The translations under genes were made by a program, and so were the position numbers. This document shows positions 1-64,000 of a stretch of DNA of 64,000 nucleotides, piece after piece (position 1 is the first letter of the stretch; each line of letters begins with the position of its first letter). Below the pieces are notes generated by a model. It had not been told where the DNA came from. It saw only the letters and a list, made by a program, of their open reading frames with translations, and did no database searches. This stretch comes from Acidobacteriota bacterium (GTDB lineage: Bacteria; Acidobacteriota; Thermoanaerobaculia; Gp7-AA8). The DNA lies in contig QHVT01000011.1 of assembly GCA_003223645.1 (NCBI GenBank), forward strand, positions 1 through 64,000, read 5' to 3'.

Positions 1-486
1 CGGCGACGCGTGAGTCTCAGATAGAACCATGGTCGACGTCTTCGAGACGATCGACGTGCCGCTTGCAATCGTCTACAAGGATCGATGGAGAACACCGAGC
101 ATGAGTTTGCGACGGAAGACTGTACCGCCCACCCAGAAGCATCCGCGATCGTCCTCTTCGGGTCGGAAGGAGCTGATTGCAAAGGAAAATACGAAAAAGC
201 AATCAGCAAAGAAGAAAACTGTCCTTGACAATCGCTTTCATAGAACTCGAGCGTGCGGCCGGGAATATGGGTGACAAAACAGACCGGGAAGATAGGTTAC
301 ACCGGTGACCGTTGGGGAGTGGCAGAGACGGGGCTTTTGTGCGCTGATCTCCCCGAATACGCGGAGCGACAGCCGCCCATTCAATTCGCACGAACACACG
401 GTGTCGATACGATGGGCTAATGTTCGTCACGCACGGGGACAACTTGCGACGCATCGTCCTTTCTGAGGCAGTCCAGATGTTGAGCA
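1..486. other. No gene recognised
   Basis: I see no convincing gene here. Short open frames exist on both strands (for example a lysine- and arginine-rich frame at 29-274 on the plus strand), but none shows a recognisable motif or a clear ribosome binding site. The stretch lies downstream of the transposase remnant on the minus strand and may be debris from the same insertion. Confidence 0.4.
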
Positions 487-738
487 TCAGCCATAGAATC
501 GCATCTCCCGCTCATCGAAGCGGGCCAGCAGCACCGGTCCGTAGTACAGCGACCAAATGCCGTCGTCGATCTCTTTAGGACCGACCCACTCGCCGGTGAG
601 TGTTTTGCTCGTGAAGATCCGCTCGCGCTTCCATCGCATCATGCCGTTGTGGGAGATCTTCCGCGTCTCGAGGTGGCCGGCGTACTCGATGGGCGGCAGT
701 GACTCCGGATACGGCCGCGGCGATGGACGATAGATCGT
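487..738 (-). pseudogene. C-terminal remnant of an IS481-like DDE transposase/integrase
   Basis: The last 83 or so codons of this frame match the usual C-terminal end of IS481-type integrases. It has a YRPSPRPYP motif, then a beta-rich tail with HLETRKISHNGMMRWK, GEWVGPKEIDDGIW, YYGPVLL and a terminal FYG. The upstream part of the open frame (739-975) is arginine-rich, unlike a transposase, and lacks the DDE catalytic core, so only the tail survives. There is no partner terminal repeat that I can define. It marks an old insertion at the window's left edge. The family call rests on the tail motif only. Confidence 0.65.
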
Positions 739-1199
739 GGCCGAACGTTTCTGTCCGAGCGTCGCAACTCCTCGGCGGCAACCGTCGCGCCGCGTCGGCT
801 TTGGCGCGTGGGCCTGGCCGTGCAGCTTAGGCTCAAGTCGTCCGGCGGACCGAATGCCGCTTGCCGCCGAGCAAAGCGCTAGCCAGCAAAGTGCGCGGGC
901 TTGTGCTCCTCGCCCCTGTCCCAGCAACAGCTCGCAACGGTACGGGACATCACCATTGCGACGGGCCGATCGCATACGACGATAGTGTGTTCAGCCGCCG
1001 TGACCGGAACAGAAGTGAAAGCATTGTCAAGGCCCGAGAGCGTTTCACACCGTGCGCGCACTGGCTTATGCCATCGGCGTCGTGTGGAAGAATCCGCTGG
1101 TGAACGTCCGCGGCGATGACGAGAATCCGAAGTAGGTCGACTTTACGCGCGCGAGGGTAGGGGTTTGCACGTTTCCAGACTCTCCCTTCTTGAGACGAC
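739..1199. other. No gene recognised
   Basis: Overlapping short frames on both strands, none with a family signature. Given the transposase tail next to it, this is probably eroded insertion-element DNA. I see no terminal inverted repeats. Confidence 0.35.
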
Positions 1200-1724
1200 G
1201 TGACAGCTGACGGTATTCGAGATCGGATGCGCAGCGAGCTCCGAGAGGCTTACCGCGAGGAGTTCAAAAATATCGTTGAAGCGTGGAAAACGCTAGAAAC
1301 AAAAGCGCAAGGCGTGATTACCGTGTGCGGTATCTTTGTGGCGGCAGCCTTCGCTCACCTGCGGGACGCCTCTCTATTGGCGACATCTACACGCCTAGTG
1401 GTTTCTGTCGTTTTAGCTCTATTGATCGGTAGTATTCTCTTTGCATTGCAATCATTACAGTTGCGGCCCGTCACGCTGCCACCTCTCGGCACATTTCTGC
1501 GACAAGGAGTTCACGATGTAACTAGGCAGGGTGATGCATCCATCGCGGACCTCGCACGTCGTTTCGACATCGAAATTGAAGCCGCTTGGGAAGAAACGAT
1601 TCAGGCCATTGTGCGACTCAATATTCGTAAAGCGCGGGGCGTTACTGCCGCTCAAATCCTTGCAGTCGCTGCTGTGTTAGCAGCCGGCGCGTCAACGATC
1701 TTGAGTGCTGGAGTGCAGCAATAA
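1200..1724 (+). CDS. Small membrane protein of unknown function
   Basis: A 174-residue protein from a GTG start. The N-terminal 35 residues are charged and helical. Hydrophobic segments follow at about residues 38-54, 65-85 and 150-171, giving a predicted inner-membrane protein with a soluble helical middle (about 95-145). I do not recognise the family. The architecture of a charged helix followed by a close pair of membrane helices recalls small membrane effectors of defence systems, but no nucleotide-synthase or sensor partner is adjacent, so that is only an idea. The gene is visibly less GC-rich than the metabolic genes downstream, in keeping with an accessory patch. A tiny zinc-ribbon frame begins at its stop codon. 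Confidence 0.6.
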   Translation: MTADGIRDRMRSELREAYREEFKNIVEAWKTLETKAQGVITVCGIFVAAAFAHLRDASLLATSTRLVVSVVLALLIGSILFALQSLQLRPVTLPPLGTFLRQGVHDVTRQGDASIADLARRFDIEIEAAWEETIQAIVRLNIRKARGVTAAQILAVAAVLAAGASTILSAGVQQ

Positions 1725-1858
1725 AGATATGCGCTTACGAAGACTGCGGCAGTCGCGCAAAGCCGCCGAGCATTTACTGCTCCCGACATAGAAAGCGGCT
1801 CATCGTCATTAAGATGCTGCAACGAAAACTCGAGCGACGTAAGAATAAGCGCGTCTGA
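1721..1858 (+). CDS. Tiny zinc-ribbon-like protein with a possible ATA start
   Basis: This 45-codon frame overlaps the preceding stop (ATAA). It encodes a short protein with a C-x4-C spacing near the N-terminus (CAYEDC), a YCSRH motif about 13 residues on, and a strongly basic tail (RRKNKRV). The C-x4-C ... C-x2-H arrangement is typical of very small zinc-binding proteins. No ATG, GTG or TTG lies in this frame near the expected start; ATA at 1721 is the only near-cognate codon that sits well. Either a non-standard start is used, or the start is mutated or mis-assembled, or the gene is a remnant. The function is unknown. Confidence 0.4.
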   Translation: MKICAYEDCGSRAKPPSIYCSRHRKRLIVIKMLQRKLERRKNKRV

Positions 1859-2081
1859 CGTTGACTGGCCGCCCAACTCCTTATGCCTGTCACCTCGAGC
1901 CGGAGCACTGCGCCGTGCGCAGACGCTGATCGAAATGACAAGCCGCTCAACCGGCCTTTGGCCGGATGAGGGGCTGTCACTGGAAGCAGCCGGCTCAGGA
2001 TGGCGGGGGAAGGATGTGTGATCGGATCAGCGAATGGAGTACTGAGTCCCGCGCGTGTGTTATCGTGAATGATGAGGTGAC

Positions 2082-2219
2082 ATGATGTCCAAGGTTAACG
2101 GCGAAAAGGCACGTGCGGCCATTGCAAAGCGTCGCCGCACGGCTCAAAGAGCGAAGACACGTGCTGCACGCGCTGCAGCGGTTGCTGCCAGTCCTGCGAA
2201 AGTTGCGAAAAGCAGTTAA
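2082..2219 (+). CDS. Small, very basic alanine-rich protein
   Basis: A 45-codon frame with two adjacent ATG codons (2082, 2085) just after a GAGGTGA Shine-Dalgarno-like stretch at 2074-2080. The spacing favours the second ATG. The product is almost entirely Ala, Lys and Arg (for example KARAAIAKRRRTAQRAKTRA). This composition is seen in small nucleic-acid-binding or histone H1-like bacterial proteins and in ribosome-associated peptides. No family can be assigned. The good ribosome binding site and clear stop make translation plausible. It is transcribed away from the large minus-strand genes. Confidence 0.45.
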   Translation: MMSKVNGEKARAAIAKRRRTAQRAKTRAARAAAVAASPAKVAKSS

Positions 2220-2546
2220 TTGACGTTGCCCGTGTGTTCAGTTCGGCTGCCGGCTATCAGAACAGTGACGGGTCGTTGATCGCCGTCGCTGTCGATGCCC
2301 TCGAGCAGCCATACTCCGACAACTTCAACTTCAGCACGTCCGCGGCGGCGGTCACACTCGATCTCCCGTGCGCCCTCGCGACGCCATCGGTCTGTTTGAC
2401 TAAGTACTTCATTCGCTAAATTCGCGCACACGTCATCCCGAGCGGCAGCGAAGGAGCGCAAGTTACGCATTTTGAGATGCTTCGCCGTCTCCGCGGCTCG
2501 GCATGACGGTGCTGAAGTCCCGTGACCGAATTTAGCGAATGAAGGA
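2220..2546. other. Intergenic region ending in a palindromic repeat
   Basis: No gene recognised. The right half (2407-2544) is a palindromic repeat described separately, ending 2 bases after the stop codon of the 1374-residue minus-strand gene. Confidence 0.5.
2407..2544. repeat. Palindromic repeat (GTCATCC family) with 18-bp perfect outer arms
   Basis: Perfect 18-bp inverted arms at 2407-2424 and 2527-2544 (CTTCATTCGCTAAATTCG and its complement) flank a GTCATCCCGAG ... CGGCATGAC inner palindrome. The inner core is shared with repeats at 11172, 19844, 21133, 23741 and 59578. It sits immediately after the stop of the leftward gene and could fold into a strong transcript-end hairpin. Confidence 0.75.
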
Positions 2547-5500
2547 CTACGGTACCTCCAACGTGTCCGCAAACGTAATGCGGTAGCCGATGCCGAGCGC
2601 GGTTGAGCCTTCGCCGAACGACTCGGGGAGATCATCGAGCAGCTGCAGCGCGTCGACGATTTGCGCGCGGTCGGTGTCGCGGCCGTAAACCTCGACCTCC
2701 AGCACGACGATGCGCAGCGGATTGGGGCGCGGTGGCGCGGTGCGCACTTGTCCCTGCCAGACGGTGTTCTCGGGCTTGAGAGTCGTAGGCGTCATGATCG
2801 CTGACGCGACGCGCTCCCATCCGATCTCGTCGGTGCTGCCGTCGCCCGTCCGTTGTTCGAGGCGGAGGATCATTAACGAAGTACTGAACTGTCCACGCTG
2901 CGAGAATTCGTACGCGGGGCCGTTCACTTTCACTGCCACGATGCCGGTGGTGTCGAGGTTCGTCGTGTCGTAGGTGACGTCGCGATGGGGAACGAGTTGG
3001 ATGAAGTCGGCGGGGACGGTCGTCGAGATGTGCGCGGGCGCGACCGACTTCGGCTGGAAGCGCGCGAATACGAGGTGGACCATCGGAAAGTATGCGGTAC
3101 CGGGATCGAGGAGGATGTCGCAGTACCAGAGGTTCCGGTCCGCGTCGAATTGCGGCGCGTAGCCGACGATGTCGACGTCCCTGCCGTTTTCGGCGAGCTT
3201 CACCGTCATCGGCGGGACGGCGGGCGCGAGGAAGTTCGGCGTCATGAGCGGGAACGTGGCGTCGGCCGGCCAGAGGGGGTCCATGCCCCACTCGCTCGTG
3301 AACTTCTTCAGCAATTCCGCGGCGTCGGAGCCGAACGGAACGAACGCGGGCTTCAGCGTGACGCCCAACAGCTCGCCGGCTCCCGACGAGAACCACGGCC
3401 GCTCCATGTAGACGCGCAAGCCGCCGCAGCGGCGTGAGGACTTCGCGTTCGGCAGCGCGCCGCTTCGCATCCACTGGAACAGCGGCACCATGTACAGCGG
3501 CTTCGGCTTGTCCGGACGCGCCGAGTTGAGGATGTCCGCCGGAGTGGGGATCCCGGCTTCCGCGCCGGTGGGCCGAACGAGGTTTTTCGGATCGGCAGTC
3601 ACGCTCTCCGGGAAGTACTCGCGGAACCTCGTCGACGCGGCCGGCGTGTACGTGACGGCGTGATACTTCGTGTCGCCGACCGGATGGCTGAGCGTGAATT
3701 CGGGGAGATCGTCTGCCGGATCGAGCAGGCGGACTTCGGCGAGCTGCATCTTCTGCGCGACGAAATCCGTTGCTTCGATGAACGCCGGCTTCGTGACGTC
3801 GTCGAACGGATCCTTCCACGTTGCCTGCACGTCGACTTTGCCCGTGCTCTTCGCGTCGACGAGGAACTTGCCGTCCAGCGTGGCGAGGGTCTCGCCGAAT
3901 TTTTTCTGCGGCGTCACGGAGTCGATCTTCGGAATCTTCAGCGGCTGCTGCACCGCGTGAACGAGCACCAGCGTGCGGAAGGGGAGGTGCAGCCAGTTGC
4001 GGCCCTCGATCGCACTGGTGCGCAGATCGTTGAGGTTCGGCACCGGCTTCTCGGCCGTCCACGCCCACACCGCCATGTTCTCGAGATCGGTCGGATGGAA
4101 GTAGGAGCTGATGCGCACTTCGTACGTTTCGCCCTGCGGGATTTGCACGTCGAGCACGTGGTTGATGCCGTCCCACACCGGCGTCGTCTTCGGCGCATTC
4201 GCGGCGATGCCGGTCATGCGCAGGCGGAACGGTTTCGGGTCGGGCCAGGGCTCGAACGGTATCTTGTTCACGATCGGAGGTCCCGGCGGCTCGATGATCT
4301 CGTCGGGCGTGGTCATGCCCGGCAAGCCGAGGAGGAGGACGCCGCGCGCGTAGGGATCGGGAAGGTAAGAGACGATGAAGGAGTCGTTGGCCTGAATCCA
4401 ATACGAATGTCCCGGCTCGACGATTTCGGACGCGCCGGGAATCGGCTCGCGGCTGCCGTCGGGCTTCACGCGTTCGGTGAGCGATCCTGCTTCACGCTCG
4501 GCGAGTGGATAGTCCGGCACGTTCATCGCCGGCGATCCGTCGAACTTGCGATGATGCTCGGCCATCAGCTGCGACGTCTTCGGCGGCACGATGTGCCGCG
4601 CCGTTTGCTGCGCCGCGAGCACCGCGTCCGAGTCGTTGAATTTGCTGCGCACCACCAGTCGCTCGAGCGATTCCCCTTCGACCGGCTTCGCCTGCAGCAT
4701 CACCATCGGAGGACTGATCGGCTCGAAGCGGCGGTACTTCACCTTGTCCGTGACTTCGGTCTGCATGACGCCGAACGCCGCGTCGTCGGGCGAGAAGACG
4801 CTGTTGCCCGCGAGGTCGGTCGCGCGCACGCGCAACTGATAGCTGTAGCCGAAGCGCAGACGCGGCAGCGATTTCGGTTTCGGAGTGAACGCCGCCGTCA
4901 TCTTGAACTGCGTGTCCGGAGCATTCGACGGCGCACCGACTTGCGTCGGATCGTCGGGATCGTGCGAGTCGCTCTTCAGAATCGTGTTGCCGTATCGCGG
5001 TGCGCCGAGGCTCCAGCCGTTCCAGGTGAAGAGCGAGTCGTGCGCGCGCAGCACGCGCGGACCCGCGCCCGGCACCGGCTCCGTCACGCTCATCTGCACG
5101 AATCCTTCGTCTTCTTCGGGCGGAAGCGTAAGCGGGCCGCCGGCCGCCTCGGAAAACGTGTACGTGCCGACGCGGCGGCAGAGCGAATGCCATGTTGCCG
5201 ACTTGTCGTCCCACACGTCGACGCGATACCCGCGCACGAGATCCTCGGCGAAGAGGTCCTGCTTCTCCGCAGGCGCATCGGCTTCCACCGGCGACGACGC
5301 GTCGATCTTGCGCAACGCGACGTCGAGCGCCCACGAGGCCTGGAAGCGATCTTTCAAATGGTCCGCCGCATCTGTGCGGGCGATCGAAATGCCGGCGGTC
5401 TGCAGCGACGGCAGCCCCTGTTCTTTCGCGTCGGTGCCGGACCATCGATTGTGTTTGTGATGGTGGACGATGGTCGTGGCGGTGTTCTGCAATTTGAGGC

Positions 5501-6671
5501 CGCCGCCGGCGACGTCGAGCTGCAGCACGCGAAAACGATTCGTGTCGTCGACGCGCAGCAGTCCGTTTTGCAAATCGCTTCCGGGGCCGGGTTGTGCGAC
5601 GAAGAGCTCGTTGCCGATCGTGTAGTGCGTTCGCGGCGTGTACGGCGTCGTCGCCATCGCCAGCGGGAGATTTTTCGGCGTGACGGTTATGACGCCGTTC
5701 GCGCCGATCGCCGCGGGGAGCGTGACTTCGAGATCGATTACGAGTCCGAAGTAACGCAGCAGGTTCGGATAATCGCCGAGTGTGGCGATCATCTGATGGA
5801 AGTCGTACGTCTTCGTGAGATCTTCCGGCGTCGGGAGATCCGCGGAGATCTTGCTCGTCGGCTGCACGTAGTTGTACAGCTGATCGAACGACTCTTTCCT
5901 CGACGCCGCACCGGCCGCCGGCATCGGAGTGCCGCCGCCGAAACCGCCGCCCATTCCCATCGTGAAGGGAAGCGTGGCCAGCATCCCGATCCATTTGAGA
6001 AAACGGCGCAGCAGCGCGAGCGGAGCGGCGAGACATCCGCATCCGCAACCTTTGGGTGCCGGCAACGGCTTTGGTTTCGGCGGCTCGGGGGCCGGAAGGT
6101 CCGAGTCGGGCTCCGGTTCGGTCGAGCCGACGAAGACCGGCGTGTCGTCCGTCGGAACCGGCTTGTAGTACTTCGGCGGATCGGTCGGCACTGCGATCTC
6201 GCCGAACGTCGGATCGGTGCCTAGGACGTCGCGCGGCGGGAGATCGGTGCCGCCGCCGTACGCGGGATCGGTGGCGACGGTCTGAAAAACGTCCTTGATG
6301 ATGTCGTGAATCGTTGCCGCCGGAAACGTACTGATCGGAACGCCGAACTCGTTCTGGAACTTGAACGGCACGACCGTCGTGTCGTTCTTGAAGATCGCTT
6401 TCCAGAGATCGGAGCGCGCCGGCTTGGTCGCCGCTACGTTCAGCGGCGCGCCGCCGTCGAACTGGATGTCGAACGACACGCCGGGCGTGTTCACGATCGA
6501 AGGCCAGTCGAGAAAATCGGGAAAGTCGTTCAGCGTCATCTTCGTGACTGACGGGTCTTCGTTCCACAAACGCGGCGAGGCGAAGACCGACAGGCGCAGC
6601 GTGGTGCCGGCAGCATTCGGTCCGTCGCTGCCGTTCGGAAGAGCCGTCCAGATGATGGTCTGCTTGCTCAT
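2547..6671 (-). CDS. Very large protein of unknown function (1374 aa), partner of the 1017-aa protein
   Basis: The start is the ATG at 6671, 2 bases after the stop of the preceding 1017-residue gene, so the two are probably translationally coupled; the open frame continues upstream to 6854 only as overlap. There is no signal peptide. Features in order: a beta-rich N-terminal region (1-160), a Pro/Glu-rich linker (about 180-215), a CGCGC cluster next to a short hydrophobic and Gly-rich stretch (about 215-260), then a long beta-rich body. The body includes a fibronectin-III-like segment (SYQLRVRATDLAGN) and many Pro-rich loops. I do not recognise a family. The size, beta-strand richness and pairing suggest a structural or surface complex; that is inference. 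Confidence 0.75.
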   Translation of the reverse strand: MSKQTIIWTALPNGSDGPNAAGTTLRLSVFASPRLWNEDPSVTKMTLNDFPDFLDWPSIVNTPGVSFDIQFDGGAPLNVAATKPARSDLWKAIFKNDTTVVPFKFQNEFGVPISTFPAATIHDIIKDVFQTVATDPAYGGGTDLPPRDVLGTDPTFGEIAVPTDPPKYYKPVPTDDTPVFVGSTEPEPDSDLPAPEPPKPKPLPAPKGCGCGCLAAPLALLRRFLKWIGMLATLPFTMGMGGGFGGGTPMPAAGAASRKESFDQLYNYVQPTSKISADLPTPEDLTKTYDFHQMIATLGDYPNLLRYFGLVIDLEVTLPAAIGANGVITVTPKNLPLAMATTPYTPRTHYTIGNELFVAQPGPGSDLQNGLLRVDDTNRFRVLQLDVAGGGLKLQNTATTIVHHHKHNRWSGTDAKEQGLPSLQTAGISIARTDAADHLKDRFQASWALDVALRKIDASSPVEADAPAEKQDLFAEDLVRGYRVDVWDDKSATWHSLCRRVGTYTFSEAAGGPLTLPPEEDEGFVQMSVTEPVPGAGPRVLRAHDSLFTWNGWSLGAPRYGNTILKSDSHDPDDPTQVGAPSNAPDTQFKMTAAFTPKPKSLPRLRFGYSYQLRVRATDLAGNSVFSPDDAAFGVMQTEVTDKVKYRRFEPISPPMVMLQAKPVEGESLERLVVRSKFNDSDAVLAAQQTARHIVPPKTSQLMAEHHRKFDGSPAMNVPDYPLAEREAGSLTERVKPDGSREPIPGASEIVEPGHSYWIQANDSFIVSYLPDPYARGVLLLGLPGMTTPDEIIEPPGPPIVNKIPFEPWPDPKPFRLRMTGIAANAPKTTPVWDGINHVLDVQIPQGETYEVRISSYFHPTDLENMAVWAWTAEKPVPNLNDLRTSAIEGRNWLHLPFRTLVLVHAVQQPLKIPKIDSVTPQKKFGETLATLDGKFLVDAKSTGKVDVQATWKDPFDDVTKPAFIEATDFVAQKMQLAEVRLLDPADDLPEFTLSHPVGDTKYHAVTYTPAASTRFREYFPESVTADPKNLVRPTGAEAGIPTPADILNSARPDKPKPLYMVPLFQWMRSGALPNAKSSRRCGGLRVYMERPWFSSGAGELLGVTLKPAFVPFGSDAAELLKKFTSEWGMDPLWPADATFPLMTPNFLAPAVPPMTVKLAENGRDVDIVGYAPQFDADRNLWYCDILLDPGTAYFPMVHLVFARFQPKSVAPAHISTTVPADFIQLVPHRDVTYDTTNLDTTGIVAVKVNGPAYEFSQRGQFSTSLMILRLEQRTGDGSTDEIGWERVASAIMTPTTLKPENTVWQGQVRTAPPRPNPLRIVVLEVEVYGRDTDRAQIVDALQLLDDLPESFGEGSTALGIGYRITFADTLEVP

Positions 6672-6673
6672 GA

Positions 6674-9600
6674 TCACTCTCCCGCCACGACCGGATAGTC
6701 GTCGAATGCGCCGCAGTAATCGGTCCACGCGCCGAATGGCATCAGTTGGCGGAACGTCGGATCGGAGCCGGCGAACTCGCGCTCGAGCGTGACTCCGACG
6801 CTGATGCTGAAAAAGAGAATCGAGATCTTCACCGTCACGCTGGCCTGTCCCCACAGATGCCCGCCGTGCGGCGCGATCGCCTTCGTCGCGTAGGTGAGGC
6901 CGAGGTAGAACTCGATCGAGACGGTGATGATGCCGAGGACCGACAGCGAGCCGCAGGCGCGGAGGTAGCCCGTCAGCTCGAAGCCGTCCTTCGTCATGTG
7001 GAAGTAGAAGCCGGCCATGATCGTGGCCGAGCCGCTGGCGACGCCGAGGTTGAGCGCGATGCTGGCACCGAACTCCAGCGACGCTTCCAGATCCTCGACG
7101 CCGTCGAGTCCGATCTTGATGGCGAAGAATCCGCCGCCTCCGAAGAGCGACACGGTGAGGATGAACGGCTGCTGCCGCTCGCAGAACGCGAAGCGGAAGT
7201 TCATCGGCTTGGCGCCGAACGGCAGGTAAAACAGCGCCGACAAACTGACGTTCTGCATCGTCATCACGCCGACGCCGATCGTCGGCAGGCCGAGCGAGAA
7301 GCCGACGTTGACGCCGGGATCGGGCGGCCCGAGGAGCTCGATGCTCGGAGGATCTTTGAAGCCATCGCTCGGGATGAACGACTGCAGCTTGTTGACGAAC
7401 TCCAGGATGCCGACGAACTTGATGCCGCCGAAGTCGACGGAGGTGTCGAGCTTCTTTCCCGTCTCGGCGACGAAGCCGATGGAGTTGAACGTGAGCTCGA
7501 CGAGATGCAGATCCTTCGGAGGCAACAGAACGACCGCGAAACTCGTGAGCGTGCCGGTCGTCTTCAGCACGGGCGGCGTCGTGGTGTCGAGGCGCTTTTC
7601 GACGACTGCATCGAGCGTGAACGTCGAGCCGTTGGGTTTGAAGACGTTGCTCGGAATCAGCTCGGACGCCGGCAGGCTCCAGTGGTACGTCGTGCGAACG
7701 ACGTTTCCATCGCGGACGGTGAGGAATTTCGGAAGCGAATTGTCGCCGGTCGATCCGGCGTCAGCGAATTTGTGGATCCTGATGATGTCGGAGAGCTTGA
7801 TTCCTCCGAGGAGCTTCACCTCGCCGAAAATCTTTTCCGGATCGAACGATCCTTCGGCGCCATTGACCAGCAGATCGACCGGACCGCCGACCGGACCGAG
7901 CGAACGTGAGAGTCCGCTGACGCCGATGTTCGGTGCGACGAGACCTCCCGATTTGTCGGTGTCGAAGTTGAGCGGCGGCGTGTTGGTCACGCGCGCGAAG
8001 ACTTGCGCGGGATTGCCGATCGACGTGCCGAGCTTGTTCGTGTACGACGGCTCCCACTCGATGGTCGACGACACGCCGCGCCCGAGGAGTTGTTGCACCG
8101 CCGGAATGTCGACCTCGGATTTCGCCATGAGCGGACGAAAGTGCGGCTCGGAGCCGTCGACCTTTTTCGCGGCGAAGGTGAAAAAGTTCGTCTGCAGCGT
8201 CGAGTCGTTGTCGCGGTCCGGCGGTCCCGACGGCGCGAATGCGACGTGTTGTCCGTTGAGCGGCCGTCGGCGGCGCTCGCTGGTCAGCGGCACGGCTTTC
8301 GGTCCGAGGCCCGCGTATGCGTCGAGGACTTTCTGGATCTCGGCAGCCTGCGTATCGATGTCGAGACTCACGAAGATCAGCGGCATCGTGAAGTCGATCG
8401 CGCGTCCTTCCCATTCGTAGCCGATCACGTGAAACGGAAAATCGGCGATCGCGTCGCCGGCGTCGATCCGCGGCCAGAACGCATCCTGATTTTTTCCGGC
8501 GATGACTTCGCTGTCTTCCGGCTTGGCGAGGTTCGGCGTGGTCTCGGTGATGATGTCGACCGTGCGGAATTGAAAATCGCGCGGCATGTACGTGCGGCGA
8601 TGCTCGCGCACTTTGATGAACATCCGCTGAAAGTCGTAGGCGATGAATCCCGGCTTCGGGACGTCCTTGCGAAAGAAGAATTTTCGCTCGGTGATCTTGA
8701 CGAGCGATGCGCGATGGCCGAGCGGGAAGAGGTAGCCTTCGTAGACGACGCGCACGAAGTGATCGCGTCCCATCGTGGCGACGTGGTTCCACTCGGAGAC
8801 GGTGAGATGGCGCTGCGCCGGAAGGTCGGGCGGATCGGCCGGAACGAGCGGCGGGTTCCATTGTCCGTGCACGTCCAGCCAGCCGCCGAGCGTGGTCAGC
8901 ATCATGCGCGACGTCTCGACCGGAACCGGCGCGAACGCGTCGATGTAGTAGTTGGACGTCAGCTGCACGATCTCGTTGCGATCGCGGCCATCGAGCGACG
9001 CGCGAAACGGGACGAGCGCGTGATCCTGCGGATTGCGTTGAAAGTCGGGCGACCACACCGCGCGCACGCGCGGATCGTTGTCCGGCCGTCGCGTGCCGAG
9101 TCGCGTGTGCCACAACTCGATGCGCCCGTCGTGCTCGACCGGTTTTTCTGCATGAGTCCATGTCGCCTGATGATCGGGCGAAAGAAAGAGACGATACGGA
9201 AGCTCGATCGCGGTTTCGAAGCGCGACGGCGCAACGATCTGCGGAGGCGGCTGCAGCATCGACACGATGAGCGGCGGCATGCACCCCGTCCTCGGCTCAT
9301 ACCGCGCGACCGCAGTCACATTGAGCGGCAGCGTCTCCAGCGCAGCGAGCACACCTTCGACCGTGAGCGGAAACTTCGTTCCGGCCGGAACGTTGAATGC
9401 GAGTCTGCTCGGGCCGGCGAGGCGCGAGAGCACCATGCCCGGTGGAGGCAATGGATCGTTCCCCGGTGGTGGCGAGGGCGGCAGAGGTTGTCCGGGTTCC
9501 GCTCCGTCTTTCGCTTTCGGCTTGGTGCCGTCGCTGACTTCCCAGAACGCCTGCTCGAGAATGTGCTGCGGCTGAAAGTGCACGACGAGCCGCGCGTTCG

Positions 9601-9727
9601 CTTGTCCCGCGATCTGCGCCGGCGCGCCCGCGGAAGGCGCAGTGAAGTCCACGCTGACGAACTCCAGTCGCAGCAACAACAGGTCGTCCGGACGTACCAC
9701 CGAGACCGAGAAACTGCGAGTCGGCAT
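6674..9727 (-). CDS. Large beta-rich protein of unknown function (1017 aa)
   Basis: Starts at the ATG ending at 9727, with an AGGAGG ribosome binding site 6-11 bases upstream. The product lacks a signal peptide or obvious membrane span. The N-terminal 200 residues are beta-rich with a Pro-rich loop (about 75-100). The middle holds charged, WEG/YEW-containing segments. The C-terminal 300 residues are rich in Gly and alternating hydrophobics (for example SLFGGGGFFAIKIGLDG), which resembles amphipathic beta strands or a propeller. It lies 32 bases after the MATE gene and is directly followed by the 1374-residue gene, so the three may be one transcript. No family recognised. The pair is likely to work together. 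Confidence 0.75.
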   Translation of the reverse strand: MPTRSFSVSVVRPDDLLLLRLEFVSVDFTAPSAGAPAQIAGQANARLVVHFQPQHILEQAFWEVSDGTKPKAKDGAEPGQPLPPSPPPGNDPLPPPGMVLSRLAGPSRLAFNVPAGTKFPLTVEGVLAALETLPLNVTAVARYEPRTGCMPPLIVSMLQPPPQIVAPSRFETAIELPYRLFLSPDHQATWTHAEKPVEHDGRIELWHTRLGTRRPDNDPRVRAVWSPDFQRNPQDHALVPFRASLDGRDRNEIVQLTSNYYIDAFAPVPVETSRMMLTTLGGWLDVHGQWNPPLVPADPPDLPAQRHLTVSEWNHVATMGRDHFVRVVYEGYLFPLGHRASLVKITERKFFFRKDVPKPGFIAYDFQRMFIKVREHRRTYMPRDFQFRTVDIITETTPNLAKPEDSEVIAGKNQDAFWPRIDAGDAIADFPFHVIGYEWEGRAIDFTMPLIFVSLDIDTQAAEIQKVLDAYAGLGPKAVPLTSERRRRPLNGQHVAFAPSGPPDRDNDSTLQTNFFTFAAKKVDGSEPHFRPLMAKSEVDIPAVQQLLGRGVSSTIEWEPSYTNKLGTSIGNPAQVFARVTNTPPLNFDTDKSGGLVAPNIGVSGLSRSLGPVGGPVDLLVNGAEGSFDPEKIFGEVKLLGGIKLSDIIRIHKFADAGSTGDNSLPKFLTVRDGNVVRTTYHWSLPASELIPSNVFKPNGSTFTLDAVVEKRLDTTTPPVLKTTGTLTSFAVVLLPPKDLHLVELTFNSIGFVAETGKKLDTSVDFGGIKFVGILEFVNKLQSFIPSDGFKDPPSIELLGPPDPGVNVGFSLGLPTIGVGVMTMQNVSLSALFYLPFGAKPMNFRFAFCERQQPFILTVSLFGGGGFFAIKIGLDGVEDLEASLEFGASIALNLGVASGSATIMAGFYFHMTKDGFELTGYLRACGSLSVLGIITVSIEFYLGLTYATKAIAPHGGHLWGQASVTVKISILFFSISVGVTLEREFAGSDPTFRQLMPFGAWTDYCGAFDDYPVVAGE

Positions 9728-9759
9728 CAACGCCTCCTGATGGGATGGAAGGGTTGATC

Positions 9760-11106
9760 TTAACCCGTCGCGTGCCGGATCGGCTGGATTCCCCGCTTCG
9801 ATAACCTCTGGAACCGGAAGAACAGCAGCGCCGCCACGACCGTCAGTCCCACGCACAGGCCCCACCACAAACCGACGACGCCGAGGCCGAGGTGGAAGCC
9901 GAGCCAGAGCGCGATCGGGAAGCCGATGCCCCAGTGTCCGAAGAGGTTCGCGTAGAGGGGGAACTTCGTGTCGCCGCCGCCTCGCAGCACGCCGGCGCCG
10001 ACGGCTTGCACGCCGTCGGACAATTGAAAGACCGCGGCGACGAGGAGAAGCGGGATCGCGGTGCGGATCACGTCTTCCTGATTCGTGATGAGCCGTGCGC
10101 AGGCGCGCGGGAAGAGGGCGAAGGCGAGTCCGTTGAGCGCCATCACGGTGGCGCCGAAGATGAACGCGACGTGTCCCGCGACGCGCGTCGCGATGCGGTC
10201 GTGCGCGCCGACGGACAAGCCGACGCGCACCGATCCGGCGGCGCCGACGCCGAGCGCGATCGTGTACGTGAACGCGGCCAGTCCGATCGTCAACTGGTGC
10301 GCGGCGACTTGGAGTGTGCCGAGGCGCGCGGCGAGCACGCCGACCAGCGCGAAGACGCCGATTTCCGCGGAGAGTTGCAGTCCGATCGGCAGCCCGACGC
10401 GTGCCGCTTGGGCGATCTCGGCGCGATTCGGCCGGTGATCGAACGGCGCATCGACTGCAATCCTTCGCACGGCCACCGCTGCGATCCACGCCTCGATGAC
10501 CGTGCAGATCAACGTCGACAGCGCCGCGCCGGCGACGCCCATCGCCGGAATCGGGCCCGCGCCGAAGACGAAGAGGATGTCGAGCGCGAAGTTGAAGATG
10601 TTCCCGACGACCATCGCCGTGAGCATCGGCCGCGTCACGCCGTGCGCCTGCAGATACGCGCGGATCGTCAGGAAGAGGAGATACGGCGCCAGGCCGGCCG
10701 TGCGAATGAGCAGGAAGGCCGTCGCCGGTGCGACGAGCTCGCCCTTCACGCCGGCGTACGGGACGGCGAACGAGACCGCGACGAGGATCGCCGTCAGCAC
10801 CGCGGTCACGATCAGCGACAGCCACACGCCCTGCCAGAGCACGCGCCGCGCGCGCACGCGATCGCCCGCGCCGACCGCTTGCGAGATCAGCGGATCGAGC
10901 GCCGACACGATGCCCGTCCCCGCGATCGCGAACGCGAAGAAAATCGCATTGCCGATTGCCGCTGCCGCGAGCTCTTTCGCGCCGAGACGTCCGAGGACCG
11001 CGACGTCGACGAGGCCCATCAACTGCATCCCCGCCTGTGCCGCCGTCACCGGCAGCGCGAGCCGGAATAGTTGACGCAGCTCGTGCTTATAGACCGCGGC
11101 GCGCAT
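9760..11106 (-). CDS. MATE family cation-coupled multidrug exporter
   Basis: A 448-residue polytopic membrane protein of normal MATE length, with about 12 predicted helices in two homologous halves. The N-terminal stretch (LFRLALPVTAAQAGMQLMGLVDVAVLG) and the second-half counterpart (PIGLQLSAEIGVFALVGVLAARLG) are typical of NorM/DinF-type exporters, which expel organic cations or lipids using a Na+ or H+ gradient. ATG start at 11106. It is followed at 32 bases by the two large unknown genes. The substrate cannot be told from sequence, and export of a product linked to the downstream genes is only a possibility. Confidence 0.9.
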   Translation of the reverse strand: MRAAVYKHELRQLFRLALPVTAAQAGMQLMGLVDVAVLGRLGAKELAAAAIGNAIFFAFAIAGTGIVSALDPLISQAVGAGDRVRARRVLWQGVWLSLIVTAVLTAILVAVSFAVPYAGVKGELVAPATAFLLIRTAGLAPYLLFLTIRAYLQAHGVTRPMLTAMVVGNIFNFALDILFVFGAGPIPAMGVAGAALSTLICTVIEAWIAAVAVRRIAVDAPFDHRPNRAEIAQAARVGLPIGLQLSAEIGVFALVGVLAARLGTLQVAAHQLTIGLAAFTYTIALGVGAAGSVRVGLSVGAHDRIATRVAGHVAFIFGATVMALNGLAFALFPRACARLITNQEDVIRTAIPLLLVAAVFQLSDGVQAVGAGVLRGGGDTKFPLYANLFGHWGIGFPIALWLGFHLGLGVVGLWWGLCVGLTVVAALLFFRFQRLSKRGIQPIRHATG

Positions 11107-11171
11107 GGAGCGCGGGATTTTAGTAGGATTACGCGCCTTTTCGAGCTCTCAGCTCTTAGCTGCCAGCTCTT

Positions 11172-11280
11172 AGGTTCGTCATCCTGAGTCGGCGCAGCAC
11201 GACGAAGGATCTCAAAATGCGAACGCGTGGCAATTCTGAGATCCTTCGCCGTCTCACGCGGCTCAGGATGACGTGAACCT
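11172..11280. repeat. Palindromic repeat (GTCATCC family)
   Basis: Outer arms AGGTTC-GTCATCCTGAG and CTCAGGATGACGTGAACCT flank an inner pair around GAAGGATCTCA / TGAGATCCTTC. It lies in the spacer between two divergent genes and is preceded and followed by short AGCTCTTAG-type word repeats (about 11145-11175 and 11285-11300). Confidence 0.8.
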
Positions 11281-11337
11281 GAGACAACCCAAGAGCTAAG
11301 AGCCAAGACCTGACACCTGACAGCTAAGGATTCTGCA

Positions 11338-12366
11338 ATGCGTTATCTCGTCACCGGCGGGGCCGGTTTCATCGGCTCGAATTTCATTCGCTTCCTCTTC
11401 AAAAAATACGGCGACGACGCGAGCGTCGTGAATCTCGACAAGCTCACGTACGCGGGCATCCGCGAGAATCTCGCCGAGTACGAGGGAAAGAAAAACTATC
11501 GCTTCGTGCATGGCGACATCGCGAAGCCGGAAGACGTCGCCGAGGCGTACAAAGGCGTCGACGGAAGTGGCGTCGATGTCGTGGTCAATTTCGCCGCCGA
11601 GTCGCATGTCGATCGCTCGATCGATGACGCGGCGGAGTTCGTCGAGACCGATGTCCGCGGCGTGCTCGTGCTGCTCGAGCATGCGCGCCGCGCAAAGCTG
11701 AGTCTCCGCCGCTTCGTGCAGATCTCGACCGACGAGGTGTACGGCTCGATCGAGGACGGCTCGTTCACCGAGACCGATCCGCTCCAGCCGCGCAATCCGT
11801 ACTCGGCGTCGAAAGCCGGAGGCGATCGCATGGCCTACGCGTACGCGCAGACGTACGGGATGCCGGTGATCGTCACGCGCGCGTCGAACAATTTCGGACC
11901 GTATCAATATCCGGAGAAGCTGATCCCGCTCTTCGTGACGAATGCGCTCGATGATCAGTCGCTGCCGCTGTACGGCGACGGGAAAAACATCCGCGACTGG
12001 TTGTTCGTCGACGATCACTGCGCGGCGATCGATTTCCTGATCGAGCACGGAACGAACTCCGAGGTCTACAACATCGGCGGCGGCAACGAGCGCGAGAACC
12101 GGGAGATCACGCACAAGATCCTCGAGCTCCTGAACAAGCCGGCCTCGCTCATCAAGCAGGTCGGCGACCGCCAGGGCCACGACCGCCGCTATTCGCTCGA
12201 CACCAGGAAGCTCGAAGCCGCCGGCTTCAAGTGCGACACGAACTTCGACGCCGCGCTGGAGAAAACGGTGCAGTGGTACATCGATCACGAGCCGTGGTGG
12301 CGCGCGATCAAGGAGCGCAGCGCCGAGTACCGCGCGTTCTACGAAAAGCAGTACGCGAACCGCTGA
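11338..12366 (+). CDS. rmlB: dTDP-glucose 4,6-dehydratase
   Basis: Converts dTDP-glucose to dTDP-4-keto-6-deoxyglucose, the branch point to rhamnose and other deoxysugars of surface glycans. It is an extended short-chain dehydrogenase of usual length (342 residues). The NAD-binding GGAGFIG motif is at residues 7-13, the catalytic Thr-Asp-Glu at 131-133 and the YxxxK pair at Y155/K159. The late AGFKCDTNFDAALEKTVQWYIDH segment is typical of RmlB. The other rml genes (A, C, D) are not nearby, so the gene stands alone here. ATG start at 11338. Confidence 0.93.
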   Translation: MRYLVTGGAGFIGSNFIRFLFKKYGDDASVVNLDKLTYAGIRENLAEYEGKKNYRFVHGDIAKPEDVAEAYKGVDGSGVDVVVNFAAESHVDRSIDDAAEFVETDVRGVLVLLEHARRAKLSLRRFVQISTDEVYGSIEDGSFTETDPLQPRNPYSASKAGGDRMAYAYAQTYGMPVIVTRASNNFGPYQYPEKLIPLFVTNALDDQSLPLYGDGKNIRDWLFVDDHCAAIDFLIEHGTNSEVYNIGGGNERENREITHKILELLNKPASLIKQVGDRQGHDRRYSLDTRKLEAAGFKCDTNFDAALEKTVQWYIDHEPWWRAIKERSAEYRAFYEKQYANR

Positions 12367-12369
12367 AGC

Positions 12370-12465
12370 TGATGGCGGATGGCGGATGGCAGATGGCGAT
12401 CGAAGACTGAATGTCCGTCATCATCTGCCTGCCATCTGCCATCTGCCATCTGCCATCTGTCTCAA
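12370..12465. repeat. GATGGCGGATGGC word repeat with inverted copy
   Basis: Short tandem copies of GATGGCGGATGGCAGATGGC (12373-12395) are followed by an inverted set TGCCATCTGCCATCTGCC (about 12427-12460), making a long imperfect hairpin between two convergent genes. The same words recur at 16916-16965. It could serve as a bidirectional transcript end. Confidence 0.7.
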
Positions 12466-12830
12466 GACACGCACTCGCGAATGTCCGCGATCAGCTTCCC
12501 GAGATCGAACGGCTTCGCGTGGATGCGGAACACCGCCTGGTTGAATCGCTTGAGGATCTCGGTCTCCGGGACCGCGGACGCGATGATCGTGCACTTGAGC
12601 TTGTCGGGGCAGTGCGACTGGATGTGTTTGAGCACGCCGTAGCCATCGACGCGCGGCATCATCAGGTCGAGGAGAATGACCGCGTAGTCGTTCGTGTCGA
12701 TGCGCTGGATGGCTTCGAGGCCGTCGCGCGCCGTGTCGACGGCGAGGTTCTGGCGCTCCACGACTTTGGCGAGCATGGCACGGATCGGGTCGTCGTCGTC
12801 GACGACGAGCGCGCGTTTCTGATCACTCAC
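12462..12830 (-). CDS. Single-domain response regulator (CheY-like receiver)
   Basis: A 122-residue protein made only of a receiver domain: acidic cluster VVDDDD (residues 9-14), phosphoacceptor Asp55 in LLDLMMP, a switch Ser/Thr region near IIASA (82-86) and the conserved Lys106 in AKPF. It has no output domain, so it acts by protein contact or phosphotransfer. No histidine kinase is adjacent. The two following PilZ-like genes are 6 kb away and need not be related. Confidence 0.9.
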   Translation of the reverse strand: MSDQKRALVVDDDDPIRAMLAKVVERQNLAVDTARDGLEAIQRIDTNDYAVILLDLMMPRVDGYGVLKHIQSHCPDKLKCTIIASAVPETEILKRFNQAVFRIHAKPFDLGKLIADIRECVS

Positions 12831-12866
12831 GGCGCGTAATGATACATGCCACGACTGCCGGGTCCG

Positions 12867-13133
12867 TTACGTGATTGCGGCGATCAGTGCGAACGGCGCC
12901 GCGACGAGCGCGACGACGATCGCGACCGCGATCAGAACAGCCACGAACGCGGCTCCGAACGCGATGAGCAGCGCGAACTTCACGATCATGAAGACCGCGA
13001 GGATCGGCAGGAACAGCAGCTTCAGCGGCAGGAGCACGAGCTTCAGGGTGAACTTCACCATCGCGAATGCGGCGACGAGCACGCCGGCCACGAGGGCGAA
13101 GACGGCGAATGCGATGAAGGCAGCCAGCATCAT
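12867..13133 (-). CDS. Small hydrophobic membrane protein
   Basis: An 88-residue, almost wholly hydrophobic protein with two to three predicted membrane helices (about 3-24, 30-52, 54-86) and hardly any charged residues apart from a few lysines in the middle. It starts 7 bases after the stop of the citrate synthase gene on the same strand and is probably cotranscribed with it. The frame is very alanine/valine/leucine-rich, so chance cannot be fully excluded, but the spacing supports a real gene. Function unknown. Confidence 0.6.
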   Translation of the reverse strand: MMLAAFIAFAVFALVAGVLVAAFAMVKFTLKLVLLPLKLLFLPILAVFMIVKFALLIAFGAAFVAVLIAVAIVVALVAAPFALIAAIT

Positions 13134-13140
13134 GTTTCGT

Positions 13141-14202
13141 TCATACGGCCGCTGCCTCCAAGGGTTGCGCGCCGATGTAGACCGACTGCGGACGGATGAT
13201 CCGTCCGGTGCGGCGCTGCTCGGCGCAGTGCGCGATCCAGCCGACGACGCGGCTGATGGCGAACGTCGGAGTGAACAGCGGCACCTCGAGGCCGAGGCCG
13301 TGGAGGAGGAGGGCGGTGTAGAACTCGACGTTCGTCTGCAGCTTGCGGCCGGGCTTGTACTCCTCGAGCAGGCGCAGCGCGGTTTGCTCGACGGAGCGCG
13401 CGAGATCGTAGAGACGCATGTCGCCGGCGCGCGTGAACATTCGCTCTGCGGCCGCAGCGAGAACGTCGGCGCGCGGATCGCGCACTTTGTAGACGCGATG
13501 GCCGAAGCCCATCAAGCGCTCGCCCGACTCGATCTTGCGGCGCAGCACTTCTTCGGCGCGCGACGCGTCGCCGATCTCGAAGACCATGTCGAGCGCGGGC
13601 CCGGGCGCGCCGCCGTGCAGCGGACCTTTGAGCGCGCCGATTGCGCCGGTGATCGCGGAGACGAGATCGGAGCCGGTCGACGCGATCACGCGCGCCGTGA
13701 ACGTCGACGCGTTGAGACCGTGATCGACGACGGTATTGAGATACGTCTCCAGTCCGCGCACGAGCTCCGCGTGAGGCTCGATGCCGGTGAGCATGTAGAG
13801 ATAGTTCGCGGCGTATCCGAGGTCGGCGCGTGGCGCGAGCGGCTCCTGGCCGTGGAGAAGGCGCCAGTAGGTTGCGACGATCGTGGGAAAGGCGCCGGGG
13901 AGGTCGTCCTCGTTGAGTGTGCCGGCGGCCATGCGCAACGCGTCCATCGGTTCTTTGGACTGTTGTGTTGCTGCTTTCAGGAGCGACAGCGTCGCTTCAC
14001 TCAGAAAGCGGCAGCGCAGCTGCCGCAGTCCAAAGCCTGCGGCTTCGAAGAGCAGCGCTGCCCTTTCTTCGAATGTAGCCGAAGGCGCCAGCTCCTCCAC
14101 GCGATGTCCGGCGATGACGAGCTCCCCGCGCTCGCCGTCGACCATGCTCAGCCGCGTCTCCGCGGCCACGATTCCTTCGAGTCCGTTGTGCACGTTCGTC
14201 AT
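13141..14202 (-). CDS. Citrate synthase / 2-methylcitrate synthase family protein
   Basis: A 353-residue citrate-synthase-fold enzyme that condenses acetyl-CoA (or propionyl-CoA) with oxaloacetate. I chose the ATG at 14202 (MTNVHNGLEGIVAAET) because this is how family members begin, and the promoter hexamers lie just upstream; the open frame extends 24 codons further. Active-site histidines are in LHGGAPG and GFGHRVYK. The position of the catalytic aspartate reads NVEFYTALLLHG, with Glu instead of the usual Asp. I recall Glu here in some relatives, but it may alter substrate use. It is divergent from a second, DNA-binding citrate-synthase homologue 59 bases away. Confidence 0.88.
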   Translation of the reverse strand: MTNVHNGLEGIVAAETRLSMVDGERGELVIAGHRVEELAPSATFEERAALLFEAAGFGLRQLRCRFLSEATLSLLKAATQQSKEPMDALRMAAGTLNEDDLPGAFPTIVATYWRLLHGQEPLAPRADLGYAANYLYMLTGIEPHAELVRGLETYLNTVVDHGLNASTFTARVIASTGSDLVSAITGAIGALKGPLHGGAPGPALDMVFEIGDASRAEEVLRRKIESGERLMGFGHRVYKVRDPRADVLAAAAERMFTRAGDMRLYDLARSVEQTALRLLEEYKPGRKLQTNVEFYTALLLHGLGLEVPLFTPTFAISRVVGWIAHCAEQRRTGRIIRPQSVYIGAQPLEAAAV

Positions 14203-14261
14203 ACGCGGCACAACGTAGGTTCGGTTGACATTTATGTCAATGTTGATTGTATAATCAACCA
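14203..14261. promoter_or_regulatory. Divergent promoter with two palindromic operators
   Basis: Two palindromes fill the spacer: TTGACATTTATGTCAA (14225-14240) and GTTGATTGTATAATCAAC (14242-14259). On the plus strand TTGACA (14225-14230) and TATAAT (14250-14255) are perfect hexamers 19 bases apart, ending 6 bases before the ATG at 14262, so the transcript is probably leaderless. On the minus strand TTGACA (14240-14235) and TACGTT (14217-14212) are 17 apart, ending 9 bases before the ATG at 14202. The palindromes overlap both promoters. Confidence 0.75.
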
Positions 14262-15458
14262 ATGGCTGCCGCATGGATCGATGCCGCCGAGGCGGTGAGA
14301 CTGCTGGGAGTGAACCGGGCGACGCTGTACGCGTACGTCAGCCGCGGCTTCATCCGCTCCGAGCCGGTGGCCGGCAAGCCGCGGCAGAAGCGCTACGCGC
14401 GCGAGGACGTCGAGCGGCTGCGCCTGCGCGCCGAGGAGCGGCGCAATCCCGAGAAAGCGGCAGCGAACGCGCTGCGCTGGGGCGTGCCGATCCTCGAGTC
14501 GTCGATCACGCTGATCACGGACGGCAAGCTGTATTACCGCGGCCATGACGTCGCGGCGCTCGCGCGCGACCACTCGATCGAAGACGTTGTGTCGCTGATC
14601 TGGACGGGTGCCTTCGACGGCGATCTCTTCGACACGCCGCTGCACGTGATCGCCGGCGGCGCGGCGACCGGCGACCTGCCCTTCATCAATCGCGCGCAGT
14701 CGATCCTGCCGCTCGTCGCCTCGCGCGACCCGCTTGCGTTCGACTTCCGCCCGCGCGCCGTCGCGCAGACCGGCTGGCGCATTCTCAACCTGCTGACGAG
14801 CGTCGCCGCGGCGACGCGCGAGCTCGCGCCGACGATCGACGAGACGCTCGCGATCGCGTGGGCGCCGAAGGTGAAAGGCGCAGCCGATCTCATTCGCGCG
14901 GCGCTGATCCTCTGCGCCGATCACGAGCTGAACGTCTCCGCCTTCACCGCGCGCTGCATTGCCTCCGCCGCCTCGAATCCGTACGCCGCCGTCCTCGGCG
15001 GCCTCGCCGCGCTCGAAGGCGCGAAGCATGGCGGCGCCACCGCGCGCGTCGAAGCGATGTTCGACGACCTGCGCCGCTCGCGCGATCTCGAGAAAGCGCT
15101 CGCCGAGCGGCTGCGCCGCGGCGAGCGCATCGACGGCTTCGGCCATCCGCTCTATCGCGCCGGCGATCCGCGCGCGAAAGTGATGTTCTCGCTCCTCGAC
15201 GCGCGCTTCCCGAGATCGAAGGAGCTCGCCTTCGCGCACGCCCTCTCCGCCGCCGCCCAACGCGCCCTCGGAGAAAAGCCGAACAGCGACTTCGCGCTCG
15301 TCGCCGTCTCCCGCACGCTCGCGCTCCCCCCCGGCAGCCCCCTCGCGATCTTCGCGATCGGCCGCACCATCGGCTGGATCGCGCACGCGATCGAGCAGTA
15401 CGCGCAGGACGCGATGATTCGTCCGCGGGCGCGGTATGTGGGCGAGAAGCCGGCTTAG
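14262..15458 (+). CDS. Helix-turn-helix / citrate synthase fusion protein
   Basis: A 398-residue fusion from the ATG at 14262. Residues 1-55 form a MerR-like helix-turn-helix (AWIDAAEAVRLLGVNRATLY ... SRGFIRSE ... RYAREDVERL), and residues 70-395 a citrate synthase domain. The active-site residues look intact: His in KHGGAT, His in GFGHPLY and Asp in NSDFALV. Such fusions are known as citrate-synthase family proteins with an excisionase-type DNA-binding domain. The likely role is either a DNA-binding, acyl-CoA- or citrate-responsive regulator of the divergent citrate synthase gene, or a bifunctional enzyme. The palindromes in the shared promoter are obvious candidate sites. Codon use is strongly GC-biased like its neighbours. 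Confidence 0.88.
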   Translation: MAAAWIDAAEAVRLLGVNRATLYAYVSRGFIRSEPVAGKPRQKRYAREDVERLRLRAEERRNPEKAAANALRWGVPILESSITLITDGKLYYRGHDVAALARDHSIEDVVSLIWTGAFDGDLFDTPLHVIAGGAATGDLPFINRAQSILPLVASRDPLAFDFRPRAVAQTGWRILNLLTSVAAATRELAPTIDETLAIAWAPKVKGAADLIRAALILCADHELNVSAFTARCIASAASNPYAAVLGGLAALEGAKHGGATARVEAMFDDLRRSRDLEKALAERLRRGERIDGFGHPLYRAGDPRAKVMFSLLDARFPRSKELAFAHALSAAAQRALGEKPNSDFALVAVSRTLALPPGSPLAIFAIGRTIGWIAHAIEQYAQDAMIRPRARYVGEKPA

Positions 15459-15510
15459 TTGATCCCGCGCGAAGACGCGGGATCTTCGGTTCCACCGCGG
15501 GATAAACTGC

Positions 15511-16878
15511 TTACATCTTCGACACGTTGTCGAAGTACTTCACGAATGACACGATTCCGCCCGAGGCTTGCTGCCAGTCGTAGTTCTCGTTCGGCGCGTG
15601 GTAGCCGTGTTCGGGGAGTGAGAGGCCGAGGAACATGACCGGTGTTTTGAAGACCTTCTCCATCGAGACGACGGCGCCGATCGATCCGCCTTCGCGGACG
15701 AAGACGGGCTCGCGGCCGAAGGCGAATTTCATGGCGTCGCGGATGGCGTCCGCGAGCGGGCCGCTGGTCGGCGCGGCGTAGGGATACATCGAGTTTTCGA
15801 TCTCGACCTTCACGTCGGGATTGTGCTGCTTGACGAACGCGCGAATGATTTTCTGGATCTTCTTCGGGTCCTGATTTTTCACGAGGCGGAACGAGAGTTT
15901 CACTTCGGCGCTCGGCGGGATGATCGTCTTAATGCCGGGACCGGTGTAGCCGCCGACGAGTCCGTGAATCTCCATCGTCGGCATCGCCCAGATGCGCTTC
16001 ATCACGTCGACCGGATCGTCGCTGCGGATCGACTTGAAGAGGTGGTCCTTCTTGAACTGCTTGATCGTGAAGCCGGAGTTGCGGAAGTCGGCCAGCTCGC
16101 GTTTGTCGGGCGGCACGACGTCGTCGTAGAAGCCCTTCATCTTCACTCTGCCGGTGCGCGCGTCGTACATCTGCGAGACGAGCTGGGCGAGCTCGCCGAT
16201 CGGATTGCGCGCGGCGCCGCCGGTGACGCCGGAGTGCTGATCGGTCGTTCCCGTTTGCAGTTTCAGCGTGATGCCTTGCAGTCCGCGCAGTCCAGCGGGA
16301 GCGGCGGGCTGTTGGCGCGAGACCCAGATGGTGTCGCTGACGAGCATGTGATCCGTCGCCAGTTCGTCCGCGTGTTTCTTGATCGCGTCTTCGAAGCTCG
16401 GCGAACCGATTTCTTCTTCGAGCTCCCACAGCACGTTGAGATTGATCGGGATATTCGCTTGCCGGGCAGCGCGGATGCCCCACATCGCGCTGAGCGCAGG
16501 GCCTTTGTCATCGGTCGTGCCGCGTCCGAAGTAGCGATTGCCTTTTTTCGTGAAGACGAACGGATCGGTGTCCCACGGCTCGGTCTCGCGCGACGCCGGC
16601 TGCACGTCCATGTGGTTGTAGACCGTGAGCGTCGGATAGTTGTCGCTCGACGTGAAGCGCCCGTGAATGAGCGGATTGCCGTCGGTCTCGATGATCTTCG
16701 CTTCGCCGCCGAAATCGCGGATCAGTTTCGCGGCCGCGTCGGCGCAGCGGCGGATGTCCGGCTTGCGCGCTTCTTCCGCCGAAACGGACGGAATCTCGAC
16801 GAATTGCTTCAGCGTGTCTTCAAACTGCGCACGCTCGCGGGTCGCCCACGCGGCGAGCGTTTTCTTATCGATATTCAT
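15511..16878 (-). CDS. M20 family metallopeptidase (dipeptidase)
   Basis: A 455-residue di-zinc hydrolase of the M20/ArgE/DapE/CPG2 superfamily. Metal-binding and catalytic motifs occur in the standard order: YNHMDVQP (first His and Asp), GRGTTDDKG (bridging Asp and following residues), WELEEEIGSPSF (general-base Glu and ligand Glu), a dimerisation lid in the middle, and a C-terminal LPEHGYHAPNE with the last His ligand. There is no signal peptide, so it is cytoplasmic. Length and the DDKGP motif point to the dipeptidase/carnosinase-like subgroup rather than ArgE or DapE. With the gamma-glutamyltransferase downstream it may help recycle peptides. Confidence 0.9.
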   Translation of the reverse strand: MNIDKKTLAAWATRERAQFEDTLKQFVEIPSVSAEEARKPDIRRCADAAAKLIRDFGGEAKIIETDGNPLIHGRFTSSDNYPTLTVYNHMDVQPASRETEPWDTDPFVFTKKGNRYFGRGTTDDKGPALSAMWGIRAARQANIPINLNVLWELEEEIGSPSFEDAIKKHADELATDHMLVSDTIWVSRQQPAAPAGLRGLQGITLKLQTGTTDQHSGVTGGAARNPIGELAQLVSQMYDARTGRVKMKGFYDDVVPPDKRELADFRNSGFTIKQFKKDHLFKSIRSDDPVDVMKRIWAMPTMEIHGLVGGYTGPGIKTIIPPSAEVKLSFRLVKNQDPKKIQKIIRAFVKQHNPDVKVEIENSMYPYAAPTSGPLADAIRDAMKFAFGREPVFVREGGSIGAVVSMEKVFKTPVMFLGLSLPEHGYHAPNENYDWQQASGGIVSFVKYFDNVSKM

Positions 16879-16915
16879 GCGGCGCGAATGCTAACAGATG
16901 GCGGCTTCGCGGATG

Positions 16916-16965
16916 ACAGATGGCAGATGGCGGATGGCGGATGGCGGATGGCGGATGGCGGGCCA
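16916..16965. repeat. GATGGCGGATGGC tandem repeat
   Basis: Seven- to eight-base words GATGGCG/GATGGCA in tandem, the same family as at 12370, between two minus-strand genes. Confidence 0.7.
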
Positions 16966-17021
16966 TCGGCGAAGCCGCCCACTGCCATCAGCGACGCCGC
17001 CTACGCGCGCAGCGCGCGCTC

Positions 17022-18713
17022 TCACCACCCGACCGCTGCGCCGCCGCGCCGCGGGTCGCTCGCGCCCAATCGCATGCCGGTCTGCGGATCGATCATCACG
17101 CCGTGCGCGTCGCCGATCAAGTCGCTGTCGCTGAATCCCGGCTTGTCGCGGAAGACGTGTCCCATTTTCTCGAGCGCGTTGCGCGTATCGGTCTGGAAGT
17201 CGAACGCTTCCCAGTAAATCTGATCGGGGAGCCATTGATGATGAAAGCGCGGCGCGTCGATGGCCTGCTGCAGGGTCATGCCGAAGTCGATGATGTTCGT
17301 GATGAGGTGCAGGACGGTGTTGATGATCGTCGGACCGCCGGGACTGCCGATCGCGAACGCGAGCTTGCCGTCTTTCAAGACGATCGTCGGCGTCATCGAC
17401 GACAGCGGGCGTTTCTTCGGCGCGATCGCGTTCGCTTCGCCCTGGATCAACTCGTAGTCGTTCGGCACGCCGGGCCGCGCGGCGAAATCGTCCATCTCGT
17501 CGTTGAGCAGGAATCCCGCGCCGCGCACGGTTACGCCCGATCCGTAGCTGTCGTTGAGCGTGTACGTGCACGTGACGACGTTTCCGTCGGGATCGACTAC
17601 GGTGTAGTGCGTCGTCTCGGTCGATTCCGTTTTGCCGGCCGGCGTTCCCTTGCTCGTCGACGCGTGCTCGGGATCGATGCTCTTGCGCCGCTCGTTCGCG
17701 TACGCGCGCGAGATCAGCGCGTCGACCGGCACTTTCACGAAGTCCGTGTCGCCGAGGTATTCGGCGCGATCGGCGAACGCGCGGCGCATCACCTCGATCA
17801 TCGTGTGCGCGTGTGCCGACGAATGCCAGCCCATCGACTTGAGATCGTACGGCTCGAGCATGTTCAGCATCTCGATGAGCGCGATGCCGCCCGATGACGG
17901 CGGCGGCATGGTGATGATCTCGTAGCCGCGATATGTGCCGCGCAGCGGCACCCGAACGGTCGGCTCGTAGGTGCGCAGATCTTCACGCGTGATGATGCCG
18001 CCGTTGCCGCGCATCGCCTCGACGATCAGCCGCGCGGTTTCGCCTTCATAGAAATCGCGGGGGTTGTCGCGGATGCGCGCGAGCGTCGCCGCGAGCTCCG
18101 GCTGTACGAGCGTTTCGCCCAGGTCGTAGAAGCGCCCGTTGCGCTGGAACATGCGCCGGCTGTCGGCGAACGGCGCCATTTTGTCGATCGTGCTTTTCTG
18201 GCTGAGGCTCTTCGACAATTGATAGCTGACTTCGAATCCTTCCGCTGCGACTTTGCGCGCGGGCTCGACGAGCTCGGACCATTTCAATTTGCCGAAGCGC
18301 TGGTGTGCCATCATCAGTCCGGCGACGGTGCCGGGCACGGCGACGGCTTTGTATCCCTGCGTCGACATTCCTTTGATGACGTTGCCGTTCGCGTCGAGGT
18401 ACATGTCGCGCTTCGCCGCCAGCGGCGCTCTCTCTCGATAATCCAACGCCTCGGCGGTCCCGTCAGCCAGTCGGACGATCATGAATCCGCCGCCGCCGAG
18501 GTTGCCGGCAGACGGCCACGTGACCGCGAGCGCGAAGCCGATCGCGACCGCCGCGTCGACGGCGTTGCCGCCTTTCTTCATCACGTCCGCGCCGATGCGC
18601 GATGCGATCTCCGAGGTCGAGGCTGCCATCGCATGCCGCGCGCGCACGGGCTCGCGCGAAGCGGCAAAAAGCGGTGCGGTCAGCAGTAAAAAGAGCGTGA
18701 AAAGACGCTTCAT
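17022..18713 (-). CDS. ggt: Gamma-glutamyltransferase (glutathione hydrolase), exported
   Basis: Cleaves gamma-glutamyl bonds of glutathione and related peptides in the periplasm. It is a 563-residue N-terminal-nucleophile proenzyme with a signal peptide (about 1-18, ending FAA). The large-subunit landmark GGGGFMIVRL is near residue 75. Autoprocessing would occur before Thr367 in ESTETTHYTVVD, which supplies the new N-terminal nucleophile. NDEMDDF and PLSSMTPTIV, followed by GSPGGPTIIN, form the small-subunit substrate site. Full length for the family. ATG start at 18713. Confidence 0.94.
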   Translation of the reverse strand: MKRLFTLFLLLTAPLFAASREPVRARHAMAASTSEIASRIGADVMKKGGNAVDAAVAIGFALAVTWPSAGNLGGGGFMIVRLADGTAEALDYRERAPLAAKRDMYLDANGNVIKGMSTQGYKAVAVPGTVAGLMMAHQRFGKLKWSELVEPARKVAAEGFEVSYQLSKSLSQKSTIDKMAPFADSRRMFQRNGRFYDLGETLVQPELAATLARIRDNPRDFYEGETARLIVEAMRGNGGIITREDLRTYEPTVRVPLRGTYRGYEIITMPPPSSGGIALIEMLNMLEPYDLKSMGWHSSAHAHTMIEVMRRAFADRAEYLGDTDFVKVPVDALISRAYANERRKSIDPEHASTSKGTPAGKTESTETTHYTVVDPDGNVVTCTYTLNDSYGSGVTVRGAGFLLNDEMDDFAARPGVPNDYELIQGEANAIAPKKRPLSSMTPTIVLKDGKLAFAIGSPGGPTIINTVLHLITNIIDFGMTLQQAIDAPRFHHQWLPDQIYWEAFDFQTDTRNALEKMGHVFRDKPGFSDSDLIGDAHGVMIDPQTGMRLGASDPRRGGAAVGW

Positions 18714-18788
18714 GCCGCGAAGTGTATGCGGATTCGCTTGCGCAACCGAAATAAGGCGTTTACAGTCATTTCAAGCCCGGGTCCCAAC

Positions 18789-19448
18789 ATGCTTTTTGTC
18801 GAACGCCGGCGCGTGCAACGCGTCAAACTCCTGGAGCCGCTTCGCGGTTCGGCCGGTACGATCCGGGTCTTCGTAGTCGATGTCTCGCTGAACGGCGTCC
18901 GCATCGCGCACCAGGAACCGATCGGCCGCCTCGGCGCGACGATCGCGGTCACCACGTCGTGGGACGCGCGGCCGATGAAGCTCGAATGCAAGATCGTGCG
19001 GACGCAGATTCATCGCGCCGCCGACAGCGCGACGGCGAAGACGCTCTATCACTCCGGCCTCTCGATCACGCACGCCGACGACAACTCGCTGGCGACGCTG
19101 CGCGAGCTCATTCACCGCCACATCCTCCGCGCGCTCGACGAGCAGAAGGCGAACGCGCGCGGCATTCCGGCGAACGCGCCGCAGTCGCACCAGCGATCGC
19201 AGCCGGTGCATTACCGCAGGCACGAGCTGATCGCGGGACGATGGCGCGAGACCGACACGACCGATCCGGCGCAGCCGGCGAACGGCTTCACGGTCGCGGC
19301 GTCGCATTCGCCCGAGGAAGTGAACATGTTGCGCAGCGCGTTCGAGAGCGCCGACAAGGCCACCGGTGGACACGATCTCATCCGCCGCATGGCGAAGTTG
19401 AGCATCACCACGGCCGAAGGCATTCCATCGCGGCGGTTCATGCCGTAA
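18789..19448 (+). CDS. PilZ-like domain protein
   Basis: About 219 residues from the ATG at 18789, which places the conserved part (MLFVERRRVQRVKL) at the N-terminus; an in-frame ATG at 18726 would add 21 residues with no family features. The ERRRVQRV...DVSLNGVRIAH pattern matches the RxxxR and D-x-S-x-x-G signature of c-di-GMP-binding PilZ domains (about residues 6-105). The rest is a low-complexity linker and a helical tail. It may link c-di-GMP to motility or envelope output. Another PilZ-like gene follows after 18 bases. Confidence 0.7.
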   Translation: MLFVERRRVQRVKLLEPLRGSAGTIRVFVVDVSLNGVRIAHQEPIGRLGATIAVTTSWDARPMKLECKIVRTQIHRAADSATAKTLYHSGLSITHADDNSLATLRELIHRHILRALDEQKANARGIPANAPQSHQRSQPVHYRRHELIAGRWRETDTTDPAQPANGFTVAASHSPEEVNMLRSAFESADKATGGHDLIRRMAKLSITTAEGIPSRRFMP

Positions 19449-19466
19449 GATCGCGCGGGTCCATCC

Positions 19467-19832
19467 ATGAAAGACAAAGTCGATCTCAAGGCCGACAAAG
19501 TTGACCTCAAAGCCGTCCGCCGCAGCAGCCGCTTTCGCGTGCCGATCACGAGGCCGGTGAAGATCGGATTGAAGGAAGGGACGCTCGTCGACGTGAGCAG
19601 CGCGAACGCATTCGTCACGCACAGCGGCGCGCTGAAAGTGCAATCGGAAGTGACGATGACGTTCGACTACAACGGACGCAAATTCACGGGACGCCTGCGC
19701 GTCGGATCGTGCGGCGTGGTAGGACGGCAGAGCGCGAGCGGCGACACGCTGTACGCGTCGCGGCTCTACTTCACGGACCTGCCGGAAGAGTCGCAGCGGA
19801 TCATCGAGGACATCCTCACGACGACGGGATGA
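19467..19832 (+). CDS. Small PilZ-like domain protein
   Basis: 121 residues. After a short charged lead (DKVDLKADKVDLKA, itself a tandem repeat) comes RRSSRFRVPITRPVKI ... GTLVDVSSANAFV and a beta-rich remainder ending in a short helix. The layout is that of a stand-alone PilZ domain, but the motif Gly is replaced (DVSSANA), so binding of c-di-GMP is uncertain. It is tandem with the preceding PilZ-like gene and probably cotranscribed with it. Confidence 0.65.
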   Translation: MKDKVDLKADKVDLKAVRRSSRFRVPITRPVKIGLKEGTLVDVSSANAFVTHSGALKVQSEVTMTFDYNGRKFTGRLRVGSCGVVGRQSASGDTLYASRLYFTDLPEESQRIIEDILTTTG

Positions 19833-19843
19833 CACGCCGCGCG

Positions 19844-19948
19844 TGTCATCCCGAACGAAGTCGAGGGATCTGGGGCTCGGGTGGCGGCGCGAAGCGCGCT
19901 CTTCGCAGCACCGCCCGCCCAGATGCCTCGCTCACGCTCGGCATGACA
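19844..19948. repeat. Palindromic repeat (GTCATCC family)
   Basis: TGTCATCCCGAACGAAGTCGAGGGATCTGGG ... and the inverted CCCAGATGCC...CTCGGCATGACA. It lies between the plus-strand PilZ gene and the convergent end of the arginine operon, so it may act as a two-way transcript end. Confidence 0.8.
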
Positions 19949-19957
19949 GCTGGGTGC

Positions 19958-21130
19958 TTAACTTCTGTAGTCCGCGTTCAAGCTCACGTAATCGTGTCCC
20001 AGATCGCTCGCCAGCACGACAGCACGCGCGTTGCCGGCACCGAGGTCGACACGCAGCGGAACGCGCTCTCGCGAGAACACGCGCGCGGCGTCTTTTTCGC
20101 GATAGGGCGCGGGCTGGCCGTCGCGCACGAGCGTGATCGGGCCGGCGCTGAGGGAGACGCGTTTGATCGAGAAGCGCGCGCCGCTGCGGCCGACGGCGGC
20201 AAGAATGCGGCCCCAGTTCGGGTCGCCGCCATGCAGCGCGGTTTTCACCAGCGGCGACGTTGCGACGGCGTGCGCGGCGAGGCGTGCATCGCGCTCGCTC
20301 TTCGCGCCGTGCACTTCGATCTCCATCACGCGCGTCGCGCCTTCGCCGTCGCGGACGATCATCCACGCGAGCTCGCGACAGACGGCGTCGAGCGCGCGCT
20401 GAAAGTCGGCGAGATCGGCCCGCGACTCGTTGCCGAGTTTTCCGGAAGCGAGAAGGAGCACGCAGTCGTTCGTCGACGTGTCGCCGTCGACGGAGATCGC
20501 GTTGAAGCTTTGATCGACCGAACTGCGCAGCGCGCGTTGCAGCGTCACCGGCGCGACGTTCGCGTCCGTCATCACGAACGCGAGCATCGTGGCCATGTTC
20601 GGATGGATCATGCCCGCGCCTTTCGCGACGCCGACGAGGCGTCCGCGTTTGCCGCCGAGGGTGAACGTCGCCTGCGCGACTTTCGGACCGACATCGGTGG
20701 TGAGGATCGCGTGTGAGAACGCGTCGATGCCGCCCGACGAAAGACGATTGACCGCGTCCGGCAGCGACGTGCGCACTTTGTTGTCCGGCAGCACGACGCC
20801 GATCACGCCGGTCGACGCGAGAAAGACTTCGTTCTCATCGCAGCGCACGAGCTCCGCGGTGCGCGTGCGCACGCGCTTCGCGGCCGCGAGTCCTTCGTTG
20901 CCGGTGACGGCATTCGCGCAGCCGGCGTTGACGACGACGGCCTTCACGCGTCCGCCGCTTTTCTTCAGCGCGGATTTCGAGAGCAGCACCGGCGCCGCCT
21001 GAAATTTGTTGCGCGTGAACACCGCAGCCGCGCTCGCGCCCTCCTCGGCGAGAATCAGCCCGAGGTCGGGACGCTTCTTCCGGATGCCTGCGCGCACGCC
21101 GGAGGCGACGAAGCCCCTGGGCAGTTTCAT
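19958..21130 (-). CDS. argJ: Bifunctional glutamate N-acetyltransferase / amino-acid acetyltransferase
   Basis: Recycles the acetyl group from N-acetylornithine to glutamate, and often also makes N-acetylglutamate from acetyl-CoA, in cyclic arginine synthesis. It is 390 residues, the usual ArgJ length, with the self-cleavage site in KGAGMIHPNMATML (cut expected between Ala180 and Thr181, Thr being the nucleophile). The C-terminal SLNADYRS ending is typical. The ATG at 21130 overlaps the argH stop (ATGA). It is the last gene of the operon, so no separate argA or argE is needed. Confidence 0.95.
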   Translation of the reverse strand: MKLPRGFVASGVRAGIRKKRPDLGLILAEEGASAAAVFTRNKFQAAPVLLSKSALKKSGGRVKAVVVNAGCANAVTGNEGLAAAKRVRTRTAELVRCDENEVFLASTGVIGVVLPDNKVRTSLPDAVNRLSSGGIDAFSHAILTTDVGPKVAQATFTLGGKRGRLVGVAKGAGMIHPNMATMLAFVMTDANVAPVTLQRALRSSVDQSFNAISVDGDTSTNDCVLLLASGKLGNESRADLADFQRALDAVCRELAWMIVRDGEGATRVMEIEVHGAKSERDARLAAHAVATSPLVKTALHGGDPNWGRILAAVGRSGARFSIKRVSLSAGPITLVRDGQPAPYREKDAARVFSRERVPLRVDLGAGNARAVVLASDLGHDYVSLNADYRS

Positions 21131-22506
21131 CGCGTGTCATCCTGAGCCGCGGAGACGGCGAAGGATCCCCCGCCAATGTGCGAGGGTCGCTCCGATTCCG
21201 GGGATCCCTCGCTACGCTCGGGATGACACGTGAGACTCTCCAGCGCTTTGTGCGCGGCCTCGCGCACGCGATCGGGCGCGGTGCCGCCGTACACGTTCTT
21301 CTTTGCGAGGACGGTGTTGAGATCGGACGAATGCCCGCGCTCACGCGAGACGATCTCGTGTGCCTCGCGGAAGGGAATGCCGGTTGCCGCCAGCTCATCG
21401 GCCGCGTCGGTGGAAAGCAGCAGCGGGCTTCCCGCCGCGCCGCGCATGCATTCGCGATTCAGTTTCAGCGCGCCGGCGAGCGCGGTCAGCGCCGGCAGAA
21501 GAACCCCGAGCAGCGCGCGCGTGCGGAAGAGCGGCTCTTTGTCGAGCTGCATGTCTTTGTTGTAGGCGAGCGGCAGTCCCTTGAGCAGTGAGAGAAATCC
21601 CGTGACTTCGCCGATCGAGCGCGCCGCGTAGCCGCGCGTCAGCTCGAGCACGTCGGGATTTTTCTTCTGCGGCATGCGCGACGAACCGGTCGCGAGCGCG
21701 TCCGGCAAATCCATGTACGCGACTTCGTCGCTCGTGTAGAAAATCAAATCCTCGGCGAGTCGCGAGAGGTGCGAGAGCAGCATCGACGCCGTGAATAGAT
21801 ATTCGGCCGCGAAGTCGCGGTCGGAAACGGCATCGAGCGAATTCGCGGTCGCGCGAGCGAAGCCGAGGGAGTGCGCGAGACGCTCGCGATCGATTTTCAG
21901 CGGCGTGCCGGCGAGCGCGGCGGAGCCGAGCGGACATTCATCGCCGCGATTCTTCGCGTCGTTCATGCGCGAGAGATCGCGTTGCAGCATCTCGACGTAG
22001 GCGAGGCACCAGTGACCGAACGTGACCGGCTCCGCCTGCTTCAAATGCGTGTAGCCCGGCATCGCGGTCGCCGCTTCGACGATCGCGCGTTGCGCGAGCA
22101 CGCGCGCGAGCGGACGCACGAGCGCGTCGAAGTCGTCGCACGCTTTTTTCAGCCAGAGCTTGAGGTCCGTCGCGACCTGGTCGTTGCGCGAGCGGCCGGT
22201 GTGCAGTTTTCCGGCGAGCGGCCCGAGCGTCTCGCGCAGCGCCGACTCGACGAACGAATGCACGTCCTCGTAGTCGCCTTCGCGCAGCGTGAGCAGGCGC
22301 AGCGACTCGACGAGCAGCGAGACTTCGTCCGCCTCCAGCACGCCCGCGTGCCCCAGCTCCGTCGCCCACGCGATCGAGCCCTGCACATCCTCGGCGAACA
22401 GCTCGCGGTCGAACGAGAACGAATCGTTGAGCGCCCGAAGGAGTGCGGACGGCCCTTCGCTGAATCGGCCGCCCCACATCGATGATGGCACTTGCGTGCC
22501 GGTCAC
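21127..22506 (-). CDS. argH: Argininosuccinate lyase with a repeat-derived C-terminal tail
   Basis: Splits argininosuccinate into arginine and fumarate, the last pathway step. It is 459 residues from the GTG at 22506, which overlaps the argG stop (GTGA); the open frame extends upstream only as a shadow of argG. It starts MWGGRFSEGP-like, with TGRSRNDQV, the GSSRMPQKKNP signature and SLLKGLPLAYNKDMQ. The family sequence ends near REAAHKALESL. The final 34 or so residues (CHPERSEGSP ... AQDDTR) are the translation of a GTCATCC-family palindrome, so the stop codon comes from the repeat. This probably leaves the tetrameric enzyme active. Confidence 0.93.
   Translation of the reverse strand: MTGTQVPSSMWGGRFSEGPSALLRALNDSFSFDRELFAEDVQGSIAWATELGHAGVLEADEVSLLVESLRLLTLREGDYEDVHSFVESALRETLGPLAGKLHTGRSRNDQVATDLKLWLKKACDDFDALVRPLARVLAQRAIVEAATAMPGYTHLKQAEPVTFGHWCLAYVEMLQRDLSRMNDAKNRGDECPLGSAALAGTPLKIDRERLAHSLGFARATANSLDAVSDRDFAAEYLFTASMLLSHLSRLAEDLIFYTSDEVAYMDLPDALATGSSRMPQKKNPDVLELTRGYAARSIGEVTGFLSLLKGLPLAYNKDMQLDKEPLFRTRALLGVLLPALTALAGALKLNRECMRGAAGSPLLLSTDAADELAATGIPFREAHEIVSRERGHSSDLNTVLAKKNVYGGTAPDRVREAAHKALESLTCHPERSEGSPESERPSHIGGGSFAVSAAQDDTR
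21133..21230. repeat. GTCATCC-family palindrome inside the 3' end of argH
   Basis: CGTGTCATCCTGAGC at 21133 and the inverted GCTCGGGATGACACG ending at 21230, with inner arms around GGATCCCC / GGGGATCC. It supplies the last codons of argH and ends just before the argJ start. Confidence 0.85.
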
Positions 22507-23720
22507 TCCGACACCGCCTTGTCCTCCACCGCAAAGGGCGCGAGGCGCTTCCGGCCGCGCAGCTGCAGGCCGAACAGCTTGATGAATCCCGCCGAGTCGG
22601 TGACGTCGTAGCCCGTCATGTCGAACGAGGCGAGGTTCTGCTGATAGAGCGAGCAGGGCGACTTCCGCCCGACGACCATCGCGTTGCCTTTGTACAGCTT
22701 CAGCGTGACGCTGCCGGTGACGTTCTCCGCGAGCACGTTCACGAACGCGTCGAACGCCTCGCGCAGCGGCGCGAACCACTGGCCGTTGTAGACGAGCTCC
22801 GCGTAGCGCGTGGCGATGCGCTCTTTCTCGTGCGCGCTGTCGCGGTCGAGCGTGATCGACTCGAGCGCCTTGAGCGCGGTGACGAGCAGCGTGCCGCCGG
22901 GCGTCTCGTACACGCCGCGCGACTTGATGCCGATGAGGCGGTTCTCTACGAGATCGCAGCGGCCGACGCCGTGCCGTCCGCCGATCTCGTTCAGCGTCTG
23001 CACGAGCTTCGCCGGCGAGAGGTTCACGCCGTTGACGGAGACGGGGATGCCTTCCTCGAATCCGATCGTGACGTTCTCCGGCATGTCCGGCGCGTCCATC
23101 GGATCGACCGTGAGTTTGAACATCGACGCTTCCGGCTCGAACGCCGGATCTTCGAGCGGTCCGCCCTCGTGCGAGAGATGCCAGAGATTGCGATCGCGCG
23201 AGTACGGATCTTTCTTCGTGACGGGCACATGGATGCCGCGTGCGGACGCGTAGTCGATCGCGTCTTCACGCGAGACGATGTCCCACTCGCGCCACGGAGC
23301 GACGATCTTTAACTCCGGCGCGAGCGCCTGATACGCGAGCTCGAACCGCACCTGATCGTTGCCTTTGCCGGTGCAGCCGTGCGCGAGCGCGTCGCATCCG
23401 GTCGCCAGCGCAACTTCGACCTGCTTGCGCGCGATCAGCGGACGCGCGGTCGAAGTGCCGAGCAGGTAATCGCGCTCGTAAATCGCGCCGGCTTTCAAAA
23501 CCGGAAAGAGATAGTCGGCGGCGAATTCTTCTTTCGCATCGATGAGATGGAAGTCGCACGCACCGGTGCTGTACGCCTTCTGCGCCAGCCCCGCCGTCTC
23601 CTCGGCCTGACCGACGTCGACCGCGACCGCGACGACATCGCAGCTGTAGTTTTCTTTCAGCCAGCTGATGATGATGGAGGTGTCGAGACCTCCCGAATAC
23701 GCGAGAGCGACTTTTTTCAC
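22503..23720 (-). CDS. argG: Argininosuccinate synthase
   Basis: Joins citrulline and aspartate using ATP. 405 residues from the GTG at 23720, giving MKKVALAYSGGLDTS with the ATP-binding SGGLDTS motif at residues 9-15. The start has an AGGAG ribosome binding site and overlaps the argD stop (GTGA). The open frame continues to 23975 only through repeat and argD sequence. Other motifs include GCTGKGNDQVRFE, LWHLSHEGGPLEDP and GRKSPCSLY near the end, all typical. It sits mid-operon between argD and argH. Confidence 0.95.
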   Translation of the reverse strand: MKKVALAYSGGLDTSIIISWLKENYSCDVVAVAVDVGQAEETAGLAQKAYSTGACDFHLIDAKEEFAADYLFPVLKAGAIYERDYLLGTSTARPLIARKQVEVALATGCDALAHGCTGKGNDQVRFELAYQALAPELKIVAPWREWDIVSREDAIDYASARGIHVPVTKKDPYSRDRNLWHLSHEGGPLEDPAFEPEASMFKLTVDPMDAPDMPENVTIGFEEGIPVSVNGVNLSPAKLVQTLNEIGGRHGVGRCDLVENRLIGIKSRGVYETPGGTLLVTALKALESITLDRDSAHEKERIATRYAELVYNGQWFAPLREAFDAFVNVLAENVTGSVTLKLYKGNAMVVGRKSPCSLYQQNLASFDMTGYDVTDSAGFIKLFGLQLRGRKRLAPFAVEDKAVSE

Positions 23721-24964
23721 GCTGCTTTCTCCTTGTTCTGTGTCATCCCGAGCGCAGCGAGGGATCCCCCGCCTTCTTGCGCCGGGGATCCTTCGCCGTC
23801 TGCGCGGCTCAGGATGACACCCAGCGCGTCGAGGAATTCGCTCAGCGCTTTCTTGGGAACGATGTAAGGCGGCAGGAGCCGCAGGACTTTTTCGCGCGCG
23901 GTGCCGACGACGAATCCCGCCGCGAGCAGCTCGCGCGCGACCGGCGCGGCGGGACGATCGAGCTCGATGCCCCACATGAGGCCCGCGCCGCGCACGTCGA
24001 CGACCGGAAGTTTCTTCGCTTCGGTTTCAAACCACGCGCCGAGCGCGTTGATCTGCGGCAGCAGGCGCTCGGTTTCTTCGAGCACGACGGTGCCGAGGCG
24101 GCAGGCGATCGGGTTGCCGCCGAACGTCGTGCCGTGATGTCCCGGCTTGACGACGCCTTCGAGCGCGGCGCCGGTGAGCACCGCGCCGAGCGGCAGTCCG
24201 CCGCCGAGCGGCTTCGCGAGCGTGATGATGTCAGGAGTGACGCCGCTCTTCTGAAACGCGAAGAGATGTCCGGTGCGTCCGAGTCCGCACTGGATTTCGT
24301 CGAACACGAGGAGCGCACTGGTCTTGTCGGCGACCCGACGCGCGGCGAAGAGGAATTCATCGCTCAGCGGGATGATCCCGCCTTCGCCCATCACCGGCTC
24401 GAGGAAAATCGCGGCGGTGTTCGCGTCGACCGCCGCTTCGAGCGCGGCCACGTCATTCGGCGCGACGAACGTCACGCCGGGAACGAGCGGCGCGAACGGC
24501 TCGCGATAGGCGTCGTGTCCGGTCAGCGACAACGCGCCGAGCGTGCGGCCGTGAAAACTCTCCTGCAACGCGACGAGATTTGTCTTCTTGGTCGCGAGAC
24601 GCGCGAATTTCAGCGCGGCTTCATTCGCTTCCGTGCCGCTGTTGCAGAAAAACGCACGCGACATTCCGGACGCGCGCACGAGCTTCTCGCCGAGGATTCC
24701 CTGCGCGGGGTGGTAATAGAGATTCGAGACGTGCATCAGCGTCGACGACGCCTCGCGCAGCGCCTTCTGCAGGCGCGGGTGTTTGTGGCCGAGCACGTTC
24801 ACGGCGATGCCGCCGAGGAGGTCCCAGTACATGCGGCCGTCGGCGTCGGAGAGGCGCGCGCCTTTTCCGTCGCGCGGATGGAACGGCGTGCGCGCGTACG
24901 TCTTCACGAGGAACGCGTCCTCGCGGGCCACCACCGCGTCGGGCGATTCGTCATGCAGCAACAA
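23717..24964 (-). CDS. argD: Acetylornithine aminotransferase with a repeat-derived C-terminal tail
   Basis: A PLP enzyme that makes N-acetylornithine from the semialdehyde. 415 residues, starting at TTG 24964 with a GGAGG site 8 bases upstream and a 14-base overlap with argB. Class-III aminotransferase motifs are present: NSGTEANEAALKFAR, FHGRTLGALS, LVFDEIQCGLGRTG and the PLP lysine in LAKPLGGGLP. The enzyme part ends near FLDALGVILS. The last 29 or so residues (RADGEGSPAQEGGGS ...) are encoded by a GTCATCC-family palindrome. Confidence 0.93.
   Translation of the reverse strand: MLLHDESPDAVVAREDAFLVKTYARTPFHPRDGKGARLSDADGRMYWDLLGGIAVNVLGHKHPRLQKALREASSTLMHVSNLYYHPAQGILGEKLVRASGMSRAFFCNSGTEANEAALKFARLATKKTNLVALQESFHGRTLGALSLTGHDAYREPFAPLVPGVTFVAPNDVAALEAAVDANTAAIFLEPVMGEGGIIPLSDEFLFAARRVADKTSALLVFDEIQCGLGRTGHLFAFQKSGVTPDIITLAKPLGGGLPLGAVLTGAALEGVVKPGHHGTTFGGNPIACRLGTVVLEETERLLPQINALGAWFETEAKKLPVVDVRGAGLMWGIELDRPAAPVARELLAAGFVVGTAREKVLRLLPPYIVPKKALSEFLDALGVILSRADGEGSPAQEGGGSLAALGMTQNKEKAA
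23741..23820. repeat. GTCATCC-family palindrome inside the 3' end of argD
   Basis: TGTCATCCCGAGCGCAGCGA at 23741 and the inverted GCGGCTCAGGATGACAC ending at 23820, with inner GGATCCCC / GGGGATCC arms. It encodes the argD tail just before the argG start. Confidence 0.85.
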
Positions 24965-25730
24965 GGGTGGTCCCTCCTTCGGTTGCCCGGTTGCTCAGTT
25001 GCTCGGTTGCCGGGGTACCGATCGTGATCTGCGGCACGCCGGCGCGAAGCGCCGTGAGGGCCGATTCGAGCTTCGGGCGCATGCCGCCGGTGGCGATGCC
25101 GGTGGTGATCATCTGTTCGACGCCGTTCGCGTCGAGCGCGGGAACGAGCGCGCCGTCTTTGTCGAGCAAGCCCACGACGTCGGTGAAAAACAAAAGCTCT
25201 TTGGCCTGATGAGCGACCGCGATCGCCGACGCCGCGGAGTCTGCATTCACGTTGAGAATCGCGCCGCTCTCGCTCATCGCCAGCGACGAAACGACGGGCA
25301 GGATTCCGTAGTTGAGCATCATCCGCACGAGCGTGCGGTTCGATGCGGTGACGCGGCCGACGTGGCCGAGCTCGACTCCGTCGATCGGCGGATGCTGCTC
25401 GGCGATGAGCGTGCCGCCGTCGCAACCGGAGATTCCGGCCGCGCGGACGCCGAGCTTCGTCAGCTCCGAGACGAGCATCTTGTTCACGGCGCCGCCGAGA
25501 ACGGATACGACGATCTGCAGCGTCGCGTCGTCGGTGATCCGCAGACCCGCGTGCGTCCTCTTCGCGATGCCCGCCTTCGCCAGCGCCGCGTCGATGTGCT
25601 TCCCGCCGCCGTGCACGACGATGATCGACTCGCCGGCCTGCCAGCGCGCGACGATCTTCTGCAGCACGACGTCCCGCCGCTCCGCATCATCGAGCAACGA
25701 GCCCCCGAGCTTGATCACCGCGACGTTCAT
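24951..25730 (-). CDS. argB: Acetylglutamate kinase
   Basis: Phosphorylates N-acetylglutamate, the second pathway step and usually the arginine-inhibited one. I chose the ATG at 25730 (MNVAVIKLGGSLL), which has an AGAAGG site 6 bases upstream; a GTG at the argC stop (25761) would add 10 residues of repeat-like sequence. 259 residues with KLGGSLL, VHGGGKHID, ILNVNADSAASAIA and GGMRPKLESAL motifs of the amino-acid kinase family. It lacks the N-terminal helix typical of arginine-sensitive hexamers, so inhibition may be weak. Its last residues (ATEQLSNRATEGGTT) overlap a GGTTGC-family repeat. Confidence 0.94.
   Translation of the reverse strand: MNVAVIKLGGSLLDDAERRDVVLQKIVARWQAGESIIVVHGGGKHIDAALAKAGIAKRTHAGLRITDDATLQIVVSVLGGAVNKMLVSELTKLGVRAAGISGCDGGTLIAEQHPPIDGVELGHVGRVTASNRTLVRMMLNYGILPVVSSLAMSESGAILNVNADSAASAIAVAHQAKELLFFTDVVGLLDKDGALVPALDANGVEQMITTGIATGGMRPKLESALTALRAGVPQITIGTPATEQLSNRATEGGTTLVAA
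24975..25016. repeat. GGTTGC-family word repeat in the 3' end of argB
   Basis: CGGTTGCCCGGTTGCTCAGTTGCTCGGTTGCC is made of the same words as the spacer repeats at 37571 and 38811. It is translated as part of the argB C-terminus. Confidence 0.7.
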
Positions 25731-25759
25731 CTCTGCCTTCTGCTTTTTGATTTCTGCTT

Positions 25760-26761
25760 TCACGCGAGCCCCTCCGTTTCCGGATAGCCGCACATCCGAT
25801 TGAAGTTCTGAATCGCCTGCGAGGCCGCGCCTTTGAGCAGGTTATCGATCACCGACACGATGACCGCGCGCTTGCCGCCCTGCAGGACCTGGAATCCGAT
25901 CTCCGCGAACGGCGTGTTCACGACGCTCTTCAGCTCCGGCATTTGTCCGGCCGGCAGCACGCGTACGAGCGGCGCGTTTCCGTATGCGTCGGCGTAGATC
26001 TCCGCGAGGTCTTCGTTCGACACCGGCTGCATGAACGCGACGTGCATCGTCGAGTAGATCCCGCGATCGGTCGGCAAGAGATGCGGCACGAACACGAGCG
26101 CGGTCCGCTCGCCGAGATGCAGTCCCTGGCGGATCTCCGGCTCGTGCTTGTGCTTGCCGATGCCGTAGGCTTTGAAGTTGCCGAAAAGCTCGGTGAATGA
26201 ATATGCGACGTCGGCTTTCTTGCCCGCGCCGGAGACGCCGCTCTTCGCGTCGATGATGACGGGCTGCGTGCGATCGATGTGGTACGTGAGCGGCCGCAGC
26301 GCGAGCAGCACCGACGTCGGATAGCAGCCGGGATTCGCGACGAGGCGCGCCTTCGACAGCTCGCCGTTGCACAGCTCAGTCAATCCATACACCGCCTCGG
26401 CGAGCAGCTGCGGGCGCGGATGCTCGAATCCGTACCACGACGGATAGTGCGACGGCTCGCCGAGGCGGAACGCGCCGGAGAGATCGATCACTTTCACGCC
26501 GAGGTCGAGCAGTTGCGGCGCGACGTCGGCGGAGACTTCGTTCGGCGTCGCGAGGAACGCGACGTCCGGCTTCGTCTCCACGAGCGCATCGATCGAGAAC
26601 GACTCGCTCGAGTACGCGCCGACGATCTCGGCGTGCGCATGGCGCGACAGCAGGCGCACGAGCTCCGCACCGGAGTATCCGGTGGCGCCGGCGATGGCGA
26701 CGCGCGTCTTCGCCGTCTGATCCTTCGCGGCCGCGAGGCCGTCGAGCTGGATCGCCGTCAC
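25760..26761 (-). CDS. argC: N-acetyl-gamma-glutamyl-phosphate reductase
   Basis: NADPH-dependent reduction of acetylglutamyl phosphate, third pathway step. 333 residues with VAIAGATGYSGAELVRLL (nucleotide-binding), the catalytic Cys in ANPGCYPTS, IDAKSGVSGAGK and a late HLLPTDRGIYST motif. The GTG start at 26761 directly abuts the TAA of an upstream 37-codon frame, so it is probably translated by coupling. The first 17 or so residues precede the family core and could belong to a longer leader. Confidence 0.94.
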   Translation of the reverse strand: MTAIQLDGLAAAKDQTAKTRVAIAGATGYSGAELVRLLSRHAHAEIVGAYSSESFSIDALVETKPDVAFLATPNEVSADVAPQLLDLGVKVIDLSGAFRLGEPSHYPSWYGFEHPRPQLLAEAVYGLTELCNGELSKARLVANPGCYPTSVLLALRPLTYHIDRTQPVIIDAKSGVSGAGKKADVAYSFTELFGNFKAYGIGKHKHEPEIRQGLHLGERTALVFVPHLLPTDRGIYSTMHVAFMQPVSNEDLAEIYADAYGNAPLVRVLPAGQMPELKSVVNTPFAEIGFQVLQGGKRAVIVSVIDNLLKGAASQAIQNFNRMCGYPETEGLA

Positions 26762-26875
26762 TTACGCTTCCCCCTCTTCCTGCATGACCCACGGGAAGTC
26801 CTCGCGCGAGCCGGGACGGACGGATTCCGCCCTGAATTCGGGAACTACACAAATGGCGTATTCGATGTCTTCCAT
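26762..26875 (-). CDS. 37-residue ORF between argR and argC
   Basis: ATG at 26875 with an AGGAG ribosome binding site 8 bases upstream; TAA at 26762-26764 abuts the argC GTG. The acidic product begins MEDIEYAICVVPEFRAE and ends WVMQEEGEA, and contains three arginines. It matches no family I know. The strong start and perfect juxtaposition argue for translation. It could be a small structural partner, or a leader peptide whose translation sets argC expression. Three scattered Arg codons are a weak basis for arginine attenuation. Confidence 0.6.
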   Translation of the reverse strand: MEDIEYAICVVPEFRAESVRPGSREDFPWVMQEEGEA

Positions 26876-26899
26876 TGGTCGGGCTCCTATCGTCCCGCG

Positions 26900-27439
26900 C
26901 TATGCGCGCGTACGTTCGCGGGCCGCTTTCGCAGCCGGACGCGCCGGCGTGATTCCGGCGATCGCGTGGATGCGCCGCACGAATTGCGCGGCGGCAGAGG
27001 GCGTGCGAAGGGCGACGAAGATCGTGTCGTCTCCGCCGATGGTGCCGAGGACGTCGTCGAGCGGCGTGGTGTCGATCGCGCTCGCCAGCGGCTGCGCCGC
27101 CGCCACCGGCGTCTTGATCACGACCAGATTCCCCGCCGCCTCGGCGGACAGGACGGACTCGCGAAACAGCTGCTCGAGCCGGTGCTCGCGCGACTCGCGC
27201 GGCGTGAACGCCGCCACCGGCGCCATGGAGATGGCGTCGGGCTCGACGTATCCGGCCGGAGTCTTGACCAGCCCGAGCTCGCGCAAGTCACGCGAGAGCG
27301 TCGGCTGCGTGACCCGCACACCGTGGCGCTGCAGCTCGGCCATCAGCTCGTCCTGCGAGCGGACGGCAGTCGAGCGGACGATGCGGAGGATTTCCTCTCG
27401 TCTGCGCAGCGCGTCTCCGTGTGCATGAATATTCATCAT
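26900..27439 (-). CDS. argR: Arginine repressor
   Basis: Transcription factor that binds operator boxes as a hexamer when arginine is high. 179 residues (two adjacent ATGs at 27439 and 27436). The N-terminal winged helix (RREEILRIVRSTAVRSQDELMAEL ... TQPTLSRDLRELGLVK) and the C-terminal oligomerisation domain with the arginine-site motif GTIGGDDTIFVALR are intact. A basic Ala/Arg-rich tail (AAKAARERTRA) is extra. It is the first gene of the arginine operon and so is likely autoregulated along with argC-J. Confidence 0.93.
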   Translation of the reverse strand: MMNIHAHGDALRRREEILRIVRSTAVRSQDELMAELQRHGVRVTQPTLSRDLRELGLVKTPAGYVEPDAISMAPVAAFTPRESREHRLEQLFRESVLSAEAAGNLVVIKTPVAAAQPLASAIDTTPLDDVLGTIGGDDTIFVALRTPSAAAQFVRRIHAIAGITPARPAAKAARERTRA

Positions 27440-27473
27440 CGCGAATCTTTATGCGGAAACCCGTGCCTGTCAA
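27423..27473 (-). promoter_or_regulatory. Candidate argR promoter and Arg-box-like palindrome
   Basis: On the minus strand TTGACA (27473-27468) and a TAAAGA -10-like hexamer (27451-27446) are 16 bases apart, ending 6 bases before the ATG at 27439. The transcript would be leaderless or nearly so. ATGAATATTCAT (around 27425-27436), a perfect palindrome close to half-site motifs of known Arg boxes, covers the first argR codons and could be the operator. Confidence 0.5.
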
Positions 27474-27484
27474 GTCACATTCCC

Positions 27485-27700
27485 GTTTGCCGCTCTCCCG
27501 CCTCTCTCTCGCGTTCCCGCGCCCGAGCCCGAGCCCGTGCCCGCTTCCGCGCCTATCGCATCTCCGTGCCCGCGCCCGTGCCCGCTCCCGCGCCCGGGGT
27601 GGGTGGGTTTTGGCGCGTGCCACTCGCTTCGCTCGCCCCCTCCCCGGGCGCGGAAGCGGGCGCGGGCGCAGGCGCGGGAACGAGGCTTGCGATTTGCAGG
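27485..27700. repeat. Low-complexity GCCCGN repeat with inverted copy
   Basis: Hexamer-like words (GCCCGA, GCCCGT, GCGCCC) run in tandem to about 27600. After a short GTGGGTTTTGGCGC stretch they return in inverted form (GGGCGCGGAAGCGGGCGCGGGCGC). This gives a long GC-rich foldback upstream of argR. No gene. Confidence 0.6.
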
Positions 27701-27728
27701 CTCATCGCTCGAACAGGAGACCGCCCTC

Positions 27729-27899
27729 ATGTCCCGAGTCGAACGCGTCGACAGTCCCGCCGGCCGCCGCCCCTCCGACCTCCGTCGCACCGCCGCCCCT
27801 CGTGCCAACCGCCGCACCGAGTCCCCCGGCCGCACCCCCGGCAAGGCGGAAGGAGAAACGCGCGATGTCGAGGAGGCGCTGAAGCGGCAGGAGGGGTAG
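27729..27899 (+). CDS. Small hypothetical protein (56 aa), Arg/Pro-rich
   Basis: ATG at 27729 preceded by a clear AGGAG ribosome binding site (8-9 bases upstream). The product is hydrophilic and rich in Arg, Pro, Thr and Glu (MSRVERVDSPAGRRPSDLRR ... EEALKRQEG), probably disordered, with no known family. It is divergent from argR and sits between two palindromic regions. It could be a real small protein or a fortuitous frame in GC-rich DNA. Confidence 0.4.
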   Translation: MSRVERVDSPAGRRPSDLRRTAAPRANRRTESPGRTPGKAEGETRDVEEALKRQEG

Positions 27900-27924
27900 C
27901 CGCTCAGCCTCCGAGCCTCGTAGT

Positions 27925-28036
27925 CCTTCTTGATGCCGAATCTGGTGGAGCGGCGGCCGCTTCGGCCGCCGACCTCTCGCGAGAATTCGGCGGCCGGGGG
28001 CGGCCGCCGCTCCACAGGTTCGTCATCAAGAAGGAT
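27925..28036. repeat. Long imperfect inverted repeat (CTTCTTGATG ... CATCAAGAAG)
   Basis: Left arm 27925-27961 (TCCTTCTTGATG ... GGTGGAGCGGCGGCCGC) and right arm 28001-28036 are complementary with a few mismatches, enclosing a second small palindrome (TCTCGCGAGA). It stands at the 3' end of the MutS-like gene and may end its transcript. Confidence 0.75.
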
Positions 28037-28056
28037 TAGAGGCGGCTCGGCTACCC

Positions 28057-29811
28057 TTAGACGTCGATCCCGACCGATCGCATCAGCGCCAGCGCGTTGC
28101 TCTTCGTGACCACTCCCGGCCGCATTCGATAGTCGAACACCACGTTTCCGTGCTCGAGGTGATCCTCGAAGTGCACGTTCGCCGCTTTCGGCGCGAGCTC
28201 GTCGGCGATTTGGGCGAGCGCGAGGTCGTGGGTGGAGACGAGTCCGACCGCACCGCGCTCCACCAGCGCCCGCACGATCGCGTCGGCGCCGATGCGCCGG
28301 TCATGCGAGTTCGTTCCGGCCAGCATTTCATCGAGCAGAAACAGGAGCGGTCCGCGCTGTGACATTTCCAGTACCTGCCGGATGCGCAATATTTCCGCAT
28401 AGAAGCGCGACGCGTTTTCCTGCAGCGAGTCGTGGATGCGGATCGAGGCGCCGACCGCCATCGGTGAGATCGTGAGCGACTTCGCGCAGACGGGAGCGCC
28501 GCTCATCGCCAGGACGGCGGCGATTCCTGCGCTGCGCAGCATCGTGCTCTTGCCCGACATGTTCGAGCCGCTGACGATGAGGAGTCGCAGCGTGTCGTCG
28601 AGACGCAGGTCGTTCGAGATGCGGCGATCGTCGGGGATGAGCGGGTGTCCGAGCTCGTGCGCGTCGAAGAGAGGAGCGCGCTCAGTGACCTCGGGCATCG
28701 CGAAGGAGGGATGCTCGAAGGCGAAGGAAGCGAGCGACGCGAGCGCTTCGAATTCGGCGACGACGTCGATCCAGTCGATGACCGATCGTCCATGCTCCGC
28801 GCGCCAGCGCTCGATCGCGAATGCGACGTTCGGCGTCCACATCAGCAGCGCGGCGATCGGCATGAAGAATTGATTGCGGCGCGCGTCGAGGAGCGCGACG
28901 CGTTTGCGGAGGCGCTCGATCTCGACGTGCGCGTGGTCGATGCGCGATTGCAACTGCGTCAGCCGCTCGCACGCGAATCGCTCGCGCTCGAGTCGCTCGA
29001 GCATTCCGGCGAGGAGCGCGAGCGCCGGCTCCGCGCGCTCGATGCCGGCGATGATCTGCTCGACGCGCGGTTTCATCGTACGCGTGACCACGCCGATCAC
29101 CGCGCTGATTGCGATCAGCGGCCAGATCGGAAACGACCAGAGCGCGAAGAGTGCCGGGATCGTGAGGACGACGATCGGCATCGCGATCAGCGGAAGCACG
29201 ATCGACGCGACGCGCTCCATCGGCGTGATCTCGATCCGCGGCATCGACGCCCATTCATCGAGCGTGACCGTCACCGCATCCGTCGCGAGGTCTTCGCGCA
29301 AGTCGACGTTCTCCCGCAGCTCCGATACCGCGGACTGTCGCGCGCGAATCTCGCTGACATCCATCGACGGCGACTTCAGCCAGTTCGCGAGCCGCGTGCG
29401 ACCACTACGCGTGACCGCGAGCGAGATCAGCTCGAAGAGCGACGCGTTGCCGAAGAGATCGAAGTCGGCGGCGTACGGATGATGATCGTCCGCGAATTCA
29501 TCGCCGCGATCGCCGCGCCCCGCCCACGTGCCGTCGATCCGCGCGATCCCGCGCTCATAAAACGCCGCGCCGCTCTCGAGCCGCTTGCGCGCGCGAATGA
29601 TGCGCTCGTGCACGATTGCCAGCGCGATGAACAGCGCAACCGGAATCAGCGCGAGCCACGCGCGAACGAAGAGAAGGATGACCGCGATCACCGCAACCGC
29701 AACGCGCACAAACGAGATCGTGAGCTCGCGTTTCCGCAGCGCAGCGGCGGCGTCGCGACGTTCGATCAGACGTTGGGCGTAGAGATCACGCGGTCTCACG
29801 GCCGGCATCAT
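28057..29811 (-). CDS. Membrane-anchored MutS-like ATPase
   Basis: 584 residues from two adjacent ATGs. The C-terminal 200 residues are a MutS domain V ATPase: Walker A SGSNMSGKSTMLR, an aromatic/DSL segment (IRIHDSLQENASRFYAE), Walker B LLFLLDEMLAGTNSHDR and a THD motif (STHDLAL). Unlike repair MutS it lacks the mismatch-reading domain and carries two hydrophobic hairpins (about 30-65 and 205-240) plus one near 315, so it is a membrane protein. This is the MutS-family group usually annotated as DNA mismatch repair protein of unknown role. There is no C-terminal Smr nuclease. Confidence 0.85.
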   Translation of the reverse strand: MMPAVRPRDLYAQRLIERRDAAAALRKRELTISFVRVAVAVIAVILLFVRAWLALIPVALFIALAIVHERIIRARKRLESGAAFYERGIARIDGTWAGRGDRGDEFADDHHPYAADFDLFGNASLFELISLAVTRSGRTRLANWLKSPSMDVSEIRARQSAVSELRENVDLREDLATDAVTVTLDEWASMPRIEITPMERVASIVLPLIAMPIVVLTIPALFALWSFPIWPLIAISAVIGVVTRTMKPRVEQIIAGIERAEPALALLAGMLERLERERFACERLTQLQSRIDHAHVEIERLRKRVALLDARRNQFFMPIAALLMWTPNVAFAIERWRAEHGRSVIDWIDVVAEFEALASLASFAFEHPSFAMPEVTERAPLFDAHELGHPLIPDDRRISNDLRLDDTLRLLIVSGSNMSGKSTMLRSAGIAAVLAMSGAPVCAKSLTISPMAVGASIRIHDSLQENASRFYAEILRIRQVLEMSQRGPLLFLLDEMLAGTNSHDRRIGADAIVRALVERGAVGLVSTHDLALAQIADELAPKAANVHFEDHLEHGNVVFDYRMRPGVVTKSNALALMRSVGIDV

Positions 29812-29818
29812 AGGCGCC

Positions 29819-29899
29819 GGATTGAGGATTGAGAATTGAGGATTGAGGAAGGGCTTTGTTGCGGCGTTTCCTCAATCCTCAATTCTCAATCCTCAATCC
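29819..29899. repeat. Perfect 32-bp inverted repeat of GATTGAGGATTGAGAATTGAG words
   Basis: Arms 29819-29850 and 29868-29899 are exact complements built of the words GGATTGAG and GAATTGAG, with an 17-base loop. It sits between divergent genes, ending 24 bases before the next start codon. Confidence 0.85.
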
Positions 29900-29923
29900 G
29901 TTTTCCTGTCGTAAACTCCGAGG

Positions 29924-30376
29924 ATGCAAGACATTCAAGCCTTGTTCGCCGACTATGCGTCGTATCACAAGACGAAAGGCAACAAGGCATATCACCGCAT
30001 CGGCATCCCGCTGATCGTGCTGACGCTCCTCGGGATGCTCGCGCGCGTGCAGCTCTTCGATGCCGGCGGCGTGCGTGTCGACGTCGCGATGCTGATCATC
30101 GCGTTCTCCACGATCTTCTATCTCCTCGAAGAGTGGCGTCTCGCGATTGCGATGCTCACCGTGTCGGTCGCGTTCTATTTCGTCGGCGCCGCAATCCCGT
30201 TCTGGGCGAACGTCGCGCTGTTCGTCCTCGGATGGATCTTCCAGTTCATCGGCCACAGCGTGTATGAAAAACGGCAGCCCGCGTTCACGCGCAACTTCGT
30301 TCATCTTCTCGTCGGTCCGCTATGGATCCTCAACGACCTGATCCCGGTCGTGAAGAGCGCGCCGCAGTCTCGCTGA
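29924..30376 (+). CDS. Mpo1-like / DUF962 membrane protein
   Basis: 150 residues with four predicted membrane helices. The N-terminal LFADYASYHKTKGNKAYHRIGIPL and the later GWIFQFIGHSVYEKRQPAF ... HLLVGPLWIL hold the conserved His residues of the DUF962/Mpo1 family. The yeast member is an iron-dependent dioxygenase that shortens 2-hydroxy fatty acids. The bacterial role is presumably in fatty-acid or sphingolipid-type lipid turnover, but is not shown. ATG at 29924 with AGG just before it. Confidence 0.85.
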   Translation: MQDIQALFADYASYHKTKGNKAYHRIGIPLIVLTLLGMLARVQLFDAGGVRVDVAMLIIAFSTIFYLLEEWRLAIAMLTVSVAFYFVGAAIPFWANVALFVLGWIFQFIGHSVYEKRQPAFTRNFVHLLVGPLWILNDLIPVVKSAPQSR

Positions 30377-31407
30377 GGCCGCGCGGCTCGGACCGCGCGC
30401 GCGTCGCCGGCGACAAGGTCGTGCTCTTCTCGCGCATCGCGAAGGGGTGGACGGCGCGCGTGCCGCGCTCGCATACGCACGCCGAACATCCCGGCACGGC
30501 CGTGTTGTGGGACGAGCAGTATTACGAGGTGCTGAACGCGGACGTGATGCAGGGCGGCGGCATCCGCTACGTGCTCGCCGCGTGGCGCGACGACATGACG
30601 TTCCGCGATTTCCAAACGTACGATGACGCGTCCGAGGCGCGGATCGCTGCGGATTGGGAAGCGGCGATGCGGCAGCGCAAGCACGGCAAGCTGGCTTGGT
30701 TCTCCGGGATGCTCCTCGGGCATCTCCCCGCGCCGATTCAGAACAGGATCGCGAATGAATACGGCGTCTCCGCGCCGCGAATGACGCTCCTCTCCATGAT
30801 TCCGAGTCTCGTTCTCCTCGGCGTCTGCGTCTGGTTGTATGCCGGCGCGCGCTTGAAGATGGAAGCGTCGCCGGTGCCGGTGTGGGTCTGGGTGATCGCG
30901 ATGTACTCGCTCGCGGAGTCGGCGATGCGCTATCTCGTGTACATGGGGCAGAGCCGCGCGATGGGATCGCTGCCCGGCACGATCGTCTACGCGATCCTCT
31001 CGATCATCGCGCCGCAGCGATTCCCCTGGCCGCGCGAGCGCGGATCAGAGACGTTCACGCTCGCGCCGGACGAAGACGTCGTGCGACTCGACAGAATCAC
31101 GATGCGCATGCCGCTCTTCACGCTCCTCTCCCCAGCCGAACAGCATCGCCTCGCGCAGCGCTACGACTTCGACTATCGCGAGCACGCCTACACGCCCGCG
31201 TACATTCTTTTATGTGGCGCCCTCTTCGGCGTGATCGTCGAGGTTCAGCGCGTGCGCGGCGCGGGCGGCATCAGCGCATGGATCTCGCTCATCGTCGCCG
31301 GCGTGCTCGTCGTCGAGCAGCTCGTGCGCCTGGCGACATTCGCGCGGCGGCCGGCGGGGAGCGTGCTTGCGCCGGTGGTGCGGTTGTTCGTGAGGGGATA
31401 CCTATAG
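30322..31407 (+). CDS. Polytopic membrane protein of unknown function
   Basis: Up to 361 residues; the start is unsure. The ATG at 30322 overlaps the previous gene by 55 bases, and conserved-looking sequence begins near GDKVVLFSRIAKGWTARVPRSHTHAEHPGTAVLWDEQYYEV. A soluble N-terminal domain (about 30-140) is followed by helices at about 150-172, 182-200, 215-235, 290-305 and 315-335. I do not know the family. It is cotranscribed with the Mpo1-like gene and may share its lipid or membrane context. Confidence 0.65.
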   Translation: MDPQRPDPGREERAAVSLRPRGSDRARVAGDKVVLFSRIAKGWTARVPRSHTHAEHPGTAVLWDEQYYEVLNADVMQGGGIRYVLAAWRDDMTFRDFQTYDDASEARIAADWEAAMRQRKHGKLAWFSGMLLGHLPAPIQNRIANEYGVSAPRMTLLSMIPSLVLLGVCVWLYAGARLKMEASPVPVWVWVIAMYSLAESAMRYLVYMGQSRAMGSLPGTIVYAILSIIAPQRFPWPRERGSETFTLAPDEDVVRLDRITMRMPLFTLLSPAEQHRLAQRYDFDYREHAYTPAYILLCGALFGVIVEVQRVRGAGGISAWISLIVAGVLVVEQLVRLATFARRPAGSVLAPVVRLFVRGYL

Positions 31408-31503
31408 GACTTCTAGGACCGATAGGACCTCTAAGACCCTTAGGACCTTAAGTCCTATACGTCCTATCAGTCCTATTGGTCCTATCAGTCCTATCGGTCC
31501 CCC
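31406..31503. repeat. 10-bp tandem repeat (GTCCTATNNN) with inverted copy
   Basis: Copies of TAGGACCNNN (31406-31455) are followed by the reverse words GTCCTATCAGTCCTATTGGT (31452-31503) with a strict 10-base period, forming a foldback just upstream of glgE. The glgE reading frame stays open through the repeat, but no start codon is in it. Confidence 0.8.
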
Positions 31504-31534
31504 CAAGGGCACGCAACTCGCACCGCCCCTCGCA

Positions 31535-33499
31535 GTGGTTTGTGAGGAGCTCGACGGCAGACAGCGCGTCATCATCGAGGCTGCATCACCGGAAGTGGAT
31601 GCCGGCGCGTTTCCGGCCAAGCGTGTGGCCGGGGATGTCGTGTTCGCCGAGGCGGATATTTTTGCGGACGGACACGACCTGATCTCGGCGGTCGTGCTGC
31701 ATCGGCACGAGAGCGAGAAGAAGTGGGCCATGGTGCGGATGCGGCCGCTGGCGAACGATCGCTGGCGCGCGGAGATCACGGTCGAGCACGTCGGCTTTCA
31801 CCGCTTCACGATCGAAGCGTGGGTCGATCATTTTCTCACCTGGCATCGCGATCTGCAGAAGCGCACGTCGGAGGAAGATCTGCGCGTGCAGTTGCTCATC
31901 GGCGCGGAGCACATTCGCGCGGCGGCGAAGCGCGCGAATGCGCGCGACCGGAAGAAGCTCGAGTCGTTTCTCGCGGTGATCGACGGTGATGATCCGATCG
32001 CGGAGAAAGTCGAAGACCTTCGCAGCGACGATCTGCTCGCGCTGATGTGGCGAAACGCGGAGCGGAAGTTCGCGACGCGTTACGAGCGCGAGCTGCTGAT
32101 CGAAGTCGATCGTCCGCGCGCCGCGTTTTCGGCGTGGTACGAAATGTTCCCGCGCTCCGTCGGCACGTTTCGCGACGTCGAGAACGAGCTGCCGCGCATC
32201 GCGCGCATGGGCTTCGACATCCTCTACTTCCCGCCCATCCACCCGATCGGCGTCACGTTCCGCAAAGGGAAAAACAATCGCGTGAGTGCCGAGGAGGGCG
32301 ACGTCGGGAGTCCGTGGGCGATCGGCGGCGCGGAAGGCGGACACAAATCAGTCCATCCGCAGCTCGGCACGATCGACGACTTCGAGCGGCTCATCTCCAA
32401 GGCGAGAGACCACGGCATCGAGATCGCGATGGACATCGCCTTCCAGGCCTCGCCCGATCATCCGTACGTGCGCGAGCATCCGGAGTGGTTCCTCGCGCGG
32501 CCGGACGGCACGATCCAGTACGCGGAGAATCCGCCGAAGAAATATCAGGACATTTATCCGTTCCACTTCGAGACCGATGCATGGCGCGCGCTGTGGAACG
32601 AGCTGCGCGACGTGTTCGCGTTCTGGGCCGGCAAGGGCGTGCGTGTCTTCCGGGTCGACAATCCGCATACGAAGCCGCTGCCGTTTTGGGAGTGCGCGAT
32701 TCGCGAATTGAAGCGCGAGTGGCCGGATTTGATCTTTTTGGCTGAGGCGTTCACGCGGCCGAAGATCATGTACCGATTGGCGAAGGGCGGGTTCACGCAG
32801 TCGTACACGTACTTCGCGTGGCGCAACACCAAACATGAACTGACCGAGTACTTCGAAGAGATCACGAAGCCGCCGGTCAGCGACTTCTTCCGGCCGAATG
32901 CGTGGCCGAACACGCCCGACATCCTCACCGAGTTTCTGCAGTTCGGCGGACGCGCGGCATTCACGCAGCGATTGATCCTCGCGGCGACGCTCTCCGCGAA
33001 CTACGGCATCTACGGTCCGCCGTTCGAGCGCTTCATCGGCACCGCGCGCGAGCAGGGGAGCGAGGAGTATCTCGACTCCGAGAAATACGAAGTGCGTTCA
33101 TGGCCCGCGACGCAGGACGATCTCAGCGAATTGATCGCGCACGTCAACAAAATCCGCCGCGAGAACATCGCGCTGCAGCAGAACGCGACGCTGCACTTTC
33201 ACGAGACCGACAACGAGCAGATGATCTGCTACAGCAAGACCGCCGGCGCGAACGCGATCGTCTGCGTCGTCAACCTCGATCCGCACAACGCGCAAAGCGC
33301 GAGCGTCGATCTGAATTACGACGTCCTCGGCCTCGAGCCCGGCAAGCCGTTCCAGGTCCACGATCTCCTGAGCGGCACGCGCTTCACCTGGCACTCCGGC
33401 AAAAACCCGCTGACGCTGCATCCGCCAGTGATCCCCGCGTACGTGTTCCGCATTCGTCGACGCGTGCGGACGGAGAGGGACTTTGAATATTTCTTGTAG
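31535..33499 (+). CDS. glgE: Alpha-1,4-glucan:maltose-1-phosphate maltosyltransferase
   Basis: Adds maltose units from maltose-1-phosphate to growing alpha-glucan. It is a 654-residue GH13_3 enzyme, normal length, from the GTG at 31535. It has an N-terminal domain N/S (RVIIEAASPEVDAGAFPAKR), then the TIM barrel with nucleophile Asp375 (RVFRVDNPHTKP), acid/base Glu404 (LAEAFTRP) and Asp462 (NTPDILTEF). HPIGVTFRKGKNN and GGHKSVHPQLG are GlgE hallmarks. The next gene is the TreS-maltokinase that makes its substrate, so the pair forms the trehalose-to-glucan route. No ribosome binding site is evident. Confidence 0.95.
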   Translation: MVCEELDGRQRVIIEAASPEVDAGAFPAKRVAGDVVFAEADIFADGHDLISAVVLHRHESEKKWAMVRMRPLANDRWRAEITVEHVGFHRFTIEAWVDHFLTWHRDLQKRTSEEDLRVQLLIGAEHIRAAAKRANARDRKKLESFLAVIDGDDPIAEKVEDLRSDDLLALMWRNAERKFATRYERELLIEVDRPRAAFSAWYEMFPRSVGTFRDVENELPRIARMGFDILYFPPIHPIGVTFRKGKNNRVSAEEGDVGSPWAIGGAEGGHKSVHPQLGTIDDFERLISKARDHGIEIAMDIAFQASPDHPYVREHPEWFLARPDGTIQYAENPPKKYQDIYPFHFETDAWRALWNELRDVFAFWAGKGVRVFRVDNPHTKPLPFWECAIRELKREWPDLIFLAEAFTRPKIMYRLAKGGFTQSYTYFAWRNTKHELTEYFEEITKPPVSDFFRPNAWPNTPDILTEFLQFGGRAAFTQRLILAATLSANYGIYGPPFERFIGTAREQGSEEYLDSEKYEVRSWPATQDDLSELIAHVNKIRRENIALQQNATLHFHETDNEQMICYSKTAGANAIVCVVNLDPHNAQSASVDLNYDVLGLEPGKPFQVHDLLSGTRFTWHSGKNPLTLHPPVIPAYVFRIRRRVRTERDFEYFL

Positions 33500-33565
33500 T
33501 GCTGCGTGCAGAGTGCTGGGTGCTGCGTTGGGATTCCGCAGCACTCAGCACCCAGCACGCAGCAC
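33499..33565. repeat. GTGCTGCGTGC word palindrome
   Basis: GTGCTGCGTGC ... GAGTGCTGGGTGCTGCG (33499-33530) and the inverted CGCAGCACTCAGCACCCAGCACGCAGCAC (ending 33565) fold back on each other in the spacer between glgE and treS-mak. Confidence 0.8.
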
Positions 33566-33575
33566 CGATTGAACG

Positions 33576-36917
<3,342 letters not shown>

Positions 36918-37104
36918 GGCTCAGCGTCGTCGACCAATGCCGGGCGGTCACGCATTGACGACAACCGGTGTGGAATGATTGCGCGCCGTGCAATCTCGTG
37001 AGATTGTGTTCGCCAACGGAGCGTCAGGCGCAACAATTGCGAGCGTCTCCGGCGAGTTTGATACGCCTCGCATTTCGCGCGGCAGAAAGAGATGGAACAG
37101 GAAG

Positions 37105-37569
37105 ATGGCTTCGAAGGTGTTTGTCGGCAATCTGGATTTCAACACCACGCGTGCGGAAGTCCAGGCGCTCTTTGCCCAGGTGGGCGAGATCCGCGATGTG
37201 TTTCTGCCAACGGATCGCGAGAGCGGCCGGCCGAGGGGTTTTGCATTCGTCGAGTACACGTCGGATGAAGACGCGGCGAAGGCGATCGAGAAATTCAACG
37301 GCTACGAGTTGAGCGGACGCGCACTGCGCGTCAATCCGGCCGAGGATCGGCCGCGCGGCGCAGGACGGCCGGGTGGTGGCGGCGGCGGTTACGGCGGCGG
37401 CGGTGGCGGTGGTTATGGTGGTGGTGGCGGCGGCGGCTACGGCGGTGGCGGTGGCGGCGGCGGCGACTATGACGGCGGCTACGGCGGTGGCGGCGGCGGC
37501 TACGGTGGCGGCGGCGGCAAGTCGAAAGGCAGCCGGCGCAACATCCGCGGGAAAAAGCGCAGCTTGTAA
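37105..37569 (+). CDS. Glycine-rich RNA-binding protein (RRM domain)
   Basis: 154 residues from the ATG at 37105 (AGGAAG just upstream). Residues 1-80 are a single RRM with RNP2 VFVGNL and RNP1 RGFAFVEY. The rest is a long Gly-Tyr tract of GGGGGGY units ending in a basic KSKGSRRNIRGKKR tail. Such proteins bind single-stranded RNA and are often cold-induced; the Gly/Tyr tail is disordered and may promote self-association. The tract is encoded by GGC/GGT/GGTGGC repeats and could vary in length. The 187 bases upstream hold no gene and may be a long leader. Confidence 0.9.
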   Translation: MASKVFVGNLDFNTTRAEVQALFAQVGEIRDVFLPTDRESGRPRGFAFVEYTSDEDAAKAIEKFNGYELSGRALRVNPAEDRPRGAGRPGGGGGGYGGGGGGGYGGGGGGGYGGGGGGGGDYDGGYGGGGGGYGGGGGKSKGSRRNIRGKKRSL

Positions 37570-37570
37570 T

Positions 37571-37705
37571 TTCCGGTTGCGCGGTTTCGCGGTTGCTCAG
37601 TTATGCGGCGAGTCTCTGCCGCGCGACTGCGTAACCGCGCGACCGCGCAACCGAGTCGATCCTGCCGCGCGCCTGCGTAACCGCGCGACCGCGCAACCAA
37701 TTTTT
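37571..37705. repeat. GGTTGCGCGGTT spacer repeat, multiple copies
   Basis: GGTTGCGCGGTTTCGCGGTTGC at 37576 is followed by two inverted copies of GCGTAACCGCGCGACCGCGCAACC (ending near 37650 and 37699). The same family lies at 38811 and in the argB 3' end. Intergenic between two plus-strand genes. Confidence 0.8.
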
Positions 37706-37751
37706 CAGCCGAGGCTGGCTTTTGCCAAGCAGAGATGTATATAGTTATTTT

Positions 37752-38744
37752 ATGCGACGGTCCGCTCTGCTTGCTCTTCTTCTCGTCGGGATCTCCGTCC
37801 ACGCGCTGACGCTGCAGCGCGGCGACGTGATTGCGCAGATCCGGCCCTTCAATTCGCTGCTCGTCTACCCGCCGCCGGGAGACGAAGTCGCGATCGCCGA
37901 CTCGTTCGGTCTCCCGAGATCGGACGCGGCGTCCCTCGGCCTGCCGAAGTATTTCGGAACGGGCGGGCTGTCTTTCGTGGACCAGGGTCGCGCGATCTAC
38001 TCGACGCAGAACGGCGTGTTCGAGTGGCGCGCGGGCCTCGGCGCGAGCGCCGTCAATCTCTCTCTCAGAGTTCTCTACGGCGGCGAGATCCTGCGGACGC
38101 GCGGCGGCGACCTCCTGATCGCGGAGCTGTTCCGCTACGGCGGCAAGCCGCGCATCGTGCGCTTCACCCCGGCCGGGGACGTCCTCTGGATCTACGAGAT
38201 CGCCGACGCACCGCAGTACACCGGCATGCAGTACGCCGGCGTCGCGCACATGGAGCTGCTCGCCGATCAGTGCACGCTGCTCTGGACGCCGAACACGGGC
38301 ACCCGTTACCAGGTGCACACGATCGACATCTGCAGCGGCAGCGCGAAAGCGGATTTTCTCAACGCAACCTGGCAATTCGAGTCGGACATCGAACAGATCG
38401 GATCGATCCGCGCGCTGCCGAACGGCGACGTGCTGATCGCGACGCAGAAGGACGTCCGCCGCTTCGACAAGAGCGGAAAGAAAGTTGCGACCTACAAAGC
38501 GCCGGAGCCGTTGATCGCGAGTCCGCTCGACGCGGAGACGTTTCTCGCGCTGACTCCGGATGCGAGCGGAGTCTGGATCGGCCGCTACAACCTGATCCAT
38601 CGCATCGACTTCGCCTCACCGTCCTCGCCGCCCGTCACGTTCATGACGAACGGGGGCACGAGTTTGTTCGCGCTCGGCGTCGCCGGCGAATGGCGCGCCG
38701 CGCAACAGCCGCTGTCCATGAAGCGCCGGGCAGCGGTCCATTGA
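37752..38744 (+). CDS. Exported protein of unknown function (propeller-like)
   Basis: 330 residues from the ATG at 37752, which begins a clear signal peptide (MRRSALLALLLVGISVHA). An in-frame GTG/ATG slightly upstream would spoil it. The mature part has repeated W/Y- and GD-containing beta motifs (RFTPAGDVLWIYEIADA, IRALPNGDVLIATQKDVRRFDKSGK, LTPDASGVWIGRY) of the kind seen in NHL or other beta-propellers. A GlyProAsp-type blade count cannot be fixed by eye. It is probably periplasmic or secreted. No partner gene is evident. Confidence 0.7.
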   Translation: MRRSALLALLLVGISVHALTLQRGDVIAQIRPFNSLLVYPPPGDEVAIADSFGLPRSDAASLGLPKYFGTGGLSFVDQGRAIYSTQNGVFEWRAGLGASAVNLSLRVLYGGEILRTRGGDLLIAELFRYGGKPRIVRFTPAGDVLWIYEIADAPQYTGMQYAGVAHMELLADQCTLLWTPNTGTRYQVHTIDICSGSAKADFLNATWQFESDIEQIGSIRALPNGDVLIATQKDVRRFDKSGKKVATYKAPEPLIASPLDAETFLALTPDASGVWIGRYNLIHRIDFASPSSPPVTFMTNGGTSLFALGVAGEWRAAQQPLSMKRRAAVH

Positions 38745-38810
38745 ATGAAACGCGGGCTGGTTTTTCTCGCACTCTTTGCGGCGAACGCGATGCACTGATT
38801 AGCCTGAAAA

Positions 38811-38892
38811 GGGTTGCGCGGTTCCACGGTTGCTCAGTTGCGCGGCTCTTCTCCTGCCGCGCGACTGCGTAACCCCGCGACCGCGCAACCGA
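38811..38892. repeat. GGTTGCGCGGTT spacer repeat
   Basis: GGTTGCGCGGTTCCACGGTTGC and the inverted GCGTAACCCCGCGACCGCGCAACC fold back on each other just before the xanthine dehydrogenase start. Same family as 37571. Confidence 0.8.
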
Positions 38893-38907
38893 ATACAATC
38901 GTCCACC

Positions 38908-40416
38908 GTGCGCGACTTCGTCCTCGTCCACATCAACGGCGTCCCTCACCGCATCGCCGCTCCGCGGGCGTTTGAAACGCTCTCGCGGTTTCTTCGCTAC
39001 GACCAACGCGCCACCGGCACGAAGATCGTCTGCGAGGAAGGGGACTGCGGCGCGTGCACGGTGCTGGTCGGCCGCGTGGAGGACAGGCAATCCTGCCTGT
39101 CTGCATCCGAAGGGACAGAACCACGACAGGCAGGATTGCCTGTCCTCCACTATCGCCCGATCAACTCCTGCATCCAGTTTCTCTTTCAGCTCGATTGCAC
39201 GCACGTCGTCACCGTCGAAGGCCTCGCCCGCGGCGGCACGCTGACGCCGGTGCAGGACGCGATGGTGCGCTGCCACGGCGCACAGTGCGGCTACTGCACG
39301 CCCGGCTTCATCATGGCCATGGCCGGCATGTACGAATGCACGTCGCATCCGACCGTGGGCGACGTCCGCGCGGCGCTGACGGGAAATCTCTGCCGCTGCA
39401 CCGGCTACGATTCGATCATCAAGGCCGCGCTCGAGGCGACCGATCAGCCGAAGATCGAAGAGATTTATCCCAGCGCGCCGATCGTCAACGCAATCAAACA
39501 GTACGAATGCGACGCGGTGCGACTTCAGGGCCTCCAAGCCTCCGAGCCTCCGAGCCTCCCGGGAGGCCAGGAGGCCGGGAGGCTTGGAGGCTTTTTCAAG
39601 CCGAACGATCTCGCGAGCGCGATCCGATTCAAATCAGAAAATCCGAAGTGCGTGATCGTGCAGGGCGCGACCGACTTCGGCGTGTGGTGCAACAAGCGCG
39701 GCTTCGTCGCCGAGGCGATGATGTCGCTGGACGGAATCGAAGGACTCGGCGACGTCCGGCATGAAGACGGCGCGCTGCTCGTCGGCGGACGCGCGTCGCT
39801 CGCCGACTTCGAGTCCGCGGTGCGCGGCATCGTCCCCGAGCTCGTGCCGATCATGGACCGCTTCGGATCGCCGCAGATCAAAAACGCCGGCACGCTCGCC
39901 GGCAACATCGCCAACGCGTCTCCCATCGCCGACACGCTGCCGTTTCTCTTCGTGACGAACGCATCGCTCGAGCTCACCGGCCTCTCCGGTACCCGCACCG
40001 TGGCGATCTCCGACTTCTACCTCGGCTACAAGAAGCTCGACCTCCAACCCGACGAGCTCATCACGCGCATCATCATTCCGCTCCCGTCGAAAGACGAGAC
40101 CCTGCGCTTGTACAAAATCTCGAAGCGCAGCCATCTCGACATCTCGTCCTTCACCGCCGCGATGCTGATGCGCCGCAGCGACGGTCACGTCGACTCGATC
40201 CGTATCGCCTACGGCGGCGTCGCGCCGGTCGTGCTGCGCTTGCCGAAGACCGAACAGTTCCTCACCGGCAAAGCGCTGGCGCGCGAAACGTTCGCCGAGG
40301 CGGGCGAGATCGCGCGCGGAGAAGTCGCGCCGATCTCGGACGTCCGCGGCACGCGCGACTTCCGTTTGCAGCTCGCGCAAAACGTGTTGCAGCGCTTCTA
40401 CTTCGACATCGCGTAG
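38908..40416 (+). CDS. xdhA: Xanthine dehydrogenase small subunit ([2Fe-2S]/FAD)
   Basis: Electron-transfer subunit that passes electrons from the molybdenum site to FAD/NAD. 502 residues from the GTG at 38908; a TACAAT -10-like box at 38894-38899 ends 8 bases before it. The plant-type cluster CEEGDCGAC ... NSC, the second cluster CHGAQCGYC ... CRC, and the FAD domain (VQGATDFGVW, GTLAGNIANASPIAD) are intact. Two palindromes are inserted in frame: one between the third and fourth ligands of the first cluster (39076-39150) and one in the linker before the FAD domain (39530-39591). The molybdenum subunit is not adjacent but at 59702. Confidence 0.93.
   Translation: MRDFVLVHINGVPHRIAAPRAFETLSRFLRYDQRATGTKIVCEEGDCGACTVLVGRVEDRQSCLSASEGTEPRQAGLPVLHYRPINSCIQFLFQLDCTHVVTVEGLARGGTLTPVQDAMVRCHGAQCGYCTPGFIMAMAGMYECTSHPTVGDVRAALTGNLCRCTGYDSIIKAALEATDQPKIEEIYPSAPIVNAIKQYECDAVRLQGLQASEPPSLPGGQEAGRLGGFFKPNDLASAIRFKSENPKCVIVQGATDFGVWCNKRGFVAEAMMSLDGIEGLGDVRHEDGALLVGGRASLADFESAVRGIVPELVPIMDRFGSPQIKNAGTLAGNIANASPIADTLPFLFVTNASLELTGLSGTRTVAISDFYLGYKKLDLQPDELITRIIIPLPSKDETLRLYKISKRSHLDISSFTAAMLMRRSDGHVDSIRIAYGGVAPVVLRLPKTEQFLTGKALARETFAEAGEIARGEVAPISDVRGTRDFRLQLAQNVLQRFYFDIA
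39076..39150. repeat. In-frame palindrome with 26-bp perfect arms inside xdhA
   Basis: Arms 39076-39101 and 39125-39150 are exact complements (GTGGAGGACAGGCAATCC ...) around a 23-base loop. Translated as VEDRQSCLSASEGTEPRQAG and onward, in a loop of the first iron-sulfur domain. Confidence 0.88.
39530..39591. repeat. In-frame GCCTCCAAGCCTCC palindrome inside xdhA
   Basis: Arms GCCTCCAAGCCTCC (39530-39543) and its exact complement (39578-39591) enclose more GAGCCTCC words and a CCCGGG centre. Translated as GLQASEPPSLPGGQEAGRLG in the interdomain linker. Confidence 0.85.
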
Positions 40417-40502
40417 GCCGGCTGTGGACTGCGGCAGCTACGCTGCCGCTTTGTGACCGCTGGAACGAATCGATGCCTTCCGCGGACTCGTCGACGACCT
40501 CC

Positions 40503-41165
40503 CTCGACCTTGACATCGACATCGCGAATGTCACGATCGGCATGCTCCGACCTCAACATCGATATCGCGAACGCCACGATTGACATGCTCCGACCTCGAC
40601 ATCGACATCGCGGATGTCACGATTGACATGCTCCGACCTCAACATCGACATCGCGGACGTCACGATTGACATGCTCCGACCTCAACATCGACATCGCGGA
40701 CGTCACGATTGACATGCTCCGACCTCAACGTCGACGTGGCGGACGTGATGATTGACATGTTCCAACCTCAACGTCGACGTCGCGGACGTCACGATTGACA
40801 TGCCCCGACCTCAACGTCGACATCGCGGACGTGATGATTGACATGTTCCAACCTCAACGTCGACGTCGCGGACGTCACGATTGACATGCTCCGACCTCAA
40901 CATCGACATCGCGAACGTGATGATTGACATGCTCCGACCTCAACGCCGACGGCGCGGGCGTGATGATTGACATGTTCCGACCTCAACATCGACATCGCGA
41001 ACGTGATGATTGACATGCTCCGACCTCAATGTCGACGTCGCGGACGTCACGATTGACATGCTCCGACCTCAACATCGACATCGCGGATGTCACGACTGAC
41101 ATGCTCTGACCTCGGCATTGACGTCATGGAAGCCATCCTTGACTGATTCGACCTCGACGTCGAGG
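40503..41165. repeat. 43-bp tandem repeat array, about 15 units
   Basis: Unit CTCAACATCGACATCGCGGA + CGTCACGATTGACATGCTCCGAC. Unit starts fall exactly 43 bases apart from 40552 to 41111 (13 full units), with degenerate units at each end. Units differ mainly by ATC/GTC, GTCACG/GTGATG and CTCC/TTCC switches. The length is not a multiple of three and stops occur in every frame, so it is non-coding. Every unit carries TTGACA, a perfect -35 hexamer, but no -10. There are no unique spacers, so it is not a CRISPR. Confidence 0.92.
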
Positions 41166-41250
41166 TACGCGCTGCTCCAAGGACCTCCGTAACTACTTCA
41201 TCTGGAGTCACCTACGGGCTATTGCCACATTTTTTTAGCCGGCACAACTT

Positions 41251-41269
41251 TATAAGAAATATGCTTATA
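41251..41269 (+). promoter_or_regulatory. TATAAG...CTTATA palindrome upstream of the next gene
   Basis: TATAAG-AAATATG-CTTATA in an AT-rich pocket 9 bases before the GTG at 41278, the only AT-rich spot between the array and the gene. It may act as a -10 region and/or operator. Confidence 0.4.
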
Positions 41270-41277
41270 CAGCATGA

Positions 41278-42603
41278 GTGTTGAGTGCGCTGATGAGAGC
41301 AAGGAACCACGCTCAGGCGCCCCAGGGCGCCACCGGCACTTGCCGGGAACGACGCCGGCCGGAGAGCCTGCGGCGGCGGCTTTGGGTCCGTCCGATCCGG
41401 CGTCTCCACCGCGCCCTCGACAGCTCCGTTCACCTGATCAGCCGCAGCCTGCTCTCCGCCGGCGCCTCCGAGCGCCGCGCGCAACGCCGGCCGATCCGTT
41501 CCTCGCGGGAGCTGGAGAAGGTAGAAGACCTGATCCTCCTCGCCTCCTCGCGGCTCTCGCAGGCGGCGCGCGAGCTCTCGAAAGTGCATGCCTGCATCGC
41601 CCGCGATCCGGAGAACGCGGGCGACGCGCCGGAGCTCCTCATCCTGGCGACCGAGCGCTGGATCTTCATGGCCGGATGGCTCGCCGAGAGCGCCGGCAGC
41701 GTCTTCGACCGCCACCAGGACGTGCTCGACGGCATCCGCAATGGGACGCTCGTGCCCGAGCGCTCCGCGTTCCCCCGTCCGCGCATCATCCTGGCCCCGC
41801 GGCCGGTGCCCATCCGCGCGTTCCTGCTCTGCCGTCAGCACCGCGTGCGGGATCGCATCGCCCCCTTGCTCCACAGACGCCGGCGCACTCCCCGCCCGGC
41901 GGCCCTGACAGTTCCCAATCCAGTGTTGTGGGCCGCGCTCCTCCTCTCGTTCCCGGCTGCCTGCTCTGACCATTCGCAAGCATTCGAGAGAAGATTGGAG
42001 ATTTTTATGAGCACTGTAGAAGTGACAGGAACCCCCATTTCCCATTCTGAAGCGGCGCAGCAGCGCGTGCAGGAGCTCCGCCGCTGGCGCGAGCTGATCC
42101 CGCACTTCGTCACGCCGGAGTCCACGGACGAGAGTCGGCGGCTGATTGCAGCCGCGTCGGTCCCGCCCGAGTTCATCGAGCTGACGAACGTGGCGGTCGC
42201 GAACCAGACCGCGCTCGTGCGCGGTGACGGAGCGACCCCCGCCGAGACCCGGGACCTCGTGAGCTACGCGGACGCATACGATCCGCTGGCGGACGAGCTC
42301 GAGGCCTTTGCGCAGTTCCTCCGGCACAGCACGAGAACGGCGCGAAACCTCGCCGGCACCGAGGCGCTGAACCGGTATGCCATCGCGCGCCGCCTGGCGA
42401 AACAGCGCAAGACCGCCCACTTGGCCCCGCACGTCGCCGACATGCGCCGTGCGCTGGGACGCAGCCGGCCGACGTCGCCCGAAGCAGCCGCACAGAAGGC
42501 GGCGGCAAAGGCCGCGAAGGCGACCGCGCGAGCGGCGAAAGCCGCGGCGCGGGCGGCAACGACGACGACGGCACAACCGGCGCCGGCGAAGCCCACGCAG
42601 TAG
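41278..42603 (+). CDS. Hypothetical protein; one open frame that may hold two genes
   Basis: A 441-codon frame without an internal stop. Residues 1-75 are Arg-rich. Residues 80-150 form a helical region (LEKVEDLILLASSRLSQAARELSKVHACIARDPENAG ... ERWIFMAGWLAES) followed by a Pro/Arg-rich stretch. From residue 244 (ATG at 42007, with GGAG upstream) a second, separate-looking protein starts. The N-terminal part may therefore have lost its own stop or suffered a frameshift that merged it with the downstream gene. Neither half belongs to a family I can name. A good terminator follows. Confidence 0.5.
   Translation: MLSALMRARNHAQAPQGATGTCRERRRPESLRRRLWVRPIRRLHRALDSSVHLISRSLLSAGASERRAQRRPIRSSRELEKVEDLILLASSRLSQAARELSKVHACIARDPENAGDAPELLILATERWIFMAGWLAESAGSVFDRHQDVLDGIRNGTLVPERSAFPRPRIILAPRPVPIRAFLLCRQHRVRDRIAPLLHRRRRTPRPAALTVPNPVLWAALLLSFPAACSDHSQAFERRLEIFMSTVEVTGTPISHSEAAQQRVQELRRWRELIPHFVTPESTDESRRLIAAASVPPEFIELTNVAVANQTALVRGDGATPAETRDLVSYADAYDPLADELEAFAQFLRHSTRTARNLAGTEALNRYAIARRLAKQRKTAHLAPHVADMRRALGRSRPTSPEAAAQKAAAKAAKATARAAKAAARAATTTTAQPAPAKPTQ
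42007..42603 (+). other. Alternative start: hypothetical protein with Ala/Lys-rich tail (198 aa)
   Basis: The ATG at 42007 follows a TTGGAG site by 6 bases. The protein MSTVEVTGTPISHSEAAQQR ... has a mostly helical body with an LPPEFIELT-like middle (SVPPEFIELTNVAVAN) and a C-terminal tail of repeated AAKAAKATARAAKAAARAA, probably DNA- or cell-wall-associating. I think this is the better-supported translation unit of the 441-codon frame. Function unknown. Confidence 0.6.
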
Positions 42604-42631
42604 ACCCCCGGAGTAGTACAGGATCCCCGAA

Positions 42632-42662
42632 GCGGGCGCGTCGCAAGGCGCGCCCGCTTTTT
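42632..42662 (+). terminator. Rho-independent terminator
   Basis: GCGGGCGCG (42632-42640), 8-base loop, CGCGCCCGC (42649-42657) and a run of five T. It ends the 41278-42603 transcript. Confidence 0.85.
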
Positions 42663-42668
42663 GATCTG

Positions 42669-43623
42669 CTACGCGCGGGAGATGCACATGGTCTGATTCA
42701 TTCGATCGGTCTCGCCGGCAGGTCCATTCCCGTTCTGATGCAGCACGAGGCTCTTGTCCCCGAACGTGATCTGGGCGTCGACGACCTTGTAGAAGAACTC
42801 CGTCTCGCTCTCGGGAAGATCTCGAACCGCAGCTGGCCCGTCGCCTGTGCGTACAGATGCGCGTCCTCTCGCGTGATGGTCACGACGAACGCCGGCGCGA
42901 GCTGATACCTGCCGACATAGCGATCGAAGATCTTCGGATCGACCGCGACTTCGCGATGCTCGTGTTCTTCATGCCGAGCGGATCGAGGATGCGCTTGCGG
43001 ACGAGCGTCTCGTAGTCCATGCCGGCGCGGCGCGCGAGTACGTGTCCGAGAAGACCGGCACCGAGATTCGAGTACTCGTAGCGCGAGCCGATGTCCCGCG
43101 CCAGCTCGGCCGAGGACAGAAACTCGTAGAGCTGCTGCACCGTGTAGTCGGCGTACGGATTGTTCGCGTCCTTCGGATTGAGATTGGACGGCAGACGCGA
43201 CAGCGCCGAGGTATGCATTGCAAGATGCTGCAGCGTGATCTTCACGCCTCCGCGCTCCGGCACCTTCACCTCGGCCGGCAGGTACTTCGCCACCGGATCC
43301 GTGAGCGCGACCTCCCCGCGGCTCACCATGTCCGCGAGCAGCAACGACGTGAACACCTTCGTCATCGAGCCGATCTCGAAGACCGTGCCGCCGTCGAGCG
43401 GACGCCTGTCGTCCTTGGCGAGACTTCCGTGCGCGACGATCCGCCTCCCGCCCGCCTCGATCACGCCTACAACGATGCCGACACTCTGATGCTGCTGATC
43501 GATCCGATCGGTGAGGATGCGTTTGATCTCCGCATCGGGCGCGACCTGCGTGATCGCGGCGTGTGCGAGCAGGAAAAGACAGAGAGACGAAAGGATGCGC
43601 TTCAGCATGTTCGGTTTCGACAT
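42669..43623 (-). pseudogene. Broken serine hydrolase (CubicO / class C beta-lactamase-like)
   Basis: Starts MSKPNMLKR with a signal peptide (LSSLCLFLLAHAAI). The catalytic SxxK lies in GSMTKVFTS and the YxN in YEYSNLGAG, typical of CubicO-type peptidases or esterases. After LGMKNTSIA the usual middle of the protein is missing. The reading then moves through at least two frames: DPKIFDRYVGRYQLAPAF in one, then TEFFYKVVDAQITFGDKSL in another, before stopping at 42669. So the gene has an internal deletion plus frameshifts. Its 5' end exists in two further truncated copies at 50442 and 51417. Confidence 0.85.
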
Positions 43624-43888
43624 CGTAACTTGGCTGGCAAGGAGGGGGCGGAAAGGGGGTATCAGCCGAGGGTGTGTGACAGACGACGCGGACCGAGCCG
43701 GCGATTCGACCCTGCCGGGCAACCACGCATTAGCCCTCCGGCCTGTCGATGCCCTTGTCAACGTTCTTGTGCTCGTCCAGCTTGTACCAGCCGGTCAGCG
43801 TTGCAGCGTCAAGCGTCAATTCAATCCAACGGACTCCACACGCCCGCGCCCGCAACGCGACCGCGCTTCTCCCTACCACGACAAAAAC
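43624..43888. other. Spacer with gene debris
   Basis: Contains the sequence shared upstream of all three serine-hydrolase 5' copies (GTAACTTGG ... AAGGAGG). On the minus strand at about 43737-43830 there is a short protein-like remnant (WIELTLDAATLTGWYKLDEH) ending in a stop. It looks like the C-terminus of a lost gene that I cannot name. Confidence 0.4.
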
Positions 43889-44253
43889 ATGAGTGAGAGT
43901 AACCATCGGAAGCGCGATGTGGGGCTGAAGGCGCGTGCATTGGCGATCGAGATGTATCGCGCGACGCGCAACTATCCGAGCGAAGAGACGTACGAGTTGG
44001 TGCAACAGATGCGTCGTGCCGCAATCTCCATCCTGTCGAATTTCGCAGAAGGTCAAGGCCGCTGGACCCGACCGGATTACCGGCGTTTCGTCCTGAACGC
44101 GCGGCTCCGCCTTCGAGCTCGAGGCACAGATCGCGATTTCGGCAGATCTCGAGTTCCTGCACCGCGAGAGAGCGCAGCGATTGCTCGACGTTGTGGGCCG
44201 AGGTCGAACGCCTCCCGAACGGCGTCCTCGAACACATTCAGTCGCAGGTGTAA
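43889..44253 (+). pseudogene. Frameshifted four-helix bundle protein (S23/IVP family)
   Basis: From the ATG at 43889 the frame reads LKARALAIEMYRATRNYPSEE, then QMRRAAISILSNFAEGQGRW and YRRFVLNAR, the hallmark of the small four-helix-bundle family first seen in 23S rRNA intervening sequences. Right after LNAR the expected GSAFELEAQIAISADLEFL continues in another frame, and a further shift is needed to reach the normal end AEVERLPNGVLEHIQSQV (TAA at 44251). With two frameshifts it is a pseudogene. Intact members are often near accessory loci; the function is unknown. Confidence 0.85.
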
Positions 44254-44314
44254 CTATAACTAGCCGGGTGCAGGAGGAACTTGGGTCTCCTGCGCCCTGC
44301 CCCTGCGCCTACGC

Positions 44315-44394
44315 GGAGGTAGGGATTTCCATCCCTCCGGGTTATCCTCTTCAGGGTCCTGAATGTCGGGCGTGCGTCCATCCCATAGGGATGG
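44315..44394 (+). promoter_or_regulatory. Structured 5' leader with three hairpins before the DUF3494 gene
   Basis: Three successive stem-loops: AGGGAT-TTCC-ATCCCT (44321-44336, extended by GG/CC), TTCAGG-GT-CCTGAA (44350-44363) and CCATCCC-ATA-GGGATGG (44378-44394). The GGGAT/ATCCC arms of the first and third stems could also pair with each other, an alternative-fold layout. The last stem ends 12 bases before the ATG at 44407 and covers the only purine-rich stretch that could act as a ribosome binding site. Confidence 0.5.
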
Positions 44395-44406
44395 GGGGCC
44401 CCTCAA

Positions 44407-46692
44407 ATGTGGTTCCGACGAATCCTCGCCGTGATTCCGGCGGTGGCGTTGCTGGTCGCACGCATCACCGCAGAGGCGCAGACTGCCCCGCGTCTGGGCG
44501 ACGCCGCGAGTTTCGTCGTCCTCGGAAATTCATCCGTCGTGAACACCGGAACGGCGACACGGATCACAGGGAATGTCGGCGTCAGTCCGTCAGAGACCAT
44601 CGAGGGGCTGTCCGACGACATGTTCGTTCTCGGGGACATGCGCAGGAACGACGCGCTCGCGAAGAGCGCGCGCAGAGACAGCGATGCGGCCGATGCCGAC
44701 CTCGCGTCGCGCACTTGCACCGCCATGCTTGCGGACACGGAGTTGGGCGGCAAGACGTTCTTCCACGGCGTCTACTGCTTCACGTCGCCGGACGTGCGCC
44801 TCAATGGCACGGTGACGTTCGACGCGGAGGGCAAGCGCGACGCGGTGTTCATTCTCCGGTTCGCGGGCGCATTGACGACCGGCAGGGAATCCCAGGTGCT
44901 CGTCATCGGAAACGGTTATGACGGGAATGTCTTCTGGCGTGCGAGCGGCGCAGTGAGTGTCGGTACGAGCTCCAGCTTCATCGGAAACATTTTCGCCGGA
45001 TCGGGGATCACGTTCGGGTCCGGTGCCCGGATTTCGGGGCGGGCGCTGACGCGCACCGGGAGCGTTGTGTTGAACAACAACCTGTTGTTGTTGTGCTGTG
45101 CGCCGATCACAGTAAGTCCATCCTCGCTCCCGAACGCTGCCCTCGGCGCGCAATACCGGCAGACGTTTTCCGCGAGCGGCGGTATGGCACCGTATACGTT
45201 CAGAATCTCGTCGGGCTCGCCGCCGCTTGGACTCGCGCTCGTCAATGGAGCTCTGCAGGGGACACCGCGGCAGACCGGAAGTTTCCTATTCACCGTCGAC
45301 GCCACGGACGCGCTCGGGTGCACCGGCACCGCCGCGTACGTGATCCAAGTGGATTGTGGCGTTGCAACTGAGCTCGAGTCCGCGACCCTCGGCGTCCCTT
45401 ACGACGGAGCATTGTTCTCCGCGGGCACCTGTACGCGCATCGCGGTAGCGTTCCCTAAAGACCTGGATCTCGAAGGCTGCAGGCTCAAAGGTGTGCCTAA
45501 GGAAGTCGGAACGTTCTCGTTCATTGTGAAGAACACCATCGCCGGCGAACGCTGCTTCACACTGCGCGTTGACGATTGTCCGATCGTCATCACCGACGCT
45601 CCGCCGCCAGGGATCGCGTGCTCACTCTACAGTCATACCTTCTCCGCAACTTGTGCGGTCGCACCGTACGTTTTCACCGCCAACGACTTGCCCGATGGTT
45701 TTGGTTTGCTCACGACCGGCAAACTCTCCGCGACCGTTTCGATCGCGCGCTCCTACGACATCGATGTAACCGTCAAAGATGCTCTCATGCGGTCGCATAC
45801 ACAGCGATTCACGATCAATTTCGCATGTCCTCCGAATCCGAGCGGCACGATCGTCCTTCCCCCGGGCAAAGTCGGCGAACTCTATGCCGCGCAACTGCCG
45901 CCCCTCACCTGCGGCGAAACCGAATCCTTCCTCGTTCCGTCGCCGCCGGATGGATTGTGCGTCTTCATGAACGGTGCGGTTTCGTGTAAACCTTCGAAAG
46001 GCGGTCCTCAGGAGTTCTCGGTCATCTACAAGAGCAAAGACGGCTGCGTCGTGACCGGCAAGGCCCGCATCGACGTCGATTGTCCCCTGATCACGCTGTC
46101 CGACCTTCCGCCGATGGTGCAGGGCGTCGACTATGACCAGACCATCGTGATCGGCGGAATCAATCCCCCGTATGACGTCACGGACAGCGGTTTGCCGGAA
46201 GGCATCGTCAGAGACGACCTGCGGATTCACGGGAAACCGTCGTCGCCCGGTCCCTATACATTCACAATCACAGTGACCCATCCAGCGACTTCGTGTGTCA
46301 AAAGACGCACGTATTCGCCGACTTGCCCGGCACTCGAGATCGCGCCGGCTGTCCTTCCCAACGCTGTGGAGGGCATTCCCTACGGTCCGATCGTTTTCAC
46401 TACGAGTGGAGGCACTCCGCCGTACGTCTACAGCATTTCCGGATCGCTGCCGGCAGGGGTCGTTCCATCAGGCGATACGTTATCCGGTACGCCCACCGCG
46501 AGCGGACCGTTTTTCTTCACGATCAAAGTCACCGACAAATACGGCTGCACCGCGACGCGTGATTATTCGATTTACGTCATGTGCACCGTCGCCTGTCCGC
46601 GCGGGATTCCGACGCTGTCGGAGTGGGCGTTGTGGCTGCTCATGATGATGATGGCGAGTGCCGGCATGTTCATGATGCGGAGGGTGCAATGA
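44407..46692 (+). CDS. Exported DUF3494 (ice-binding-like) / Ig-repeat protein with IPTL-CTERM anchor
   Basis: A 761-residue surface protein. Signal peptide (about 1-25), then a DUF3494 ice-binding-like beta-helix domain (about 28-230: LGDAASFVVLGNSSVVNTG, GNVGVSPSETI, ADTELGGKTFFHGVYCF, FWRASGAVSVGTSSSFIGNI). Next come about five putative-Ig (He_PIG-type) repeats with PLPNA-G-Y / GLP-G / GTPT-SG-F-F motifs, and finally an IPTL-CTERM sorting signal (IPTLSEWALWLLMMMM ... MRR). DUF3494 domains bind ice in some species, but most serve as adhesins. The stop overlaps the start of the EAD-protease gene (ATGA), tying it to the operon. Confidence 0.85.
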   Translation: MWFRRILAVIPAVALLVARITAEAQTAPRLGDAASFVVLGNSSVVNTGTATRITGNVGVSPSETIEGLSDDMFVLGDMRRNDALAKSARRDSDAADADLASRTCTAMLADTELGGKTFFHGVYCFTSPDVRLNGTVTFDAEGKRDAVFILRFAGALTTGRESQVLVIGNGYDGNVFWRASGAVSVGTSSSFIGNIFAGSGITFGSGARISGRALTRTGSVVLNNNLLLLCCAPITVSPSSLPNAALGAQYRQTFSASGGMAPYTFRISSGSPPLGLALVNGALQGTPRQTGSFLFTVDATDALGCTGTAAYVIQVDCGVATELESATLGVPYDGALFSAGTCTRIAVAFPKDLDLEGCRLKGVPKEVGTFSFIVKNTIAGERCFTLRVDDCPIVITDAPPPGIACSLYSHTFSATCAVAPYVFTANDLPDGFGLLTTGKLSATVSIARSYDIDVTVKDALMRSHTQRFTINFACPPNPSGTIVLPPGKVGELYAAQLPPLTCGETESFLVPSPPDGLCVFMNGAVSCKPSKGGPQEFSVIYKSKDGCVVTGKARIDVDCPLITLSDLPPMVQGVDYDQTIVIGGINPPYDVTDSGLPEGIVRDDLRIHGKPSSPGPYTFTITVTHPATSCVKRRTYSPTCPALEIAPAVLPNAVEGIPYGPIVFTTSGGTPPYVYSISGSLPAGVVPSGDTLSGTPTASGPFFFTIKVTDKYGCTATRDYSIYVMCTVACPRGIPTLSEWALWLLMMMMASAGMFMMRRVQ

Positions 46693-47690
46693 GCTGGACA
46701 CCGTGGTTGAGCAGTCTCAATGACGTGATGGCGGATCTATACCCCACTTTCGATGAGGCCAGGAAGATGGTGCTCGAGGTCGGGTTGAAGCCGAGTTACA
46801 TCAGCCTCGAAGGCACGTCGTCGGTCATTCGCTGGTTCAACATCGTGAAATACATCAACGACGGATGGGGCGAAAAGCCGGGCATTCCGCCGCGCGCAAT
46901 GAAGCTCGTGGAGCTCGCTCTGGGGGGGAAATTTCCCGAACACCCCATTCTGACCGCTCTCAAGAACAACGAGCCGCCGGTGGTCGAGGTACCGAAGCTC
47001 AATCTCGCTCCCCCGAATGTGGACGACGGCGAGCATTACGAGAAAATCACCGGCTCACAGAACACGCTGCTCCCGATTCGCTTTCTGGAGATCGGAACGC
47101 AACGCGCCCGCGCAGTGGCGCGCATCGTCCGCGGCGACGGCTCGGGCACCGGCTTTCTGATCGGCAATGGCTGGTTGCTGACGAACAATCACGTGCTCCC
47201 CAATGCGGCCCTGACCGCGAATGCGATCGCGGAGTTCAACTATCAGCAGGCCAGCGAGGGACTCGACTGTGCGACCGAGCGCTTCAAGCTCGACGCCGCC
47301 CGTTTCCGCACGAGCATAGCGAACGATTGGAGCGCCGTGGGAATCGACGCGGCCGCCGAGGCGAAATGGGGAGCGATTCCGCTCGAGCCGGTCGACGTCG
47401 CGGTGGATGCGTTCGTGAACATCATTCAGCATCCCGGCGGCGGACAAAAACAGATCGGGCTGTATCACAATACCGTCGCCGCGGTCGGCGATGGGCGCGT
47501 GCAGTACCTCACCGACACACTACCCGGCTCGTCGGGCTCGCCGGTGTTCGACAGCGCGTGGAAGGTCGTGGCGCTGCATCACAGCGGAGGAATGCTGCGC
47601 GTGCCGGGCACGAAACAGCGCGCTTACTTGAACGAGGGCATCGCGGTGCGCACCGTCATCGACGATCTGCGCGCGGCAGGAGTGCTGTGA
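46689..47690 (+). CDS. EAD-like domain / trypsin-like serine protease
   Basis: 333 residues, no signal peptide, so cytoplasmic. Residues 1-92 are an all-helical domain (LSSLNDVMADLYPTFDEARK ... WFNIVKYIND ... LVELAL ... FPEHPILTAL) that reads like effector-associated domain 1, a small adaptor found in bacterial conflict systems. Residues 125-330 are a V8/trypsin-like protease with a complete triad: His168 (GWLLTNNHVLPN), Asp213 (NDWSAVGID) and Ser282 (LPGSSGSPVF). The EAD would recruit or activate the protease by binding another EAD. The next gene carries one too. ATG overlaps the previous stop. The EAD family call is by eye. Confidence 0.82.
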   Translation: MSWTPWLSSLNDVMADLYPTFDEARKMVLEVGLKPSYISLEGTSSVIRWFNIVKYINDGWGEKPGIPPRAMKLVELALGGKFPEHPILTALKNNEPPVVEVPKLNLAPPNVDDGEHYEKITGSQNTLLPIRFLEIGTQRARAVARIVRGDGSGTGFLIGNGWLLTNNHVLPNAALTANAIAEFNYQQASEGLDCATERFKLDAARFRTSIANDWSAVGIDAAAEAKWGAIPLEPVDVAVDAFVNIIQHPGGGQKQIGLYHNTVAAVGDGRVQYLTDTLPGSSGSPVFDSAWKVVALHHSGGMLRVPGTKQRAYLNEGIAVRTVIDDLRAAGVL

Positions 47691-47697
47691 GGGAATC

Positions 47698-48591
47698 ATG
47701 AAACGGCCGCCGGCACTGATCAAGCTGATCGATCTTCTCGCTGACCTGTTTGATCGACAGAACTGGTCGAGGGAGATCGTCGAGAAGGCGAACATCGAAG
47801 ACGGCATGATCCCGTACGACAACGCGTCCCTGATCAACTGGAGGAACATCGTTAACGAGTCACTGCGGCAGGACGCGCTCGATCGTCTTGTCGGCGCCGC
47901 CGCTGCAGAGCACGTCGATGCGGGGCCGGAATTGCAGAAGCTGCTGGGTGCGGTCGACGAATGGTTGAAACGCAACCAGATGTCCGCCCGGCAGCTCGCC
48001 GATAACAACACCAATCCCCCGACTTTTTTAGAGATCATTCTCACGCGTGTTCTTACCAACCTCGAGCGAGCGTTTACGATTCTCGCGGCGCTGGCGTTGG
48101 TCATCGGCGTTGCTATATGGATTTACCGGTTCATGCCGTCCAATACCAGCAACTTCTCGATTCGGGGTCCCAAAGAGAATGACGACTCGGCGTTCGTCGC
48201 GAAGATCCACAATGACGGCGGCAGGTCCGCGGAGTTCGTGGATGGCAGTTTTGCCCTCGAGTTCACGGGCCTACCGATTCAGACTCATACGAACATCATT
48301 CTGGTCGATGCCAGGAACGCACGCCGCATTCCGGGTCATGACGACGTGCACATTACGCTGACCACAACGACTTTCTTTACTCCAATCGCAAAACCAAACG
48401 GCGAGAACTGCTTTCCCACCGAGGAGGAAGTCAAGGAGCTCCTACCGCACGGCAAAGTCGTGCTCACGGCGAGGGTGGAAGAATCCGGTCATCGCGAGAA
48501 AACAGTTCGCACGGAGCCGGTCGCTGCGAGTCTCATTCAACCATTCCTATTGAGGGCATATCCAGATGATGTTCCGATGCTCTGTCATTAG
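47698..48591 (+). CDS. EAD-like domain / single-pass membrane protein
   Basis: 297 residues. Residues 5-92 form a helical EAD1-like domain (LIKLIDLLADLFDRQNWSRE ... YDNASLINWRNIVNESLRQDALDRL ... GPELQKLLGAVDEWLKRN) matching the layout of the N-terminal part of the preceding protease. One membrane helix lies at about 125-145 (FTILAALALVIGVAIWIY). The rest is a beta-rich extracytoplasmic domain without a known family. It looks like a transmembrane receptor whose cytoplasmic EAD contacts the protease. The start is 7 bases after the previous stop, with GAGG upstream. Confidence 0.78.
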   Translation: MKRPPALIKLIDLLADLFDRQNWSREIVEKANIEDGMIPYDNASLINWRNIVNESLRQDALDRLVGAAAAEHVDAGPELQKLLGAVDEWLKRNQMSARQLADNNTNPPTFLEIILTRVLTNLERAFTILAALALVIGVAIWIYRFMPSNTSNFSIRGPKENDDSAFVAKIHNDGGRSAEFVDGSFALEFTGLPIQTHTNIILVDARNARRIPGHDDVHITLTTTTFFTPIAKPNGENCFPTEEEVKELLPHGKVVLTARVEESGHREKTVRTEPVAASLIQPFLLRAYPDDVPMLCH

Positions 48592-49372
48592 TCGTCGCTC
48601 CGTTCAGATCTCGTGTGCGATCGCGCTCTCGTTTTGCGGCGCGCTTCCTGCCGCCGGCCAGATTCCCGAGCGAATGACGCTACGCATTCACCTGAACGAG
48701 CCGTTGTGCCAGGAATCACGGGACAAGGTCATCAGGGAAATCTCCGTCAGCATCAATGGCCGGGACGGCGAATTCACTCCACTCGAAAAAGTGTCGGATT
48801 GTGAATGGGAAAAACAGGGCATCAAGACACTCAACCCGGACATTTCCTTCTTCAGTCTGCGTCTCAAGGACAAGTCAGTCGGTGACATGGGCCGGACGCG
48901 CTGTCGAAAACCGAAGCTTCTCGGCACGTCGACGCTCGAGGTGTGGTTCGGAGAGCGTGGCACAGGCGTTGTCAGGCAGTTGGCTGTCAAGGGCAGTCCG
49001 CTCGACTATGTGCGAATCGTCAAGGCGAAAATCCGCGACAGAAAACCCGAAGCGGGAACGAGCGACGTCGACTGCGATGAGACCTGGGACGTGCCTGGAA
49101 GTTTGGTCGGCGTGCAGGTCGCGATCGAGGATGTTCGCGTGCAGATCTTCAAGAAGAAGGAGATGAAGTGCGGCCTGGCTCTCAACGCATCCGATCGCCT
49201 CACCAAGGCGGCGAAAGGCACCGAGATCGATTACACGAAACGGCTCGCGGACATCATTGCCGACCAGGGATGGGAAGCGAAGCTGTGTCATGCGGCGACG
49301 TACATGCCGCCTGAGACGATCGAGGAGAGCCTTCGCGGCAAAAAGCCGTCACTCACGGTCAAGGTGAACTGA
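48566..49372 (+). CDS. Exported protein of unknown function, EAD operon
   Basis: 268 residues with a signal peptide (about 1-32, SCAIALSFCGALPAAGQ). The mature protein is beta-rich with six or so cysteines (LCQES, SDCEW, TRCRK, VDCDE, MKCGL, LCHAA), suited to disulfides in the periplasm. No known domain. It overlaps the preceding gene by 26 bases and is followed without gap by the next, so it is part of the operon and probably meets the extracytoplasmic domain of the EAD membrane protein. Confidence 0.7.
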   Translation: MMFRCSVISRRSVQISCAIALSFCGALPAAGQIPERMTLRIHLNEPLCQESRDKVIREISVSINGRDGEFTPLEKVSDCEWEKQGIKTLNPDISFFSLRLKDKSVGDMGRTRCRKPKLLGTSTLEVWFGERGTGVVRQLAVKGSPLDYVRIVKAKIRDRKPEAGTSDVDCDETWDVPGSLVGVQVAIEDVRVQIFKKKEMKCGLALNASDRLTKAAKGTEIDYTKRLADIIADQGWEAKLCHAATYMPPETIEESLRGKKPSLTVKVN

Positions 49373-50278
49373 ATGCGCGCGCGCAGTCTCATCGTGATCG
49401 CCTTCCTCGCCTCATCCGCACTCGCACAGCGGCCGGTATTCGAGCCCGACGACTTCGTCGATCCCGCGATTCACGAAGGCCCGCTCTTCCTCGCCCGTCT
49501 CGTCGCCGGTGGGGTCTGGAACCCGGAGGATCGATTCCGGCCGATTCACGGCGACGCCGGCTTTGTCATCCTCACCAACAGCCTTCACGTCGATCGTTTC
49601 CAGTTCGACTACAAACATCGCGAAGCAGCAGGTGACGATCCGCGGCCATTGACGCGATGCGATTGTCCCGATCCCGTCTATTTCCCGACTCCGCCGCCCG
49701 GCGACGCAATGCCGGCCGGTCCGCAACCGGGCCGAAGCGACACGCTGCAACTCGCGTTCTATCGCACGTCGAACGCCATCACGCTGCGGTATCGCCTGGC
49801 GTTCACGCGGCAGCAACTCGACACCACCGTCACTTCGGCCCGGACCGGGGAAGTCATCGAGCAGCGCTCCGGTCACGATCAATCGCTCACCGTCGATGCC
49901 GACACGCACTTCCGCATCCTCGGACGCGACGTGTGGGGAACGTTCTACATCGCGCGTGTCTCTCGCTCCGGAGTGCCCGACAAGCGCGCGCAGAACGAAG
50001 TCGCATATGTGTGGCGTCCTCCCGGATGGTCCGCGAAAGAAGTCCTCTTCCGCACCAGGCTCACGGTCGGAGGCATTTCCGACCGCGGTACGGCGAGCAT
50101 CAACCTCGTGAATCCGTATTTCGAGGCACTCTGGCGCCACCGCGACACGAGAATCAACTTCCACCTCGCGTGGAGTCCGCAGGCCACGAGAGACGGCGAA
50201 GGGTGGCACACCAACAACGAGATCGCTGTTTTCGCGGATTACACCCTCTTCGTGCACATGTTCCGCCCTACACGCTGA
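49373..50278 (+). CDS. Exported beta-rich protein, last gene of the EAD operon
   Basis: 301 residues, signal peptide (about 1-18, LIVIAFLASSALA). The ATG directly follows the previous stop (TGAATG). The mature part is strand-rich with alternating polar and hydrophobic residues, an internal CDCP-x-PVYFPTPPP loop and an ending FADYTLFVHMF plus four residues, which resembles an outer-membrane beta-barrel strand. No family recognised. It might be the outer-membrane or surface component of the system. Confidence 0.68.
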   Translation: MRARSLIVIAFLASSALAQRPVFEPDDFVDPAIHEGPLFLARLVAGGVWNPEDRFRPIHGDAGFVILTNSLHVDRFQFDYKHREAAGDDPRPLTRCDCPDPVYFPTPPPGDAMPAGPQPGRSDTLQLAFYRTSNAITLRYRLAFTRQQLDTTVTSARTGEVIEQRSGHDQSLTVDADTHFRILGRDVWGTFYIARVSRSGVPDKRAQNEVAYVWRPPGWSAKEVLFRTRLTVGGISDRGTASINLVNPYFEALWRHRDTRINFHLAWSPQATRDGEGWHTNNEIAVFADYTLFVHMFRPTR

Positions 50279-50441
50279 AGATTTTAGGACGCTGACCGCG
50301 TGCCAACCATTCGGCAGCGGCTCGTTCCACTGGACGTGGCGGGCAATGTTCATCGTGTTCGTTCCCCTGACGGGCGATGTGTATGCGAGGCGGCAGCGGC
50401 GAGTGCATGCAGTGCGAAAGTGCCCGGAGGTCACTTGCATC

Positions 50442-50504
50442 GTGTGCGAGGAGGAAAAGGGAGAGAGATGGAAGACCGCGCTTCAGCATGTTCGGGTTCG
50501 ACAT
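50442..50504 (-). pseudogene. 5' fragment of the duplicated serine hydrolase gene (copy 2)
   Basis: The 21 codons MSNPNMLKRGLPSLSLFLLA match the start of the broken gene at 43623, together with about 30 bases upstream of the ATG. The sequence then diverges completely, though the frame stays open to 50268. Confidence 0.7.
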
Positions 50505-50606
50505 CGTAACTTGGTTGGGAAGGAGGCGTCAGCCGAGGGCGTTCACGACCGCGCTTGATGGTTGGCACAAATACAACCTTCAGTTCTTGCCGCGCGCAAA
50601 ACACGG

Positions 50607-51347
50607 TTACGCGCGCACGAAGTCGCACAGCAGCTCGCTTACCCGCTCCGGCGCGTCGCGCTGCAGGAAGTGTCCCGCTCCCGCGATGCGCTCCACACGC
50701 ACGTTCGCGACCCACGCGTCGAGATCCTCGATCGTCGACGGGAGGAAAATCGGCTCGCGCTCGCCCCAGAGGATCAGCACCGGCACGTCGATACGTCGAA
50801 AGAGCTTGCGCAACTGGCCGCGCGTGCGGCGTAGCGCGCGATACCAGTGCAGCATCGGCGTGAGACTGCCGCACACACCGAAGAGGCGCAGGACGATCTC
50901 CGGAAGCAGCGGCAGTTGGAAGAAGAGCTGATACGTGAGGCGCAGTCTCTGGCGGAAGCTGCGGCGCATCTCGCGCAGGATGGCCGCGGGATGTGGAACG
51001 TTGAGCACAGCGAGCTTGCGCACGAGGTCGGGCCGCGACATCGCCAGGTACCACGCGACGGCCGCGCCCCAGTCGTGACCGATGACGATGCACGGCGCAT
51101 CCCCGTGGGACTCAATCAATGCCGCGACGTCGTCGACGATGAGCGGCAGGCCATAGGCATCGATCCCGCGCGGTTTCGGCGAGTCGCCGTAGCCGCGCAG
51201 GTCGGGAGCGACGGCGCGAAATCCCGCCTGCGCGAGCGCGCGTATCTGATGCTTCCACGTCGCGCGGGATTCCGGAAAACCGTGGAGGAGGACGACCAGC
51301 GGTCCGTCGCCCTCCTCGCCGAACTGCAACTTCACGCGATTTGTCAC
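50607..51347 (-). CDS. Alpha/beta hydrolase (epoxide-hydrolase/haloalkane-dehalogenase-like)
   Basis: 246 residues from the GTG at 51347. Oxyanion-hole motif LHGFPES (21-27), nucleophile Asp92 in GHDWGAAVAW, and the late His in AGAGHFLQRDAPE. An Asp nucleophile followed by Trp is typical of epoxide hydrolases and haloalkane dehalogenases rather than Ser esterases. A cap domain lies at about 125-185 (FFQLPLLPEIVLRLFG ... MLHWYRALRR). It is shorter than most epoxide hydrolases (about 290 residues), so the reaction is not settled. It sits alone between two gene fragments. Confidence 0.85.
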   Translation of the reverse strand: MTNRVKLQFGEEGDGPLVVLLHGFPESRATWKHQIRALAQAGFRAVAPDLRGYGDSPKPRGIDAYGLPLIVDDVAALIESHGDAPCIVIGHDWGAAVAWYLAMSRPDLVRKLAVLNVPHPAAILREMRRSFRQRLRLTYQLFFQLPLLPEIVLRLFGVCGSLTPMLHWYRALRRTRGQLRKLFRRIDVPVLILWGEREPIFLPSTIEDLDAWVANVRVERIAGAGHFLQRDAPERVSELLCDFVRA

Positions 51348-51416
51348 GATTCAATGCAGCGTAGAGCAGTCCCGCGCCGAGGGCCAGCGTGCAGACGCAA
51401 ACTTCGCTCCCGCCTG

Positions 51417-51530
51417 GGCGAGGATGCGTTTGATCTCCGCATCGGGCGCGACCTGCGCGATCGCGACATGTGCGAGCAGGAAAAGACAGAGATACGGAAG
51501 GACGCGCTTGAGCATGTTCGGTTTCAACAT
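51417..51530 (-). pseudogene. 5' fragment of the duplicated serine hydrolase gene (copy 3)
   Basis: Thirty-eight codons (MLKPNMLKRVLPYLCLFLLA ... VAPDAEIKRIL) match the start of the broken gene at 43623 almost exactly, including the upstream AAGGAGG-side sequence. The match stops at 51417 and unrelated sequence follows. Confidence 0.8.
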
Positions 51531-51614
51531 CGTAACTTGGTTGGCAAGGAGGCGTCAGCCGGGGGACGTGGGGCAGACGACGCAGCTGCGGTTCAGCCTG
51601 GAACAGCCTGCATG

Positions 51615-51629
51615 GTATCATTCTGATAC
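51615..51629 (+). promoter_or_regulatory. Operator palindrome of the toxin-antitoxin operon
   Basis: GTATCA-TTC-TGATAC, a perfect palindrome overlapping a TACTAT -10-like hexamer (51627-51632) and 12 bases before the antitoxin GTG. It is a typical autoregulation site for a ribbon-helix-helix antitoxin. The transcript would have a very short leader. Confidence 0.65.
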
Positions 51630-51641
51630 TATGCAGAGATT

Positions 51642-51872
51642 GTGGCAAACCTGCTGCTGCGAGATCTCGACGAAACCGTGCTTCAACGTTTGAAAGCCGC
51701 GGCGAAAGCACATCGGCGGTCACTGCAGGCCGAGATCCACGATGCTCTCACGCAGGCCAGCGTGCGAAGTCTCGCCGAAACGAGACGTTTGTCGGCGCGA
51801 TGGCTGAAACGGCTGCAGGGACGAGTGCACTCGGATAACGTCGCGCTGATTCGGGAAGATCGCGACCGGTGA
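51642..51872 (+). CDS. FitA/VapB-like ribbon-helix-helix antitoxin
   Basis: 76 residues from a GTG. The N-terminal half (ANLLLRDLDETVLQRLKAAA, then HRRSLQAEIHDAL) is the Arc-type ribbon-helix-helix of FitA-like antitoxins. The C-terminal half is basic/helical and would wrap the toxin. The stop overlaps the PIN toxin start (GTGA). It should neutralise the toxin and repress the operon through the palindrome at 51615. Confidence 0.87.
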   Translation: MANLLLRDLDETVLQRLKAAAKAHRRSLQAEIHDALTQASVRSLAETRRLSARWLKRLQGRVHSDNVALIREDRDR

Positions 51873-52282
51873 GCGTCGTCGTCGACGCGAGTGTGGTCCT
51901 CAAGTGGTTCGTCCCCGAGGTGGGAAGCGAGGTCGCCTCCCGTTTGCTCGCATCCGAAGATCGGCTCGCGGCCCCCGACCTCCTTTTCGCAGAGATCGCA
52001 AACGCGATCTGGAAGAAGGTCCTCCGCGGTCAATTGACGCACGCCGAAAGCCAGTCGCTGATCAGGGATATCGAAAACATCGCGGTGAACACGACGCCCT
52101 GTCGTGCACTTGCAAACGACGCACACGTGATCGCGCTCATCACGTCGCGCTCGGTGTACGACTCGATGTACGTCGCTCTCGCCCTGCGCCTCGACACGCG
52201 CGTGATTACGGCAGACGAACGGTTCTTCCATGCGTTGCAGTCGTTTACCGATCTGGCCGGATCGATCGAGCTTCTAGCGTAA
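51869..52282 (+). CDS. VapC-like PIN-domain toxin ribonuclease
   Basis: 137 residues, GTG start overlapping the antitoxin stop. It is a PIN fold with the acidic metal-binding set Asp6 (VVVDASVVLKW), Glu42 (FAEIANAIWK), Asp98 (VYDSMYVALA) and Asp116 (VITADERFF). All active-site residues are present, so it is probably an active Mg-dependent RNase, of the type that cuts tRNA or rRNA. Confidence 0.92.
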   Translation: MSVVVDASVVLKWFVPEVGSEVASRLLASEDRLAAPDLLFAEIANAIWKKVLRGQLTHAESQSLIRDIENIAVNTTPCRALANDAHVIALITSRSVYDSMYVALALRLDTRVITADERFFHALQSFTDLAGSIELLA

Positions 52283-52317
52283 TCCTTCGCCCATGAAGCT
52301 CCTGAACGTCGGGAGAA

Positions 52318-52388
52318 GGCCCTAGTTCAGTCGGTTAGCCCCCTCGGCCTGTCACGCCGGAGGCCGCGGGTCGGACCGTCGGCGCCGG
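52318..52388 (+). pseudogene. Degenerate tRNA-Asp (GTC anticodon) remnant
   Basis: GGCCCTAGTTCAGTCGGTTAG gives an acceptor and D-arm like tRNA-Asp, and CGGCCTGTCACGCCG is a perfect tRNA-Asp anticodon stem-loop with GTC. Downstream, the T-loop reads GGTCGGACC instead of GGTTCGANTCC, and the acceptor 3' strand pairs poorly. It is therefore a decayed or partial copy, perhaps left by an integrated element, not a working tRNA. Confidence 0.65.
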
Positions 52389-52454
52389 CGAACCGAAAGC
52401 TCTCATGCGCCACGTGACGGTCACGCGCGATGATGCGTATGCGAAATCGGCCCC

Positions 52455-54002
52455 TTAACGCGACGTCGCGTCCAAAAACGCCGCCAGATCCTTCTTGAAC
52501 TTCATCCGCGACGGCCCGTGCACGTACATCATGTGACCGGCTTCGTAATACTCGACGGAGATGTTGCGGCGCACATCGTCAGGGACGGCGAGGTGGTTGA
52601 TGAAGTACTCGACCGCGCCGTACGGGCAGGCCAGGTCGAAGTAGCCCGTTTGCACCAGCACTTTCATCTTCGGGTTGCGCACCATCGTGTGGGCGAGGTC
52701 GATTCCGGTATTCGCCACGGGGGAGCGGCCGTCCTCGTCGGGCGTGTCGTGGCCCTGGTCCCACTTCGAGTAGAGGCCGCCGGAGAGGCGGTATTCGCGG
52801 TCGGACTCGACTTGCAGTTCGTTGCGGTAGTAGTCATTGAACGTCGCCACGATGGCCGGCGCGATGGCGTCGGCGAAGGGGTCGTAGCGCATGGTCTCGG
52901 CGATCGAGGTGAGGTTGCCGCCGCTGTAGCGCGTGTCGATGCGTCCCACGACCAGGCCGCGCGCGCGCAGCAGCTCCTGCAGGAAGCGGCTCTCGTTCAT
53001 GCGCAGGTTGGCGCGATCCCAATACTCCGCGCTGACGCCGGTGAAGCGCGCCAGCCCTTCCAGTGCCGCGCGCCGTTCCTCCGCCGTCGCCCGCGCGCCC
53101 TTGAACAGCACCGGCGCGTAGACGTCGCGCGCGAATGCCTCCGCCTGGCGAAGGAACGTCTGCAGGTCCGGTCGCGGCTCCGCGATCATCTTGTGATACC
53201 AGGCCGTCGATGCATAGGCGGTCAAGTAGTTGACGTATGCGGTGTCGACGGGGAGGTCGGCGTTGCCGGCGACGGCATCCATGTACGGCGAGACCAGGAT
53301 CACGCCGTTGAGCGTCACGTTGTGGCCCAGCAGCACGTACGCCACCGCGCCGGAGCGCATGCCGCCGTAGCTCTCGCCGAGGATGTATTTCGGCGATGAC
53401 CAGCGTCCGTTCTGATTGAGGTAGCGGACGATGAAGTCGGCCACGGAGCGGGCGTCCTGATCGACGCCCCAGAAGTCCTTCCCCTCTCCTTTCCCGATCG
53501 GGCGCGAGAATCCGGTGCCGACGGGATCGATCATCACCAGGTCGGCGCGATCGAGAATCGTGACGTCGTTCTCGATGAGGCGAAAGGGTCCGCGGGTGTT
53601 CGGCTCGAGATCGGCGATCTGCGCGCGCTTCGGGCCGAGGACGCCGACGTGCAGCCACGCCGACGCGGAGCCGGGGCCGCCGTTGTACGCGAACACGATC
53701 GGGCGCGTGACGCGATCGGCTCCGTCTTTCGTATAGGCCGTGTAGCCGAAGAGCGCGACCGGCTCGTCCTTGTCGTCGCGGATCTGCATCGTGCCCGCGG
53801 TGGCGGTGTACGCGAGCGGTGCGCCGCCGATCGTGATCCGGTGCTTCGTCACCCACGTCTTCGCCTCGGGTACGGGAGGCTCGGACGGCTTGGCCGGCGT
53901 TTCCTTCGCGGGGGTTTCTTTCGCCGGCACTTCCTGGGCGGCGGCGAGCAGTGGAACGGAGAGAAGCGCGAGCAGTGCGGCGAAACGGACGTGCTTGGTC
54001 AT
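52455..54002 (-). CDS. Exported serine carboxypeptidase (peptidase S10)
   Basis: 515 residues with a signal peptide (about 1-22) and a PAKETPAKETPAK tandem linker. Catalytic Ser211 is in LGESYGGMRSG, the Asp in GYFDLACPYGA and the His in YEAGHMMYVH. NGGPGSASAWLH near residue 108 is the S10 substrate-binding motif. It removes C-terminal residues from peptides at acid pH in the periplasm or outside. Normal length for the bacterial S10 group. It stands alone. Confidence 0.93.
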   Translation of the reverse strand: MTKHVRFAALLALLSVPLLAAAQEVPAKETPAKETPAKPSEPPVPEAKTWVTKHRITIGGAPLAYTATAGTMQIRDDKDEPVALFGYTAYTKDGADRVTRPIVFAYNGGPGSASAWLHVGVLGPKRAQIADLEPNTRGPFRLIENDVTILDRADLVMIDPVGTGFSRPIGKGEGKDFWGVDQDARSVADFIVRYLNQNGRWSSPKYILGESYGGMRSGAVAYVLLGHNVTLNGVILVSPYMDAVAGNADLPVDTAYVNYLTAYASTAWYHKMIAEPRPDLQTFLRQAEAFARDVYAPVLFKGARATAEERRAALEGLARFTGVSAEYWDRANLRMNESRFLQELLRARGLVVGRIDTRYSGGNLTSIAETMRYDPFADAIAPAIVATFNDYYRNELQVESDREYRLSGGLYSKWDQGHDTPDEDGRSPVANTGIDLAHTMVRNPKMKVLVQTGYFDLACPYGAVEYFINHLAVPDDVRRNISVEYYEAGHMMYVHGPSRMKFKKDLAAFLDATSR

Positions 54003-54025
54003 GCGACGTGCATAATCGCATGACC

Positions 54026-54102
54026 CCTCGTGTAGGGCAGGTTTTCTAACCTGCCCCCCCGGGGGCGCTCCTCGTGTAGGGCAGGTTTTCTAACCTGCCC
54101 CC
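54026..54102. repeat. Two direct copies of a GGGCAGGTTTTCTAACCTGCCC palindrome
   Basis: Near-identical 33-base units at 54026-54058 and 54070-54102, each a hairpin (GCAGG-TTTTCTAA-CCTGC type) led by CCTCGTGTA. A related inverted unit (GCGCAGGCTGGAAAGCCTGCGC) lies at 54522-54543. They flank the DUF433 gene on both sides. Confidence 0.8.
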
Positions 54103-54145
54103 GGGGCGCAGGCTGGTTCGGCATCTGCCTGAAATCTGATCGCCA

Positions 54146-54463
54146 TCAGCGGGCGAGCGGCGTCTGTTTCTTTGCGTCGGCGAGCTTTTGATAGAACATC
54201 GGGTCGGCGTCGTGTGCAGTCGCACGTGCCGTGTCGAACTCGCGTCGCTGCCGCTCGAGGTATCCGTCGATCTCGTCCCGATGCGCGAGGTAGAAGGTGA
54301 TTGCGCCGTAAACCTGTTCGAGTGTCAGGACCGGGAATGCCTGGGCGATACTCTCAGCGGATTCTCCCGAAAGGAACGCGTAGACGACCGAGTCCAATGA
54401 CACACGACTGCCAGTGACCGCATAACCATCACCACGCCGTTCGACATATTCGCTGCTCATCAA
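54146..54463 (-). CDS. DUF433 protein (antitoxin-type), partner missing
   Basis: 105 residues. YVERRGDGYAVTGSRVSLDSVVYAFLSGESAESIAQAFPVL and TLEQVYGAITFYLAHRDEID form the DUF433 winged-helix domain, most often the antitoxin of DUF433/DUF5615 (VapBC45-like) pairs. No DUF5615 toxin follows; the gene is boxed in by palindromic repeats. It is an orphan antitoxin, or a regulator in its own right. Confidence 0.87.
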   Translation of the reverse strand: MMSSEYVERRGDGYAVTGSRVSLDSVVYAFLSGESAESIAQAFPVLTLEQVYGAITFYLAHRDEIDGYLERQRREFDTARATAHDADPMFYQKLADAKKQTPLAR

Positions 54464-54551
54464 AGCGCTCTGCTTGATCTTGCTCCATGGGAAAGACAGA
54501 ACGCAAGCCTGCCCCCCGGGGCGCAGGCTGGAAAGCCTGCGCTACACCAAA

Positions 54552-55790
54552 TCACCTCGTGTAGCCGAACAACGCCACGCACATCTCGTCCGTGCTCGCT
54601 TCTCCCCAGCGCACGTCCTTCGGCGGTGAGTTCGGGTTCTGCGTGTTCGCGTCCGAGTTGTCGTAGAAGCCTTCGACGCGCAGCACGGTTCCGCGCGGCA
54701 GCTTGACGGGAGTGCGATAGACGTAATTGCCCTGCCACTGGAACTCGTACTGCGGGACGTTGATCATGGGTACGACCGTGCCGTCGGGAAGGATCGCGTC
54801 GACGCGCATGCTTTTGCCGAGGAGATGCATGTGCGGGTAGATCGAGACGATCTCGATGTCGTCGCTCACCGTCATCGTTCCTTCGATGCGCTGGTTCGGC
54901 GCGCCGGCCGGAATGAACAGCTGCGTGTTGAGCACGGCATCGTAGTGAAGCTGTTTCTTCACTTCGGACTTCGTCAAATACAGACCGATCTCGGTGCGAT
55001 CGACGCCGACCTGGCCGAAGTGGGGGTGATAGTGGACCTGCATCAGCACGCGCGCGCCTTTTGGCAGGCGGATGGCCGTTCCGTCGGGCAGCGGGGTCGG
55101 GCGGCTGCCGGGACTCCAGCCGCCGAGGACGTCGGCGTTGTCGATGAGCGGACCGCCGAAGCAGGTGAAGCCGGTGCCGTCCTTGTCGAGCTTCGCGCTC
55201 GCGCCAGTCGTGTCGATGTACGGCACGATGTGATGCACAGTCGCGCGGTCGCCGGGGCGAAAGTCGATCGTCGAGATCCAGAGATCGTTGTTGGATTGCA
55301 CGGGGATCGAGAAGCAGCGGTACTCGTCGCGGTCTGCCGGCGGCGTGTAGCTCTTGGGCATCGCCAGCACGAGATCGGGCGCGCCGAGAACCCAGTCGCC
55401 GCCGAAGTCCTTCGGGCCCGGCAAATCGCTCTTGTTCCCCTCGGGCATTCCGGCGTCGACCCACGACGCGATGAGATCGATGTCGCGCTGCGACAAACGG
55501 CGCACGCCGACGAAATCGCCCGCGCCTTCGGCCGGCTTCCACGGCGGCATCTGGCGCAGCTTCGTCATCAGCTTGATCTGCGTCCCCATCGCGGCCGCGT
55601 CGCGATACGAGATCAGCGGAAACGGCGCGATGTCGCCGGGACGATGGCAGCTCTGGCAGTTGTCCTGGAGGATGCGTGAGATCTCTTTGCTGAACGTCGG
55701 CGGTCCGGGATGGCCGACCGCGCGGCGGCGATCGGCTGCGAGGAAAAACAGGATCACGAAGAGGGCGAACAGGAACGTTGTTTTACGCAT
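54552..55790 (-). CDS. Exported cytochrome c / copper type II monooxygenase-like protein
   Basis: 412 residues with a signal anchor (about 4-20). A heme c site CQSCH (45-49) with RPGDIAPF is followed by a two-part copper monooxygenase-like fold with ligands in VHHIVPY, MQVHYHPHFG and YPHMHLLGKSM, the order seen in ascorbate-dependent (DBH/PHM-like) enzymes. The tail NSPPKDVRWGEASTDEMC is typical of this bacterial group. Substrate unknown. It begins 10 bases upstream of the TonB-receptor stop side, in the same operon, so it may process or bind what the receptor imports. Confidence 0.85.
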   Translation of the reverse strand: MRKTTFLFALFVILFFLAADRRRAVGHPGPPTFSKEISRILQDNCQSCHRPGDIAPFPLISYRDAAAMGTQIKLMTKLRQMPPWKPAEGAGDFVGVRRLSQRDIDLIASWVDAGMPEGNKSDLPGPKDFGGDWVLGAPDLVLAMPKSYTPPADRDEYRCFSIPVQSNNDLWISTIDFRPGDRATVHHIVPYIDTTGASAKLDKDGTGFTCFGGPLIDNADVLGGWSPGSRPTPLPDGTAIRLPKGARVLMQVHYHPHFGQVGVDRTEIGLYLTKSEVKKQLHYDAVLNTQLFIPAGAPNQRIEGTMTVSDDIEIVSIYPHMHLLGKSMRVDAILPDGTVVPMINVPQYEFQWQGNYVYRTPVKLPRGTVLRVEGFYDNSDANTQNPNSPPKDVRWGEASTDEMCVALFGYTR

Positions 55791-55799
55791 GCGATCTCC

Positions 55800-58043
55800 T
55801 CAGAACTGCCAGCTGACGCCGAACGATGGAACGATTCCGATGACGTTGTTCTCGATCGCGCGCGACGTGAGCTCGCCGCCCTCCTGCCCGATCTCGAAGC
55901 CTTCGATGCTGGAGACGTTGCCCATGTTCAGCGCGTTGAAGACGTCGACGAAGAAACTGATCGTGCCGCGTGTGGTCACGAACCTGCGCGACGCGCGGAA
56001 GTCGATGCGGCGATACGTCGGCAGGCGCGCCGAGCGCAGCGCTCCGAGCTCGGTGCGCAGCTGATTGCCGGACACGAACGCGCGCAGCGGTGTCGTCGGC
56101 CAGCCGTCGTGCCACGTGCCGGCCACGTTGAAGTTCCAGTTCGCGCCCGGCTTGTAGTTCACGCTGAACGTGATGGCGTTGCGCTGGTCCCACGCACGAG
56201 GTACGTCGCGTCCGTCGATCTCGTCGTCGACGCTCGCGTGCGTGAAGTTGAGCCAGCCGCTGACCGGCGCGTCCGGATCCTTGCGCAGCAGCACTTCGAT
56301 GCCGCGCGCGGACGAGCGTTGCGGCGCGACGCGCACACGGTCCGCGCGCAGCTCGGGAAAGAGAATGATACGGTCGAAGAGGTTCTCGAACCGCGGATGC
56401 GGATTGGTGATGATCTTGTCGTACGCCTCGACGCGCGCGGAGATGCCGTGCGCGAATCCGCGATCGACTCCGATGACGCGATGCTCCGCGCGTTGCGCGC
56501 GTGAGAACGCAGTCAGGCCGTCTTCGACCTGCAGCTCGTACACGCCCTGCGGCTGATAGAACCATCCCCACGCCGCGCGCACGGTCGTCGTGTTCGAGAC
56601 GATCCACGCCGCATTCAAGCGCGGACTCACATGTGCGCCGTCGGGCGTGTGGCTCTCGGTCTCCCAGCGCGCGCCCGCTTCGACGACGAATCGCTCCGAC
56701 AGTTTCGCGCGCTCCGACGCGTATGCCGCGATCTCAGTCGCGTCGATGCCGAGGTGCGCGGAGCGCGTCGTCGAGCGCGGGGCGTCGCCGTAGTCGAGGA
56801 TCGTCGACACGATCGTCGCCGCCCCGTCGTAGTCGTAGCGCGCGTGGAACCGCTTCGCGGAGATGCCGGCCTTCACGAGCTGTCGCGGCGTGAGGTCGAA
56901 GGAAGAGTCGTTCTTGATGCCGAGGAAATCGGAGTTGCGGCGATCGTCGATGCGTCCGCGCTGCGAGACGTCGTCGTAGTCGCCGCCGCGCGTGCGGCCC
57001 GAGCTGCCGTACTCGACGACATTTTGTGTGAAGAACCGCGGCGACGGAGTCGTGCGCAGGTTCAGCCAGACGTAGTTGTCGTCGTAGCGCGCATGCGCGC
57101 GCGCGTCGAGCACCGATTCTTCGAGCCGCAGGTTGTCGCGCGAGGCGAGGACGTGCGCGGAGAGGACGTTCGACGCGTTGATCGTCCACTGCAATTTGCC
57201 GAGGAGATCGTAGTAGCGCGGATCGGCTTCGTTGCTGGAGTCGACCAGCTCGAGCAGTTCGTGGAGATAGCCGCGGCGGACGGAGAGCAGCCACTCGCCG
57301 CGTCCGTTCGCCATCGTGCCCTGCGTCAGCGCGCGCAAATTCAAGAGGCTCGCGCCGACCTCGGTGTGCGTGTCCGTCGGGGCGACTGTGCCGATGTCGA
57401 TGACGCCGCTCATCCGTCCGCCGTACTGCGCGGGGAATCCGCCGGTCAGGATGTCGACCGAGCCGATCGCCTCGACGTCGATCGTGCTGAACGCGCGCAC
57501 GAGGTCTTTGACGTGGAACGGATCGTAGATCTCCGCGCCGTCGAGCAGCACGACCGCCTCGTCCTCTTCGCCGCCGCGAATGTTGAACCGCGCGCTGATG
57601 TCGTCCGACGCCGCGCCGGGAATGCGGCGGATGGCGCGATAGAAATCGTCGGAGATGTGCGGCACGCTGCGTACTTCGTCGCGGCTCAGAAACTGCCGCG
57701 CCTCGGTGCCCGATCCGAGGAGCTCGAAGCGGCTCGGCGTGACGACGATCTCGGCGAGCGTCTTCGGCATCATCGGCGGCGCCGTTTTCTGCGCCGGCGC
57801 TTCCTCTTTCATCCGCACGATCAGCAGCGTTCCGCGCGGACCGCGCGTCGCCACGAGGCGATGCTCGCGCAGCAGCTCGTCGAGGATCGCGCGCGGCTCG
57901 GTTGCGTGCGGCTCGCTCGACACGATCATGTCGCGCGTCACGACGCCTTCGCTGTAGACGAGGCGCAGTCCCTTCGACTCGAGATCGCGCAGGGCGTCGG
58001 TGAGGGGGTGTCCCGCGTACAGCATGAGGAGGAGTGCGATCAT
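55800..58043 (-). CDS. TonB-dependent receptor with N-terminal STN domain
   Basis: 747 residues. The N-terminal STN signalling domain (about 12-78: LTDALRDLESKGLRLVYSEG) contacts the FecR-type anti-sigma factor. Then comes a linker, a plug (about 95-220: EIVVTPSRFELLG, FNIRGGEEDEAVVLLDGAEIYDPFH, GGFPAQYGGRMSGVIDI) and a C-terminal beta-barrel ending in SFGVSWQF with the terminal aromatic. It imports a siderophore-like or organic substrate at the outer membrane. The signal peptide is short and unclear. It lies 1 base after the FecR stop. Confidence 0.92.
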   Translation of the reverse strand: MIALLLMLYAGHPLTDALRDLESKGLRLVYSEGVVTRDMIVSSEPHATEPRAILDELLREHRLVATRGPRGTLLIVRMKEEAPAQKTAPPMMPKTLAEIVVTPSRFELLGSGTEARQFLSRDEVRSVPHISDDFYRAIRRIPGAASDDISARFNIRGGEEDEAVVLLDGAEIYDPFHVKDLVRAFSTIDVEAIGSVDILTGGFPAQYGGRMSGVIDIGTVAPTDTHTEVGASLLNLRALTQGTMANGRGEWLLSVRRGYLHELLELVDSSNEADPRYYDLLGKLQWTINASNVLSAHVLASRDNLRLEESVLDARAHARYDDNYVWLNLRTTPSPRFFTQNVVEYGSSGRTRGGDYDDVSQRGRIDDRRNSDFLGIKNDSSFDLTPRQLVKAGISAKRFHARYDYDGAATIVSTILDYGDAPRSTTRSAHLGIDATEIAAYASERAKLSERFVVEAGARWETESHTPDGAHVSPRLNAAWIVSNTTTVRAAWGWFYQPQGVYELQVEDGLTAFSRAQRAEHRVIGVDRGFAHGISARVEAYDKIITNPHPRFENLFDRIILFPELRADRVRVAPQRSSARGIEVLLRKDPDAPVSGWLNFTHASVDDEIDGRDVPRAWDQRNAITFSVNYKPGANWNFNVAGTWHDGWPTTPLRAFVSGNQLRTELGALRSARLPTYRRIDFRASRRFVTTRGTISFFVDVFNALNMGNVSSIEGFEIGQEGGELTSRAIENNVIGIVPSFGVSWQF

Positions 58044-58044
58044 T

Positions 58045-58974
58045 TCAGCGCTTCCTCACGATCAGCGTGCCGTTCTGAATGCGATACGAGGACGACGTGG
58101 CCGCGGTTGCTGCTACGAGCGCCTCGTCGGGCGTGAAGTCGACGGTGCCGTGCAGACGCACGCTGCCGTCGACGTCGCGCAGCTCGACGCGCAACCCTTT
58201 CTCGCGCGCGACGCGCGTCACTGCTTCGCGCAGCGACAATCCTTCTAGGCGCAGCGGCGGCGCGGCGTGCTCGATCCACGCCCAGTCGGCGCCGCTGGTT
58301 GCGATCGTGTTTCGCTCGACGCGCTCGCGGAATGCGACGAGCTCCGTCGCCGCGTCGGCGATGTACGTTTGCACACCGCGACGTAGGTCGATGCGCCCTT
58401 CGCGGACGCGCACGCGCAGCGAGTCCTCCGCGAGCCGCACTTCGAATTGCGTTCCGATGTCGCGGATCTCTCCGAACGCCGTGCTGATGTGGCGACCGAT
58501 GCCCTCAGCGGTCGCGGTGCCGCTGAGGGCAGCGGCACCCACATGGGAGTCGAAGTAAATCGTGCCGCGCTCCAGCGTCGCCGCGCGCGGCGAGTCGACG
58601 CGCAGCCGCGTCCCTTCATCGAGCCGCAGCGTCGCGCCGTTCCAGTCGAGCGACAGCGTGTTGTTCTCGTGCGTCTCGATCCACGTCGCTGCCGCAATCT
58701 TCGTGTACGGCGGGACCTGCACTTGCGCAACGATCGCGGGCCTGGTTGCGATCGGAGTCGATCGCTGTGACGTGTGCGGAACGAACAGCACCACCGCGAG
58801 AATCGCCGCCGCGGCGATGCCGAGCGACCACGCCGCCGTTCGCCGCCGCACGCTGCGCCGCCATTCGGCGTGCACCGCTTCGCGGATGCGCGCGGCGCGC
58901 TCGTCGCTCACGCGCGGACGCGGACCGGCGAGCCGCAACAGCGCCGCGATCTGTTCTTCGTTCTCTTCTTTCAT
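58045..58974 (-). CDS. FecR-like anti-sigma / transmembrane sensor
   Basis: 309 residues from the ATG at 58974, overlapping the sigma stop (ATGA). Cytoplasmic N-terminus (1-45), one membrane helix (about 46-65), then a periplasmic FecR domain (WNGATLRLDEGTRLRVDSP, TAFGEIRDIGTQFEVRL, RVREGRIDLRRG) and a C-terminal STN-like domain (LEGLSLREAVTRVAREKG ... YRIQNGTLIVRKR). It would relay the receptor's signal to the ECF sigma factor. An in-frame palindrome (58488-58543) adds AAALSGTATAEG inside the FecR domain. Confidence 0.88.
   Translation of the reverse strand: MKEENEEQIAALLRLAGPRPRVSDERAARIREAVHAEWRRSVRRRTAAWSLGIAAAAILAVVLFVPHTSQRSTPIATRPAIVAQVQVPPYTKIAAATWIETHENNTLSLDWNGATLRLDEGTRLRVDSPRAATLERGTIYFDSHVGAAALSGTATAEGIGRHISTAFGEIRDIGTQFEVRLAEDSLRVRVREGRIDLRRGVQTYIADAATELVAFRERVERNTIATSGADWAWIEHAAPPLRLEGLSLREAVTRVAREKGLRVELRDVDGSVRLHGTVDFTPDEALVAATAATSSSYRIQNGTLIVRKR
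58488..58543. repeat. In-frame CCGCTGAGGGC palindrome inside the fecR-like gene
   Basis: GCCCTCAGCGG (58501-58511) and CCGCTGAGGGC (58520-58530), extended by TGTGGCGACC / GGCACCCACA flanks. It is the same family as the insertion at 36264 in the maltokinase. Confidence 0.82.
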
Positions 58975-59531
58975 GCTTTCGCTCCCGCGCCCTGCACGGC
59001 GCTGAATGCATCGCGGAACGCGACGCGTGCGCGCGACAGCAGCGACTCGGCCGCCTTCGTCGCCACGCCGAGGCGCCCGGCGATCTCGGCGACGGAGAGG
59101 CCTTCGATGTACTTCCATTCGAGCGCGTCGCCGTAGCGCGACGGCAACCGGTCAAGCACGACCTGCACGAGCCGCGCGGTCTCGCGTTTCTGCAGCACGT
59201 CGAGTGAATCGAGCGCCGCCCGCACCTCGGGCAGATCTTCCACGAGCTCCACCATCGGCGGCACCCTCCGTCGTTTCTCGAACCAGTCGTGAATCTCGTG
59301 CCGGCAGATCGTGCAGAGCCACGTCAAGAGCGACGCCTCGCCGCGATACGTCGCCAGCTTCCGCACCGCGCGGCACAGCGCCGCCTGCACGACCTCTTCC
59401 GCCGCATCGGCGTCCCCGCCGACGCGCGGCAGCGCGAACCGGAACAACGGCCCGAAGCTCGCCGAGAAAAACTCCTCGAACGCTGCCTCATCGCCGCGAA
59501 CCATTCGGTGGACCAGGAACCGTTCATCCAT
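58971..59531 (-). CDS. ECF-type RNA polymerase sigma factor
   Basis: 186 residues. Sigma2 region (DEAAFEEFFSASFGPLFRFA ... ASLLTWLCTICRHEIHDWFEKRRR) and sigma4 region (LDRLPSRYGDALEWKYIEGLSVAEIAGRLGVATKAAESLLSRAR) with a short linker. It is first in the operon sigma-fecR-TonB receptor-copper protein, so it should switch on this import operon when the receptor is occupied. Confidence 0.92.
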   Translation of the reverse strand: MDERFLVHRMVRGDEAAFEEFFSASFGPLFRFALPRVGGDADAAEEVVQAALCRAVRKLATYRGEASLLTWLCTICRHEIHDWFEKRRRVPPMVELVEDLPEVRAALDSLDVLQKRETARLVQVVLDRLPSRYGDALEWKYIEGLSVAEIAGRLGVATKAAESLLSRARVAFRDAFSAVQGAGAKA

Positions 59532-59577
59532 TTCGAACCGTTAGACGGCACCCACTCGCGAAATCCTTCGCCAATCC

Positions 59578-59682
59578 TGTCATCCCGAGCGTGAGCGAGG
59601 GACCTGGGCGGGCGGGGCTGCGTTGCACGAGCTTCGTGCCGCCACCCGAGCCCCAGGTCCCTCGCTCACGCTCGGGATGACA
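59578..59682. repeat. GTCATCC-family palindrome with 31-bp arms
   Basis: TGTCATCCCGAGCGTGAGCG... (from 59578) and its exact complement ending at 59682. It lies between the divergent sigma factor and xdhB starts, so both promoters must lie within or beside it. Confidence 0.87.
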
Positions 59683-59701
59683 CGTTACAATCACTTCCCC
59701 G

Positions 59702-61933
59702 ATGTCCGCCGTCGGCAAAGACGTTCCTCACGACTCCGCCCGCGGTCATGTGACCGGCGAGTCCATCTACGTCGACGATGTCCCGCCGCTCTTCGGCGAA
59801 TTGGTCGTCGACTTCGTCTGGTCGCCGTACTCGAAGGCGCGCATCGTGTCGCTGGATCTCAGCGAAGCGCGCAAGCTCGCGTACGTCTACACGCACGAAG
59901 ATCTCCATCACAACCGCCTCGGCCCGATCGTCGCTGACGAACCTTTGCTCGTCGACGACGGCCTCTGCACGTTTCGCGGTCAGCCGATCGTCGTCGTCGC
60001 CGCGGAAACGCGCGCGGCGGTCGACGCGGCGAAGCGCGCGGTGCGCATCGAATTCGAAGAGCTGAAGCCGATCCTCACGATCGACGACGCGATCGCCGCG
60101 CAGAGTTTCATCGGCGAGACGCGCTACATCCGCCGCGGCGACGCGGAGGCCGCGATCGCATCCGCGGAGCATGTCATCGAAGGGGTGTTCTTCAATCAGG
60201 GGCAGGACCACTTCTATCTCGAGTCGCAGGCGGCGATCGTCCAGCCGGGCGAGAACGGTGCGATGCACGTGTTGTCGTCGACGCAGCATCCGACCGAGGT
60301 GCAGGAAGTCATCGCGCATCTGCTGGGATTGCAGATGAATCAGGTCGTGGTCACGACGAAGCGGATGGGCGGCGCGTTCGGTGGAAAAGAAGCGCAGGCG
60401 ACGCATCCCGCGACGATGGCCGCGCTGGTCTCGCAGAAAACGAAACGCCCGACGCGCATCGTCTACGACAAAGACACCGACATGCACGTGACGGGGAAAC
60501 GTCACGCGTTTCAGAACCGCTACCGGGTCGGATTCACGCGCAGCGGCGAGATCGTCGGGATGAAAGTCGAGTTCTTCTCCGACGGCGGCGCATACGCCGA
60601 CCTTTCGCCCGCGGTGATGGCGCGCGCGATGACGCATGCGGAGAACTCGTACTACATCGCGAACATGGACATTCGAGGGACGGTGTGTCGCACGAATACG
60701 CCTCCGAACACGGCGTTCCGCGGGTTCGGCGGACCGCAGGGCGTGGCGACGATGGAGAACGTGGTCGAAGAAATCGCCGCGTTCCTCAAGAAAGACGCGC
60801 TCGACGTCCGCCGCGTGAACTGCTACGGCGTCGAGACGCGCAACACCACGCCGTACGGCGAAGTCGTCCCGAACAACACGCTGCCGCGGCTCCTCACCGA
60901 GCTGCCCGAGCGCTGCGACTATCGCGCGCGCGTCGACGCGGTGCGCGCATTCAACGCGTCGTCGCAGACGCAGCTCAAAGGCATCGCGCTCAGCACCGTG
61001 AAGTTCGGCATCTCCTTCAACACGAAATTTCTCAACCAGGCCAACGCGCTCGTGAACATCTATCTCGACGGCAGCGTGCAGGTCTCGACCGGCGCGACGG
61101 AGATGGGACAGGGCGTGAACACGAAGATCGCGCAGCTCGTCGCGGATGAGTTGCACATCCCCTACGAGCGCGTCACCGTGATGATCACGTCGACGGAGAA
61201 GAACAACAACACGTCGGCGAGCGCGGCGTCGAGCGCAGCGGATTTGAACGGCAGCGCGGCCGCCGACGGCGCGCGGCGCATCCGCGAGCGTCTCGACGAA
61301 TTGGAGTCGCGCATCGGCAAGCAGGAAACGTGGGAGAAGCTCGTCAAGGCCGCCTACCACGAGCGCGTCTCCCTCGGCGAGCGCGGGTTCTACGCCACGC
61401 CGCGCCTCGACTGGGACTGGACCAGCGGACAGGGAACGCCGTTCCTCTACTACACGATGGGCACCGCGTGCTCCGAGGTGCTCATCGATCGGTTCACCGG
61501 AGACTTGAAAGTGCTGCGCAGCGACGTGCTGATGGACATCGGCAAGCCGATCAACCCCGGCATCGACCGCGGCCAGCTCGTCGGCGCGTTCATCCAGGGA
61601 ATGGGCTGGGTCACGACGGAAGACTTGCGCTACGACGAGAAAGGCGTGCTGCTGTCGCACTCGCCGACGACGTACAAGATCCCGAACATCAACGACCTCC
61701 CCGAAGTCTTCAACATGGATTGGATCGACGTCGAGAACCCGATCAACGTCGGCGGCAGCAAGGCCGTCGGCGAGCCGCCGCTGCTGATGGCCATCTCGAT
61801 CTGGTGCGCGGTGAAAAACGCGCTGCAGTTCGTGGCGAACGGCGACATTGCGCGACTGAAGTTGCCGGCGACGAATGAGGAGATCCTGATGCGATTGACG
61901 GAGTACGCGAAGCGGGGAGCGGCAGTCGCTTGA
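59702..61933 (+). CDS. xdhB: Xanthine dehydrogenase molybdenum-binding subunit
   Basis: 743 residues. It oxidises hypoxanthine/xanthine to urate at a molybdopterin site. Motifs: GHVTGESIYVDD at the N-terminus, YLESQAAIV, KRMGGAFGGKE, RGFGGPQG, GATEMGQGVNTKIAQ, and the catalytic Glu in NVGGSKAVGEPPLL. Length and order match XdhB of two-subunit bacterial enzymes. The Fe-S/FAD partner is at 38908-40416 rather than next to it. It overlaps puuD by 3 bases (TTGA). ATG start at 59702, close to a palindromic repeat. Confidence 0.93.
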   Translation: MSAVGKDVPHDSARGHVTGESIYVDDVPPLFGELVVDFVWSPYSKARIVSLDLSEARKLAYVYTHEDLHHNRLGPIVADEPLLVDDGLCTFRGQPIVVVAAETRAAVDAAKRAVRIEFEELKPILTIDDAIAAQSFIGETRYIRRGDAEAAIASAEHVIEGVFFNQGQDHFYLESQAAIVQPGENGAMHVLSSTQHPTEVQEVIAHLLGLQMNQVVVTTKRMGGAFGGKEAQATHPATMAALVSQKTKRPTRIVYDKDTDMHVTGKRHAFQNRYRVGFTRSGEIVGMKVEFFSDGGAYADLSPAVMARAMTHAENSYYIANMDIRGTVCRTNTPPNTAFRGFGGPQGVATMENVVEEIAAFLKKDALDVRRVNCYGVETRNTTPYGEVVPNNTLPRLLTELPERCDYRARVDAVRAFNASSQTQLKGIALSTVKFGISFNTKFLNQANALVNIYLDGSVQVSTGATEMGQGVNTKIAQLVADELHIPYERVTVMITSTEKNNNTSASAASSAADLNGSAAADGARRIRERLDELESRIGKQETWEKLVKAAYHERVSLGERGFYATPRLDWDWTSGQGTPFLYYTMGTACSEVLIDRFTGDLKVLRSDVLMDIGKPINPGIDRGQLVGAFIQGMGWVTTEDLRYDEKGVLLSHSPTTYKIPNINDLPEVFNMDWIDVENPINVGGSKAVGEPPLLMAISIWCAVKNALQFVANGDIARLKLPATNEEILMRLTEYAKRGAAVA

Positions 61934-62700
61934 GCCCCGACGTACAGCAATGGCTCAATCTTGCGTTCCGGTGGGTGCATGTGTTCGCGGGGATCATGTG
62001 GGTCGGCGCGACGTACTACTTCACCTGGCTCGACCGCCGCTTTCACACCACCGATCCCGATCAAGTGTGGATGGTGCACAGCGGCGGGTTTTACGTCGTC
62101 AACAAAACCTCGAAGCCGTCGCCTGACCACACGCTGCACTGGTTCAAGTGGGAGGCGGCGATCACCTGGATCAGCGGATTGCTCCTGCTGATCCTCGTCT
62201 ACTACCTCGGCGGGCTGCTTGTTTCCGAACAGAATTTCAAAGTCGCCGCTGTGACTGGTATTGCCGTGATCTTCCTCGGATGGAAGGTCTACGACCTGCT
62301 GTGGCTCTCGCCGCTACCCGAGCCGCTGCTCGTCGTGATCTCGTATGCCGGGATCGTAGGCCTGGCGTGGTGGCTACCGCACGTGATGAGCACGCGCGCG
62401 GCGTACATGCACGTGGGCGCGCTGATGGGGACGATCATGGCGGCGAACGTTTGGGAGCGTATCATCCCGGCTCAGAAGAAAATGGTTGCGGCCGTGCGTG
62501 AAGGCCGCGAGCCCGACCAGCGCCTCGCCGATCGCGCAAAGTTCCGTTCGAAGCACAACACCTACATCGTGTGGCCCGTAGTGTTTCTGATGATCAGCAA
62601 TCACTACTACGGGACGTATGGCAGTGACCATGCGTGGATCATCCTCGCGGTGCTGGTGCTGGTCGGATGGGGAACGGCCCACGTGATCAGGAAGCATTGA
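61930..62700 (+). CDS. PuuD-like urate hydroxylase, membrane domain
   Basis: 256 residues, TTG start overlapping the xdhB stop. About seven predicted membrane helices. It begins FRWVHVFAGIMWVGATYYFTWLD with the His residues and W-D motif of the PuuD integral membrane urate oxidase, and has HSGGFYVVNK and LHWFKWEAAITWISG. The C-terminal cytochrome c domain of full-length PuuD (about 400 residues) is missing, so a separate cytochrome must accept the electrons. It comes right after xanthine dehydrogenase, whose product is urate. Confidence 0.88.
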   Translation: MSPDVQQWLNLAFRWVHVFAGIMWVGATYYFTWLDRRFHTTDPDQVWMVHSGGFYVVNKTSKPSPDHTLHWFKWEAAITWISGLLLLILVYYLGGLLVSEQNFKVAAVTGIAVIFLGWKVYDLLWLSPLPEPLLVVISYAGIVGLAWWLPHVMSTRAAYMHVGALMGTIMAANVWERIIPAQKKMVAAVREGREPDQRLADRAKFRSKHNTYIVWPVVFLMISNHYYGTYGSDHAWIILAVLVLVGWGTAHVIRKH

Positions 62701-62701
62701 G

Positions 62702-63997
62702 TTGAAGACGACGATCGACGACTACTCGAAATTCACCGCGCCGCTCGATCGCGCGCTCGTGCCGTTCATGAAGCGCTTCCCGGGCAACGCCGGCGAGCGG
62801 CAGCCGGTGCACACGGTGTACGGCGGCGCGCAGCTGTTCAAGTCCGACACCACGCGCAAGCTCGGCGAGAAGGCGAGGAGCATCCTCGACGAGCAGGGGG
62901 TGGATCCGTTCACGTTCGCGCGCGCGATCGACATCGCCGACGTGCACGCGGAAAGAATCTGGCAGCGCGTCGTCGAGAAGCTCGCGCGCGAGCCGGTCGA
63001 AGACTTCCGCATCGACTTCGAAGACGGCTACGGCAATCGTCCCGACGATGAAGAGGATCGCGACGCGGAGCGCTGCGCGCGCGAAGTCGCGACCGGCATG
63101 CGCGAAGGCACGCTGCCGCCTTTCATCGGCATCCGCATCAAGCCGTTCTCCTCGGAGTTGATGCGCCGGAGCTTGCGCACGCTCGACATTTTTCTCACCA
63201 CACTCCTCGGCGAATCCAACGGCAAGTTGCCGTCCGGCTTCGTCGTCACGCTCCCGAAAATTCAACTGCCCGAGCAAGTCACGCTGCTCGTTGACATCTT
63301 CGACGCGATCGAGCCGAAGCTCGGTCTCGCCGCGAACACGCTGCGGCTCGAGTTCATGATCGAGACGACGCAGTCGATCCTGAGCGAGCGCGGCGAGTCG
63401 AACCTGCCGCGCTTCCTCGACGCCGCGCGCGGCCGCGCCGTCGCCGCGCACTTCGGTACCTACGACTACACGGCGAGCTGCAACATCACGGCGAGCGAAC
63501 AGCGCATGGATCATCCCGCGTGCGACTTTGCGCGGCACATGATGCAGATCGCGTATGCCGGCACCGGCATCTGGCTCAGCGACGGCGCGACGAACGTGTT
63601 GCCGATCGGCGATCGCGACACGATTCATCGCGCCTGGAAGCTGCACGTCGATCACATCCGCCACTCGCTCATCAACGCCTACTATCAAGGATGGGATTTG
63701 CATCCCGCGCAACTCCCGACGCGCTACGCCGCGATCTACTCGTTCTTCCTCGAAGGCCTCGCCGCCGCGACCGAGCGCCTGCGCAACTTCATGCAGAAAG
63801 CCGGACAGGCGACGCTCGTCGGCGACGTCTTCGACGACGCCGCGACTGGGCAAGGCCTCCTCAACTACTTCATCCGCGGCATCAACAGCGGCGCGCTGAC
63901 GGAAGAAGAAGCGCTCGCGACCGGCCTCACGATCGACGAGCTGCGCTCGCGCTCGTTCGTGAAGATTTTGCAGGGACGGCGCGGTGCGGTGCGCTGA
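62702..63997 (+). CDS. DUF6986 family, aldolase/citrate-lyase-like protein
   Basis: 431 residues from a TTG directly after puuD. It resembles HpcH/HpaI-aldolase and CitE-type TIM barrels: DFRIDFEDGYG, FIGIRIKPFSSE, LRLEFMIETTQSI and AAHFGTYDYTASC, with Asp/Glu residues suited to Mg2+ binding. Members of this family are often found with purine- and allantoin-degradation genes, which fits its place here. The exact reaction is not known; cleavage or condensation of a C2/C3 acid from ureide breakdown (glyoxylate) is a fair guess. Confidence 0.8.
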   Translation: MKTTIDDYSKFTAPLDRALVPFMKRFPGNAGERQPVHTVYGGAQLFKSDTTRKLGEKARSILDEQGVDPFTFARAIDIADVHAERIWQRVVEKLAREPVEDFRIDFEDGYGNRPDDEEDRDAERCAREVATGMREGTLPPFIGIRIKPFSSELMRRSLRTLDIFLTTLLGESNGKLPSGFVVTLPKIQLPEQVTLLVDIFDAIEPKLGLAANTLRLEFMIETTQSILSERGESNLPRFLDAARGRAVAAHFGTYDYTASCNITASEQRMDHPACDFARHMMQIAYAGTGIWLSDGATNVLPIGDRDTIHRAWKLHVDHIRHSLINAYYQGWDLHPAQLPTRYAAIYSFFLEGLAAATERLRNFMQKAGQATLVGDVFDDAATGQGLLNYFIRGINSGALTEEEALATGLTIDELRSRSFVKILQGRRGAVR

Positions 63998-64000
63998 TAG

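Follow-up and report, generated by a model that had tools for sequence, protein, structure and literature searches.

Two citrate synthase genes lie back to back in the window, that is, the whole 64-kb stretch of DNA analysed here. The minus-strand gene starts with the ATG at 14202-14200 and the plus-strand gene with the ATG at 14262-14264, so that the two starts flank the 59-base divergent spacer (14203-14261) described in the original prediction. A third citrate synthase with the usual catalytic residues is encoded elsewhere in the genome.

The plus-strand gene (14262..15458) encodes P0001, a fusion protein of 398 aa composed of a MerR-like/HTH_17 head (residues about 5-55), a linker and a citrate synthase domain, in agreement with the DNA-binding domain and citrate synthase proposed from the sequence. 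In profile searches the head scored 30.7 bits for HTH_17 (cut-off 27) and 23.0 bits for MerR_1 (cut-off 21.6), both above the Pfam cut-offs, the PF00376 MerR model stayed below its cut-off, and the protein matched PF00285 with 222.5 bits (cut-off 27). The AlphaFold model of P0001 had a pLDDT of 91, and its best PDB matches were citrate synthases at a TM of about 0.7, headed by CitA of M. tuberculosis, whose structure has been solved with bound pyruvate. Alignment showed that the catalytic His/His/Asp residues are all kept in P0001 and that the active site is well preserved among 87 fusion relatives, with the Asp in 85/87, the His residues in 80-85/87 and the substrate arginines in most. The sequence TLYAYVSRG in the region of the recognition helix is near-invariant among the relatives, as is the operator described below.

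The minus-strand gene (13141..14202) encodes P0002, a citrate synthase of the CitA/PRK12350 type of 353 aa, which scored 342.7 against the NF009005/PRK12350 model (cut-off 332). Its best solved relative is 2C6X, the CitA of B. subtilis ('citrate synthase 1'), and the two proteins have the motif NVEFY in common. In this motif Glu takes the place of the catalytic Asp, in P0002 as in 2C6X, and the same replacement was found in all 59 of the 59 partner synthases that were aligned.

The spacer contains the two exact palindromes that had been predicted. The left one, TTGACATTTATGTCAA (14225..14240, plus strand), has the arms TTGACAT and ATGTCAA around TT, and the right one has the arms GTTGATT and AATCAAC around GTAT (14242-14259), with the 16-bp element TTGATTGTATAATCAA at 14243..14258 (plus strand). 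Both have the 16-bp geometry TTGA-N8-TCAA, are spaced 18 bp from centre to centre and are the sole matches to this geometry in the 64-kb window, where 0.46 were expected. The opposed minus-strand promoter is also present, with TTGACA at 14240-14235, a spacer of 17 nt, TACGTT at 14217-14212 and 9 nt to the ATG. On the plus strand the predicted perfect hexamers were found at 14225-14230 (TTGACA) and 14250-14255 (TATAAT), the latter 6 nt before the ATG, and they are separated by 19 nt, a spacing that the prediction had left unstated. This zero-mismatch TTGACA-19-TATAAT arrangement (14225..14255) was the sole hit at up to 2 mismatches, with 0.37 expected, and the promoter scan at spacers of 16-18 nt gave no match.

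A conserved composite operator

For comparison, 80 loci with genes for fusion relatives were retrieved, and most of these have a partner-type citrate synthase divergently upstream. The core TCAAYNTTGAT-N6-ATCAA, located at 14237-14258 on the plus strand of the window, was found upstream of the fusion gene or its operon at 75 loci at up to 2 mismatches, nearly all of them with 0. A near-identical operator is present at 78 non-redundant loci in Acidobacteriota, Chloroflexota, Rubrobacter, Gemmatimonadota and others, and the logo of these sites delimits a footprint of 33 bp (offsets -6 to +26; 14231..14263, plus strand in the window). The 78 sites were collected with a TCAA/TTGA/TCAA core pattern and those twelve letters are therefore fixed by the search, whereas the locus count, the flanking letters, the TANNNT element and the genome controls described below are not. 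Within the footprint the right palindrome provides half-sites B and C, and half-site A (14235..14240) reads TTGACA on the minus strand.

Outside the 33-bp footprint one further feature is conserved, namely A, T and A at -25, -21 and -20, which on the minus strand reads TANNNT exactly 17 nt from TTGACA. TANNNT is found at precisely this place, the -10 position of the partner, at 43/78 loci, and the half-site TGTCAA thus doubles as the -35 box of the gene for the second citrate synthase, with TACGTT (14212..14217, minus strand) as the -10 box in the window. At loci with long fusion leaders, the TTGATT of the site is followed by TANNNT 17 nt on in 15/40, which places two -35 boxes back to back, 2 bp apart, within the operator. 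Because of these -35 boxes inside the site, promoter constraint could account for part of its conservation.

The original prediction of two palindromic operators is borne out in part. Both palindromes are exact, and the right palindrome and the TGTCAA arm are conserved beside the fusion genes; but the left TTGACAT arm is peculiar to this genome, being found at the same spacing at 1/78 loci, and what is conserved is a single composite element rather than two independent operators. On this count the left palindrome was rejected as a conserved second dimer site. TTGA occurs at -13/-14 at 16 loci, many of which belong to related Anaerolineae. Additional operator-like copies in both orientations were observed upstream of the fusion gene at L015:1510-1590.

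No constant third gene was found at the fusion loci, where genes for threonine dehydratase-like, methyltransferase, MutS-domain and other proteins vary. At L032, L035, L038 and L054 (about 1940-3000; some Anaerolineae) the operator is separated from the fusion gene by a threonine/serine dehydratase-like gene, which apparently shares an operon with the fusion.

Proposed leaderless and near-leaderless starts

Transcription starting at or next to the start codon had been proposed for both genes. For the second citrate synthase the comparison favours this proposal. The distance from the -10 box to its ATG is 9 nt in the window (14203..14211, minus strand) and 5-7 nt from the -10 position in 14 Acidobacteriota-type relatives, as against at least 30 nt in most Chloroflexota-type loci, which supports a leaderless or nearly leaderless start; in some of the 14 the hexamer at the -10 position is a poor match. 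For the fusion gene the proposal fares less well. In the same-genus relative L001, TTCCGT and TACAAT stand in place of TTGACA and TATAAT, and the 6-nt distance to the ATG is common to both. As the -35 box is not shared, the plus-strand hexamers are no more than a candidate promoter for the fusion gene itself in this genome. A conserved plus-strand -10 box at TATAAT was rejected, as the 14 loci with TA...T are close to the expectation from column composition; moreover, half of TATAAT is the AAT of the operator. Some relatives have a TATGAT immediately upstream of the site that is an equally good promoter candidate for the fusion gene.

Co-occurrence of the operator and the fusion gene

The comparison extended to 61 related genomes, and the exact site was found in 13/16 that bear the fusion and in 0/45 that lack it (Fisher p about 9e-11, a value that overstates independence because the genomes are related). 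Of the three fusion genomes without the exact site, L110 and L116 still have a version of it with a single or symmetric change, which in L116 is a symmetric change of the right palindrome to TTGAC...GTCAA, and L118 has a degenerate trace only. In G008 the second synthase is present and both fusion and site are missing, and in L002/L107 the site is kept before the fusion with no partner beside it, a genome search having revealed no second synthase at E below 1e-70. At the tandem locus L072 the exact site precedes the second synthase, in the same orientation to that gene as elsewhere. These distributions lend sequence-based support to the earlier idea of an autoregulatory enzyme-sensor.

Chance matches to the exact pattern numbered about 25 in about 290 Acidobacteriota genomes when known fusion sites were left out, or ~0.08 per genome, and a single hit elsewhere consequently means little. 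The 6.4-Mb genome studied here holds one exact copy, in the 14203-14261 spacer, and the inspected matches with 1-2 mismatches are mostly inside open reading frames; a global regulon was rejected on these grounds. Overlapping, opposed copies with 1 or 2 mismatches were observed inside open reading frames at G000:C43:77803-77836 and C20:68146-68179.

Other phyla and other divergent genes

The TCAAYNTTGAT core, with N6 or N7, is also found between the fusion gene and a divergent neighbour on plasmids of Deinococcus and Alphaproteobacteria. The neighbour facing the site encodes a citrate synthase in Agrobacterium fabrum C58 and Chelatococcus, a pyruvate carboxyltransferase in Deinococcus sp. QL22, a CoA transferase in Azospirillum thermophilum and a DUF2332 protein in Roseomonas mucosa. 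At L022, L023 and L056 the divergent gene encodes an HMGL-type synthase and has the site's TTGAC(A/T) upstream. These proteins belong to the homocitrate/isopropylmalate synthase superfamily, with matches to PF00682 in L022 and L056 and matches below the cut-offs to TIGR02660 and related models in all three, and the three genomes encode ordinary citrate synthases as well. Known Re-citrate synthases have homocitrate synthase as a relative and are often misannotated as such (PMC12016533). The HMGL-type synthases opposite the site are possibly Re-citrate synthases.

An identical operator region was observed in MAGs labelled Gemmatimonadetes and Latescibacterota (L048, about 2380-2430, and L057, 2955-3000), in the latter adjoining an IS1595-type transposase; recent transfer or a binning error may explain the identity.

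Discussion

The genes lie back to back, the operator between them occurs together with the fusion and overlaps the partner's -35 box, and the catalytic residues are retained. From these observations we infer that P0001 is likely to be a one-component regulator that uses a citrate synthase fold as its sensor and acts locally, through one composite operator, to repress both the partner and itself. The fusion would bind, as a dimer or higher oligomer, the operator between its own gene and that of the CitA-type synthase. Once bound it would cover the -35 box of the partner and repress it, and would also repress its own gene, whose transcription and translation start the operator overlaps or abuts; given this placement, repression of both genes would be the simplest outcome of binding. 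A citrate synthase ligand, be it oxaloacetate, an acyl-CoA or the product citrate or methylcitrate, would occupy the intact active site and change the affinity for DNA, thereby setting the amount of the second synthase. A metabolic enzyme has probably been turned into a gene switch in this way. Some considerations weigh on the other side: MerR-type HTH proteins are often activators, and the fusion, keeping all catalytic residues, may be mainly an enzyme.

The retained active site also allows for a trigger enzyme, in which a working citrate or methylcitrate synthase doubles as the repressor and catalysis or substrate load controls DNA binding, possibly within a hetero-oligomer that includes the second synthase. 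Such an enzyme would be a special case of the regulator proposed above and not its opposite. The preservation of His/His/Asp and the substrate arginines in most fusions and the consistent Asp-to-Glu change in the partners are in its favour, but the conserved residues may serve ligand binding alone, and we regard a trigger enzyme as possible but somewhat doubtful.

MerR promoters are marked by spacers of 19-20 bp with a palindrome inside (PMC11049809 and PMC1526738, as far as the accessible parts of these sources go). The exact TTGACA-19-TATAAT on the plus strand and an HTH above the MerR_1 cut-off would accordingly suit an activator of the MerR kind, by which the fusion untwists the 19-nt promoter and so switches on its own gene, perhaps while repressing the partner. 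We consider this unlikely, as the 19-nt arrangement is lost even within the genus and the conserved promoters of which the site forms a part have spacers of 17 nt, for which no untwisting is needed.

Two independent operators combined with conserved leaderless plus-strand transcription, as originally envisaged, would fit the shared geometry of the two palindromes, 18 bp from centre to centre, but they are hardly probable in the face of a left arm found at one locus and a plus-strand TTGACA lost in the same genus. The ownership of the site by a global regulator such as MtrA, with the HTH incidental, is very improbable, since the exact site is missing from the 45 relatives without the fusion and is about single-copy in the bearers, and to our knowledge MtrA is not expected in Acidobacteriota, Chloroflexota or Deinococcus. 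It draws on gel shifts with MtrA at TTGACTTAACTGTCCA, a site of TTGA-N8-TCCA shape in the sco5831/sco5832 intergenic region of S. coelicolor, reported in the accessible part of PMC12323332. Any other, unfused regulator reading the site is unlikely, given the spread of the site across phyla.

The local repressor with a citrate synthase sensor thus remains our preferred explanation, and it would offer, in one 33-bp stretch of DNA and one protein, a candidate operator and a candidate sensor for the supply of citrate synthase. More tentatively, a widespread family of such regulators may respond to the substrates of citrate synthase, or to its product, through a domain that is still catalytic, use the near-universal operator TCAAYNTTGAT-N6/7-ATCAA and control the enzyme opposite, whether a Si-type synthase, an HMGL-type (possibly Re-) synthase or a CoA-transferase. 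Genes for relatives of the fusion, for instance that of Agrobacterium fabrum C58, carry the plain annotation of citrate synthase. If the proposal is true, many 'citrate synthase' annotations denote transcription factors, and models of central carbon metabolism in which they are counted as enzymes will have to be corrected.

Several known systems share parts of this arrangement. The sco5831/sco5832 pair of S. coelicolor (citA3/citA4) likewise consists of two putative citrate synthases with a common intergenic region and a TTGA-N8-TCCA site, similar in shape to the present operator, and the accessible part of its description treats the pair as an MtrA target only, with no report there of an HTH head or self-regulation (PMC12323332). 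CitA of Caulobacter is likewise a citrate synthase, and its regulatory role does not depend on catalysis; according to the accessible part of the source that role is cell-cycle control, whereas a local operator and an HTH head characterize the present system (PMC7083601). Our search of the open-access literature, with subscription papers outside its range, found no description of an HTH-citrate synthase fusion regulator.

With the MerR family the fusion has the HTH_17/MerR_1 head and the 19-nt plus-strand spacer in common, but its effector domain is a citrate synthase, and a palindrome within a 19-20 bp promoter spacer is confined to the non-conserved 19-nt case. Regulators of the MocR/GabR type join a GntR-type HTH to an aminotransferase fold and are commonly encoded beside or divergent from the gene of an enzyme of the same fold. 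P0001 resembles them in uniting an enzyme fold with an HTH; it lacks their GntR-type HTH and aminotransferase fold, however, and couples HTH_17/MerR_1 to citrate synthase without PLP chemistry. In B. subtilis, citA is reportedly controlled by the divergent local repressor CitR of the LysR family, which Jin and Sonenshein are said to have described in 1994. There the synthase is of the same type and the regulator is likewise divergent and local, but CitR is LysR-type, while the regulator proposed here is a citrate synthase in its own right that carries a MerR-like head. By analogy, the fusion would fill the role that CitR has for citA and work in the manner of MocR/GabR, as a member of neither family.
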